Made by a program: the position numbers and the translations under genes. 38,167 bases of DNA, taken from the IMG/VR virus record IMGVR_UViG_3300042006_000209, positions 1 through 38,167 of that record; one strand, given 5' to 3'. The DNA is from a virus. The notes under the pieces were generated by a model. The model did no database searches. It saw only the letters and a program-made list of their open reading frames with translations, and had not been told where the DNA came from. Each line of letters starts with the position of its first letter. Position 1 is the stretch's first letter. Shown one piece after another: positions 1 to 38,167 of the stretch.

Positions 1-127
1 GACGCATGAGTGACGAGGTGCAGAACTTGGTTGACGCGTGGCGCGCCAACATGGAGGACGCCAGCAAAGACGAGACGGCGCGCGAGCGCTATCTACGCGC
101 GAAGACAGAGGCAGCCCGAGCGGAGGC
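1..127. repeat. Terminal direct repeat, left copy
   Basis: Identical to 38041-38167 over all 127 bases. It covers the start of the first plus-strand gene. An exact 127-base overlap is what a short-read assembler using a k-mer of 127 leaves at the ends of a circular contig, so the molecule is probably circular or circularly permuted with a 38,040-bp unit. A true short terminal repeat cannot be excluded from sequence alone. Confidence 0.95.
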
Positions 128-434
128 CCGCGCCGAGGGCTTCCGGGCGGCGAAGGAGAAGGCGGCGGGCCGGTACGACAAGAGGGCGTCAGAGCACCGC
201 AGGGCGGCCGACGAGACCAGCAACGAGAAACTCCGCTTGGAACATCACGAACTGGCCGAGCAGTGGGAGAGCGAAGCGCGAGCCATCCGCGCCATGCAGG
301 ACGACGGGAGCGAGCAGGCCCCTCCGCCCACCTCTCGGTGCCAGTGCGGGCGCGTGGCGCGAGACCACGACGACCTTCCGCCCAACGCAGCCCCGGGATG
401 CGCAGGCTTTCGCTGGCAGGGAGACAAGCAATGA
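6..434 (+). CDS. Unknown protein with coiled coil and C-terminal Cys cluster
   Basis: 142 aa, not recognised. The first ~95 residues are charged, Glu/Arg/Ala-rich and probably helical or coiled coil. The last ~35 hold three Cys (RCQCG, then PGCAG), suggesting a small metal-binding tail. Its SD (GGGAGG) lies upstream of base 1 and is seen only in the right-hand copy at 38036-38041, so the gene joins across the ends. It overlaps the next gene by 4 bases (ATGA) and belongs to the plus-strand replication operon. Confidence 0.8.
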   Translation: MSDEVQNLVDAWRANMEDASKDETARERYLRAKTEAARAEARAEGFRAAKEKAAGRYDKRASEHRRAADETSNEKLRLEHHELAEQWESEARAIRAMQDDGSEQAPPPTSRCQCGRVARDHDDLPPNAAPGCAGFRWQGDKQ

Positions 435-1135
435 CACCGGAGCAGGACGAGAAGGTGCGGACGTGGGCTGCCCTTGCCGAGCGGGATGGGGACCCCGAAG
501 CGGCCGAGGCCATTCGGGCGCTGCTGGCTGAGCGTGACGAGAACCGCGACGCCTACGAGCGGAAGGCCGACGAGTGCACCGATGCGCTCGACCGTGCCGA
601 GCGTGCCGAGAAGGAATTGACCAAGGCCCGCGCAGAACTGGCGCGCGTGCAGGGGCTGCCGGACTTGGAGTGGGCCCGAGCGTCAGCCGTCATCGTGCAG
701 GGACTGGCACTGCATGCGCGCACGGACCAACCCGCCGCGAAGCGAATGGCGGACACGTTCGATAGGGCGAAGACGTACGTGGGCCGCCTGAAGGAGCGTG
801 CGGAGCTCGCCGAGGCGGACAACGCGGCGCTGCTGGACCGGGTCCGCGCGGTTCGCGCTCGCGTGGTGATGTTCAGCCATGCCGAGGCGTGTGAGTACGA
901 CGAGGAGACGGACACAGCGCCGGAGTGCCGGTGCCCGTTGGAGCGCCTTCCTGAGTTGGACGCGGCCCTGAGCGCAGCCCACCCCGGCGCCGCGCTGCTC
1001 GCCGAGGTCGAGGCGCTCAGGGAAGTGTACGAGACTGCCTGTGAGATGGTGGCCGGCGACGCATCGACGAACGCGTGGGCGCGGCTGACGAATGCGTGCG
1101 CCGCCGTGGACGCCCTGAAGGAGCGCGCGACGTGA
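431..1135 (+). CDS. Unknown coiled-coil protein
   Basis: 234 aa, not recognised. Long Glu/Arg/Ala helical stretches (residues ~10-75 and ~95-135) predict coiled coil. A central Cys-containing segment (EACEYDEE, then PECRCP, near residues 155-175) could bind metal. The start is an ATG overlapping the upstream stop. The downstream RusA gene starts at a GTG inside its stop (GTGA). The tight coupling suggests co-translation in the replication/recombination operon, but no function can be assigned. Confidence 0.8.
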   Translation: MTPEQDEKVRTWAALAERDGDPEAAEAIRALLAERDENRDAYERKADECTDALDRAERAEKELTKARAELARVQGLPDLEWARASAVIVQGLALHARTDQPAAKRMADTFDRAKTYVGRLKERAELAEADNAALLDRVRAVRARVVMFSHAEACEYDEETDTAPECRCPLERLPELDAALSAAHPGAALLAEVEALREVYETACEMVAGDASTNAWARLTNACAAVDALKERAT

Positions 1136-1554
1136 GGCCCCTCTCCTTCGTGGTGCCCGTCAAGACGGCTTCCACCAGCAACTTGAGAGAGCACTGGGCC
1201 GTCAAGGCGAAGCGCACGGACGCACAGAAGCGGGCGGCGCGCGCGAAGTGTCCACCGTGGACGAGCGGACCGCTGCTTGTGGTGACACTCACGCGGGTGG
1301 CGCCTCGGGCCTTGGACGACGACAACCTGCGCGGGGCCCTGAAGTCCGTACGTGACGGCGTGGCGACGTGGCTGAAGGTGGATGACGCTTCCCCGCTCGT
1401 CCGGTGGGAATACGCCCAGGAGAAGGGCGGGGAGCCCGCCGTTCGGGTTGACGTGTGCAGCGCCGAGGCCGCGCTGCCATCCGTACGCGTCGAGCGCCAA
1501 CCCATGACGCCAGAGGAACGGGACGAATTTCTCCCGCCCCCGCGCAAGAAATAG
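1132..1554 (+). CDS. RusA-family Holliday junction resolvase
   Basis: 140 aa, the usual size for RusA-type crossover junction endonucleases, which cut four-way junctions in replicating or recombining phage DNA. The family signature DDDNLRGALKSVRDG followed by WLKVDD is near residues 62-84; the aspartates match the metal-binding cluster of the family. The GTG start overlaps the upstream stop (GTGA). The gene is last in the plus-strand operon that begins with the repressor-like gene at 33213. A role in resolving branched concatemers before packaging is inferred. Confidence 0.85.
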   Translation: MRPLSFVVPVKTASTSNLREHWAVKAKRTDAQKRAARAKCPPWTSGPLLVVTLTRVAPRALDDDNLRGALKSVRDGVATWLKVDDASPLVRWEYAQEKGGEPAVRVDVCSAEAALPSVRVERQPMTPEERDEFLPPPRKK

Positions 1555-1576
1555 CAGACCCGGACGTCCTGCTGGG

Positions 1577-1768
1577 TCACGACGGGCATGGGATCGCCTC
1601 CATCTCGTCGTCGAGACCGCGCCCGGCCCAGTTTCTCTCAAGCCACTCCCTTAGGGCTGCCCGGATGTAGGCAGCCATGGGTACGCCAGTTCTGGCGCTT
1701 AGGTCTCTGAGCGCGTCCAAAACGCCCGGGTCCAGGTAGACGGTGGTGAGTTCCTTGAGTCTCGCCAT
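1577..1768 (-). CDS. Ribbon-helix-helix DNA-binding protein
   Basis: 63 aa. An N-terminal beta strand (LKELTTVYL) is followed by two helices (VLDALRDLSARTG and MAAYIRAALREWLERN), the fold of Arc/CopG/MetJ-type dimeric repressors. There is no SD. A -10-like TACCTT sits exactly six bases before the ATG, so the mRNA may be leaderless. The gene lies after the terminator that ends the late operon and converges with RusA. The target is unknown; the late operon or its own promoter are candidates. Confidence 0.8.
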   Translation of the reverse strand: MARLKELTTVYLDPGVLDALRDLSARTGVPMAAYIRAALREWLERNWAGRGLDDEMEAIPCPS

Positions 1769-1774
1769 GACGAG

Positions 1775-1780
1775 AAGGTA
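1775..1780 (-). promoter_or_regulatory. Candidate -10 of leaderless RHH gene
   Basis: On the minus strand TACCTT is followed by CTCGTC and then the ATG at 1768. This puts the expected transcription start at or next to the start codon. No -35 match is seen at normal spacing. The same CTTCTC motif and six-base distance occur before the HTH gene at 33213. Confidence 0.3.
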
Positions 1781-1790
1781 GGCACGCCCC

Positions 1791-1822
1791 AAAATGCGAA
1801 GGGCCCCGCCGTAGCGGAGCCC
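1791..1822 (-). terminator. Rho-independent terminator of the late minus operon
   Basis: The stem 1801-1809 pairs with 1814-1822 (nine pairs, one C-A mismatch, loop CGTA). On the minus strand it is followed by TTCGCATTTT. It lies below the stop of the secreted protein at 1899 and above the RHH gene, so it probably ends the late operon. Confidence 0.7.
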
Positions 1823-1898
1823 CCGAGGTACGGCAGCCGCGTGCAATCCCGTGGACGCGGCCGCGCTCAGGCTACACGACTTCGGGCAGGGCGGCGAG

Positions 1899-2717
1899 TT
1901 ACCGCGCGCAGGAGCGCTCCAGGTACTCCAGGGCCACGGAGCTCCCGGTGCAGGCCACGCACAGCAACCGGTCCGCGTCGCCGAGTGGAAGCGCGACGTG
2001 GGGTGCCCGGGGGATGAGGGTGAAGCCGAAGCCGGGGACGGCGCAGTCAGGCACCCCTCCGTCACCCGGGTCCAACGAACAGGCGATGCTGTGGTTGGCG
2101 TCGGGGTCTTGCAGGAGGAGCATCGTCCGTCCGGGCATGGCCCCGTTGCCGCCGTCCGGCAAGTCCGCCGGGACGGCCTCCGGCGTGGAGCCTATGCCCA
2201 GCCTCCGCGCCCGCCCATTGGTGCACGCCTGCGGCCCGAGCGCTGACACGGTGGTGTCCGAGAGCGTCACCGTACCGGAAACGGCCACCTCTCCGAAGGT
2301 GCTGCCCACGACGCGCACGACGTCCGGCACCACGGGCTGAGAGGAGGGCTGCAACACCACCACGGCAGTCCCGGACTCAAGGGAGGTGGCTCGGGCGCGC
2401 ACGTACACCATGCCCTCCGTCGCCACCAACCACGCCCCGTTTGCGCTCGTCTCGGAGGCGTAGGAGCCGCCGCCCACTGGGTAGGCGCGCAGCGCGTTGT
2501 AGGTGCCCGTGCTGGTGGTGGAGCCCTCGAAGCGGAGGGTGCCGGCCCACGTGCCGGAGACGGTGGCCACGGCTGAGCCGGCCGAGGAGGAAGCCGACAA
2601 GTCCAGTGTGACGCACCCCGTCGTCACGGACGCGGTGCAGGTGGTGGTGGTGATGCTCCCCGCCGTGGCGGTGACGGGGAGCAGGAGGAGACACAGCCAG
2701 AGTACGTGTTTGATCAT
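1899..2717 (-). CDS. Secreted or virion-associated protein with signal peptide
   Basis: 272 aa, not recognised. The N-terminus MIKHVLWLCLLLLPVTATAG is a clear Sec signal peptide with a probable cut after ATA. The mature part is Ser/Thr/Gly-rich and beta-like with several Cys, compatible with disulfides outside the cytoplasm. The SD (GGGAGG) lies just before the ATG. It is the last gene of the late minus operon, beyond the lipoprotein gene on the other strand. A signal peptide is unusual for a tail protein, so it may instead act on the host envelope during lysis or lysogeny. Confidence 0.75.
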   Translation of the reverse strand: MIKHVLWLCLLLLPVTATAGSITTTTCTASVTTGCVTLDLSASSSAGSAVATVSGTWAGTLRFEGSTTSTGTYNALRAYPVGGGSYASETSANGAWLVATEGMVYVRARATSLESGTAVVVLQPSSQPVVPDVVRVVGSTFGEVAVSGTVTLSDTTVSALGPQACTNGRARRLGIGSTPEAVPADLPDGGNGAMPGRTMLLLQDPDANHSIACSLDPGDGGVPDCAVPGFGFTLIPRAPHVALPLGDADRLLCVACTGSSVALEYLERSCAR

Positions 2718-2736
2718 CCTCCCAGCGTACCACGGG

Positions 2737-2756
2737 ACCGTTTGCTGGCAGACGGT
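2737..2756. promoter_or_regulatory. Operator-like inverted repeat
   Basis: ACCGTTTGC and GCAGACGGT form nine-base arms with one G-T wobble around a 2-base spacer. It sits in the 227-bp divergent gap between the secreted protein (start 2717, minus) and the lipoprotein (start 2945, plus), 20 bases upstream of the former. It is a candidate binding site for a dimeric repressor. No convincing promoter was found in the rest of the gap. Confidence 0.35.
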
Positions 2757-2944
2757 TTCCGCGCGCCTAGACAGACACTGAACACCGCTGTCCCGTGTTT
2801 GTTCATACGGAATCCAGAGGATGTAGCGCGACGCTCTGGTTGTGACACAAAGCGCTCTCACTCGGCGAGAGAGACCGCAACTACGCGGCGCTCCTCGCGA
2901 CACTATCCTTGCGGCCAGAGGTGGCCGCTCAAGGGAGGAAACAC

Positions 2945-3400
2945 ATGTTTGCGCAACTTTCCGTTGTTGCGGTGCTGTTCCTGGCGGCGTGTGGCGTGGG
3001 CATGGAGGCGCCGAGCGGCCAGCGACCGGAATTGGTGGCCACGACGGCGACGGAGCGGACCGTTGAAATCGGGGCGGGCGGTGCCTCTGGCACGGGGACG
3101 CCGGTTCCCGGGCCGGAGGTCTCGATCTACCGCATCGACGGGAGGCTTCGGCTGGAAGGTGTGTGCCCGGATGGGTCTGGGAGCATCGAGGTGCCGGAGT
3201 CCTCTGGCGCCCCGTCGTGGAGCGGCCAAGTGTGGTGCCCGATGCCCACGACAACGCCCAGTTGCCCCGAGGCCGGGTTGCTGTTCACCGCCGCAGACGT
3301 CCGGACACCGATCTCTAGCCTCAGCATTTCGCTGTTCGGCGAGTACATCACGTGCACGTCCGTCGACCTCGCCCACGTCCTCATCGTTGAGGCGCCATGA
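2945..3400 (+). CDS. Phage-encoded lipoprotein (moron-like)
   Basis: 151 aa. The N-terminus MFAQLSVVAVLFLAACG has a type II signal with lipobox LAAC and the lipidated Cys at residue 16, so the product should be membrane anchored. The mature region is Gly/Thr-rich near the anchor and then beta-like with paired Cys. It has a strong SD (AAGGGAGGAA). It is the only plus-strand gene inside the minus-strand structural block, as is usual for independently expressed accessory genes. Phage lipoproteins often block superinfection; that role is inferred. It could also be an outer spanin, although no partner overlaps it. Confidence 0.8.
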   Translation: MFAQLSVVAVLFLAACGVGMEAPSGQRPELVATTATERTVEIGAGGASGTGTPVPGPEVSIYRIDGRLRLEGVCPDGSGSIEVPESSGAPSWSGQVWCPMPTTTPSCPEAGLLFTAADVRTPISSLSISLFGEYITCTSVDLAHVLIVEAP

Positions 3401-3403
3401 CCG

Positions 3404-4501
3404 CTACTGTTCGCCCACACACATGACGTGAATTCGCCGGGCGCCAGTGGCCAATGAGGTGTCGACGTAGCCTCCCGGCGTAGTGGGGGCGCTAAATTCA
3501 AAGCAGTCGATCGTGATGCTCGTCGTCGACTGCGCGGATACGCGGAAATGGACGCCGCCGGCATCCGAGGCGATGGAAACCGCGTAGTTGCTGTCTGCGA
3601 ATGCCTGCGCCCACGTGATGACGAGGTTCCCAGCGGTGATGGCGGAACTGGCAACATTGAAGCCGCTAACCGTGCTCACACCGCCGATCCCGTTGGTACT
3701 GAACACCCCCCACGCTTTCGTAACGTTCGTCGGCGTGATGGTGTTCTTCAAGGGCGTCGTGCTCGCCGGGCTGGAGGGGTTGTCGAAGCGGATCCACCCC
3801 TCGGTGATGACCCGCCCGCCGGACCCCGGGACGATCCCAATGGAGCCGCCCGAGCGCTCATTGACGAGGTATATGTCATCGCTCGCGGCGGTGTTGAAGC
3901 CGAGGATGCCGCCTCGCGTGTTGGGGTCCGAGGTGCGCGGGTAGAAGCCCATGAATGCCCTGTCGGACGGGCCGGGCTTCATGCTGAACGTTTCCCCGCC
4001 TCCGCTGGTGGAGAGCGCCCCCGCCACGGAGAGGGCCCCGCCCACGGAGGACGCGCCGGTGCCCGAAGCCGTTACCGTGCCGGAGGTGGACACGTTGCCC
4101 GTCAGGGTGCTGGCGCCCGTCACCGCGAGGGTGCCGGAGAGGGTGGTGTTGCCCGTGACGGCGAGCGTCCCGCTGAAGGTGGCGTTGGGGTAGACAGTGA
4201 GCGCCGACACCGTCCACTTCATCACGTCCGTGGAGGCAACGGCCATGCGCACGTCAGAAGCCGCCGCGAGGTAAACGCCACTCGCAAGATCGCTGCTGAA
4301 GCTGATGCCCGGTGCTGGCGCGGTGCCCGGGTGCGCCTTGAATTGGGCCAGCATGGCCCCGTACCCGTTGCGCGAGAGGCTCGTGGTGATTTCGCTGCCC
4401 AGGTCTCCGAAGTAGGCGTTGACGTCGTCGCTTCGGATGGTGGTGCCCGTCTGAAACGGGTAGATGGGCGCCGAGTACGTACCAGCGGTGTTGCGAGGCA
4501 T
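3404..4501 (-). CDS. Tail fiber / receptor-binding-like protein
   Basis: 365 aa. Residues ~100-165 are short repeats (GTLAVTG, TTLSGTLAVTG, STLTGNVSTSG, VGGALSVAGALS), typical of the triple-stranded beta shafts of trimeric phage fibers. The N-terminus (GTTIRSDDVNAYFGDLGSEI) looks like a virion-attachment segment. The C-terminus (~250-365) is a mixed Ser/Thr-rich domain that could be the host-contact head. It starts three bases after the stop of the internal protein gene at 4505. The family is inferred from composition and position. Confidence 0.75.
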   Translation of the reverse strand: MPRNTAGTYSAPIYPFQTGTTIRSDDVNAYFGDLGSEITTSLSRNGYGAMLAQFKAHPGTAPAPGISFSSDLASGVYLAAASDVRMAVASTDVMKWTVSALTVYPNATFSGTLAVTGNTTLSGTLAVTGASTLTGNVSTSGTVTASGTGASSVGGALSVAGALSTSGGGETFSMKPGPSDRAFMGFYPRTSDPNTRGGILGFNTAASDDIYLVNERSGGSIGIVPGSGGRVITEGWIRFDNPSSPASTTPLKNTITPTNVTKAWGVFSTNGIGGVSTVSGFNVASSAITAGNLVITWAQAFADSNYAVSIASDAGGVHFRVSAQSTTSITIDCFEFSAPTTPGGYVDTSLATGARRIHVMCVGEQ

Positions 4502-4504
4502 GGG

Positions 4505-6199
4505 TTAGTCCTTCTTCTTGGGGGTGCGGCGCAGCGCGCGCAGAAGCGCGGCGGCAAGGGGACTGAGGGTGGCGTCATCCGCGTTCTCGTCCGCGTAGTC
4601 CCGGGCGGCGTCCATGGAGGGCTCTGCGGCGCCTTCCAGCCCACGGGCGATGTTGGCCCCGGCGCGGCCGCTGCGCAGGGCCTCGGCCAGCGTGTACGCC
4701 TCCACGGCGGCCGTAGAAGATGCGCGGTTCCGCACCGCGCTATTCGCCAGCGCCGTCGGCCAGTACAGGAACGGCATGCCCGAGGCCGTGGCAATCGCCG
4801 CGCCGGCTTGGTTGTCCTTCAGGCTGATGGGACTCCGCTGCTCCGCCTTCGCCGCGCCTCGGGAGGCGGCTTCCTCGGCCTCCAGCAGCCGCCCCACGAT
4901 GCCCTTCTGGGGGACGAACTGGGCGTTCAACTCCTGAATGCGAGGGTCCACCCCAGGGCGCATGGCCGCGTTGGCAATCGCGTCCTCGTTCGCCTGCCGC
5001 ACCATGGCGGAAGCTTCGCGGAGGTTGTCCTCCTTTCCGGTGGGGTTGCGCTTCTCGAACTTGGCGCGTTCCTGTAGCGAGCGCTTCACGTCCTCGGCCT
5101 GGGTGAGCCGGAGGCGAGGCGCTTGGGGGCCCTCCACCACGGGCGGCCCCTCCACCCCGTCCGTCACGCGCACCGCGTCGCCACGCGGGCCTGGGTAGGC
5201 GATCCGCTGGACGTTCTCCGCCTCCTCGCGGAAGACGTTGGCCGGGCCCTTGTCGCCGCTGCTGGCGTTGAAGTCGCGGAGGTAGCGCTCGTACAGATCA
5301 TCCGCGAGTTCCTTCACGCGCGGGCCTTGGACGCCACGAGCCTCCAACTCCTCGACGATCTGGCCGTAGATGCGGCCCTGCTCCTGAGCGAGTGCCTCCA
5401 CTCGTGGAGCGGTGCCCTGCACTGTCGCCAGCGGGCGAATGCCGCCGCGCTGCAACACCTCTTCCACGGCCTCATCCGAGAGGGGCCGCCGGTTGACGGC
5501 CTGCATGTCGCTTCCTCCCTGGAGGTGTTGCTTGCCCTGCTGGAGGGCCACGCGCCGGAAGAGAGGGGCCGCGTAGCGAGCACCCTCGCCCACCGCGCCT
5601 CCGACGAGGCCCAGTCCCGCGCCCAGCAGCGCGCCCTGGGTCGCCTCCTTGGCCGCCGTGGGCACCTCGCCCCGGGTCAGGTCCGCCTCCCCGTTGCTGA
5701 GGGCATTCTCGGCCCCGTAGGCCGCGCCCGTGAGGCTCGCGGAGAGCAGGCGGCCCTTCGCACCGCTGCCCACAGTGGCCTTGGGGAGCGGGGCGAAAAT
5801 GGAGGCGGCAACACCCGTCGCGGTGCCGGCCATGGCGGCCTTGGGGTTCTGCTCCGCTCCCGCCTCGGTGCGCTCCTTGCGCCTGTCGCGCACGTCCCGG
5901 TACTCGTCGAGGAAGCTGACGCCCTCGGGCACCGTCTCGCCCATGGCCTCCAACTCGGACTTGGCCTCCTTCGTCAGGGTGGCGCGCGAGTGCCGGCTCC
6001 GGGCGCTCTGGAGGAGCGTGGCCGCCAGGACGTCGGAGAGGGGGCCTCCGAGGGGAATGGCCTGCACACCACGGCCGACGAACGTCTCGCCGGGGTCCAC
6101 TGAGGGAGGGGGCGATACGGCCTTGGAGAGGTACTTGTCCGGGTCGAAGGACTGGCGCGCCTTCAGGTACGCGTCCGGGTCGAAGGGTGCGGTAGCCAT
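4505..6199 (-). CDS. Large internal virion or DNA-ejection protein
   Basis: 564 aa, no confident family match. The N-terminus has a repeated FDPDAYLKARQSFDPDKYL motif. Next come an Ala/Gly-rich helical region (~145-225) with amphipathic or membrane-like stretches and long charged helices. This resembles the large helical ejection proteins of short-tailed phages, which leave the virion with the DNA. The ATG overlaps the upstream stop (TGATG); a GTG one codon earlier is possible. Position between the coiled-coil protein and the fiber supports a virion role. Confidence 0.7.
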   Translation of the reverse strand: MATAPFDPDAYLKARQSFDPDKYLSKAVSPPPSVDPGETFVGRGVQAIPLGGPLSDVLAATLLQSARSRHSRATLTKEAKSELEAMGETVPEGVSFLDEYRDVRDRRKERTEAGAEQNPKAAMAGTATGVAASIFAPLPKATVGSGAKGRLLSASLTGAAYGAENALSNGEADLTRGEVPTAAKEATQGALLGAGLGLVGGAVGEGARYAAPLFRRVALQQGKQHLQGGSDMQAVNRRPLSDEAVEEVLQRGGIRPLATVQGTAPRVEALAQEQGRIYGQIVEELEARGVQGPRVKELADDLYERYLRDFNASSGDKGPANVFREEAENVQRIAYPGPRGDAVRVTDGVEGPPVVEGPQAPRLRLTQAEDVKRSLQERAKFEKRNPTGKEDNLREASAMVRQANEDAIANAAMRPGVDPRIQELNAQFVPQKGIVGRLLEAEEAASRGAAKAEQRSPISLKDNQAGAAIATASGMPFLYWPTALANSAVRNRASSTAAVEAYTLAEALRSGRAGANIARGLEGAAEPSMDAARDYADENADDATLSPLAAALLRALRRTPKKKD

Positions 6200-7476
6200 C
6201 ACTGGACTCCGAGGCGCTGGAGAATCTGCGCGGCACGCGGGTCATTGGGGTTCGCTTGCGCCCAGTCCAGAGCCGCCGCGTCCTCCGGGGACATGGCTGG
6301 GGGCTGTGCTGCGGGTGTCGGACGGGCCTGTGGGGCCGCCTGGGCGCTGGCAGGGGCGGGCCCCGGGACAGGTGCCCCGAGGCTCAGGGGGAGGACGTTG
6401 CGGAAGTCCGCGCCGGAGCGCTCCGTCACGCCCCGGTAGCCGCCGACAAACTTCTCGAAGGCGCTCCGGTGGGCGTCGAACTGGCCGCGCGCAGTGCGTA
6501 CGAAGTCCGAGCGCTGCTCGGGAGAGAGACGCTGGCCCTGGAGAATGCGGTTGTAGGTGGACACCACGCGGTCATCGATGCCGCCAGCGTTCTGGGCGTT
6601 GGCGAATTCGCCCTCGCGCACGGTGCTGCCCGGGTCCAGCGTCTTCATTACGCCGAAGATGAGGGCCAAGTCGCCCGCCGCGCTCGGATCGCTAGCCGCG
6701 CGCTGCACCTTGTCGAAGGCCACCTGAGCCTCCAAGTATTGGCGGGTGACGGGGTTGCCCATCACCTCCTTGCGCAGCCCCTCTTCCATGCGGAGTGAAT
6801 CCAGCGTCTTTTTTTCGGCGGCCTTGCGCGCGGCGGCTTCGGCACCCGTCCTCGCCTGCTGCTCGCGGAGCCCGAGAGAGCGCTCCAAGAGGCCCGCCTT
6901 GCGCGTCTCGGACGCCTGGGCGAGCGCCAGCCGCTGGCCACTCTGCTCCAACGCCTGTTGACGCAGGGCGAGGCCCGCGCCGTCTTCGCCCCCCTGCGCC
7001 CGAGCCCAGTCGCGCAGCGCCGGGTCCCCCGAGAGGAGGGCGAGGCTCTGTGCGTCCTGGCCGCGTTGCTGCGCTCCCTGTCGCGCCGTGGCGTCGCGCA
7101 TGGAGAGGCTCTGGGCGTTGTAGTCCGTGGCCATGGGGACAAAGGGACGCTGCGAGAGGAGCGCCGCCGTCTCGTCCTGCTTCCCGCGCTGCTCCGCGCC
7201 CGTCACGCCCTCCAGGAATGCCTGCCTGCCGGCAACGCGCTGCTGTCCCACGTCGGCGAGCTCGCGGCCGAAACGGGCTTCCATGAGGCCACCCGCAACG
7301 GTGCTGCCCACGTCCGCGAGGCCTCCGAGGGCCGCGCCGAGTGGGGTGGAGCGCTGCTGTCCGCTCGGTCGCCGGAGAGCTGCCGCGCGCTGTATCTGCT
7401 GCTGAAGCCGCGCTTCTCGGTCATCCAGCCCGCCCAGGCCGAGCACCTTGGCGAGAAGGTCCGGGGAGTAGGCCAT
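6199..7476 (-). CDS. Coiled-coil virion protein (internal/ejection candidate)
   Basis: 425 aa, not recognised by family. It is highly helical and rich in Ala/Gln/Arg/Glu: LQQQIQRAAALRR near residue 25, a Gly-rich hinge (~45-65), a long coiled coil (~160-225) and a Pro/Ala C-terminus (~355-400). The region FVRTARGQFDAHRSAFEKF is compatible with an assembly domain. It lies between the S74 protein and the 564-aa protein with single-base overlaps on both sides. An internal or ejection protein is the best guess. Confidence 0.7.
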   Translation of the reverse strand: MAYSPDLLAKVLGLGGLDDREARLQQQIQRAAALRRPSGQQRSTPLGAALGGLADVGSTVAGGLMEARFGRELADVGQQRVAGRQAFLEGVTGAEQRGKQDETAALLSQRPFVPMATDYNAQSLSMRDATARQGAQQRGQDAQSLALLSGDPALRDWARAQGGEDGAGLALRQQALEQSGQRLALAQASETRKAGLLERSLGLREQQARTGAEAAARKAAEKKTLDSLRMEEGLRKEVMGNPVTRQYLEAQVAFDKVQRAASDPSAAGDLALIFGVMKTLDPGSTVREGEFANAQNAGGIDDRVVSTYNRILQGQRLSPEQRSDFVRTARGQFDAHRSAFEKFVGGYRGVTERSGADFRNVLPLSLGAPVPGPAPASAQAAPQARPTPAAQPPAMSPEDAAALDWAQANPNDPRAAQILQRLGVQ

Positions 7477-8492
7477 TAGAGAGCCCTCGGGGCGAAGGTG
7501 GGGTGCACCTCCAGCATGCCGTCACCCCGGGCGCGGACGCACTCCGGGGCCATTCGCTGAAGGTCCTGAGCGACGACGCCGACGTAGAGCACGGACGGGT
7601 CGCCGTGCTCCGGCCGGTACCGCCAGCGGGCCAGCGGCACGCCGGGGAGGGCCTCGGCGGGCAGGCGGACAATGTCCGTCTTCGCCCGCTCGTCCGAGAG
7701 GAAGAAGGGGAGGAACTGGGCAGCCGCTCCCAGCACCTGCATGCCACCACCAATGGCGTCCGTGGTGTTCTGCCGGTTGGCGAGGTACTGGCGCCACTGA
7801 GCGTCATCCTGCATGCCCATGGCTCCGAGAAGGTCCGGCGTCTGCCCCTGTCCAGCGCCCATGAAACCCGGCATGGAGGTAAGGCCCTGCATCTGCTGAA
7901 TCTCGCCGAATGCCTGCCCGCGCCGCCGGAGAGCCTCGGCAAGCCCCTGCTGCCGCGTCGCCATGGACTGGTTGAAGAGGGCGCTTCCGGCCGACGTCCC
8001 CTGGCCGATGGCGGAATTCATCGCGGACGAATAGGCGTCATTGCGCTCACGCCCGAGTGAGGCCATGGCGCTTTTGTATGCCTCCGAGCCCTCCGCGAGG
8101 CCCTGGCCCAGCAGGCGAGAGCGAGTCTCATTCTCGCGCTGAGCCCACTGCGGATCCAGCCGAGAGGTGGACTGGCCGTAGGCGGCGGCAATGGCTTGGT
8201 CTCTCGCCGCTGCGCCGTCCGTCAGGGGCGACAACCCGTCGAGCGAGAAAGGCGTGCCCATGGCCGTGGCGGCCTGCTGCTGGAGGCTCGCGTTCAGGTC
8301 CCCCATGGGGCCGGCGAAAGAGGTGTTCTGGCTCCACTGCCCGTCAGGCCCCTGCTGCCAGTCCACCGAGGCGTAGGGGTTGGACTGGTTGGGGCGGTTG
8401 GCCTGCGTCTGCTGGTTCAACAGCGCGTTCTGCTGGTTCGCCTGCTGCTGCGCCGCGCCCGTGTAGTTGGGCGGAGGGGGTGCACCATTCAT
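7476..8492 (-). CDS. Virion protein with C-terminal S74 intramolecular chaperone
   Basis: 338 aa. Residues 1-260 are Gln/Asn/Ala/Ser-rich and helical. From residue 264 the sequence FLSDERAKTDI begins a peptidase S74 (endosialidase-type) domain. Ser266 and Lys271 fit the catalytic Ser-Lys dyad, and VGVVAQDLQ, then PECV, follow as in the family. In known members this domain trimerises the protein and then cuts itself off before the Ser; here that would free ~73 residues. The chaperone suggests a trimeric tail-spike, needle or adaptor protein. Confidence 0.8.
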   Translation of the reverse strand: MNGAPPPPNYTGAAQQQANQQNALLNQQTQANRPNQSNPYASVDWQQGPDGQWSQNTSFAGPMGDLNASLQQQAATAMGTPFSLDGLSPLTDGAAARDQAIAAAYGQSTSRLDPQWAQRENETRSRLLGQGLAEGSEAYKSAMASLGRERNDAYSSAMNSAIGQGTSAGSALFNQSMATRQQGLAEALRRRGQAFGEIQQMQGLTSMPGFMGAGQGQTPDLLGAMGMQDDAQWRQYLANRQNTTDAIGGGMQVLGAAAQFLPFFLSDERAKTDIVRLPAEALPGVPLARWRYRPEHGDPSVLYVGVVAQDLQRMAPECVRARGDGMLEVHPTFAPRAL

Positions 8493-8501
8493 TTCGTCAC
8501 C

Positions 8502-8894
8502 TCAGAGCCAGCGGCACTCGTGGCGCCGCATTTCCAGACCCACCACATCTTCACCCGCCGTCCATCCGCCCTGGACACGATACACCTCTCGAAAGCCGAG
8601 GTGTCGGGCGAGACCCAGGCTGCGGACGTTTCCGGCGCGCACCTCGCCACGCGCCACCTCGCGTCCCGCCTGAAGGAAGAGGTAACGGAAGGACTCGCGG
8701 AGCAGGCCACGGCACGCGGCCGGGGCCTCCAGGGCAACGTGCATGGAGGCGGCGGCCGGCGTCCAACCGTCGAGCACCACCATGCCCGCCACGCGCCCCG
8801 AGGGCAGCACGGAGGCGAGGCACCGGGCGTCGCCGCTGGGCGCATAGCCAGTGCGCTCGGCAAGCCACCGGAAGCAGTTGGCGGCAGTCACCAT
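8502..8894 (-). CDS. GNAT-family N-acetyltransferase-like protein
   Basis: 130 aa. The C-terminal half (ARGEVRAGNVRSLGLARHLGF) matches the last conserved motif of GNAT acetyltransferases. The acetyl-CoA loop (R/Q-x-x-G-x-G/A) is poorly matched, so activity is uncertain. The ATG was chosen at the end of the upstream gene; the nearest SD-like sequence (AAGGCGGG) is rather far. It sits between tail genes and is co-transcribed with them. Related small GNATs occur in the structural modules of short-tailed phages, with unknown role. Confidence 0.65.
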   Translation of the reverse strand: MVTAANCFRWLAERTGYAPSGDARCLASVLPSGRVAGMVVLDGWTPAAASMHVALEAPAACRGLLRESFRYLFLQAGREVARGEVRAGNVRSLGLARHLGFREVYRVQGGWTAGEDVVGLEMRRHECRWL

Positions 8895-8896
8895 GA

Positions 8897-10513
8897 CTAG
8901 AAAAACCCGCCTTGCGTGTAGGCCACATCCACGCCCACCAGCACCGTCCGGGCAATAGAGGTGCCGCGAATCGCCACCGCGACGTTGACGCCCATGCCGC
9001 TGGCGCCGGAAGAGGCGTACGCCGGGGCTGCGGCGCCGCCCCAAACGTCTTCGTCCCATACGGCGGTGTCCCAAAGCGCTCCGTCCCCCGTGAGGACGAG
9101 TTCCACCGCGTCAATCTCCGCTTGGTTGTAGTCGAAGCGCGCCGCTGCCACGTAGGAGGGCGTGACGCCGTCGGAAAGCAGGAGCGGCCGAATCGAACTG
9201 ACGCGCTTCTGGCGCGGAGAGCCCAGGTTGCTGAAGGCCCCGAGGACGCTCCACTCGACGGGATCATACGCGCTGGGGTCAGCGAGAGGCACGGCGTCGA
9301 GGTAGCCCGTGTTGACGCACACTCGCCCGTCGTCCGTCCCGAAGTATAGGCGCCCCTCCCACGCGTTGGCCGACAGGATGGGAAGCGCCGTATAGGAGAA
9401 CCATCCTCGCGACGCCGAGGACTGCGCGAGTTGCAGGGTAGTGCTGCCCGTCCCCTTCGGCACCAACAACAGTAGCGCGTTGTCCTCGGGGTGCAGCACA
9501 ATGCCCCAGTCACGAAGGCTGGCCTTCTCCAGCATGATGCGGTTGATGAGGTTGGCAATCTTCGCGGTGGCGTACTCCGCCGAGCCGATAGCGCCAACCA
9601 CCAGCCGTGACAGCGGGATGAGTCCCTGCCGCGACAGAAGCAGCAGCTCCCCGCCGTACGTGGAGGCGATGCGCCGGCCGGAGGGTGGCGTCCCTATCTG
9701 CCACACGCCGCGCAGCCCGAAGGCGCTTGCCGAGGCCGGATCCGTCCCCTGGTACACCGCCACATCCCCACCGCTCGAAATGGCGACAAGCGAGTCATCG
9801 AGCCCCGCTCCGCCGTCGTACGTCCAGTTCCACAGCCCCACCAGCGCCCCGCCCTCGCGGAACACCGTGCCGAATGGGAAGCGGGTGGCGGTGCCGTAGA
9901 TTTGCCCGACGGGCAGGTACCACGCGTCAGCCGTGTCCCGTTCCACCAGCCACACACGGTTTTTGAAGACGGCGACGAAGGCGGCGCGAGCCGGGTTGAA
10001 GCCGTCAATCTGCGTCGGGCCCGTGCCCTGCGTCACAGCCGTCCAGGACGCACCACTCTCCGAGTATACGTGGAGCCCGTTGGCTTCATCGCAGTACAGA
10101 AGGAAGTGGCCAGCGGCTGTGACGAACACCGCCGAGTTGCCGTGCCCGGATAGGCCCGTAGGGGTGGCGAACGTGTAGACGTCCGGCGGCGTAGTGCTCG
10201 ACGCGGACACGTCCCAAATGCTGGACTCCGTGGTGACGAACAGTTTTCCCGAGGCCGGAGTGCTTCCAGAAAACGGCAGGACGCTGCGCACCTCGTCCGT
10301 CGTGGTGCCCGTCAGGCCCGTGCACCACTCGCGGTAGCCGAAGCGCCCGCGCAGGCCGTTCTCGGCCGAAATGAGGTTGACGGCGGACACGCAATCCAGC
10401 GCCGGCATGGTGAGCCCCGCTGACACGGTGTTGAGGCCGCCGGTGGGCGCGGGTACGTGGTACGACTGGACGGAGGGCGGAGAGGGCGGGCGACGACTGC
10501 GCGGCGTAGCCAT
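8897..10513 (-). CDS. Tail nozzle / hub-like structural protein
   Basis: 538 aa. It opens with a short basic tail and then APTGGLNTVSAGLTMPALDC and a NGLRGRFGYREW-type segment, a pattern of large beta-rich tail proteins placed after the head-tail adaptor in short-tailed phages. Most of the protein is beta-like with repeated Gly/Trp/Ser loops, compatible with a propeller or nozzle. The ATG overlaps the stop of the adaptor-like gene (TGATG). A tubular-B or nozzle role is inferred from size, composition and order. Confidence 0.65.
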   Translation of the reverse strand: MATPRSRRPPSPPSVQSYHVPAPTGGLNTVSAGLTMPALDCVSAVNLISAENGLRGRFGYREWCTGLTGTTTDEVRSVLPFSGSTPASGKLFVTTESSIWDVSASSTTPPDVYTFATPTGLSGHGNSAVFVTAAGHFLLYCDEANGLHVYSESGASWTAVTQGTGPTQIDGFNPARAAFVAVFKNRVWLVERDTADAWYLPVGQIYGTATRFPFGTVFREGGALVGLWNWTYDGGAGLDDSLVAISSGGDVAVYQGTDPASASAFGLRGVWQIGTPPSGRRIASTYGGELLLLSRQGLIPLSRLVVGAIGSAEYATAKIANLINRIMLEKASLRDWGIVLHPEDNALLLLVPKGTGSTTLQLAQSSASRGWFSYTALPILSANAWEGRLYFGTDDGRVCVNTGYLDAVPLADPSAYDPVEWSVLGAFSNLGSPRQKRVSSIRPLLLSDGVTPSYVAAARFDYNQAEIDAVELVLTGDGALWDTAVWDEDVWGGAAAPAYASSGASGMGVNVAVAIRGTSIARTVLVGVDVAYTQGGFF

Positions 10514-11241
10514 CAGACGCCCCCAAAGCCAGTGTCCGGGACATTCACGCTGTCCAGCAAGCGCCCAAAGCCGGCGGCCCGCTGCGACAGGGAGAGGACG
10601 GGCGCGGCCGAGTCGGCGCTCACCGCCGCATCCCACGCGCGCTCGTAGTCCGCGCGGGCTGCGCTGGAGTCAAAGCCCTTGGCCTCCAGGAAGAGCACGC
10701 GCACCTTGCGGCTGACGAGGTATGGATCCAGCCACACGACGTCCGTGGAGGCCGAAACCCGGTCCGCCGTGGGTGCGGCGTTGCCGGTGGCAGCCACCCA
10801 GTAGTTGGAGACGTACTCGAGGAAGACGGAGCGCGTCGACGTCGGCGTGGGCGTCACCTGAATGTCGCCACCCAACACCCGGAAATAGGTGTCCACCACG
10901 CCGCCAGCGGACTGGGCCTGAAGCGCCTGCCACTGCTGCGAGGACACGGGGCCGCCTAGCGGCAGGTCACTCGTCCTGTCCCATGCCGTCTGGTCAATGA
11001 CGCGGCGGAAGTCGGAGGGCAGGGAGTAGGTGGCAATGCCGTCTTCGAGCGTCACCTCTGCCTGCTTGCGAAACTGGCTCCAGGTGTAGTCCCGGAGGAT
11101 GGCGCGCCCAGCCGCCGTCAGCAGGCGCACCAACTGCTTCACGTTGTCATCCGTGGAGGCGACTGGGTCAGCCCCCGGGTCCGAGAGGCCAACCTCAACC
11201 GCGACATCGCTGATGATGGAGGCAGCCGTCTCGTAGCCCAT
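10513..11241 (-). CDS. Head-tail adaptor / tubular-A-like protein
   Basis: 242 aa. The N-terminal helices (ASIISDVAVEVGLSD, then VRLLTAAGRAILRDYTW) and the segment EDGIATYSLPSDFRRVIDQT with downstream WL and YE motifs resemble proteins of the tail-tubular-A/adaptor type, which bind the portal ring and nucleate the short tail. The position, just before the large nozzle-like protein, agrees. It starts three bases after the neighbouring stop. Confidence 0.65.
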   Translation of the reverse strand: MGYETAASIISDVAVEVGLSDPGADPVASTDDNVKQLVRLLTAAGRAILRDYTWSQFRKQAEVTLEDGIATYSLPSDFRRVIDQTAWDRTSDLPLGGPVSSQQWQALQAQSAGGVVDTYFRVLGGDIQVTPTPTSTRSVFLEYVSNYWVAATGNAAPTADRVSASTDVVWLDPYLVSRKVRVLFLEAKGFDSSAARADYERAWDAAVSADSAAPVLSLSQRAAGFGRLLDSVNVPDTGFGGV

Positions 11242-11244
11242 GGA

Positions 11245-11802
11245 CTACCCCTTGCCCTTCTTGTCGAGACGCTCGAGCGTCTCGTTCATCTTCGCCATCT
11301 GGGCACGAAGGGCCGCCAACTCCGCGTCCTTTCGCTCCAACTCCGCGCGGAGCGAGGCCATCGGCGCAGTGGCCTTTGCGGCCTCCAGGAAGTCTCGGGC
11401 CTTCTGCCGGAGGGCGAGGATGGGGCCGAGGTTCTGCGCATTGCCGTCCGACAATCCGGCGAGGTGCTCCACGGTGTACACCTTGAAGTAGGCGAGTTCC
11501 TCCACCTGGGCTCGGGTGGCCGCCGGCCACTCCTTCAGCGGGGTGCCGGAGGTGGGGGCCTCCTTGCCGGCCTTGTACGCCTCGTGCGCGATCCGGTGGG
11601 CCCGGACGTCGTCGGGGCGTACGGGCCTCTCGATGCGCGTCGTCTTGTCGCCCGGCACCTGAATGCGAATGTAGTCCACATCCTCGAAGACAGGACGGCC
11701 CGCCTCGGCGGACTTCGCCTCGTTCTGCACGGGGTGGCTGTAGAACTGGACGAAGAGGTTGCTTGCCGTGCTGCCCTCTCCGAGAACGTCGAAATCGCGC
11801 AT
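11245..11802 (-). CDS. Conserved structural-module protein
   Basis: 185 aa. The N-terminal half has RPVFEDVDYIRIQVPGDKTT followed by a GTPLKEWP stretch and a TVEHLAGLSD segment, a pattern I know from unnamed proteins coded next to podovirus capsid genes. The C-terminal ~50 residues are a charged coiled coil (LRAELERKDAELAALRAQM). Its function is unknown; a capsid-associated or assembly factor is likely. It follows a GC hairpin at 11826-11854 that may lower its expression relative to the capsid genes. Confidence 0.75.
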   Translation of the reverse strand: MRDFDVLGEGSTASNLFVQFYSHPVQNEAKSAEAGRPVFEDVDYIRIQVPGDKTTRIERPVRPDDVRAHRIAHEAYKAGKEAPTSGTPLKEWPAATRAQVEELAYFKVYTVEHLAGLSDGNAQNLGPILALRQKARDFLEAAKATAPMASLRAELERKDAELAALRAQMAKMNETLERLDKKGKG

Positions 11803-11825
11803 CGCTTCCCTCTGTGCTGCGAGAA

Positions 11826-11854
11826 GGGCGCCGCCTCTCGCTGGCGCGGCGCCC
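11826..11854 (-). terminator. Strong GC hairpin between decoration and minor genes
   Basis: GGGCGCCGC and GCGGCGCCC pair perfectly over nine bases. No U-tract follows on the minus strand (TTCTCGCAG), so it is more likely an attenuator or RNA-processing barrier than a full terminator. The position, directly after the capsid and decoration genes, fits down-regulation of later genes. Confidence 0.45.
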
Positions 11855-11864
11855 GGGTGTGCTG

Positions 11865-12356
11865 CTAGGCGTTGTCGGTGTCCGCGCAGCTCGGGTACGA
11901 GAGCGAGAGCACCGCCAGACCGGCCGACGGCGTACCGTCCGCCGTGGCGTAGTTGGCGCCGTAGACGATGTCTCCGGCCACCACCGCGTCATCCACCGTG
12001 CCCGCCGTCGCCGTCAGGTACACCGTGGCACCAGCGGCGGCCGTCGCGGACTTCGCCACCGCCGCACCGGACACTTGCACCCACCCGTAGGTGGTGGTGG
12101 AACTGAGCGCGGCCATCATCACGCCGACGAGGCCCTTGCTCCGGGTGGTGGCGAGGGCCGTCACGCCCGTGTACGGGTTGTACGTGACGACGGAGCCCAC
12201 GGCGCCGTTGGCCACGCCCTTGACGTAGACGAACTCGCCCGCGCCGTAGGTGGTGTCCTGCGCCTCGACGCGGGTACCGAAGGGGTGCTGCTGGGTGCTG
12301 GAGGCTTCCTCGATGCGCTGGCCGCCAAGGAGCGTGTCACTTCGTCCGAATGCCAT
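11865..12356 (-). CDS. Capsid decoration-like protein
   Basis: 163 aa, Gly/Ala/Thr/Val-rich and beta-like, without Trp-rich or enzymatic motifs (AVGSVVTYNPYTGVTAL, then GWVQVSGAAVAKSA). This composition and size are typical of head decoration or stabilising proteins coded beside the major capsid gene. Here the homing endonuclease gene separates the two. The assignment is by composition and location, not by a diagnostic motif. Confidence 0.65.
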   Translation of the reverse strand: MAFGRSDTLLGGQRIEEASSTQQHPFGTRVEAQDTTYGAGEFVYVKGVANGAVGSVVTYNPYTGVTALATTRSKGLVGVMMAALSSTTTYGWVQVSGAAVAKSATAAAGATVYLTATAGTVDDAVVAGDIVYGANYATADGTPSAGLAVLSLSYPSCADTDNA

Positions 12357-12359
12357 GTG

Positions 12360-12836
12360 CTACACAGCCTTTCTGTGCCGCTTGTTCGTATTGGATACGC
12401 TCCACGTCGTCCAGCGGCAGTTGGTCGGCGTGTAATCACCGTCGTTGTCGATGCGGTCCAGCACTCCGGTGGGTTCGCCCATGTCGGCATAGAAGTTCTC
12501 GAACTTCTGCCAGCGCTCGCACACCGAAATCCCTCGACCGCCGTAGTTCTTGTAGGCCCTGTGCCGGGCGTTCTGGCACCGCGCCTTCATAGAGGACCAC
12601 ACGGCGTAGACCTTGGTGCCCTCCATGCCGTGCTTCGTCGAGCGCTCGCGGGACAGGCAGCCACACGACTTCGTGACTCCCGACCGAAGGGCGGCCCACT
12701 GCACGGACTTCTCGGTCCCACAATCACAGCGGACGCGAAAGTACCGGATGCGCCCCTTGGAGCGCGCGGTTACTCGCGATTCCGCCTCCTGTAGCACCGT
12801 CAGCATTCCGAATCGATTCCCCGTGATGTCGGCCAT
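12360..12836 (-). CDS. HNH-type homing endonuclease inserted in capsid operon
   Basis: 158 aa. The N-terminal zinc-ribbon half has CDCG (37-40) and SCGC (57-60). The second half has YKNYGGRGISVCERW (95-109) and the signature LDRIDNDGDYTPTNCRW (126-142), as in free-standing phage HNH-like homing nucleases. Such genes spread by cutting uninvaded alleles in co-infecting phages. It splits the usual capsid/decoration pair. Its SD lies inside a perfect hairpin (12839-12858), and a promoter-like TATACT lies just upstream, suggesting separate, tightly controlled expression. Confidence 0.85.
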   Translation of the reverse strand: MADITGNRFGMLTVLQEAESRVTARSKGRIRYFRVRCDCGTEKSVQWAALRSGVTKSCGCLSRERSTKHGMEGTKVYAVWSSMKARCQNARHRAYKNYGGRGISVCERWQKFENFYADMGEPTGVLDRIDNDGDYTPTNCRWTTWSVSNTNKRHRKAV

Positions 12837-12838
12837 GT

Positions 12839-12858
12839 GTCCTCCTTTGACGGAGGAC
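12839..12858 (-). promoter_or_regulatory. RNA hairpin hiding the SD of the homing endonuclease
   Basis: On the minus strand GTCCTCC, the loop GTCAAA and GGAGGAC form a perfect seven-pair stem. The 3' arm contains the GGAGG that should recruit ribosomes for the ATG at 12836. Read-through mRNA from the capsid gene would carry both arms and be poorly translated. There is no U-tract, so it is not a terminator. Confidence 0.6.
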
Positions 12859-12864
12859 AGTATA
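12859..12864 (-). promoter_or_regulatory. Candidate -10 (TATACT) for the endonuclease gene
   Basis: TATACT on the minus strand is five of six to the sigma-70 consensus. It lies directly before the hairpin, so a start ~7 bases downstream would fall near base 12852, after the 5' arm. The best -35 (GAGACT, 18-base spacer) is weak. Confidence 0.4.
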
Positions 12865-12869
12865 GCCGA

Positions 12870-13835
12870 TTATGCGCCCGTGAGTCTCCCTTGGAACTGG
12901 GCGCCGGAGCAGGTGAGGTTGCCGGCGAAGGCCAGGATCTGAACCTCCGCGTCTTGGTTGGTGGGCACGCGTCGGTTGGGCGAGAGCGGCACCATGTTGC
13001 GCTGGGAGTGGGGCCGCCAGTGCAGGTACTTGGTGTTGAGGAAGTACATGGTTTTCGCGGTGGCGTACCCACCGATGCCGCCGTCGAGCACCACGTCGGC
13101 ATCCATGAACTTCACCGAGGGGAAACCGAGCTTCGCGGTGTCCGTGCCGGTGAAGCGCTGGAGGGCCTGGAGGCTGGCCATGTACACCGCCCACGCGGTG
13201 CCATCCGCGATGATGAGGTCCGGCCGGTCCGCGCCGCGCGTGCACGAGGCCCACAGGGTGTTCATGTACCCCTGGATGTTGCTGGAGGTGAGGGCGACGC
13301 CGGGGCTCTGCACCTGCGAGCGCCAGAACGTCCACGTGGCCCGGTCCACGCCGCCGTAGGTGCCGGTGGCGGGGTTGACGGGCACCGCAGCATCCAGCCC
13401 GACGAGTTGCTTGCCACCGTTGGCAGTGCCATCCGAGTAGAGGGCGGCCGAGATGAGGTTGGCCATGGTGGACTCGGCGACGTTGATTCGTCCCTCCATC
13501 AGGTCGATCATCGCCTCCTTGCCGCTGTTCTGGAGCATCTCCAGGCCCGACATGACGACGGGCACGGCGGCCTGCTTGATGGCGAACTCAGCCGCGCTGA
13601 TGACGTCCTGTGCCGAGGTGGGCAGCGTGTCGTAGCCGGAGTACCACCCGGCGTTGCTGTTCTCCGCGAAAGCCAGCTCCTCGTAGATGAGCCGGCCGCC
13701 AGAGAAGGTGCGCTCGGCACGGCCCTGCTGAAGCTTGGCCAGAAGTGCGTTGTTCTTGGAGACGTTGTCGCGAATCTTCTTGGACCGCGACTCGATGGTG
13801 GTGGCGATGATGTCGGAAACGTTCGGGAAAGCCAT
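12870..13835 (-). CDS. Major capsid protein
   Basis: 321 aa. The N-terminus MAFPNVSDIIATTIESRSKK with DNVSKNNALLAKL and the GGRLIYEELAFAEN segment match the major head proteins of Burkholderia-type podoviruses as I know them, presumed to have the HK97 fold. The region WTFWRSQVQSP and the C-terminal NLTCSGAQFQGRL also fit. The position after the scaffold gene agrees. Expression should be the highest in the operon. The stop is TAA, 34 bases before the ATG of the homing nuclease gene. Confidence 0.9.
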   Translation of the reverse strand: MAFPNVSDIIATTIESRSKKIRDNVSKNNALLAKLQQGRAERTFSGGRLIYEELAFAENSNAGWYSGYDTLPTSAQDVISAAEFAIKQAAVPVVMSGLEMLQNSGKEAMIDLMEGRINVAESTMANLISAALYSDGTANGGKQLVGLDAAVPVNPATGTYGGVDRATWTFWRSQVQSPGVALTSSNIQGYMNTLWASCTRGADRPDLIIADGTAWAVYMASLQALQRFTGTDTAKLGFPSVKFMDADVVLDGGIGGYATAKTMYFLNTKYLHWRPHSQRNMVPLSPNRRVPTNQDAEVQILAFAGNLTCSGAQFQGRLTGA

Positions 13836-13874
13836 GGTGCCTCGAAAGGGGGTGGGCCTGAGCGGAACTCTTGC

Positions 13875-13904
13875 GCGTGGGCGGCCAATGCCGCTCGCTC
13901 ACGC
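13875..13904 (-). other. Bulged GC hairpin between scaffold and capsid genes
   Basis: Arms GCGTG...GCGGC and GCCGC.CACGC pair with a bulge inside the 84-bp gap between scaffold (stop 13920) and capsid (start 13835). There is no U-tract. It may stabilise or process the capsid mRNA. Confidence 0.3.
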
Positions 13905-13919
13905 CCCTTCCGCATGGGG

Positions 13920-14948
13920 CTACCGGGCCGAGAACTTGGACATCGCCGCTTCCAGCGCGCCGCGCACGGTTTCAGGCTGGGCCGCCACGGTGGGGGCTGC
14001 CTCGTTCCGCACGCTCGATGAGGCGTTTCGGACTCGCTGCGTGGCCCCTGCCTGGGTCACAGCGGCCTTTGCGGCCTCCCGCTGAGCGACGACCCCGGCA
14101 ATCTCGGGGTGCATCTTCAACGCAAGATCATACGCGTCTTCCAGAGTGACAGCAATCCCCTGGCGAGAGCGTAGCTCGATGATGTCCGCCATGGTGTCGC
14201 GCACGTCGTCGAAGAACTCGCGGGTGGCGCCGAACTCCGTCACCCGCTTCGCGTTCTCCTGCTGGGCGTACGTGGCCTGCTGCTGGCGCTGCGCCTCGGC
14301 CTGCTCGAGGAGTCGATCGAGGCGCGGATCCCTGAATTCCTGCTGCCGCTGTTCTGGTGCCTGCCCGGACAGCGCGGCGTCCAACGCGTCGATGGGCACC
14401 GCGTACGCCTTCACCAACTGGGCGACGAGGGCGGCCTTGCTGGTGGGGCTGCCCGTCTGGAGCGCGTGAGCCGTCTGGAGCAGGTTGCCCACGACGGCCA
14501 TTGGCTCGCCGGTAATGGCGCCACGGTACGGGGCAATCGCCTTGGAGAATGCCTCGGCCGTGCGCCGCGCCTCGGCCGACTGGTTGAGGACCACGGAGGC
14601 TTCCCGCTCGCGCCTGACAATCTCCTCGCGCACCTCCGGCGGGAGGGTGAGCCACTTCTCGCGTATGGCGGGCTTCCACGACTGTGGCGGCTTCAGGTCG
14701 ACGCCAGCGGTGGCGGGCGGCGTGGGGGGCGCCTTGGCCGGCTCGTTCGGCGCCTCGGGAGTGGCCGTGGGCGCCTCGGTCGGAGCGGCCTTCGGCGCAA
14801 ACCGGCCATCGGGGCCACGCTCCGCTCCCGCGCTCTCGGCCGGCTGTGGCACCTCGGCGGCGGGCGTCTCAACAACGGCGGCCGGAGACGTCTCCTCTTT
14901 TGCATCAGCCTCGTAAGCCGCGCTCAGTGCATCGCGAATGTCGCTCAT
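13920..14948 (-). CDS. Capsid scaffolding protein
   Basis: 342 aa. The N-terminal third is acidic and Ala/Pro/Glu-rich and disordered. Then comes PQSWKPAIREKWLTLPPEVR, a motif I associate with podovirus scaffolds, followed by long charged helices (EQAEAQRQQQATYAQQENAK) and a basic C-terminus. Scaffolds guide capsid assembly and then leave the head. It lies directly upstream of the capsid gene, and its ATG overlaps the stop of the 109-aa gene (ATGA). Confidence 0.85.
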   Translation of the reverse strand: MSDIRDALSAAYEADAKEETSPAAVVETPAAEVPQPAESAGAERGPDGRFAPKAAPTEAPTATPEAPNEPAKAPPTPPATAGVDLKPPQSWKPAIREKWLTLPPEVREEIVRREREASVVLNQSAEARRTAEAFSKAIAPYRGAITGEPMAVVGNLLQTAHALQTGSPTSKAALVAQLVKAYAVPIDALDAALSGQAPEQRQQEFRDPRLDRLLEQAEAQRQQQATYAQQENAKRVTEFGATREFFDDVRDTMADIIELRSRQGIAVTLEDAYDLALKMHPEIAGVVAQREAAKAAVTQAGATQRVRNASSSVRNEAAPTVAAQPETVRGALEAAMSKFSAR

Positions 14949-15274
14949 TTCCGTCCCCTGCTCATGGCGCGGGCGACGTCCTGGCGACGCTCCTCCCGCT
15001 GGTGGGTACCCTGCTGAATGGCTTGCCGCTCCTGTGCGGCGCGGGCAAACGTGCCCTTGAAGTCGTCGTAGTCCGCGAGGTTGTTGGCGCGCATGTAGTT
15101 GCGGCGCTTCGTGCGGCTGCCGATGTCCGTCCCGTCCGGCGCGCGGACGCCGTCCATGTACAAGTCCGTGACAGGCGCCGTCAGCCCGCACGTGGATTGG
15201 AAGTCCTCGCTCACCAGGACGGGCTCTGCGAGAGGTTTGCCGCCCATGGTGTACGCCCAGCGCTGGCGACTCAT
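14945..15274 (-). CDS. Conserved small protein between portal and scaffold
   Basis: 109 aa. A central segment, TDLYMDGVRAPDGTDIGSRT, followed by KRRNYMRANNLADYDDF and a basic Gln/Arg-rich C-terminus, matches unnamed proteins found between portal and scaffold genes in podoviruses as far as I recall. The role is unknown. Both ends overlap neighbours by four bases, so translation is coupled to portal and scaffold. Confidence 0.75.
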   Translation of the reverse strand: MSRQRWAYTMGGKPLAEPVLVSEDFQSTCGLTAPVTDLYMDGVRAPDGTDIGSRTKRRNYMRANNLADYDDFKGTFARAAQERQAIQQGTHQREERRQDVARAMSRGRK

Positions 15275-17265
15275 GGCGTGCTCCTCGGGCCCCCGGGGCC
15301 TTGCTGCGCTTCCGGCCTGAGTGCCTTGGAAATCTGCGCCTTGGCGTTGGCCTCCATGACGTTGTAGCGCATCTGGTTCTGCTCCCGCTTCTCGTCAGCG
15401 GCCACCTCGGCCTGAATCTCGACAAGGCGTGCCTGCGTTTCGGCCTGCACCTTCTGCATGTCCTGCTGGCCCTTCATCTGCTGAGCTATGAGTTTCGGAT
15501 CCGGCGCCTGCTGCTGGGGCTGGGATGCGGCCTGCTGTGCCTGCTGAATGGCTTGATCCAGCACCCCCTCAATCTCCGACGCGCCCTTGGTGGCAGCCAT
15601 CGTCCACTGGAGAATCCGGAGCAGGAAGGGCGTAGAGCCCGGCATCTGCTGGGCGAGCGGTGCGGCGGCCGTGAGGAACTGCGATACGCCAGCAACCACC
15701 TCCATGCGCTCGGACTTCATCTCCGCGAAGTCCTGCATGGAGACGTTCTCCGGCTTCACCTGTACGCGGTAGTTGCTGAAGCGCTCCTTCAGCATGGCCA
15801 CGGCTTGGGGCGCTACAGCCGCGTCCGCCGTGTACTGCGCGTTGCTCACCGTGAGGATGGTGTCCTCGTCGTACAGGGAGCAGATGACCTCGGCCTTCAG
15901 GCGCTGGACGTCCGAGGCGAAGCGGGCGAACTCGTCTTGCAGGGCCTGGAGGCGCACGGAGGCGAAGCGGGCTTTGATGCTCTGCTCGGTGGCCGTGGCA
16001 TTCGCCGTGACGGCCTGCCCGCGCAGCAGGTCGCTCATGCCCGTCACCTCGTACAACGCTGCCTTGGCCACCTCGCGCCGAGCGTCCAGCGCTGCGATGG
16101 CGGCAACGATGGGCTCAAGCGGGAGCCAGTCGATGGAGCCTTTGAGACCCCCGCGCTCCGCGAAGCGATTCCAGTGCTCCACGGGGATGAGCTCGTTCAC
16201 CGCCGCTTCCGTCAGGAGGCGCTTCACCTCTTCCGCGCCCCTGTCGTAGACGCCACGCACAGAAAGCGCCTTCTGGAGAAGGTTGATGCGCGTGGTGATT
16301 GCGTCAATCTCGTCGTACTGATCCTGCGAGAGGACGAAGTCCGGCCTGGGCAACACCTTGTCCGTGGTGGCGTTGGCGAGGATGGGACGGGGGCACGGGA
16401 AGAACCCGCGAAGAGAGAGCGGGTCTTCCCTGGTGTCGAGGCACAGGCCGAATCCCTCGACAAGCCAGAAGACGCGACGCGTCTCTTTGTCCCACAACTC
16501 CCACACCTCGGCGCGGGCCAGCGGGTCCGGCTTCTTGTCCTCGTCGCCATGGCGCTTGTTGGTGTAGGGAATGGCATCCGCCACCTCCACGCCTCCGCGC
16601 TGTTCCACCAACTCCGGCGTGTCAAAGCGCTCCTTTACCTGCCGGCGGGACATGCACGCCTTGAAGGCCACCCAGCGCACCTCGTGCCAGATGCGCGCGG
16701 GGCTCCACAGGAAGTCCTTCCAAGCAACATAGTCCGTCTCCACGCACTCGTACGTCTTGCGCGGCACGCCCGGCACCTCGGGCGCCAACTCCACGCCGTC
16801 CGGGCCGCGAATGGCCGGGGTGGGCGGAGACGTCTCCAACTCGGCAACGTAGCGGATGCGCACCTGCCCGAGTCCGGGAAGCAGGCGGTCCTGAAGCGCG
16901 TAGCCAAGGGCCTCGGCGTAGGAGTCGCCATCCCGCTCGATGTCCGCATTCAGGAGGCGCTCCAACAACTCCCCGGCCACGCGTGCCACGTCGTCGCCAG
17001 CATCCGCAAAGCGCCGCCCCACGCTCACCTTCGGCGTCTTGCCGTACAGCAGTGCCTGCTGCGTCAGGACGTTCGCGCTGAAGAGATTCATCCGCGCCTC
17101 GCCCTGCTGCGAGGACTCGCGCTCGTCCTTGAAGCGGCGGATGATTTTGTCCCCGCTCGTGTGCCACGCCTCGACGGCCGACTTCGCGGCGGCAATCTCC
17201 GGCAGCCAGCGCTGCGCCCAGCCTGCCGGCGACTCCTCGGGCGGGGCTTCGTTCACCTCCGTCAT
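15271..17265 (-). CDS. Portal protein
   Basis: 664 aa, the usual size for a podovirus portal, the dodecameric ring through which DNA enters and leaves the head. Features: helical N-terminus, a conserved central part (AWKDFLWSPARIWHEVRWVAF), the wing/stem region (DEIDAITTRINLLQKAL) and a Gln-rich coiled-coil C-terminus (AIQQAQQAASQPQQQ, then helical tail), which could form a barrel. The ATG at 17265 was chosen because it overlaps the terminase stop (ATGA) and has the SD GGGAGGA. Confidence 0.9.
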   Translation of the reverse strand: MTEVNEAPPEESPAGWAQRWLPEIAAAKSAVEAWHTSGDKIIRRFKDERESSQQGEARMNLFSANVLTQQALLYGKTPKVSVGRRFADAGDDVARVAGELLERLLNADIERDGDSYAEALGYALQDRLLPGLGQVRIRYVAELETSPPTPAIRGPDGVELAPEVPGVPRKTYECVETDYVAWKDFLWSPARIWHEVRWVAFKACMSRRQVKERFDTPELVEQRGGVEVADAIPYTNKRHGDEDKKPDPLARAEVWELWDKETRRVFWLVEGFGLCLDTREDPLSLRGFFPCPRPILANATTDKVLPRPDFVLSQDQYDEIDAITTRINLLQKALSVRGVYDRGAEEVKRLLTEAAVNELIPVEHWNRFAERGGLKGSIDWLPLEPIVAAIAALDARREVAKAALYEVTGMSDLLRGQAVTANATATEQSIKARFASVRLQALQDEFARFASDVQRLKAEVICSLYDEDTILTVSNAQYTADAAVAPQAVAMLKERFSNYRVQVKPENVSMQDFAEMKSERMEVVAGVSQFLTAAAPLAQQMPGSTPFLLRILQWTMAATKGASEIEGVLDQAIQQAQQAASQPQQQAPDPKLIAQQMKGQQDMQKVQAETQARLVEIQAEVAADEKREQNQMRYNVMEANAKAQISKALRPEAQQGPGGPRSTP

Positions 17266-18692
17266 CCAATCCTCCCGCTCCGCGTCGGAGCCGACGTCCA
17301 CGCCTCGTCCAGCGTGAACGAGTCAATTCCGCGCACCACCGGCGCCTTGGGCGGCTCCGGCTTGCGCGTCAGCAACTCCGACACCTTTACCACGCATGCG
17401 GCGTACCTGAAGGCGTCCGCCGTGTGGCTCGCCCAGTCATGCACGGGCGCGGAGGAGAACGTTTTGCGGTCCTCGTCCCATGCCCGGTGGTAGGAGCGCA
17501 GCGCGTCCACGCCGTCAATGTCCTCGGGCGTCGCCTCGGCGGAGCAGCGGGGGTGAAAGCGCGTCTCCTGCTGAAGCAGCCAGCGCCCCGCCTGAATGCC
17601 GTCCTGCACAGAAAGCTGTGGGGCAATCGCCACCATGCTTGAGCCCCAGCGCGTCATGCACTGTTCGAGGATGCTGGCGCCCGTCTGAAGCGTCTTCGCC
17701 CGGGCGTCGTGGGGCAGCCAGTGCTTTTTGTACCGGTAGCCCTGCGTTCGCGTGCGCTCCTCCAGTACGTCGAAGTAGTGGCTCATGGGCTTGCCGTTGG
17801 ACTCGTAGTGGTCGATGAAGTCCACCCCGTCCCGGCGGGCGTTGAGGCGCCAGAACCAGATGGCCGTCGAGTCGTCATGGCCCAGGTCCCAGCTCGTGAA
17901 AACCTCGTCGCTGCCGTGCTCAAACTCGGCGAGGCCGCCGCGCAGCCCCAGCGCCTGCAACAGGGAGCCGTAGAAGCTGCCCACGTTGGCCGCCGTCCAG
18001 TCACACATGTACTCTTGCTGAATGAGCGACTCGGGCATGCCGCTGTCTCGCTCCTGCCGAAACGTCTCCTCCGGATCGTACGCCTTGGTGTCCAGGAGCG
18101 TCAGAGTCCTGACGAACCACTTTGCACCCTTGCTCTCCGCGTTGGCCTTCAGCGCCGAGTCGTACAGCTCCTTGAAGTGGTTGTTGCCGCGCGGCGTGCT
18201 AATGAACCACGCCCAGCCGCCGTTTTCTCGCAACATGGGGCGAATGAGGTTCCACGTGGACGGCTTGGCGAGAGCGAACTCGGAGAAGACGACGCCCACC
18301 GGGCCCGCGCCCACCACCTCCATCTTGTCGCTACCCTGGAGGCGCCAAATGGAGCCGCACTTGAGCTCAACCACCATTTCGGCCTTTGGCAGGAAGTCGC
18401 GCGGGCTCTTGCGGATGGCGCGCGGAAACACCTGTTCCATGATGCGCTTGCCGTCCTTCGTGAAGCCCTCCCAGATGGCCTTTCGCCCCTGCTCCGCCGT
18501 CGGGAAGATGTGCCAATAGGCGCCCTTGCGCCGGTGCATCATCTTGCACGTCTGGTTGAGCGCGGTGAGATCCTTCCCTGCCCGCCGGTGGATGTTCTCC
18601 ACGGCGAAGCGCCCGCCCTCGTCGAAGTACCGCATGACGGGGGTTTGGTACCAGCGTGGCGTCCAGTCATTGGGCAGGGTGACGACCGTCAC
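17262..18692 (-). CDS. Terminase large subunit
   Basis: 476 aa, the ATP-driven DNA packaging motor and headful or end-cutting nuclease. The Walker-A-type loop HRRAGKD is at 35-41 and the Walker B strand VVFSEFA at 134-140, with Glu as the catalytic acid. The nuclease domain starts at SWDLGHDDSTA (~267-276), with Asp269 a likely metal ligand, and has a second acidic motif HTADAFRYA near the C-terminus. The start is GTG with SD AGGAGG. It docks on the portal, the next gene. Confidence 0.95.
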   Translation of the reverse strand: MTVVTLPNDWTPRWYQTPVMRYFDEGGRFAVENIHRRAGKDLTALNQTCKMMHRRKGAYWHIFPTAEQGRKAIWEGFTKDGKRIMEQVFPRAIRKSPRDFLPKAEMVVELKCGSIWRLQGSDKMEVVGAGPVGVVFSEFALAKPSTWNLIRPMLRENGGWAWFISTPRGNNHFKELYDSALKANAESKGAKWFVRTLTLLDTKAYDPEETFRQERDSGMPESLIQQEYMCDWTAANVGSFYGSLLQALGLRGGLAEFEHGSDEVFTSWDLGHDDSTAIWFWRLNARRDGVDFIDHYESNGKPMSHYFDVLEERTRTQGYRYKKHWLPHDARAKTLQTGASILEQCMTRWGSSMVAIAPQLSVQDGIQAGRWLLQQETRFHPRCSAEATPEDIDGVDALRSYHRAWDEDRKTFSSAPVHDWASHTADAFRYAACVVKVSELLTRKPEPPKAPVVRGIDSFTLDEAWTSAPTRSGRIG

Positions 18693-18700
18693 GGGGCCTC

Positions 18701-19042
18701 CTACCGACGAGGGCGAGTGCGCAGCGCCTGGGCCATTGCGTCGGGAGAGGCGGGCACGCCGCCCGGAGGAATACGCCGCAGCCCCCGCGCCGCTACCTGC
18801 TCCTCCGACGTCTGGAGGGGCTCACCCTGCTCATCCAGCGCGAGCACCATGCCCGGCTCGGCCTGCATCGCCTCGAAGGGCATGGCCTCGGAGACGGGCA
18901 CGGAGGAGGGGTCAGCCGCCATCATCTCGGCCGCGATGGCCTCGAGGTCGGGCTCACCACGCTGGCGTAGCGCGTCCGCGAGTCCGCTCGACGCCCCGCC
19001 GTCCTCGATGACGTAGCCGCAGTTGGGGCACTGGATGCTCAT
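18701..19042 (-). CDS. Small zinc-ribbon protein between terminase subunits
   Basis: 113 aa. The N-terminal CPNCG (residues 5-9) is half of a zinc ribbon; no second CxxC follows, so metal binding would need a dimer or partner. The rest is Ala/Glu/Met-rich and helical, ending in a basic tail. It overlaps the small terminase stop by four bases and precedes the large terminase by eight. A packaging accessory role is possible but not shown. Confidence 0.7.
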   Translation of the reverse strand: MSIQCPNCGYVIEDGGASSGLADALRQRGEPDLEAIAAEMMAADPSSVPVSEAMPFEAMQAEPGMVLALDEQGEPLQTSEEQVAARGLRRIPPGGVPASPDAMAQALRTRPRR

Positions 19043-19431
19043 GGCTGCTTCTCCGCGTACGAAACCACCTGCACCGTCACCGCGCCGTCTGCGCCCTTGC
19101 CGTCAACGCGCACCGCCGCCTTCGGCTTCGGGATGCTGTACTCCACCACCGTCTTCATCACGTCCGACCTGTCGCGCACCGTGACGCCGCCATAGAGCGT
19201 CAGCTCGGCCTCGGTCGCATCCGGCGGCGCCTGTCCCGTCAACACCCACTTCGCGTGTCGCAGGGCCAGCGGCAACAGACCGTCCTGAATGGCTCTGCGT
19301 GCCTCCACAACGCGTCGAGAGATGCCACCGGGGTTGGGGGACGGCGCGCCCTTCACGAACGTACCATCCGCGTTCCGTGGGGCCGCGCGGGGTGCCTCAT
19401 ATTTCCTGTTCTCAGGTATGTCCACACCCAC
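19039..19431 (-). CDS. Terminase small subunit (probable)
   Basis: 130 aa. The segment ADGTFVKGAPSPNPGGISRR is the KGxSxNPGGR-type N-terminal motif of DUF5681-like proteins, often coded just before large terminases. A helical middle (VEARRAIQDGLLPLALRHA) and a beta C-terminus follow. The start is a GTG with only a poor SD; a second GTG lies two codons later. The identity rests on motif plus position. Confidence 0.65.
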   Translation of the reverse strand: MGVDIPENRKYEAPRAAPRNADGTFVKGAPSPNPGGISRRVVEARRAIQDGLLPLALRHAKWVLTGQAPPDATEAELTLYGGVTVRDRSDVMKTVVEYSIPKPKAAVRVDGKGADGAVTVQVVSYAEKQP

Positions 19432-19465
19432 ACGGTGTCACAACCAACCCACCGAGCGCAAGCGC

Positions 19466-19543
19466 CTACCTGCTTGCCCTGTCGCCCCAGCCCAGCCACG
19501 AGAAGAAGAGGGCGCCGAGAAAGAGCCGCGGCGCGGCAATCAC
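19466..19543 (-). CDS. Tiny hydrophobic peptide (possible lysis accessory)
   Basis: 25 aa: a hydrophobic stretch (RLFLGALFFSWLGWG) flanked by basic residues. The GTG start overlaps the stop of the 34-aa membrane peptide (GTGA), the same coupling used elsewhere in this operon. It is very short and may be chance, but two such peptides in tandem after the endolysin are suggestive of a holin or spanin-like function. Confidence 0.3.
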   Translation of the reverse strand: MIAAPRLFLGALFFSWLGWGDRASR

Positions 19544-19644
19544 AGCACGTCACGAGACAGCGCCGCATACACCCCCCATGCGACGAACGGAACGACCCAG
19601 CCAAAGACCATGACGCACAGCCAAAAGGCTTCGCTCGTCCTCAC
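19540..19644 (-). CDS. 34-aa single-pass membrane peptide (holin/pinholin candidate)
   Basis: The product MRTSEAFWLCVMVFGWVVPF plus ~14 residues is one strong transmembrane segment (7-27) with a short polar start and a charged tail (SRDVL). The GTG start overlaps the amidase stop (GTGA), so translation is coupled to the endolysin. Holins and pinholins are small membrane proteins coded beside endolysins; that is the basis of the call. It is shorter than most holins. Confidence 0.5.
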   Translation of the reverse strand: MRTSEAFWLCVMVFGWVVPFVAWGVYAALSRDVL

Positions 19645-20240
19645 GCCCCGCCTCCCGCCAGCGCCTCGCGGATGCGGCCCCAATCGAAGTTGTCGGCGGG
19701 GTCCGTCTTCCGACCCGGAGCCACGTCGCGGTGGCCCGTCACAATGACGGCGGATGCGGTGGAGAACGACTGGCCCGAGGACCATGAACCATCAGCGCTG
19801 CGCCTCACGACCACGCCATCTCCCCCCAGCCGCCGCACGATGTCCGGCACGAGCCAGCAGAGCGCGCGGTACTGTGCCTCTGTGAAAGGCGTCGTCCCGT
19901 CCCCGGGGTTCACCACTTCGATGCCGATGGAGTGAGGGTTGACGCTCGCCCCGTGCGCCTGCTCCTCCCATGGAAGACAGGAGAAGCCAGCGTGCCACGC
20001 GGTGCGGTCCTCGGGCACGAGGCGGTACACCGAGCCCCTGTGGCCAATGAGGTAGTGCGCCGAGACGCGCTTGCCGGGAAGAGGGCTGCACAGGGTGCGG
20101 AGGGCGATGCGGTCTCCGAGCAGAGTGGAAGGCGTCGCCGTGTGGTGGATGACGATGGTGTCCACGCGCACGCCGGCCTTGCGCGGGGAGTGGTTGGGGC
20201 TCGGGTGCTCGATGATGGTCGGGGCGTCGGCGGCAGTCAC
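19641..20240 (-). CDS. N-acetylmuramoyl-L-alanine amidase (endolysin)
   Basis: 199 aa, a full Amidase_2/PGRP-type domain that cuts the bond between muramic acid and the stem peptide. IVIHHTAT (29-36) gives the first zinc His. SIGIEVVNPGDG in the middle and VTGHRDVAPGRKTDP near the C-terminus give the second His and the conserved Lys/Asp. There is no signal peptide or wall-binding domain, so release needs a holin. The start is GTG with SD GGAGG, overlapping the upstream stop (GTGA). Confidence 0.92.
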   Translation of the reverse strand: MTAADAPTIIEHPSPNHSPRKAGVRVDTIVIHHTATPSTLLGDRIALRTLCSPLPGKRVSAHYLIGHRGSVYRLVPEDRTAWHAGFSCLPWEEQAHGASVNPHSIGIEVVNPGDGTTPFTEAQYRALCWLVPDIVRRLGGDGVVVRRSADGSWSSGQSFSTASAVIVTGHRDVAPGRKTDPADNFDWGRIREALAGGGA

Positions 20241-20476
20241 ATCTGCCTCCGGCAGTAGAAGCACTCGTCGCGAGCGACTCGCATCACCGCCACACAGGGG
20301 CCGACCTCTCCAAAAGGTCGGCCGGGACATTGCGAGCGCTCTTGCGCCACGCCCTCACGACACTCGGCTGCAGCCGGGGCTTCTGCGAGGCTCGCACGCA
20401 GCGCCACGTCCGCGCACGCGCCGCACAGGCACGTCAGCCCGTGTGGGCAGGTGCTGGGGTGGTCGATGCTGGTCAT
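20237..20476 (-). CDS. Small Cys-rich protein upstream of endolysin
   Basis: 79 aa, not recognised. It has many Cys in a CPHGLTCLCGAC cluster (10-21), then ECREG, QCPGRP and a terminal ECFYCRRQM, enough for one or two zinc sites. It overlaps both neighbours by four bases. The role is unknown; position suggests late expression with the endolysin. Confidence 0.65.
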   Translation of the reverse strand: MTSIDHPSTCPHGLTCLCGACADVALRASLAEAPAAAECREGVAQERSQCPGRPFGEVGPCVAVMRVARDECFYCRRQM

Positions 20477-20718
20477 CGCGAGAGCTCCCGGCCATCACCT
20501 GTTCTCTGCTCCAACAGTCGAATGGCGCCGCGCACCAAACACAGCAGTCGAGTCGTCTCCTCGTCGGATGCGCCTCTGTAGGCGTCCGAGAGGGAGGCGT
20601 CGGCCGTGCGGAGGTGCCTCAGTGCCTCTCCCAGCATCGCGGCTGGGGCGGGCCTCGCTTCCGCCTCCATACGCTCCGTGGCGTCCCTCAAGTCCTCAAG
20701 CGGCTCCCTCGTCGTCAT
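20473..20718 (-). CDS. Small helical protein, first gene of late operon
   Basis: 81 aa, two to three predicted helices (LEDLRDATERMEAEARP, AAMLGEALRHLRTADASL), acidic, no known motif. The ATG has a good SD (GGGAGG). It is probably the promoter-proximal gene of the minus-strand late operon and overlaps the next gene (ATGA). A longer in-frame extension to 21039 exists but lacks an SD and has unlikely composition. Confidence 0.65.
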   Translation of the reverse strand: MTTREPLEDLRDATERMEAEARPAPAAMLGEALRHLRTADASLSDAYRGASDEETTRLLCLVRGAIRLLEQRTGDGRELSR

Positions 20719-21114
20719 GCGCTCCTCCCTGCTTGAGTTGTACGCCCTGCCGGCCGAAACGCAAGGCGAGCGCCCCTTCCCGGTGGAGTCTCGGCAGCCC
20801 TGCCCGACGAAGCGACACGCACGCTGGCCAGCCTTCGGCTGGAACCCGCCGGCTTCGCTCGGCAGGTTCAACCGGACTGCGTCTTTCAGGACGACAACAG
20901 CCGCAGGGCAACCGGCGCAGCGTCCGGCACCGCACGACGTGTGCCGCCGTTGGGCACTGAGGTAGTCATGAGGGGAACCCGATACCAACCACACATCGAA
21001 GGCGAGCGGTGAGGGCTTTCGCTTACATTTAAGCGCCACGTTGTTGCGAAATCACGCCAACAGCGGCAATGCATGGCTTGCCGTGGTAACCAGTTCTCAA
21101 CCACTGGAGGCCGC
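20719..21114. promoter_or_regulatory. 396-bp divergent control region, no gene
   Basis: It separates the late minus operon from the plus small-gene cluster. It contains hairpins at 20828-20842 and 20848-20863, palindromes at 21020-21035 and 21091-21108, and a weak minus promoter (TTGCGT at 20759-20764, 16-base spacer, TACAAC at 20737-20742) that could drive the late operon. No credible coding sequence was found. Confidence 0.5.
21017..21051. promoter_or_regulatory. Nested operator-like palindromes
   Basis: CGCTTA-CATT-TAAGCG is a perfect palindrome at 21020-21035. A wider pair TTTCGC/GCGAAA brackets it (21017-21022 and 21046-21051). The stretch is locally AT-rich and lies 64 bases before the Cro-like gene, so it is a candidate binding site for that protein. 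Confidence 0.45.
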
Positions 21115-21309
21115 ATGACGCTGTCGCAATGGAGGAAGAAGCATGGTCTGTCGCTCAGGGCCGCTGCCGAGGTGCTCGGGGTGTCTCACGTCCGGGTGAT
21201 GCAGTACGAGCGCGGGGATCACTCTCCGCGCCTGAAGACGGTTGACCGCATCGAGCGTCAGACGACGGGCGCCGTCACCCGCCTCGACTGGCCACGGGAG
21301 GAGTCGTGA
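21115..21309 (+). CDS. Cro-like HTH regulator
   Basis: 64 aa. SLRAAAEVLGVSHVRVMQYERG (residues ~12-33) is a standard helix-turn-helix; LSQWRKKHGLSLR before it is typical of Cro/YdaS-type repressors. SD GGAGG lies just before the ATG. The 5' palindrome CCAGT...ACTGG (21091-21108) touches this SD and could act in RNA or as an operator. It heads the plus-strand cluster and likely controls it or the divergent late operon. Confidence 0.85.
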   Translation: MTLSQWRKKHGLSLRAAAEVLGVSHVRVMQYERGDHSPRLKTVDRIERQTTGAVTRLDWPREES

Positions 21310-21485
21310 GCCGGGGCATGGACTGGCGCAAGGCAAAGCGCCCGAACGCCACGGAGGCCGTCTCGCCACGCGACGAGCGCATCCCACTGCGTGGCGGCTC
21401 GCACGTGAAGCCCGGCCCCGTGAAGACGTGGCGAGAAATGAGCCCCGAGGAGCGTGCCGCCGTGCTTCGCTCGCTTCAACGATGA
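21306..21485 (+). CDS. Small basic protein coupled to Cro-like gene
   Basis: 59 aa, starts at GTG inside the stop of the HTH gene (GTGA); an internal ATG lies four codons later. It is basic and hydrophilic, ending in EMSPEERAAVLRSLQR, a short helix. Not recognised. The overlap and clean codon use support a real gene. Confidence 0.65.
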   Translation: MSRGMDWRKAKRPNATEAVSPRDERIPLRGGSHVKPGPVKTWREMSPEERAAVLRSLQR

Positions 21486-21501
21486 CTCGCAACAACACCA
21501 C

Positions 21502-21530
21502 TTGACACCCGCGCCGTCATACCGCATAGT
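21502..21530 (+). promoter_or_regulatory. Repeated promoter P1
   Basis: -35 TTGACA (21502-21507), 17-base spacer, -10 CATAGT (21525-21530). The flanking CCACTTGACACC (21498-21509) is identical in P2 and P3. The predicted start is ~21537, six bases before the leader hairpin. Confidence 0.75.
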
Positions 21531-21542
21531 CCTCTCATCAAC

Positions 21543-21556
21543 GCGGCGAGGGCCGC
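21543..21556 (+). other. 5' leader hairpin with GAGG loop
   Basis: GCGGC-GAGG-GCCGC, five pairs, near the predicted 5' end of the P1 transcript and directly before the SD (GGGGAG) of the gene at 21570. Similar stems occur after P2 and P3 and before the gene at 23671. Confidence 0.5.
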
Positions 21557-21569
21557 AGGGGAGACAACG

Positions 21570-21899
21570 ATGACGATCGACCTGACGTGGAGTGCGGACG
21601 CGAGCGATGTGGTGGTGCTGGAGACGCTGACCCGCGAGGCCCCTCGGACGCTGGTGAACCTCGTCGGTCCGCGTCACGCCAACAACGACATGGCCCGCGC
21701 AGCCTTGGCCCTCCGTGAAGTGGTGACGGGGCGCGCGTCGCTGGTCGGCAAGATTGTGCGGTACGTGGTTGGCGGCGCGGTGGTCTTCTTCGGGACGTGC
21801 GAGTACATGAGCGACGGCTGGGTGGGCATCCGGCAGTGGGACGGGCGGTTGGATGAGGCTCCGGTCGCGCTGGTCTCCGAGGAGCCCCAGGACTTCTGA
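21570..21899 (+). CDS. Unknown protein
   Basis: 109 aa, mixed alpha/beta. The first half (DLTWSADASDVVVLETLTRE) is acidic. A middle basic helix is followed by a hydrophobic beta stretch (KIVRYVVGGAVVFFGTCEYM) and an acidic end. No family recognised. It has its own promoter (P1) and SD GGGGAG. It is likely an early gene acting on the host. Confidence 0.7.
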   Translation: MTIDLTWSADASDVVVLETLTREAPRTLVNLVGPRHANNDMARAALALREVVTGRASLVGKIVRYVVGGAVVFFGTCEYMSDGWVGIRQWDGRLDEAPVALVSEEPQDF

Positions 21900-21944
21900 A
21901 CAACCCACCCGCCGGGGCGCCAGCACGGGCTCATTTGGCGCCAC

Positions 21945-21974
21945 TTGACACCGCCATAGCAGGAACGATACGGT
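21945..21974 (+). promoter_or_regulatory. Repeated promoter P2
   Basis: -35 TTGACA (21945-21950), 18-base spacer, -10 TACGGT (21969-21974). From the -10 through the leader hairpin the sequence matches P3 base for base over ~36 bases. Confidence 0.75.
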
Positions 21975-21986
21975 TCTTTTCACGCA

Positions 21987-22000
21987 GCGGGGAGGCCCGC
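21987..22000 (+). other. 5' leader hairpin with GAGG loop
   Basis: GCGGG-GAGG-CCCGC, five pairs, starting about six bases after the predicted P2 start and ending just before SD GGGAGG of the gene at 22017. Confidence 0.5.
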
Positions 22001-22016
22001 CGCACGGGAGGAAGAC

Positions 22017-22343
22017 ATGAGACTGACCGATTCGCAGTTCGCGGTTCTTGCGACACTGGGCAAGGTGGGCGGCTCGATGCAGGCGACCAAGGGACGCGCA
22101 TTCCCCGAAGGGTTGAACGGGAACGCGGTCGGCCGCCTCAAGCGCATGGGCTTTGTGGTGGATGTGGCTACGGGCCACGGCGTCCGCTACTCGATGACCC
22201 CAAAGGGTCGCGCCGCCTGGGTCCGTGAGCATGCCCCGCGCGCTCGCGCAGCCAGGGTGGATGCCGCCTCGCACACCATGGACATGTGCCCGTCCGGCGG
22301 GTGCAACACCTGCGACGCCAATCCCTACGACCGCAGCCCGTAG
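22017..22343 (+). CDS. Winged-helix-like small protein with Cys tail
   Basis: 108 aa. The order of helices and strands (LTDSQFAVLATLGKVGG, then NAVGRLKRMGFVVDV, then RYSMTPKGRAAW) fits a MarR-like winged helix; the last part is the typical wing and end helix. The C-terminus has CPSGGCNTCDAN, a possible metal site. It is driven by P2 with SD GGGAGG. It may be a DNA-binding regulator, though small. Confidence 0.7.
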   Translation: MRLTDSQFAVLATLGKVGGSMQATKGRAFPEGLNGNAVGRLKRMGFVVDVATGHGVRYSMTPKGRAAWVREHAPRARAARVDAASHTMDMCPSGGCNTCDANPYDRSP

Positions 22344-22392
22344 TTCCTAACCACCAGCGCCCGCCCGGGGCCTCGTGCCGGGCAGGAGAGAC

Positions 22393-22593
22393 ATGAAGAA
22401 GCACCGATGGATGAAGCCCGGGAGACGTGTCATTGGTGGGGGGCGCAGATGTATCGACTGCGGCCTTCAGCGTCGTATCAAGCCCAACACCCGCACCGCG
22501 TGGCAGTGGCGACTGAAGCCCGGGGAGCCATGGCTATCCGCCGCGCCGTTCTGCTACTGGCCGCACAAGCGCATCCGCCTTGAGGTGGGATGA
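22393..22593 (+). CDS. Small basic Cys protein
   Basis: 66 aa. It is basic, with RRCIDCGLQRRIK (CxxC near residues 20-23), a Trp-rich middle and a later FCYW. Not recognised; it could bind nucleic acid through a half zinc ribbon. SD AGGAGAG. An imperfect hairpin (GCCCGG...CCGGGC) precedes the SD. It overlaps the next gene by four bases. Confidence 0.65.
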   Translation: MKKHRWMKPGRRVIGGGRRCIDCGLQRRIKPNTRTAWQWRLKPGEPWLSAAPFCYWPHKRIRLEVG

Positions 22594-22793
22594 TGCCGCC
22601 CTTCCAGGGTCCGTGCCGCGAGAAGCCGTGCCGCCGTCGGTGCGCGGGAGAGCACGGGTGGTGCCGAAACCACCGCAGCAACCGCATGCGTGGGCGCCGG
22701 CCACAGCACGAGGCGAAGACTGGGCGCCCCTCTCGCAGGCGTGGCGTGCCAACGTACAAGGGTCGCAGGCGTCAAGCGAAACGAGCCACTTGA
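22590..22793 (+). CDS. Very basic Cys-rich small protein
   Basis: 67 aa, about one third Arg/Lys/His. Cys and His near the start (GPCREKPCRRRCAGEHGWCRNH) form a possible zinc knuckle; the rest is an Arg-rich tail. Likely RNA or DNA binding by charge. The start overlaps the upstream stop. The stop at 22793 lies inside the -35 of P3, so coding and promoter sequence overlap. Confidence 0.6.
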   Translation: MMPPFQGPCREKPCRRRCAGEHGWCRNHRSNRMRGRRPQHEAKTGRPSRRRGVPTYKGRRRQAKRAT

Positions 22794-22819
22794 CACCCAC
22801 GGACGAAGTGCCGTACGGT
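22790..22819 (+). promoter_or_regulatory. Repeated promoter P3
   Basis: -35 TTGACA (22790-22795), 18-base spacer, -10 TACGGT (22814-22819). The downstream leader is the same as for P2. Confidence 0.75.
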
Positions 22820-22831
22820 TCTTTTCACGCA

Positions 22832-22845
22832 GCGGGGAGGCCCGC
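22832..22845 (+). other. 5' leader hairpin with GAGG loop
   Basis: GCGGG-GAGG-CCCGC, identical to the P2 leader hairpin, ending shortly before SD GGGAGG of the gene at 22864. Confidence 0.5.
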
Positions 22846-22863
22846 CGCAAGGGAGGAAGCACC

Positions 22864-23115
22864 ATGAAGGCCGCAAAGACGTCTGCCAACCCGGATCGCA
22901 ACGGTTTCTATCGATGGGTCGTCGAGATCGAGGTTCACGAGACGTGGGTGGAGGATGGGTTTAGTCTCGACGACGAGAAGGCGCACGACATGATGATGCA
23001 CCGTCTCCCATATGCGAACGGCCATGAACTCCGCGCCCGCGTTCTGTCCGCACCGCCCGAGAAGGCCGTCCGCAAGGCGCAAGGGTACAGCGCCCAGCCC
23101 ACCCTGCCGGACTAG
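22864..23115 (+). CDS. Unknown small protein
   Basis: 83 aa. The N-terminal beta stretch (GFYRWVVEIEVHETWV) and the HDMMMHRLPYANGHELRARV segment suggest a small alpha/beta fold. Not recognised. It is driven by P3 with SD GGGAGG. Its 3' end is part of a 30-base repeat seen again after the next gene. Confidence 0.7.
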   Translation: MKAAKTSANPDRNGFYRWVVEIEVHETWVEDGFSLDDEKAHDMMMHRLPYANGHELRARVLSAPPEKAVRKAQGYSAQPTLPD

Positions 23116-23126
23116 AGGACGACATG
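23097..23126 (+). repeat. 30-bp direct repeat, left copy
   Basis: 29 of 30 bases match 23322-23351. This copy codes the last residues of the upstream protein and carries the stop, the SD (AGAGGA) and the ATG of the next gene. Confidence 0.8.
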
Positions 23127-23315
23127 CGACTTATACCAAAGCAGCGTGCAGCCCTGCTGGCGCGACTCGCCACAGTCATCCGGGAGGAGGTGGGGACGGA
23201 AGGACATCATGCGCTGGTAGTTCGAGAGGACATCGACCCAAGCAAGGCGCGTCAATTCCTCGTCGAGGAAGCCCAGCGGATGGAGCGGAGGGTGTGGTGT
23301 CTTAGAAACAAGTAA
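23124..23315 (+). CDS. Unknown small helical protein
   Basis: 63 aa, mostly helical (QRAALLARLATVIREEVG and QFLVEEAQRMERRVW). Not recognised. It is bracketed by a 30-base direct repeat, so it may have been gained as a cassette or could be lost by recombination. SD GAGGA. Confidence 0.65.
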   Translation: MRLIPKQRAALLARLATVIREEVGTEGHHALVVREDIDPSKARQFLVEEAQRMERRVWCLRNK

Positions 23316-23321
23316 CACCCG

Positions 23322-23351
23322 GCCCACCCTGCCGGACTAGAGGATGACATG
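23322..23351 (+). repeat. 30-bp direct repeat, right copy
   Basis: This copy is non-coding up to the ATG at 23349 and supplies the SD for that gene. It is a near copy of 23097-23126, where most of the sequence is coding. Confidence 0.8.
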
Positions 23352-23600
23352 TCATTGGGAACAAAGCGGTGGCGAAACACCCCCAAAGCTGCGCATAGGG
23401 AGGCAAAACGGGAGAGTCGGCGCAAGTATGCGAACATGTCGATTTCGCGGGTCACTCTGCGATGTCCCGACTGTGACTGCCCCATAGGCTCTGCTTCGGA
23501 AGCAGAGATTCCAGATGGCCCGGTCCACTGTGGACTCTGCAAGCGCGACTTGCTCTTGCCGCCAACGCTGTCGGCGGTCTTGGGAAGAAAGACGCGCTAG
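23349..23600 (+). CDS. Small zinc-ribbon protein
   Basis: 83 aa. A basic N-terminus (KRWRNTPKAAHREAKRESRR) is followed by RCPDCDCP (~38-45) and HCGLCKRD (~60-67), two CxxC pairs that make a full four-Cys zinc ribbon. Probably a nucleic-acid-binding protein. The start is set by the repeat-borne SD. The target is unknown. Confidence 0.7.
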   Translation: MSLGTKRWRNTPKAAHREAKRESRRKYANMSISRVTLRCPDCDCPIGSASEAEIPDGPVHCGLCKRDLLLPPTLSAVLGRKTR

Positions 23601-23606
23601 CACCCG

Positions 23607-23629
23607 GCCCACGCTCCCAAGGCGTGGGC
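23607..23629 (+). terminator. Hairpin, possible terminator
   Basis: GCCCACGC and GCGTGGGC pair perfectly over eight bases around a 7-base loop, just after the zinc-ribbon gene stop. Only TTCGGG follows, so termination may be weak. Confidence 0.4.
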
Positions 23630-23640
23630 TTCGGGCGTTG

Positions 23641-23656
23641 CGGGGCGAGGGCCCCG
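23641..23656 (+). other. 5' leader hairpin with GAGG loop
   Basis: CGGGGC-GAGG-GCCCCG, six pairs, directly before SD AGGGAGG of the gene at 23671. It has the same shape as the leaders after P1-P3, although no promoter of that type was seen upstream. Confidence 0.45.
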
Positions 23657-23670
23657 AGGGAGGCAACACC

Positions 23671-23970
23671 ATGAGCAACACTGCCACGCCCAACGCTTCG
23701 TGGAAGCGCAACGGGTTCCGCATCATCGCAGACAGGCCGCGCGCCAACGTCGCTACCCACCTCGCCGACTGCCCGAGGAACTGGGAGCGCGTCGCCATCT
23801 TCACCCCCGCTGGCCACCTCTCGCACGTGAAGTTTGGCGAGCGCATTGACGGGCGGGTATTCATCCGTCTCTTCGAGCAGCGAGTGGAGGCCACCCCATG
23901 CGCCGCCGTGCCGCACACCGGCGAGGCGCGATACCGCGTCACCATGCCCGCGTGGGAGGTGGAGCCGTGA
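23671..23970 (+). CDS. Unknown small protein
   Basis: 99 aa with a beta-rich middle (NWERVAIFTPAGHLSHVKFG, DGRVFIRLFEQRVE) and an acidic end. No family recognised. SD GGGAGG. It is the first gene of a tightly overlapping run that continues to 25898. Confidence 0.7.
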   Translation: MSNTATPNASWKRNGFRIIADRPRANVATHLADCPRNWERVAIFTPAGHLSHVKFGERIDGRVFIRLFEQRVEATPCAAVPHTGEARYRVTMPAWEVEP

Positions 23971-24293
23971 GACCCTTCCCGCTCCAGCGTCGACATCGCC
24001 ACCGCCTCTACCCACGCATCGTCACCGGGCCCGAAGCGCGCCGGTGGCTGCGCGAGCACCGCGACATGCTCTCGCCTACTCAGCGACTACTTCAGGACGC
24101 GTTCCGAGACGTCGTTGCGATGCGAGAGACCGCCGAGCGCCCTCGTCGTGCAGCCTCCACGCGGCGCCGCCTCACCGCCGCCTTCTGGGCGGGGTGGAAT
24201 CCGTACTTCTCGAAGACGGATGGGCGCTGGAAGCAGGCGTTCAGGTCCCAGCCCTTCTTCGGCGGCCCTCTTTGGATTGGCGGGAAGCGATGA
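23967..24293 (+). CDS. Unknown basic protein
   Basis: 108 aa, very Arg-rich (RRHRHRLYPRIVTGPEARRW). An aromatic C-terminal part (AAFWAGWNPYFSKTDGRW) could be a small binding surface. The GTG start overlaps the upstream stop (GTGA); an ATG overlap follows at its own end. Not recognised. Confidence 0.65.
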   Translation: MRPFPLQRRHRHRLYPRIVTGPEARRWLREHRDMLSPTQRLLQDAFRDVVAMRETAERPRRAASTRRRLTAAFWAGWNPYFSKTDGRWKQAFRSQPFFGGPLWIGGKR

Positions 24294-24490
24294 GCGCCGC
24301 CTCGAGCCTCGCGATGACCGAGGTGGAGGCACTGGAGGTGGCGAACAACCGCCTCCGCGCTGTCCTCAACACCATCCGCGACATGGCCGGCCTCATGGGC
24401 CAAGCCGCGCTGGACAACCACGAAGAGACCGCCTCGCGCGGCCTCATTTACCTCGGGCGCCTCGCGTCCGACGCGCTGGAGGAAGCATGA
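24290..24490 (+). CDS. Unknown small helical protein
   Basis: 66 aa, largely one or two helices (TEVEALEVANNRLRAVLNTI, then RGLIYLGRLASDALEEA). ATGA overlap on both sides shows a coupled operon. No function can be assigned. Confidence 0.65.
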   Translation: MSAASSLAMTEVEALEVANNRLRAVLNTIRDMAGLMGQAALDNHEETASRGLIYLGRLASDALEEA

Positions 24491-24978
24491 GCAACGCGCT
24501 GGAGACGTTGAAGCGGGAGATGCACGAGACGAAGCAGAATGCCCAAGAGACGTGGCTGCATGTGCGCCTGTCGAAGATGGCCGACGCCCTGGACGCCCTG
24601 CTGTCCGAGCACCGCGCCGAGGTGGAGCGGCTCAAAACCGCGCTTGGAGCACGGCGAACGAAGATGGACGCCATCGCCCGTGACGCGGCGCTGGATGAGG
24701 CGAAGACGGCCATTCAGGACGAAGGAGCTTCGCTTCGCAGGCAGGGCGAGCGCATCGGTCCAGATTATCTGGCGGCAGCAACAAAGGTCGTCGAGCGCCT
24801 GAAGTCCCGCCCCGCCGAGAGGTACCTGCCGGAGTCGGAGGTGCGGAAGGTGCTGTGCGACCTGCGGCCGGGAGACGATCTGCTCCATGCCAAGTACGCA
24901 CAGGGCGTCCGGGATGCCTTGCTTCAGGTAGCAGATGTCCTCGGCGTTGACCTCGACGCCGCGCAGGAGAACGAATGA
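24487..24978 (+). CDS. Unknown coiled-coil protein
   Basis: 163 aa. A coiled-coil N-terminal half (LETLKREMHETKQNAQETW) precedes a charged middle. The C-terminal YAQGVRDALLQVADVLGVDL shares its helix plus GVDLDA end with the next protein, which points to a duplicated domain. Otherwise not recognised. Start and stop overlap the neighbours by four bases. Confidence 0.7.
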   Translation: MSNALETLKREMHETKQNAQETWLHVRLSKMADALDALLSEHRAEVERLKTALGARRTKMDAIARDAALDEAKTAIQDEGASLRRQGERIGPDYLAAATKVVERLKSRPAERYLPESEVRKVLCDLRPGDDLLHAKYAQGVRDALLQVADVLGVDLDAAQENE

Positions 24979-25898
24979 GCACTGACACGCTGGACCGACT
25001 GAGGAAGTGGATTGCCGCCCAGCCCATGAATGGCGCGAGCGGCGGGGGAAATCACACGGGGCTCGACTTGTTCGCCAAGACATTGGACGAAACGGAGGCG
25101 CGCCACGCCGCAGACCGAGAGCGCCTCCGTGAGTTGGCGCTGAAGGAGGCGGCAAGTCGTCTTGACTCGGTTGCGCGGGAAGCGCGCCGCAGACACGCGC
25201 AGGAGCATGACCGGACGTTCGAGATACAGGCACTCAGGGCTGAGGCGGATGCGCGCCTTGTCCGCGAGTTGCAAGCCTCGCCCTCTTCTCGCGCCATCCA
25301 TTGGACCGCCATAGAGACCGAACTCCGCCGGCTGCGCGAAGGCGCTCTGAATGGGCAGGCGTTCGGCCTCACGGAGGACCGCGCCTCGGGTCGTCTGGAT
25401 GTCATACGGCATCTTGAGTGCGTCTTCGGCGTGGACCTCGACGCCGGGCCGGAGAGACGTGAGCGCACGCGCCCGAAGAGACATCCGGACGTGGCCAACG
25501 AGACGTGCACCCTGTCGGACGACGACGCGCCGGAGGGCGGCGCTGCTGCCGCCCGCCTCGTGGGCGTAACCGACCACCCGGACACGTGGGGCACCGCCGA
25601 GGACGCCCAGGCGTTTCGCGACGGCAAGTCGCTGGTGTGGGACGAGCCCGCGCCGTCCAGTATCACCATCGCCGGGAAGACGTACCCGGCGAGTCAGGTG
25701 TACAGCGAGCCCGAGCCGCCTCCGAAGCCCGAGGACGAGTGCCCTGGGTGCGATGCGAAGGCGGATGCGCCGCCGACTCAGCACCGCTTCTCCTGCTCCG
25801 TGCACGGGAAGCGACAGGTAACGCTCCCGGCCGTCGAAAACAGATCGTGGTGCACATGCGACAGCGACGTCGCGTCTTGTGCTGTGCACGGCAGGTAG
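24975..25898 (+). CDS. Unknown multi-part protein with C-terminal Cys clusters
   Basis: 307 aa. Residues ~30-110 are a charged coiled coil. Around 135-155 RLDVIRHLECVFGVDLDAGP resembles the C-terminus of the preceding protein. A disordered acidic linker follows, then ECPGCDAKAD (CxxC, near 253) and a Cys-rich end (RFSCSVHG, WCTCDSD, SCAVHG). Zinc binding is likely. It is the last gene of the plus cluster, facing a two-way terminator. Confidence 0.7.
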   Translation: MSTDTLDRLRKWIAAQPMNGASGGGNHTGLDLFAKTLDETEARHAADRERLRELALKEAASRLDSVAREARRRHAQEHDRTFEIQALRAEADARLVRELQASPSSRAIHWTAIETELRRLREGALNGQAFGLTEDRASGRLDVIRHLECVFGVDLDAGPERRERTRPKRHPDVANETCTLSDDDAPEGGAAAARLVGVTDHPDTWGTAEDAQAFRDGKSLVWDEPAPSSITIAGKTYPASQVYSEPEPPPKPEDECPGCDAKADAPPTQHRFSCSVHGKRQVTLPAVENRSWCTCDSDVASCAVHGR

Positions 25899-25902
25899 AC
25901 AT

Positions 25903-25934
25903 AAGGGCCCGACGCCGAGAGGTGCCGGGCCCTT
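25903..25934. terminator. Bidirectional terminator
   Basis: AAGGGCCCG and CGGGCCCTT pair perfectly over nine bases. It lies between convergent genes ending at 25898 (plus) and 25942 (minus). The paired A/T ends serve as short U-tracts in both directions. Confidence 0.7.
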
Positions 25935-25941
25935 CGTGCGT

Positions 25942-26196
25942 CTAGCGCTTCCGGAGTCCCGGCAGCGCGCCCAGCGTCAGGTAGGTGCCGATGCGAATGG
26001 CGAGGCGCAGTACGCGCGGCCCGTCCCACGGTCCTGGATTGCTCACCTCCTCTTCCACCACCTGAAGCAGGCCGATGCCCGCGAGGGCGTACGGCACGGC
26101 GGCCGGCGGGATGACGGGGGCACCGGTGGGGCTCGCGGTCTGGACGTTGCTGAGGACGGGGCGGCCGTCGGTGACGGTAACGGCGGGGTCGGACAT
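25942..26196 (-). CDS. Small protein with hydrophobic segments (holin-like?)
   Basis: 84 aa. A polar, Pro/Val-rich N-terminus is followed by two moderate hydrophobic helices (AVPYALAGIGLLQVV and LAIRIGTYLTLGALPGL) and a basic end (RKR). That layout fits a small two-pass membrane protein. SD AGGAGAG. It is last in a three-gene set in which each product has membrane character. Holin is one option; no motif proves it. Confidence 0.55.
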   Translation of the reverse strand: MSDPAVTVTDGRPVLSNVQTASPTGAPVIPPAAVPYALAGIGLLQVVEEEVSNPGPWDGPRVLRLAIRIGTYLTLGALPGLRKR

Positions 26197-26225
26197 GGGC
26201 TCTCCTGGTTGAAGGAGGCCCTAGT

Positions 26226-26543
26226 TTACCGAAGAATCGCCTTGGCGGGTTGCGCGGGCTGTCCCCTGAGCACCTCCCGCACGTCAGAGCGCACCTCCAG
26301 CACCAGGGCGCGCACCTCGCTCATGGTGGCTACCTGGACGTCCAGGCGGCTCCTGTCGGCGTTCTGCTGGCGCTCGAGCAGGTCCACCCGGGCGCGGGTC
26401 ATGTCCTGATCCCGCTGGAGGCTCTCCATTCGCGCCATGCCCCCGCCGGCCGCCAAGAGGCAGAGGGCGATGGGCACGAACACGGGCCACCCGAAGGCGG
26501 TTTTCTCGTTCACAACGGTGGGTGTCGGCTCTGACCCAGGCAT
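26226..26543 (-). CDS. Membrane-anchored coiled-coil protein (spanin-like?)
   Basis: 105 aa. One transmembrane helix (PVFVPIALCLLAAGGGM, ~20-37) precedes a long charged coiled coil (ESLQRDQDMTRARVDLLERQ and beyond). This N-in, coiled-coil-out layout is that of inner-membrane spanins and some holins. Neighbours on both sides are membrane proteins. The lysis role is inferred, as the endolysin is 6 kb away. Confidence 0.6.
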   Translation of the reverse strand: MPGSEPTPTVVNEKTAFGWPVFVPIALCLLAAGGGMARMESLQRDQDMTRARVDLLERQQNADRSRLDVQVATMSEVRALVLEVRSDVREVLRGQPAQPAKAILR

Positions 26544-26585
26544 GTCGCCCAGCGTGTCACAGGCCGCACACAGAGAGCAAGCAGG

Positions 26586-26960
26586 CTACTGCTCAACGGA
26601 CGTGTCCGGACGTTTGGCCGCCTGGACGGGCAGCACGCACCTCCCCGTCACCTCGTAGACGGCCTCAGGGCACGGTGGGCGGTGCTCTGTCCCAATCCAG
26701 CAGCCCCCGGCGAGCTCGCGCTCTCGTACGGGCGTGCACGGTGGCCGCTTCTGCCCCGGCAGAGGGCCAGTCGCCGTCGGGCCGATAAGCACCACCCCGG
26801 GGCCGAGCGGGTCCACGTCCGAGGCCCACACCGCGTCCACCTCCGTTGCTACGTCCGGTGGCGGTGGCGTCCTCGGGGCCACCAGGAGGAGGAGGCCGAG
26901 TGGGACGGAGGCGGCGAGGACGAGCGCCGGCAGCAGCGGGAGGCGTGGAGGGGTGAGCAT
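26586..26960 (-). CDS. Membrane protein with myxobacterial Cys/Pro domain
   Basis: 124 aa. The N-terminal transmembrane helix (LLPALVLAASVPLGLLLLVA) is followed by a Pro-rich spacer. The C-terminal block KRPPCTPVRERELAGGCWIG then has RPPCPEAVYE and GRCVLPV, ending near RPDTS. I know this four-Cys pattern from small domains in Myxococcus-type proteins, often next to Ser/Thr kinases; that is recollection, not a search. It supports a myxobacterial host and a host-derived gene. No SD; a -10-like TAGAAT lies six bases before the ATG. Confidence 0.7.
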   Translation of the reverse strand: MLTPPRLPLLPALVLAASVPLGLLLLVAPRTPPPPDVATEVDAVWASDVDPLGPGVVLIGPTATGPLPGQKRPPCTPVRERELAGGCWIGTEHRPPCPEAVYEVTGRCVLPVQAAKRPDTSVEQ

Positions 26961-26966
26961 GGCGGC

Positions 26967-26972
26967 ATTCTA
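26967..26972 (-). promoter_or_regulatory. Candidate -10 (TAGAAT), leaderless start
   Basis: TAGAAT on the minus strand, six bases (GCCGCC) before the ATG at 26960. It lies just after the terminator at 26981-27010. No clear -35 was seen because that position falls in the terminator stem. Confidence 0.35.
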
Positions 26973-26980
26973 CACCCCGC

Positions 26981-27010
26981 AAAGACGAAGGGCCCCGTTG
27001 CCGGGGCCCT
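26981..27010 (-). terminator. Rho-independent terminator
   Basis: AGGGCCCCG and CGGGGCCCT pair perfectly over nine bases (loop GCAA on the minus strand). The minus-strand tail is TCGTCTTTGCGG. It closes the RNA/27329 unit before the membrane-protein set. Confidence 0.8.
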
Positions 27011-27176
27011 CGCCCAAGCCGCTGGAGTGTGGCTGGCCGTGTCACAGCCCTTTGGACTCACTCTAGCGTGGCACCCATTGGGGGAACTGCGAGCGTGGAT
27101 GATTTGAGGTCTACCATTCGCCCTGGCCGCCGGGGTCTTGTACTCCAGACACTAAGCCCAGCCCGCGTTTGGTGCA
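27011..27176. other. 166-bp stretch with no gene identified
   Basis: It lies between two minus-strand terminators. Nothing codes convincingly on either strand. A short D-arm-like stretch (27108-27122) has no matching anticodon or T arm. Confidence 0.4.
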
Positions 27177-27210
27177 AGAAAAGACAAAGGGCCCGGGTCG
27201 CCCCGAGCCC
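27177..27210 (-). terminator. Strong terminator directly after the tRNA-like RNA
   Basis: The stem 27189-27197 pairs with 27202-27210 (nine pairs, one mismatch). The minus-strand tail is TTTGTCTTTTCTT, the longest U-rich tail in the window. It begins one base after the acceptor-like 3' end of the RNA at 27211. Confidence 0.8.
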
Positions 27211-27301
27211 TGTCTGTGCCCGGACTCGAACCGGGAGCGTTGCCGCTGGCGCCACCCTCTCCGCACCGAGATGCGGCCTGACGCCTCACGTCGAATCAGA
27301 C
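27211..27301 (-). ncRNA. tRNA-like cloverleaf RNA candidate
   Basis: 91 nt on the minus strand. A textbook T arm, CCCGG-TTCGAGT-CCGGG, ends at 27219 and is followed by CACAGAC and A. The 5' end GTCTG pairs with the CAGAC. Between them are stems GACG/CGTC, CCGCA/TGCGG and AGCG-GCAA-CGCT. The outline is that of a class II tRNA, but the D loop has five bases, the anticodon-like loop six, and acceptor pairs 6-7 mismatch. It could be a degenerate tRNA, a tRNA mimic or an att-type remnant. No CCA is coded. Confidence 0.4.
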
Positions 27302-27328
27302 GCTACGCCCGCCCGGGCCCTGACGCAA

Positions 27329-28198
27329 CTACCGGCGCAGGGCCCTGGCGACCTCGCGCAGACGAGCACTATGTTGCACGAGGGTGCCGTTCGTACTGCC
27401 GGGATTCGCCTTGTGCTTGGAAGCCAACATCAACTCTTCGGCGATGCTCTCCAGCTCGTCCGCCGTCCCCGTTACCTCCTCCAGCGTGAAGACGGGTGGG
27501 GCGTCGGTGAGGGCGAGTTCCAGTCGCTGCACCGCCTTAAACACGTCCGGCTCAATGGTTCCGGGGCCGGTCAACGCCACGCGGACCACCTCGTGCGCAG
27601 CCCGCCCCATCGTCCCTATGCGGCGCTCCAGTAGGGAGAGGGCGTCCTGCGCGTTGTCGTCGTCCACCTCGTCCTGCTGGCACTCCGGATACCGTCCAAG
27701 GACCTTTCGCACCGTGGCGAACGCCTCCGCCGTGGTGGGCTCGGAGTGGGTGGCGCGCATGTCGACCCCGGTGTTGCCGCACGCCCCACAGAACTCGCCG
27801 ATGTCGTGCCCCTCACACGGCGTCCCAGCCTCCTGCTGCACCCCGCCGGGCTCGGACACAGGCGCCGGGGCGTCGTCGCCGAGGATGTAGCGAGCGACGT
27901 CTTGCGCAGCTCCAGCAGTCACGCCAGCAATGAGGGCGGCACGGCCGGGGATAAGCATGTCCCCCGCCCGCTGGCGGATGGCGGCGAGGCGGGACTCGGC
28001 CTCCTGAAGAAACTCCCTCAGGGAATCACGCTCCCCGGCGGTCTGTGCGTGCATCTCTTCCCACTCGTCCCGCTCTGCCTCCAGCGCGGCGATGTGGGCG
28101 AGTAACCTCCGCTGTTCGCCCTCGTGCCAGAATGAGCCGGCCGCCTGCTTCAAATCCAGCGCCGCTACGTCCTCCGCGCTCATCTTCTCCGGCTTCAC
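27329..28198 (-). CDS. Unknown coiled-coil protein with zinc-like centre
   Basis: 289 aa, not recognised. The coiled-coil N-terminal part (LLAHIAALEAERDEWEEMHA) extends to about residue 75. The centre has CEGHDIGEFCGACGNTG (C/H plus CxxC, ~128-144), a likely zinc site. The C-terminal half is helical and acidic. GTG start with SD GGAGG, overlapping the upstream stop (GTGA). It sits directly before the tRNA-like RNA. Confidence 0.75.
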   Translation of the reverse strand: MKPEKMSAEDVAALDLKQAAGSFWHEGEQRRLLAHIAALEAERDEWEEMHAQTAGERDSLREFLQEAESRLAAIRQRAGDMLIPGRAALIAGVTAGAAQDVARYILGDDAPAPVSEPGGVQQEAGTPCEGHDIGEFCGACGNTGVDMRATHSEPTTAEAFATVRKVLGRYPECQQDEVDDDNAQDALSLLERRIGTMGRAAHEVVRVALTGPGTIEPDVFKAVQRLELALTDAPPVFTLEEVTGTADELESIAEELMLASKHKANPGSTNGTLVQHSARLREVARALRR

Positions 28199-28440
28199 GG
28201 GGCCTCCTTGGCGATGCGTCCCAGCGTGGATTTGGCGTCGCGCATGTCTCCGACGCTCGGGTGGTCGGCGAGGTCATCCCACTCCTGCGCCAGCGTCTTC
28301 GCCGCCTTCTCGATGGCCTCCACCTCGGCCAGCGCGCGCTGTGCAAGCGCCTCGTCCTCGCCCGTTTTCCACCCATCGGTGGTTGCGGCGGACATGGCCC
28401 GGAATTGCCTGATGACTTGCTGAATCTGCTTCGTACTCAC
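28195..28440 (-). CDS. Small helical protein, paralogue of the gene at 30360
   Basis: 81 aa. It shares the pattern MST-[KR]-x-[IL]-xx-[VI]-I-xQ and an EVEAIEKAA block (residues ~40-48) with the 73-aa protein coded beside RecT. Charged helices throughout; no enzyme motif. GTG/ATG coupling to the next gene. SD GGGAGGAC with a GTGG-loop hairpin (28457-28472) in its leader. It could be a partner of the recombination proteins, but that rests only on the paralogue's place. Confidence 0.7.
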   Translation of the reverse strand: MSTKQIQQVIRQFRAMSAATTDGWKTGEDEALAQRALAEVEAIEKAAKTLAQEWDDLADHPSVGDMRDAKSTLGRIAKEAP

Positions 28441-28456
28441 GTTGTCCTCCCTCGTC

Positions 28457-28472
28457 GCCGCACCACTGCGGC
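28457..28472 (-). other. 5' leader hairpin with GTGG loop
   Basis: On the minus strand GCCGCA-GTGG-TGCGGC, six pairs, located between the promoter-like TACCTT and SD GGGAGGAC of the gene starting at 28440. A related hairpin precedes the operon starting at 33109. Confidence 0.5.
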
Positions 28473-28510
28473 ACCAGCAAGGTACTCCTCTCCGCGCAGG
28501 AGTCCAGAAA
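28470..28510 (-). promoter_or_regulatory. Duplicated promoter-like element, copy 1
   Basis: On the minus strand TTTCTGG (28504-28510), TACCTT (28479-28484) and GTGCC (28470-28474) recur at 29009-29049 with identical spacing. TACCTT is placed as a -10 just before the leader hairpin. Confidence 0.4.
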
Positions 28511-28541
28511 GACGAAGGGCCCCACCCTTGGCGTGGAGCCC
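28501..28541 (-). terminator. Rho-independent terminator
   Basis: GGGCCCCAC (28517-28525) pairs with GTGGAGCCC (28533-28541) with one C-A mismatch. The minus-strand tail is TTCGTCTTTCTGG. It ends the unit of the gene at 28592-28981. Its tail overlaps the promoter-like element of the next unit. Confidence 0.75.
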
Positions 28542-28591
28542 TCGCCCGCGCTCGTCATGCACCTCGCAGGCACACGACCACAAGGTGCGCG

Positions 28592-28981
28592 CTAGCCGCT
28601 TGCGCGGATGCTCGCGTCCGGGTGTTGCTGACATGCGGAGAGGAATTCACTCAGGACCCTGCGCACGTCGTCCAACTTGCCCCATCCATTGCTCGGCTCC
28701 ATGGCACGAAATTCCCGCTCCCTTCTTGGGTCATTCGCCTCCTCAACGGCGCGCTCCAGAATCGGAGTCGCATCGCTGGCACGCCACCCATCCAGAGCGC
28801 CCCACGACCGCATTGTGTAGGAACCGCCCGCGTCGTCCTTGGCCCGCACATCGCCCCACGCCTTCAGGCACGCGTCGACAATGCCGTTGACGTTATGGGT
28901 CAGATTGAACGAGTACACCTCTTCCCCGCCGCGTTTGCAGTGATCGCAGGCCGGGGCTATCAACCAAACGTCGTAACTCAT
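28592..28981 (-). CDS. Conserved phage protein of unknown function
   Basis: 129 aa. MSYDVWLIAPACDHCK opens it and NGWGKLDDVRRVLSEFLSAC plus HPDASIRAS closes it. I know this start and end from small proteins in many phages of GC-rich hosts (MSYDxWL ... NGWG ... ACxxHPxAxI). The THNVNGIVDACLKAWG middle also fits. CDHC may bind metal. Its function is unknown. It is a single-gene unit with its own promoter-like element and terminator; SD GAGGAG. Confidence 0.75.
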   Translation of the reverse strand: MSYDVWLIAPACDHCKRGGEEVYSFNLTHNVNGIVDACLKAWGDVRAKDDAGGSYTMRSWGALDGWRASDATPILERAVEEANDPRREREFRAMEPSNGWGKLDDVRRVLSEFLSACQQHPDASIRASG

Positions 28982-28995
28982 GTGCGCATCTCCTC

Positions 28996-29011
28996 GCCCC
29001 GACGAAGGGGC
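28996..29011 (-). other. 5' leader hairpin
   Basis: GCCCC and GGGGC pair over five bases around a six-base loop in the leader of the gene starting at 28981, just before SD GAGGAG. Confidence 0.4.
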
Positions 29012-29049
29012 ACGATGAAGGTAACGCGCCCGCGCCCAGACGCCAGAAA
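29009..29049 (-). promoter_or_regulatory. Duplicated promoter-like element, copy 2
   Basis: TTTCTGG (29043-29049), TACCTT (29018-29023) and GTGCC (29009-29013) on the minus strand, spaced exactly as in 28470-28510. It drives, by position, the gene at 28592-28981. Confidence 0.4.
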
Positions 29050-29085
29050 CACGAAGCCCCGACACGGGGGAGGTGCCGGGGCTTC
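29041..29085 (-). terminator. Rho-independent terminator of the recombination operon
   Basis: GAAGCCCCG (29053-29061) and CGGGGCTTC (29077-29085) pair perfectly. The minus-strand tail is GTGTTTCTGG. It lies below the small gene at 29171. Confidence 0.75.
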
Positions 29086-29170
29086 GCATGCCGCGCTTTT
29101 AGGTCTCAGGGGGCACCGAGTGGGTCACCAGAACTGCGACGCTGCGAGGGAGGAGTGACCCACCACCTAC

Positions 29171-29437
29171 CTACGCCTGGGCGGGGCCGGGCGCAAGTTC
29201 TCGACGCGGCAGCCCGAAGACGTCGGCCACCATGTCGAGCACCGCTGACCCGCTGCCGACCTTCGACTCAGCGAACTGAAGCGAGCGGGCGAGGTCGTCA
29301 CGGGCTTGCGCGTACGGGTGGTGGGCGTGCTCCGCCACCCACCGCTTGACGTTCTCCGTCTCCAGGTAACTCCCGCTCGCGAGACTGCCGGGCGAGTAGT
29401 ACGGGCGCGGCGGACATCGGCACTGCTTGCTGTTCAT
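29171..29437 (-). CDS. Unknown small protein downstream of RecT
   Basis: 88 aa. A short Cys/Pro N-terminus (QCRCPPRPYYSPG) precedes helices (ENVKRWVAEHAHHPYAQARD) and an acidic end. The ATG at 29437 has SD AAGGAG. An upstream ATG at 29467 overlapping the RecT stop is possible but would bury this SD in coding. Not recognised. It is last in the recombination operon. Confidence 0.65.
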   Translation of the reverse strand: MNSKQCRCPPRPYYSPGSLASGSYLETENVKRWVAEHAHHPYAQARDDLARSLQFAESKVGSGSAVLDMVADVFGLPRRELAPGPAQA

Positions 29438-29463
29438 GACTGCTCCTTCGTTGTGCTGAGTTG

Positions 29464-30363
29464 TCATCCCTCGCTCCCGGGCTCGGGCGGCTGCGCGTCC
29501 GGGTGGGAGATGGGGAGGGGCGCGGCGGGCTCCGTCTGCGCGTCCTCGGGCGCCGCCTTCTTCTTCAGCGCCGACTTGAGTCCCTCCACGCCAGCGGCCG
29601 GCGTGACGGTGTGCGTCGCTTCTTCGTCCACGCCACGGGCCTCCGCGTCGACATCCGCCGCAAGCGCATCACGGAGCCGCGCCGTCTGCTCGCTGGCAGG
29701 GACGCCCAGCGTCTTGAAGGCGTTCTTGATAGTGGACTTCTTCACCATCTCCGGACGGTGCGGGCCGTTCCACGGCGTGTTCTTCCCCTTCGACGAAGCC
29801 TCCACGCGGGCGATGTCATCCGCGTACATCATGCCCTTGATGACGCGGGTGCCGTCCGGAAGCGTCACCCGCGTGTACGCCGCGATGATGTCCCCGCGCG
29901 AGTCCGCCGCCTTCCGAGGGACATACGGCTTGTGGTCCACGTGCGGGTCATCGCCCTCCGTAGGCACGAAGTGGTCCTTCTCGTGAACGAGCACGGGCGT
30001 CATGTCCTTCACCACGCCCGCCGTCACCGCCAGCATGACGAGGCCCTTAAACATGGGGACAAAGGTGCACTCGGTGCCGAAGGGCACCAGCGCGCCGTGC
30101 CCAAGCGGCCCCGCCGCCACGTCGATGCCTAGCTTCGCGGCCTTCATGACGGACAGGAGCACGGTGCCCGGCTCGCACTTCAGCAGAGAAGGCGTTTGCG
30201 CGAGGGCGAGGCGCACGGACTCCTTGAAGCGCTCCACGGGCATGTCCGGCGGGAGCAGATTCTCCAGTCGCGCCGCTCTGCGCTCCATGCTGCCCATGAT
30301 CTCCAGCATCGCCTTGTCAACGGGCGATAGCGCCTTGGTCTCGTTCTTCTGAATGGCGCTCAC
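29464..30363 (-). CDS. recT: RecT-family single-strand annealing protein
   Basis: 299 aa. After a short N-terminal part, PPDMPVERFKESVRLALAQT and CEPGTVLLSVMKAAKLGIDV are the RecT core; PFGTECTFVPMFKGLVMLA and the DIIAAYTRVTLPDGT segment continue it. RecT anneals complementary single strands exposed by its partner exonuclease, here the YqaJ protein coded just upstream. The acidic, Pro-rich C-terminus is likely disordered. GTG start overlapping the previous stop (GTGA). Confidence 0.92.
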   Translation of the reverse strand: MSAIQKNETKALSPVDKAMLEIMGSMERRAARLENLLPPDMPVERFKESVRLALAQTPSLLKCEPGTVLLSVMKAAKLGIDVAAGPLGHGALVPFGTECTFVPMFKGLVMLAVTAGVVKDMTPVLVHEKDHFVPTEGDDPHVDHKPYVPRKAADSRGDIIAAYTRVTLPDGTRVIKGMMYADDIARVEASSKGKNTPWNGPHRPEMVKKSTIKNAFKTLGVPASEQTARLRDALAADVDAEARGVDEEATHTVTPAAGVEGLKSALKKKAAPEDAQTEPAAPLPISHPDAQPPEPGSEG

Positions 30364-30581
30364 GTGTCGGACTCCTTTGCGACCACGTCTGCGCCAATCG
30401 TATCCATGAGGGCCCACGCGGTCTCACAGTTCGCGTCATCGCCGTTCAGATAAAACTCGCGCGCCGCCTTCTCGATGGCCTCCACCTCGGACAGGGCTTC
30501 GCGGCAAGCGCGCGACTGGTCCCCGCTCAGAGTCATACCCTGCATTTGCTGAATAATTCTCCTCAGATTCCTCGTGCTCAT
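30360..30581 (-). CDS. Small helical protein between YqaJ and RecT
   Basis: 73 aa, paralogue of the 81-aa protein at 28195 (shared MST start and EVEAIEKAA). Charged helices, one Cys pair. It overlaps both YqaJ (ATGA) and RecT (GTGA), so all three are translated together. SD AGGGAAG. It might adapt or regulate the recombination pair, but there is no direct evidence. Confidence 0.7.
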   Translation of the reverse strand: MSTRNLRRIIQQMQGMTLSGDQSRACREALSEVEAIEKAAREFYLNGDDANCETAWALMDTIGADVVAKESDT

Positions 30582-31576
30582 CGCTTCCCTTTCGTGATGG
30601 CGCGGGGGATAAACGGCCTCGCGCCCTCGCTCGTCTTCGTGCACATCCTCAACAACGCCTCTGTCCTGCGTCTGAACCCTGAGCCCTTCGTTGCCACCGC
30701 CGCCCGAAACGCCTTCACGTCTACCGCCTCGCGACCCTTGCTCTGCTTCCAGTCGATGCGAGACATGGTCGTCTCCTCCGGGAGCCCCTTGACGCCCGGA
30801 GCGCCGCCAACCAGCAGCTTCGCCCGCGCCTCCCAGAGCGCCAGTCGGTCGGCTGCGGCGCTCTCCTCGACGTAGGCACGCAGGTACTCCTCCAGCACGG
30901 CCTGCGACTCGGCGGGCAGCGTGGTGAAGTCGAGGTGGTTGTCGGTCTCGTGCTTGCGGAAGTGCCGCGACACGGCCGGAAGGTCGGCTGCCGTCACCTC
31001 GGGCGGTTTGCCCGTGACGACGTAGTCCCTCCAGAAGCGCTCGGCATGCTCCACCATCAGCCCCTCGACCTCCGCGTCACGCCGGACGTGGTAGAGGCGC
31101 GGCTTGCCGTCCAGCACCGCGAACACGTCCGCGCGCTCCATCTCCAACGCGGCGAGTTGCCAGAGCACCTGTGGCAGGTACCACGGCGGCACCTCATCCG
31201 TCTCCGGCTCGCCCCACCCCGCCGCGCTCCCCGGCATCTTCACTTCCAGCGCGCGAACGTCGTCCCGGAAGTGGGCCACCCCGTCCGGCGTGGCGATGAC
31301 GAGGGGATTGCGCCGCGACACCACGGTGCCGGGTTGCTCCACCTTCAGGGCTCCGGTGCGGTGGGCGTACCACTGGCGGGCGCCGTCCTCCAGGAACGTC
31401 CCGCGCTCCATGTCCTCGGTGACGTCCTTCGGCGTGTCCCGCCCCATCTTCGCGCTCCACACCTCGAAGGGCGTCGAGAAGGACGGGATGCCGAGCACCG
31501 GTGCCATGAGGGCACAGACGTCTGTGCCCGTGATGCCCGTACGTCGAATGCGGCGCTGCTCGTCGGTTAGCGCCAT
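30578..31576 (-). CDS. YqaJ-family recombination exonuclease
   Basis: 332 aa, a lambda-exonuclease-type (PD-(D/E)xK) nuclease that resects double-strand ends for RecT. RRTGITGTD is at 11-19. The catalytic core is IATPDGV (Asp98) and ALEVKMPG (Glu111, Lys113), with YLPQVLWQ (133-140) as the conserved Gln motif. The start was set at the ATG of MALTDEQ; the open frame continues upstream into the neighbour. It overlaps the next gene (ATGA). This is a Red-like system. Confidence 0.92.
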   Translation of the reverse strand: MALTDEQRRIRRTGITGTDVCALMAPVLGIPSFSTPFEVWSAKMGRDTPKDVTEDMERGTFLEDGARQWYAHRTGALKVEQPGTVVSRRNPLVIATPDGVAHFRDDVRALEVKMPGSAAGWGEPETDEVPPWYLPQVLWQLAALEMERADVFAVLDGKPRLYHVRRDAEVEGLMVEHAERFWRDYVVTGKPPEVTAADLPAVSRHFRKHETDNHLDFTTLPAESQAVLEEYLRAYVEESAAADRLALWEARAKLLVGGAPGVKGLPEETTMSRIDWKQSKGREAVDVKAFRAAVATKGSGFRRRTEALLRMCTKTSEGARPFIPRAITKGKR

Positions 31577-31740
31577 CGTCGCGCCTCGTCTCGATTTCTG
31601 GTCGCATCCTGTTCCCTCACGAAGCAGGGGCCGCACAGGTAGTCACCGAACATCGCCGGCACGCACTCACAGTGCTCGCACACCGTGTCCGTCACCGCCG
31701 CAAGCAGGAACGCCCGCGCCTTCCGGTTCATGAGCTTCAT
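31567..31740 (-). CDS. Small zinc-finger-like protein
   Basis: 57 aa. CEHCEC (~20-25) and CGPC (~35-38) give two Cys pairs, a complete small zinc ribbon. A basic end follows (RNRDEARRWR). The ATG overlaps the upstream stop, and the gene runs ten bases into the YqaJ gene. The role is unknown. Confidence 0.6.
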   Translation of the reverse strand: MKLMNRKARAFLLAAVTDTVCEHCECVPAMFGDYLCGPCFVREQDATRNRDEARRWR

Positions 31741-32033
31741 GGCGTCCCGCCTTCCTCGCACGCTCGATCCCACGCCGCGTCGCTCTCCATGCCGCTAGCC
31801 ACCAGCGCCATCCACCGGTCATTGACGCGCTGGTCCTCGCGCAGACCGGCGTAGGTGTCGGCCGGCACGTCGTGGCCGGCGGCGCGGTGTTGATCGAGGT
31901 GGGCAACCATCTCAGCGGTGGTGGTTGAAACGAACGTCGACGGTCCCGGTAGGTCGCACATGCAGCACTCTAACTGCCCGCCGACCGACAGAAACACGTA
32001 GACGTCACAGTACGACTTCCGCGCGTAACTCAT
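31737..32033 (-). CDS. Conserved small phage protein with C2H2-like site
   Basis: 98 aa. It opens with SYCDVYVFLSVGGQLECCMC and has AHLDQHRAAGH; two Cys and two His are spaced as in a zinc finger. I recall similar DVYVY...LECCxC...HLxxH proteins in phages of GC-rich bacteria. The helical C-terminus is acidic. ATGA overlaps on both sides. The function is unknown. Confidence 0.7.
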   Translation of the reverse strand: MSYARKSYCDVYVFLSVGGQLECCMCDLPGPSTFVSTTTAEMVAHLDQHRAAGHDVPADTYAGLREDQRVNDRWMALVASGMESDAAWDRACEEGGTP

Positions 32034-32323
32034 GCCCCACCCCTATCATCCGGTCCTGACACGCCCGCGTCGCGAAGCACGGCCTTGGCGCGACACCCGA
32101 AGCATGAGCCGCAATCGTCCGGGACTCGGTACCTCGTGCACCCCGTCGCATCGGTGAGTAGGCGCGCCATGCGCTGCGCCTGCGCCACGAGCCGGAGCGT
32201 CGCCTTTCGCTGCTCCTCCGGCCCGATGATGTCCGCGCAAACCATCCCGTCGAAGAAGTAGACGCAGTCCGCTCGCTCGTTCACGCGCACGGGCTCGGAG
32301 AGGATGTCCTCTGTCTTGCTCAT
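32030..32323 (-). CDS. Unknown protein with C-terminal Cys cluster
   Basis: 97 aa. An N-terminal beta part (ERADCVYFFDGMVCADIIG) and a helix precede GCTRYRVPDDCGSCFGCRAK (~61-80), with four Cys in ~17 residues, a likely zinc or iron-sulfur site. Coupled by ATGA to both neighbours. Not recognised. Confidence 0.65.
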   Translation of the reverse strand: MSKTEDILSEPVRVNERADCVYFFDGMVCADIIGPEEQRKATLRLVAQAQRMARLLTDATGCTRYRVPDDCGSCFGCRAKAVLRDAGVSGPDDRGGA

Positions 32324-32568
32324 TGCGCGTCCTCCACGAGCGTCCCGTACTGGGCGCTCTCCATCGCCTCAAGCGCCTCAGCCAGGGCCTTGTACGTGGG
32401 GTGGCGCTCCCAATTCTTCTGCCACCGATCCATCCACCTGTGCCACTTCGCGTCGCGCGGATACGGTGACGTGTCCCAGCATGCAGAGCACAGGCCCCAC
32501 CCGTACATGTTGTTTGGGTCCATGTCGTCCTCGTCCCCGCACCGGATGCAGCGAAGGCGCTGAATCAC
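32320..32568 (-). CDS. Zinc-ribbon protein
   Basis: 82 aa. RCIRCGDED (CxxC at 7-10) and GLCSACWD (CxxC at ~27-30) form a classic four-Cys ribbon. A Trp-rich helical part follows (KWHRWMDRWQKNWERH). Likely nucleic-acid or protein binding. Overlaps both neighbours by four bases. Confidence 0.7.
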   Translation of the reverse strand: MIQRLRCIRCGDEDDMDPNNMYGWGLCSACWDTSPYPRDAKWHRWMDRWQKNWERHPTYKALAEALEAMESAQYGTLVEDAQ

Positions 32569-32762
32569 GGCATCTCCTTCAGCGCCTCGCGCAGCGCGGA
32601 CTCCGGGACGGCGTGGGCTGCGCGCGCAGCGGCCTGAGACAGCGTCCCGTCACGCACGTCCGACACCGCGCGCTTGAAGCGCTTCTTCATCGCCGCCTCG
32701 TTCTCCAACTTGAGGCGGTGGGCGCTGTCCACGTCCAACAGCCTGTCCTCGGGCGTGCTCAT
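32565..32762 (-). CDS. Small HTH-like protein
   Basis: 65 aa. A charged N-terminal helix (RLKLENEAAMKKRFKRAV) is followed by GTLSQAAARAAHAVPESALR, which resembles a Psq-type helix-turn-helix. It might bind DNA. ATGA overlaps on both sides. Moderate confidence in the fold. Confidence 0.6.
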   Translation of the reverse strand: MSTPEDRLLDVDSAHRLKLENEAAMKKRFKRAVSDVRDGTLSQAAARAAHAVPESALREALKEMP

Positions 32763-33109
32763 GAAATCACCCCGGCCTTGCGGAGGGCGTCCCGCGCCTG
32801 CGAGCACTCCGACAAGCACATGGCCCGCCCCGTCCGCCAGCACGCCTCCGTGTGCCAGACGTCCGCATCGCCATTCGGCTCCACGGCAAAGCGGCCACAG
32901 CCCAACAACGCCCGCGCCATCGCCGGAGCGGCGGCTAAGAAGACAGCCACACCCTCCGCTTCCTCGTGCTGCGGCACGCTGTACCGACCATCCGACTTGT
33001 ACGCCACGTAAACGACAGCGACCGACCGCCCCGTCTCGTCACGAATCTCCGGCCGGTGGTTGGGACTCTCCTTGTGCACCACCAGCGTCATCTCATGCGG
33101 CTTCGCCAT
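32759..33109 (-). CDS. First gene of the early minus operon, unknown function
   Basis: 116 aa. A beta-rich middle (ETGRSVAVVYVAYKSDGRY), an Ala-rich helix, and a C-terminal segment DVWHTEACWRTGRAMCLSEC with three Cys and a His (possible metal site). SD GGGGAGG before the ATG at 33109. Its mRNA leader contains the GTGG-loop hairpin 33121-33134. As the promoter-proximal gene it should be expressed first. Not recognised. Confidence 0.7.
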   Translation of the reverse strand: MAKPHEMTLVVHKESPNHRPEIRDETGRSVAVVYVAYKSDGRYSVPQHEEAEGVAVFLAAAPAMARALLGCGRFAVEPNGDADVWHTEACWRTGRAMCLSECSQARDALRKAGVIS

Positions 33110-33120
33110 GTCGCCTCCCC

Positions 33121-33134
33121 GCGCACCACTGCGC
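33121..33134 (-). other. 5' leader hairpin with GTGG loop
   Basis: On the minus strand GCGCA-GTGG-TGCGC, five pairs, starting a few bases after the predicted start of the early minus transcript and ending before SD GGGGAGG. Confidence 0.5.
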
Positions 33135-33144
33135 GAACGACTTA

Positions 33145-33173
33145 TCTCTACGCTTCGGTCGGTCACGCGTCAA
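33145..33173 (-). promoter_or_regulatory. Early minus-strand promoter
   Basis: -35 TTGACG (33173-33168), 17-base spacer, -10 TAGAGA (33150-33145). It should drive the recombination operon from 33109. It is back to back with the plus promoter of the HTH gene. Confidence 0.65.
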
Positions 33174-33177
33174 TATC

Positions 33178-33206
33178 TTGCGCCATTCTTTCTTTCGGTG
33201 CATCTT
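33178..33206 (+). promoter_or_regulatory. Candidate leaderless promoter of the HTH gene
   Basis: TTGCGC (33178-33183), 17-base spacer, CATCTT (33201-33206), then six bases to the ATG at 33213. Both boxes are weak, as is usual for repressor-maintenance promoters. There is no SD before the ATG. Confidence 0.4.
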
Positions 33207-33212
33207 CTCCCC

Positions 33213-33434
33213 ATGCCCAAGCCAACCAGAGATGAAGTGCTCGCCGCCCGCCTGCGACAGTGTCGCGCGGTCGCCAACCTCACGCAGCAAGACGTCGCAG
33301 ATCGCATGCGCTTCGAGCACCGGGCCATCGTCTCCAACCTGGAGACTGGGCGGCGCTCGGTGAAGGTCACCGAACTGATGGACCTTGCCCGCCTCTACAA
33401 GGTGTCGCCGGACTCTCTGCTGGAGGGGCTGTGA
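33213..33434 (+). CDS. HTH repressor-like protein
   Basis: 73 aa, nearly all one HTH_3/XRE domain. LRQCRAVANLTQQDVADRMR (~13-32) and the recognition region HRAIVSNLETGRRS, then KVTELMDLARLYKVSPDSLL. It is smaller than CI-type repressors and has no self-cleavage domain. It faces the early minus operon across a 103-bp gap and heads the replication operon, so it is placed to choose between them. It lacks an SD and may be translated from a leaderless mRNA. Confidence 0.88.
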   Translation: MPKPTRDEVLAARLRQCRAVANLTQQDVADRMRFEHRAIVSNLETGRRSVKVTELMDLARLYKVSPDSLLEGL

Positions 33435-33706
33435 TGACAACGCCACGCCCCGTGAAGGTGGCGACCGTCTACGACAAGACCCGCCCCGATGGTGAACAGA
33501 CCGTGGCCGAGATGCAGGGCGTTGACGTCGACGGACGCGGCTTCGTCGTCTTCACGTGCCAGCAGTCTCAACCCGGAGTCAGTGTTCTGTCGAAGCAGCA
33601 CGCCATCGAATTCGCGTCCTGCCTGCTGATGCTGGCACTCGGACTCCCGGGGGACGTGCCGGCCGGCGACTGCGGCGTGGCCACCGAAACACCGGAGGAG
33701 TCGTGA
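33434..33706 (+). CDS. Unknown small protein
   Basis: 90 aa. The beta-rich first half (PRPVKVATVYDKTRPDGEQT, DGRGFVVFTCQQSQPG) and a short helix with hydrophobic face (AIEFASCLLMLALGLPG) suggest a compact fold. Not recognised. TGATG overlap with the HTH gene implies they are always made together. Confidence 0.65.
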   Translation: MTTPRPVKVATVYDKTRPDGEQTVAEMQGVDVDGRGFVVFTCQQSQPGVSVLSKQHAIEFASCLLMLALGLPGDVPAGDCGVATETPEES

Positions 33707-33915
33707 TGCCTTCCAGCGTCTTTGTCCGCGAGAATGGCGTGCTGATGGTGTTGTGGGCGCACTCCTGCGGTCACCTGTCGATGAAGGTTCCCTATGCGAC
33801 CCGCGCGCAAGCCGAATCCGTGCGCGCGGCGTGGGAGTCCCGCCCGTGCTGGGAGTGCCGCGTCTCTGCCGAGGCCGCTCGCCTGCGCGGCCCAAACCCC
33901 TGCGGAGGTGCGTGA
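33706..33915 (+). CDS. Small zinc-binding-like protein
   Basis: 69 aa. WAHSCGHLSMKVPY and RPCWECRVS (CxxC), with His residues, give a Cys/His set typical of a small treble-clef or ribbon; PNPCGGA ends it. Function unknown. TGATG overlap with the preceding gene. Confidence 0.6.
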   Translation: MPSSVFVRENGVLMVLWAHSCGHLSMKVPYATRAQAESVRAAWESRPCWECRVSAEAARLRGPNPCGGA

Positions 33916-33916
33916 C

Positions 33917-34756
33917 GTGACCGAGCCGTTTGACATCGAAGGCCCAGCGCTAATTAGCTTTAGTGGTGGAAAAACGTCGGCCGCGATGACGACCCTTGCT
34001 GTTCGCCGGGGCCTGCGGCGCAACGTTCATATCGTTTTCGCCAACACCGGGAAGGAACGTGAAGAGACCCTTCTTTTTGTGAAGCGCTGCCAGGACTACT
34101 GGGGTGTTCCCGTGACGTGGTTGGAGTGGGACGGGAATGACGGCCCCGGATTCAGGATCGTCGACTTCGAGACCGCGAACCGCAATGGCGAACCGTTTGC
34201 GCGGCTGCTTGAACGGCGTCGCGTACTCCCAAATGTCACCCAGCGATTTTGCACGCAAGAGTTGAAGATTCGCCCCATGCGCGACCACATGAAGTCCCTT
34301 GGTTACGAGCACTGGACTAACGTGGTTGGCTTACGGGCCGATGAACCTAGCCGCATCGCGCGGCAGCGCTCATCAGAGGGGCGAGAACGCTGGGACCTTC
34401 GTTTCCCCCTCGCCGAGAGTGGCATCACCGTTCACGATGTGCGGCGCTTCTGGCAGGCCATGCCATTTACACTGGAGTTGGAGCCATGGGAGGGCAATTG
34501 CGACCTTTGTTTCCTCAAGCAGCCTCAGACCCGCGCCAGCATCATGCGCGTCCGCCCCGACCTCGCCACATGGTGGATTGAGCAAGAGGCGATTGCCGCA
34601 ACCAGACCCAGCGTCGCACCTCGTTCTGCGCGTTTTGTCGACCCCTCAACAACTCCTGGATACGCTGCACTGCTGAAGCGCGCACAGACTCAGGGAGAAC
34701 TGTTTGCGCCAGCGTCGGATGAGCTCGTCGACTGCAACTGCACGGAGACTGCATGA
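33917..34756 (+). CDS. PAPS-reductase-family (PP-loop) protein
   Basis: 279 aa. SFSGGKTS (14-21) is the PP-loop that binds and activates ATP or an adenylyl group. NTGKEREET (43-51) is the usual next motif. RFCTQELKIRP (110-120) has the conserved Cys; CDLC (195-198) adds a pair that could hold an Fe-S cluster. Relatives make or use activated sulfur (PAPS reductase, DndC, tRNA thiolases). The phage substrate is unknown; nucleic-acid thiolation or host sulfur metabolism are options. GTG start with SD GGAGGTG. The base composition looks more AT-rich than its neighbours. Confidence 0.85.
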   Translation: MTEPFDIEGPALISFSGGKTSAAMTTLAVRRGLRRNVHIVFANTGKEREETLLFVKRCQDYWGVPVTWLEWDGNDGPGFRIVDFETANRNGEPFARLLERRRVLPNVTQRFCTQELKIRPMRDHMKSLGYEHWTNVVGLRADEPSRIARQRSSEGRERWDLRFPLAESGITVHDVRRFWQAMPFTLELEPWEGNCDLCFLKQPQTRASIMRVRPDLATWWIEQEAIAATRPSVAPRSARFVDPSTTPGYAALLKRAQTQGELFAPASDELVDCNCTETA

Positions 34757-35115
34757 CAACGCTCAACAACGGGCGGCCCCTGCCGTGGCACGACACGGCG
34801 ACGTGCGAAGAGGCTGGGTGCGGATGCCACATGGTGCCCGTTTCCGACATGCCCAACGGCTACAGCGGCCCACCCGGAAGCCGTATTGCCTGCTCGGCCT
34901 GCGGCACCGCCCGAGTCGGCACGCCCGAGGACGTGGACAAGACGCTCCGTGCCCACCGTGCGTGGACGCTGTACGAGGCCGGCACCATCCACCACGACAG
35001 AGGGTGTGCCCGCTGCAACGACCCCCTCCCTCTGGACCGCGAGCGCCTGTGCGCCCCGTGCGTCGAGAAGGACAATACCGCGCGGCAGGCGTCGCTGTTC
35101 CCGGGAGGCGTGTGA
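34753..35115 (+). CDS. Cys-rich (zinc-binding) small protein
   Basis: 120 aa. Cys are grouped as TCEEAGCGCH (18-25), ACSACG (46-51) and GCARCNDP...LCAPCVEK (~84-103), enough for two zinc sites; the last resembles a phage zinc ribbon. It overlaps the PP-loop gene by four bases, so it may be a partner, but this is only proximity. Confidence 0.65.
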   Translation: MTTLNNGRPLPWHDTATCEEAGCGCHMVPVSDMPNGYSGPPGSRIACSACGTARVGTPEDVDKTLRAHRAWTLYEAGTIHHDRGCARCNDPLPLDRERLCAPCVEKDNTARQASLFPGGV

Positions 35116-35303
35116 TGTCCAAGGCGCACATTTGGAGTTATCCCGACGTGTCGGGTGTGAAGCACTGTCTATATGACGGCTGTGCCGTCCGCGTGCGTCG
35201 CGCCTATGCGGAATGGCAGCGTCGGAAGAGCGCGCACTGGGTCAGCATCCTTGCCGCCGACATCCCCGCGTGCTCGGGGGAAGCGCCGCCGTTCACCCCG
35301 TGA
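35115..35303 (+). CDS. Unknown small protein
   Basis: 62 aa. Aromatic and Cys residues (IWSYPDVSGVKHCLYDGCAV), then a basic helix (RVRRAYAEWQRRKSAHW). Not recognised. Its start overlaps the upstream stop (TGATG). Confidence 0.6.
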   Translation: MSKAHIWSYPDVSGVKHCLYDGCAVRVRRAYAEWQRRKSAHWVSILAADIPACSGEAPPFTP

Positions 35304-35309
35304 AAGAAG

Positions 35310-35687
35310 TTGCCTTCCGAGCACGCAGGCAGTACCTCCCCTCACGTCGCACGGCTGCTTCGGCAGGTCTCACCCGTGCTATTCAACTTCAGCTCCAGCC
35401 CATCGGAGCCGCCGGCCCCTTCGAGCGTGAGACCTCGGAGCGGGCCGGTGCCATTTATGGCGCGTTCCTCTGCTTTGCCGAAGTGGGAGAAGCACAGCCC
35501 CTCACATCTCTCTCTGTCCGTTCGAGGACGCACCGTCCACCTGAAGAAGTCAAATGGCGAGTGGCAACCCGAGTTGGACAACGGCGAGAAGTACCGCGAC
35601 ACGTTCACCACCATCAGCCGCGCCAAGTTTGCGGCTACCGCGTGGCTCAGCATGACGCTCTCCGTCGTATCCCGGGGCGAGGGCTGA
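35310..35687 (+). CDS. Unknown protein, start uncertain
   Basis: 125 aa if it starts at TTG 35310; 76 aa if it starts at ATG 35457. The C-terminal part (LSLSVRGRTVHLKKSNGEWQ, then KYRDTFTTISRAKFAATAWL) has consistent GC-rich third positions and is surely coded. A GTG in another frame at 35300 overlaps the previous stop and also stays open, but its codon use decays after ~35480. A small frameshift or overlapping genes are possible. Confidence 0.5.
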   Translation: MPSEHAGSTSPHVARLLRQVSPVLFNFSSSPSEPPAPSSVRPRSGPVPFMARSSALPKWEKHSPSHLSLSVRGRTVHLKKSNGEWQPELDNGEKYRDTFTTISRAKFAATAWLSMTLSVVSRGEG

Positions 35688-35688
35688 C

Positions 35689-35928
35689 ATGGGGGCTGTC
35701 AACCTTGAGGCGAAGGCGGCGGTGGACATCTGGCGGCTGCACATCGGCCGAATGCCCCGCGCGCTGGAGCGGCAGATCTACTACCTCGTCGGCAAGTACG
35801 GGCAGCCACGCGTGGTGGAGGCAATGGAGGTGGTGCGCAAATCCGGGCACCGCCGCACCGCGCCGCGCGTGACCCTGTTCCACGCCTTCCTTGGCGAGCC
35901 CATGCCCACCTGCGAGGAGCTCGCCTAA
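35689..35928 (+). CDS. Unknown helical protein in replication operon
   Basis: 79 aa. Two long helices (KAAVDIWRLHIGRMPRALER and VVEAMEVVRKSGH) are followed by a short hydrophobic end. Not recognised; it may be a small replication accessory given its neighbours. It shares one base with the initiator gene start. Confidence 0.65.
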   Translation: MGAVNLEAKAAVDIWRLHIGRMPRALERQIYYLVGKYGQPRVVEAMEVVRKSGHRRTAPRVTLFHAFLGEPMPTCEELA

Positions 35929-36911
35929 TGCGCTGGGAAGACGAGCGCTACGTGAGGGTATATGTGCGCGACACGGCCGAGTGGCTGGCTCTTGGATGGC
36001 AGGCCCAAGCGCTGCTGATTCTGCTGCTCCGGAAGGCGGACCGCGCAGGCATCGTCCACACGGGGAAGGCCGGCGTTCGAGGACTCGCGGCGCTGGTCGC
36101 AATGCCGCTGGAGGTCGTCACCCCAGCTGTGGAGGCGCTCCTTTCCGACGGCTGTCTTCGCTCCATGGAAGGCGGCTACGTGTTCCCCAACTTTCTTGCG
36201 GCCCAAGAAGCCAAGTCCTCGGACGCGCAGCGCAAGCGGGAACAGCGAGCCCGGGACCGAGAAAAGGCGCTTGCTGGCGGGTCGGCAGGCAGTCACGCGG
36301 GCATGGACGCAGAGGCGGCAATGTCACGCGCCGCTGGACATACTCCCGGACACGCGTCACGCCCTGTGGTCACACAGGATGGTCACGCGGTGCCGGACAA
36401 CGTGACCGCGTCCGTGACAACGGTCACTCCTAGCCGTGCCGTGCCGTGCCTAGCCGTACCTTCTGCTTCGCAGGCGCCTTCAGCGCAGCCGCTGGTTCTC
36501 GCTGTCCAGGATGCGTCACAGCCGCCGGCCGAGAAGCCCAAGCGCCCCCCCACCTCGTCGGCCCTCGGGGAGTTCATCGACTGGGCTCGGGAGACGGTGA
36601 GGCCCCGTTTGCCCGAAGGGGCGCCGGACGTCGCTGCCATGGCGCAGCACCAGCGAGTGAAGTTGGGCGAGGCGGTGAAACTGCACGGGTTGGCCCACGT
36701 CAAAGCCGCCTTCCGGCTGTTCATGGGGTGGGAGGGGGCGGCGACCAAGGGCTACGCGCTGGGCCTCTTCGCCTCAGGGTGGGAGGGGTGGGTCAGGCAG
36801 GCCATCGCCTCCCCGGGCACGACCAAGCGGACCCAGGGGCCCGCCGTGAGCGGCGTTGACGAATTCGACCAGGACATTCCGGGCGGCAGGCCCGCGAGGA
36901 GCACAGCATGA
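35928..36911 (+). CDS. Replication initiator with internal origin-like repeats
   Basis: 327 aa. The N-terminal ~90 residues (RYVRVYVRDTAEWLALGWQA, then VRGLAALVAMPLEVVTPAVE) fit a winged-helix DNA-binding domain. A low-complexity linker (~110-205) is coded by repeats of GTCAC. The C-terminal domain (FIDWARETVRPRLPEG onward, with a Trp-Gly-rich end) may contact the helicase loader, the next gene. The layout matches lambda O: DNA-binding domain, origin in the linker, partner domain. The initiator role is inferred from layout. Confidence 0.75.
   Translation: MRWEDERYVRVYVRDTAEWLALGWQAQALLILLLRKADRAGIVHTGKAGVRGLAALVAMPLEVVTPAVEALLSDGCLRSMEGGYVFPNFLAAQEAKSSDAQRKREQRARDREKALAGGSAGSHAGMDAEAAMSRAAGHTPGHASRPVVTQDGHAVPDNVTASVTTVTPSRAVPCLAVPSASQAPSAQPLVLAVQDASQPPAEKPKRPPTSSALGEFIDWARETVRPRLPEGAPDVAAMAQHQRVKLGEAVKLHGLAHVKAAFRLFMGWEGAATKGYALGLFASGWEGWVRQAIASPGTTKRTQGPAVSGVDEFDQDIPGGRPARSTA
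36292..36461 (+). repeat. Iteron-like cluster (candidate replication origin)
   Basis: Eight GTCAC sites in 136 bp: forward at 36292, 36323, 36356, 36369, 36382 and 36423, reverse (GTGAC) at 36402 and 36414. Several extend to GGTCACGCGG. Right after them TAGCCGTGCC is repeated as a set of CCGTGCC units to 36461. The cluster sits in the linker of the initiator gene. Confidence 0.6.
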
Positions 36912-37852
36912 GCGAGACGAACGAGAGCGGCCCGATGCACCCAACCCTCAAAGCAATGGCCCTCGAATCCGCGAAGCGTCACCGCGAGGACACCGAGCGC
37001 GTGGAGCGGGAGGCGCGCGCCATTCGCCTGTGCCCCCCGGACTGCCCGGAGCGGCACCCCCGCTTCCCAGAGCAGCACGCACACACCTACTTGGACATGC
37101 TGCGCATGGGGCAGGCAGCCGACTACGGTTGGCAGCTGCTGAAGGCTCAGGAGCAGGCGGGGGACATCGAGCGCGTGGACGTGGTGCCGCACCTGCGGCG
37201 CGCTGGGGCGGGGGAGGTGCACCTGGAGGGTTTCAAGGCGCTCCAGCGGGACAGGCCGGCAGTCCTGGTGGCCGCACGCTGGCTGAAGCAGCCGCGCCGC
37301 GCGGACGGAAGCATGACGCACCCGTGGCTCGCGCTCCTCGGAGACCGCAACACCGGGAAGACACAAGCCGCCGTCTATGCTCTCGCCTATTTCGTCCGCC
37401 GTCACCCGTGGAACGCTACGGCCGGCTTTGGCGACGCGGCGAGGGATGAGCCCTTCGTCGTGGCGCACGCTTCTGAGTTGCCGGCCGTAGCACGCGGGCG
37501 CGGTGACTACAGCGAGGCCACCTCGGCGGGGCGCAGGGAGCGGATGCTTCGCCTGTGCAAGGTGCTCGTCGTTGACGACATTGGCTCTGAGAAGATGAAC
37601 GACGACACGCTTGATCTCATCGGCTCCCTGCTGGACGAGCGCTACCGAGCGCGGCGGGTCACCATCGTTACCTCCAATCTCTCCGGCGTCGAGCTCGAAC
37701 GCCGCGTGGACTTCAGGGGCGGCGAGACGCCGAAGGCCGACGACGAGCGTGGGCGCATCTGGCGGCGGATTCTCCAGCACGGCCACGTCGCCCAATTCGG
37801 TAAGGGCGGCCGGGTGCGGTGCTGGGTGGGTGGCGAGGAGGTGAAGCCATGA
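36908..37852 (+). CDS. DnaC-like helicase loader (AAA+ ATPase)
   Basis: 314 aa. Walker A GDRNTGKT (145-152), Walker B VLVVDDIGSE (219-228), sensor-1 TIVTSN (252-257) and a basic segment with likely Arg finger (RIWRRIL) near the end. This is the IstB/DnaC-type AAA+ layout. The N-terminus carries LCPPDCPERH, which may bind zinc or the helicase. It loads host DnaB at the origin set by the initiator. ATGA overlap with the initiator gene. No phage helicase is coded. Confidence 0.9.
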   Translation: MSETNESGPMHPTLKAMALESAKRHREDTERVEREARAIRLCPPDCPERHPRFPEQHAHTYLDMLRMGQAADYGWQLLKAQEQAGDIERVDVVPHLRRAGAGEVHLEGFKALQRDRPAVLVAARWLKQPRRADGSMTHPWLALLGDRNTGKTQAAVYALAYFVRRHPWNATAGFGDAARDEPFVVAHASELPAVARGRGDYSEATSAGRRERMLRLCKVLVVDDIGSEKMNDDTLDLIGSLLDERYRARRVTIVTSNLSGVELERRVDFRGGETPKADDERGRIWRRILQHGHVAQFGKGGRVRCWVGGEEVKP

Positions 37853-38010
37853 GCGCGTGCGCGAAATGTGACGGCGTGGGGAGCGTCCCACTGCACCGTC
37901 GTGGTTGTCTCGGCGGAGAGGGCTGCGACTGTTTCACGAACGTCGACATCCCGTGCTCCGAGTGTGACGGAGAAGGCGCGGCGGAAGTGGCGAGGCGTAG
38001 CGAGTCGTGA
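37849..38010 (+). CDS. Small DnaJ-type zinc-finger protein
   Basis: 53 aa. CAKCDGVGS (4-12) and CSECDGEG (~36-43) are CxxCxGxG motifs as in the DnaJ zinc-binding region, with GCDCF between. Such mini proteins are common in phages and may bind other proteins. ATGA overlap with the helicase loader. Confidence 0.75.
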   Translation: MSACAKCDGVGSVPLHRRGCLGGEGCDCFTNVDIPCSECDGEGAAEVARRSES

Positions 38011-38040
38011 GACAACCGAATCAGGCAGAGGTGCCGGGAG

Positions 38041-38167
38041 GACGCATGAGTGACGAGGTGCAGAACTTGGTTGACGCGTGGCGCGCCAACATGGAGGACG
38101 CCAGCAAAGACGAGACGGCGCGCGAGCGCTATCTACGCGCGAAGACAGAGGCAGCCCGAGCGGAGGC
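38041..38167. repeat. Terminal direct repeat, right copy
   Basis: The same 127 bases as 1-127. The SD (GGGAGG, 38036-38041) of the first gene begins just outside it, so the true sequence continues from here into base 128. Confidence 0.95.
38046..38167 (+). CDS. Partial second copy of the first gene
   Basis: The first 122 bases of the 142-aa gene at 6-434, cut by the window end. It is a result of the repeated ends and not a second gene. Confidence 0.9.
   Translation, partial: MSDEVQNLVDAWRANMEDASKDETARERYLRAKTEAARAE

Follow-up and report, generated by a model that had tools for sequence, protein, structure and literature searches.

The homing endonucleases I-TevI, I-TevII and I-TevIII of phage T4, together with T4 segB and mobE of Aeromonas phage Aeh1, have ribosome-binding sites (RBS) that are hidden in RNA hairpins until a promoter inside the stem or adjoining it frees them (PMC2988022, PMC3014915). 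The T4 genes e (lysozyme) and soc, which are not nucleases, use similar RNA structures that keep a late protein off early transcripts (PMC2988022, PMC3014915). In T4 the homing nuclease gene segD separates the major capsid gene, gene 23, from gene 24 and is apparently poorly expressed (PMC2988022). An open-access literature search returned no report of such a switch outside the T4-like phages, a result that does not exclude one.

We analysed a whole virus record of 38,167 bases with a GC content of 67.5% (the window). A preliminary description had proposed that this unrelated phage has reached the T4 switch, keeping a nuclease silent during capsid synthesis. The precedent it drew on, RBS hairpins and separate promoters in free-standing and I-TevI-type T4 nucleases, is sound (PMC2988022), and the hairpin and the architecture of the locus agree with the proposal; the timing would be the opposite of that in T4. 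We consider it probable that a hairpin over the Shine-Dalgarno (SD) sequence silences the nuclease on capsid RNA and that the gene's own sigma70-like promoter frees the SD. Comparison with other loci supports this interpretation beyond chance.

Like the three I-Tev genes, the window gene encodes a (putative) homing endonuclease, and on the long RNA the 3' arm of a predicted hairpin holds its RBS; its candidate promoter is so placed that a short RNA would lack the 5' arm. The I-Tev genes lie in introns of early or middle genes and use T4 late promoters, whereas the window gene is free-standing, sits behind the capsid gene and has a sigma70-like -10 box; the hairpins have no sequence relation. 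The device would be the same and the timing presumably opposite, because the T4 hairpin silences early and middle RNA until a late promoter frees the site, while here it would be the late capsid RNA that is silenced. Both segB and mobE are, like the window gene, free-standing nuclease genes with RBS hairpins, and mobE is also of the HNH type, but they belong to T4-type phages, use late promoters and occupy other genomic sites. Genes e and soc share the RNA device, with timing opposite to that proposed here. The position of segD beside the capsid gene is similar, but it is in reverse orientation with flanking terminators and has no RBS hairpin. The T4 late promoter TATAAATA was not found at the site, and the capsid and its neighbours are of the Mx8/phrog_9953 type, not T4-like. 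Computed folding does place the RBS in a hairpin on the read-through RNA, as in T4-type control. Judged from sequence, the window switch is one that works like the T4 systems and is not a member by descent: the phage type, promoter, hairpin and presumed reversal of timing all differ.

The capsid-nuclease junction and its hairpin

The minus-strand head-gene operon of the window resembles that of the Myxococcus phages Mx8 and Mx9. The major capsid protein gene, the source of the read-through RNA (13835..12870, minus; phrog_9953, E 1e-116; NCBIfam NF033394, E 3.2e-99), has 71% DNA identity with the Mx8 and Mx9 capsid genes. Directly behind it, as already described, is an HNH endonuclease gene of 158 aa (12836..12360, minus; phrog_374, E 4.5e-56) that in an alignment keeps the family's invariant residues. 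The HNH protein is matched by PHROGs and was not recognised by Pfam or NCBIfam profiles; a profile search of solved structures with it gave nothing useful. Next comes a virion structural gene, the usual capsid neighbour in Mx8 and Mx9 (12356..11865, minus; phrog_29386, E 2.4e-31). This head gene begins 3 nt past the HNH stop, and AAAGG, which is likely to be its SD, falls within the HNH coding region (window 12340-12380, minus).

In Mx8 and Mx9 the corresponding head gene directly follows the capsid gene with nothing between, and the HNH gene was not found in any of 84 capsid relatives; it is therefore most simply read as an insertion. The gene thus has two features of a free-standing homing endonuclease gene, an HNH domain and sporadic presence at a site that is empty in relatives.

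Only 33 bases separate the capsid stop from the HNH start, and they hold both the -10-like box and the SD hairpin. The stop TAA (12872-12870, minus) is followed by tcggc and then by the hexamer TATACT (12864..12859, minus), which adjoins the hairpin directly, as had been reported; its last T is the closing base of the stem and the first base of the 5' arm, TGTCCTCC (12859..12852). The loop GTCAAA (12851..12846) leads into the 3' arm, GGAGGACA (12845..12838), then a C, then the ATG start codon (12836-12834). The SD, AAGGAGG (12847..12841), lies in the loop and 3' arm, with most of it in the arm, 4 nt before the ATG. The preliminary description had a perfect seven-pair hairpin containing the gene's only SD; with the closing T-A counted, the stem-loop TGTCCTCC-GTCAAA-GGAGGACA (12859..12838, minus) has eight perfect pairs, and the SD inside it is indeed the only one.

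The sense strand folds into this hairpin at -14.9 kcal/mol (z -4.9, matched by 0 of 200 shuffles). In a longer context an outer helix also pairs CGGCUAU with the start-codon region around AUGGCCG (-32.6 kcal/mol, z -2.85). When the upstream DNA was shuffled and the SD held fixed, an equally good stem arose in 34 of 20,000 sequences (0.17%). The computed cost of opening the SD is 16.9 kcal/mol in the long RNA and 1.0 in an RNA beginning at 12851/12852. From 12851 the stem is gone, and the SD bases have a mean computed probability of 0.77 of being unpaired, up from 0.29. The proposal that read-through RNA would carry the hairpin and a short RNA would lack it is thus matched by computed folding, which seals the SD in the one and opens it in the other, and the hairpin likely keeps the SD closed on capsid RNA. 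An exact search of all viral contigs for the hairpin plus start gave two matches, both to a different gene with a different, unrelated stem, and Rfam gave no match in the window or in 19 relatives. The window hairpin was rejected as a terminator: no T run follows it and it is absent from the terminator scan.

The putative promoter

RNA synthesis would be expected to start 7-8 nt past TATACT, at 12852 or 12851. As 12851 (a G) is the first loop base, an RNA from there would lack the whole 5' arm. Hexamers scoring at least 7 as a -10 box are rare in the window: the plus strand has none and the minus strand three. Two of the three are tyrosine-threonine codons inside a coding gene, leaving TATACT as the sole extragenic one in 76 kb of strand. 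No recognisable -35 box lies upstream (the best is GAGACT, 3/6, with a spacer of 18), no TGn extension was found, and a two-box promoter scan called no promoter at the window. We call the box sigma70-like. From the absence of a -35 box, the window promoter is a prediction. The claim that a promoter uncovers the SD finds partial support in the placement of the box, the computed switch and the comparisons below; the -10 hexamer is the one promoter element visible. That TATACT is an active promoter is plausible.

The mechanism we propose starts with a free-standing HNH homing-endonuclease gene that would have taken up a place between the major capsid gene and the head gene after it. On capsid read-through RNA its SD would be paired, and its start codon too through the outer helix, so that an abundant capsid message would give little nuclease. 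A sigma70-like promoter, with its -10 box TATACT abutting the hairpin, would produce a short RNA from about 12851 without the 5' arm and with the SD free. The nuclease would then be made from its own short RNA only, presumably ahead of the late capsid burst or separately from it.

It could instead be that the hairpin silences and there is no dedicated promoter, with the nuclease trickling out as the hairpin breathes and TATACT present by chance. We think this unlikely. The lack of a -35 box and a TGn extension fits such a reading, as do the post-capsid HNH genes L162, L158 and, weakly, L126, whose SD hairpins have no well-placed -10 box, and the many free-standing nucleases of T4 that have no promoter of their own (PMC2988022). 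A chance TATACT sits poorly with the rarity of such hexamers in the window, and also with L006, the nearest capsid relative (74% identity), where the same placement is repeated by the only strong -10 box on the plus strand of a 4.4 kb locus.

The same site in capsid relatives

In L006 the capsid stop and what follows read TAG-cgaatgtgtg-TATAAT and then directly CGCCTCCGAAG-ctaata-CTTCGGAGGCG-agc-ATG, so that TATAAT abuts a 12-pair SD hairpin. The gene it precedes encodes a zinc-finger/DUF723 protein that matches phrog_559 and phrog_3339, not phrog_374; phrog_3339 carries the name homing endonuclease. A nuclease non-homologous to the window HNH protein thus occupies the same post-capsid site. 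The computed SD opening cost in L006 falls from 17.6 kcal/mol in the long RNA to 2.2 in the short, and the same switch is computed for L148, L404, L330 and L122.

A protein search found HNH genes 40-48% identical to the window protein behind phrog_9953-type capsid genes in L158, L404 and L408; the gene after the L404 HNH gene resembles the window's next head gene. The preliminary description had suggested looking for the same hairpin upstream of homologues. SD hairpins do recur in these three, with stem scores of 28.6, 20 and 14.8 (window 21, L006 32), but their sequences are unrelated and the exact hairpin does not recur. From these sequences, the trick known from T4 seems to have arisen repeatedly, in unrelated phages with the same arrangement at the same spot.

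Among 51 post-capsid gene starts tested in capsid relatives, an SD stem scoring at least 20 was found only in L006, and in none of the 50 ordinary genes. The hairpin could also be opened by ribosomes finishing the capsid gene, in which case nuclease would track capsid translation at a low ratio. The capsid stop in the window is just 10 nt upstream of the stem, near enough for loosening of the outer helix, but the inner eight-pair stem begins, by what is generally known of ribosomes, at the edge of a terminating ribosome or past it. The nuclease starts of the other post-capsid hairpin cases, 64-90 nt past the capsid stop, are too far away for such coupling, which we judge very improbable. It is hardly credible that the hairpin serves the 3' end of the capsid message, as a terminator or stabiliser that overlaps the SD incidentally: 37 of the 51 capsid relatives have some hairpin past the capsid stop, often terminator-like, but most of these are upstream of the SD, and the sole strong one on an SD is that of a nuclease gene. 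In L074 it is a major capsid gene whose own SD is covered, by a 10-pair stem (CTCAAGGTTG/CAACCTTGAG) immediately ahead of the start of that gene.

Hairpins and predicted promoters across HNH genes

A survey of 324 loci gave 258 non-redundant HNH genes, 180 of them with a recognisable SD; starts and SDs are predictions. SD stems scoring at least 20 occur in 13 of the 180, against 11 of 690 other ORFs of the surveyed loci (p=2.5e-4), counts that are approximate, as the scoring of perfect stems overlooks bulged hairpins and one of the stems counted, L086, belongs to another structure. Only a minority of HNH genes carry SD hairpins of this kind. They are concentrated behind major capsid genes, in 6 of 11 such HNH genes and 7 of 247 elsewhere (p=1.8e-6, to be read knowing that the capsid link was first noticed through hairpin-bearing loci). 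The 11 were found by clustering upstream genes, and their capsids, phrog_283 or phrog_9953, were classified by protein clusters and profile search, independently of the leaders. No other major-head family with two or more members was found among the 89 other upstream ORFs, where single cases could be missed. SD hairpins are no more frequent under a same-strand upstream ORF (10/193) than an opposite-strand one (3/50, with doubtful ORFs among the opposite-strand calls), which weighs against a simple read-through story.

Among HNH hairpins with stems scoring at least 12, the window and L006 excluded, 7 -10-like boxes would place the RNA start 4-8 nt within the 5' arm, where upstream bins predict 2.25 (p=0.008). 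At other thresholds p is 0.02-0.05, so that the excess is only modestly significant overall (0.008-0.05). The clearest promoters of this geometry are in L404 (GTGACA-17-TGgCATAAT) and L330 (TGgTATAAT). In L340, whose HNH gene follows a P22-like capsid gene, the 5' arm of a 14-pair SD hairpin is overlapped by TTGACT-17-TATAAA, and RNA would start within the loop (L340:920-985), making it a clean test case for the switch. No good -10 box was found at the uncovering position for the longest hairpins, L162, L378, L092 and L158. Across HNH genes, the sequences make a good case for hairpins and a moderate one for promoters.

In HNH genes that lack an SD, -10 boxes peak sharply 11-14 nt ahead of the start codon (16 against 2.6 expected, p=2e-8), as in L105, L130, L144, L153, L187, L214, L257, L344, L446 and others. 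L187 has TTGACA-18-TATAATacaaccATG, as expected for a leaderless RNA. Leaderless start codons are poorly used within a long RNA, so leaderless-type promoters may serve the same end as the SD hairpins. In mycobacteriophages, hidden HNH genes have already been suggested to undergo leaderless translation (PMC11855218).

Another group of HNH genes (L086, L093, L094, L095, L128, L140, L254, L256, L427 and L432) has a conserved leader about 60 nt before the start. It runs from a TAAAAT-like box through a short gap to a GGGCC-type hairpin, which often encloses a second, nested stem, and on to CTTGAC or CTGACCAACACC and the SD. A rough alignment of eight sequences has compensating changes in 5 of 7 predicted pairs, and Rfam gave no match among the leaders scanned; this is possibly an unnamed RNA motif.

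We suggest, tentatively and at slightly less than even confidence, that homing nucleases of phages outside the T4 group have repeatedly evolved translation from their own transcript only. This would be achieved either by an SD hairpin with a promoter in or next to its 5' arm, favoured behind the capsid gene, or, where an SD is lacking, by a leaderless promoter. The nuclease would then stay silent on the abundant late RNA that reads through its gene, with timing opposite to that in T4. The switch is short and self-contained, and reporters could test it directly. If the proposal is true, selfish nucleases in unrelated phages have repeatedly evolved a form of control regarded as a property of T4-like phages. 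It would also explain how nuclease genes can sit behind a phage's most strongly expressed gene without being overproduced.
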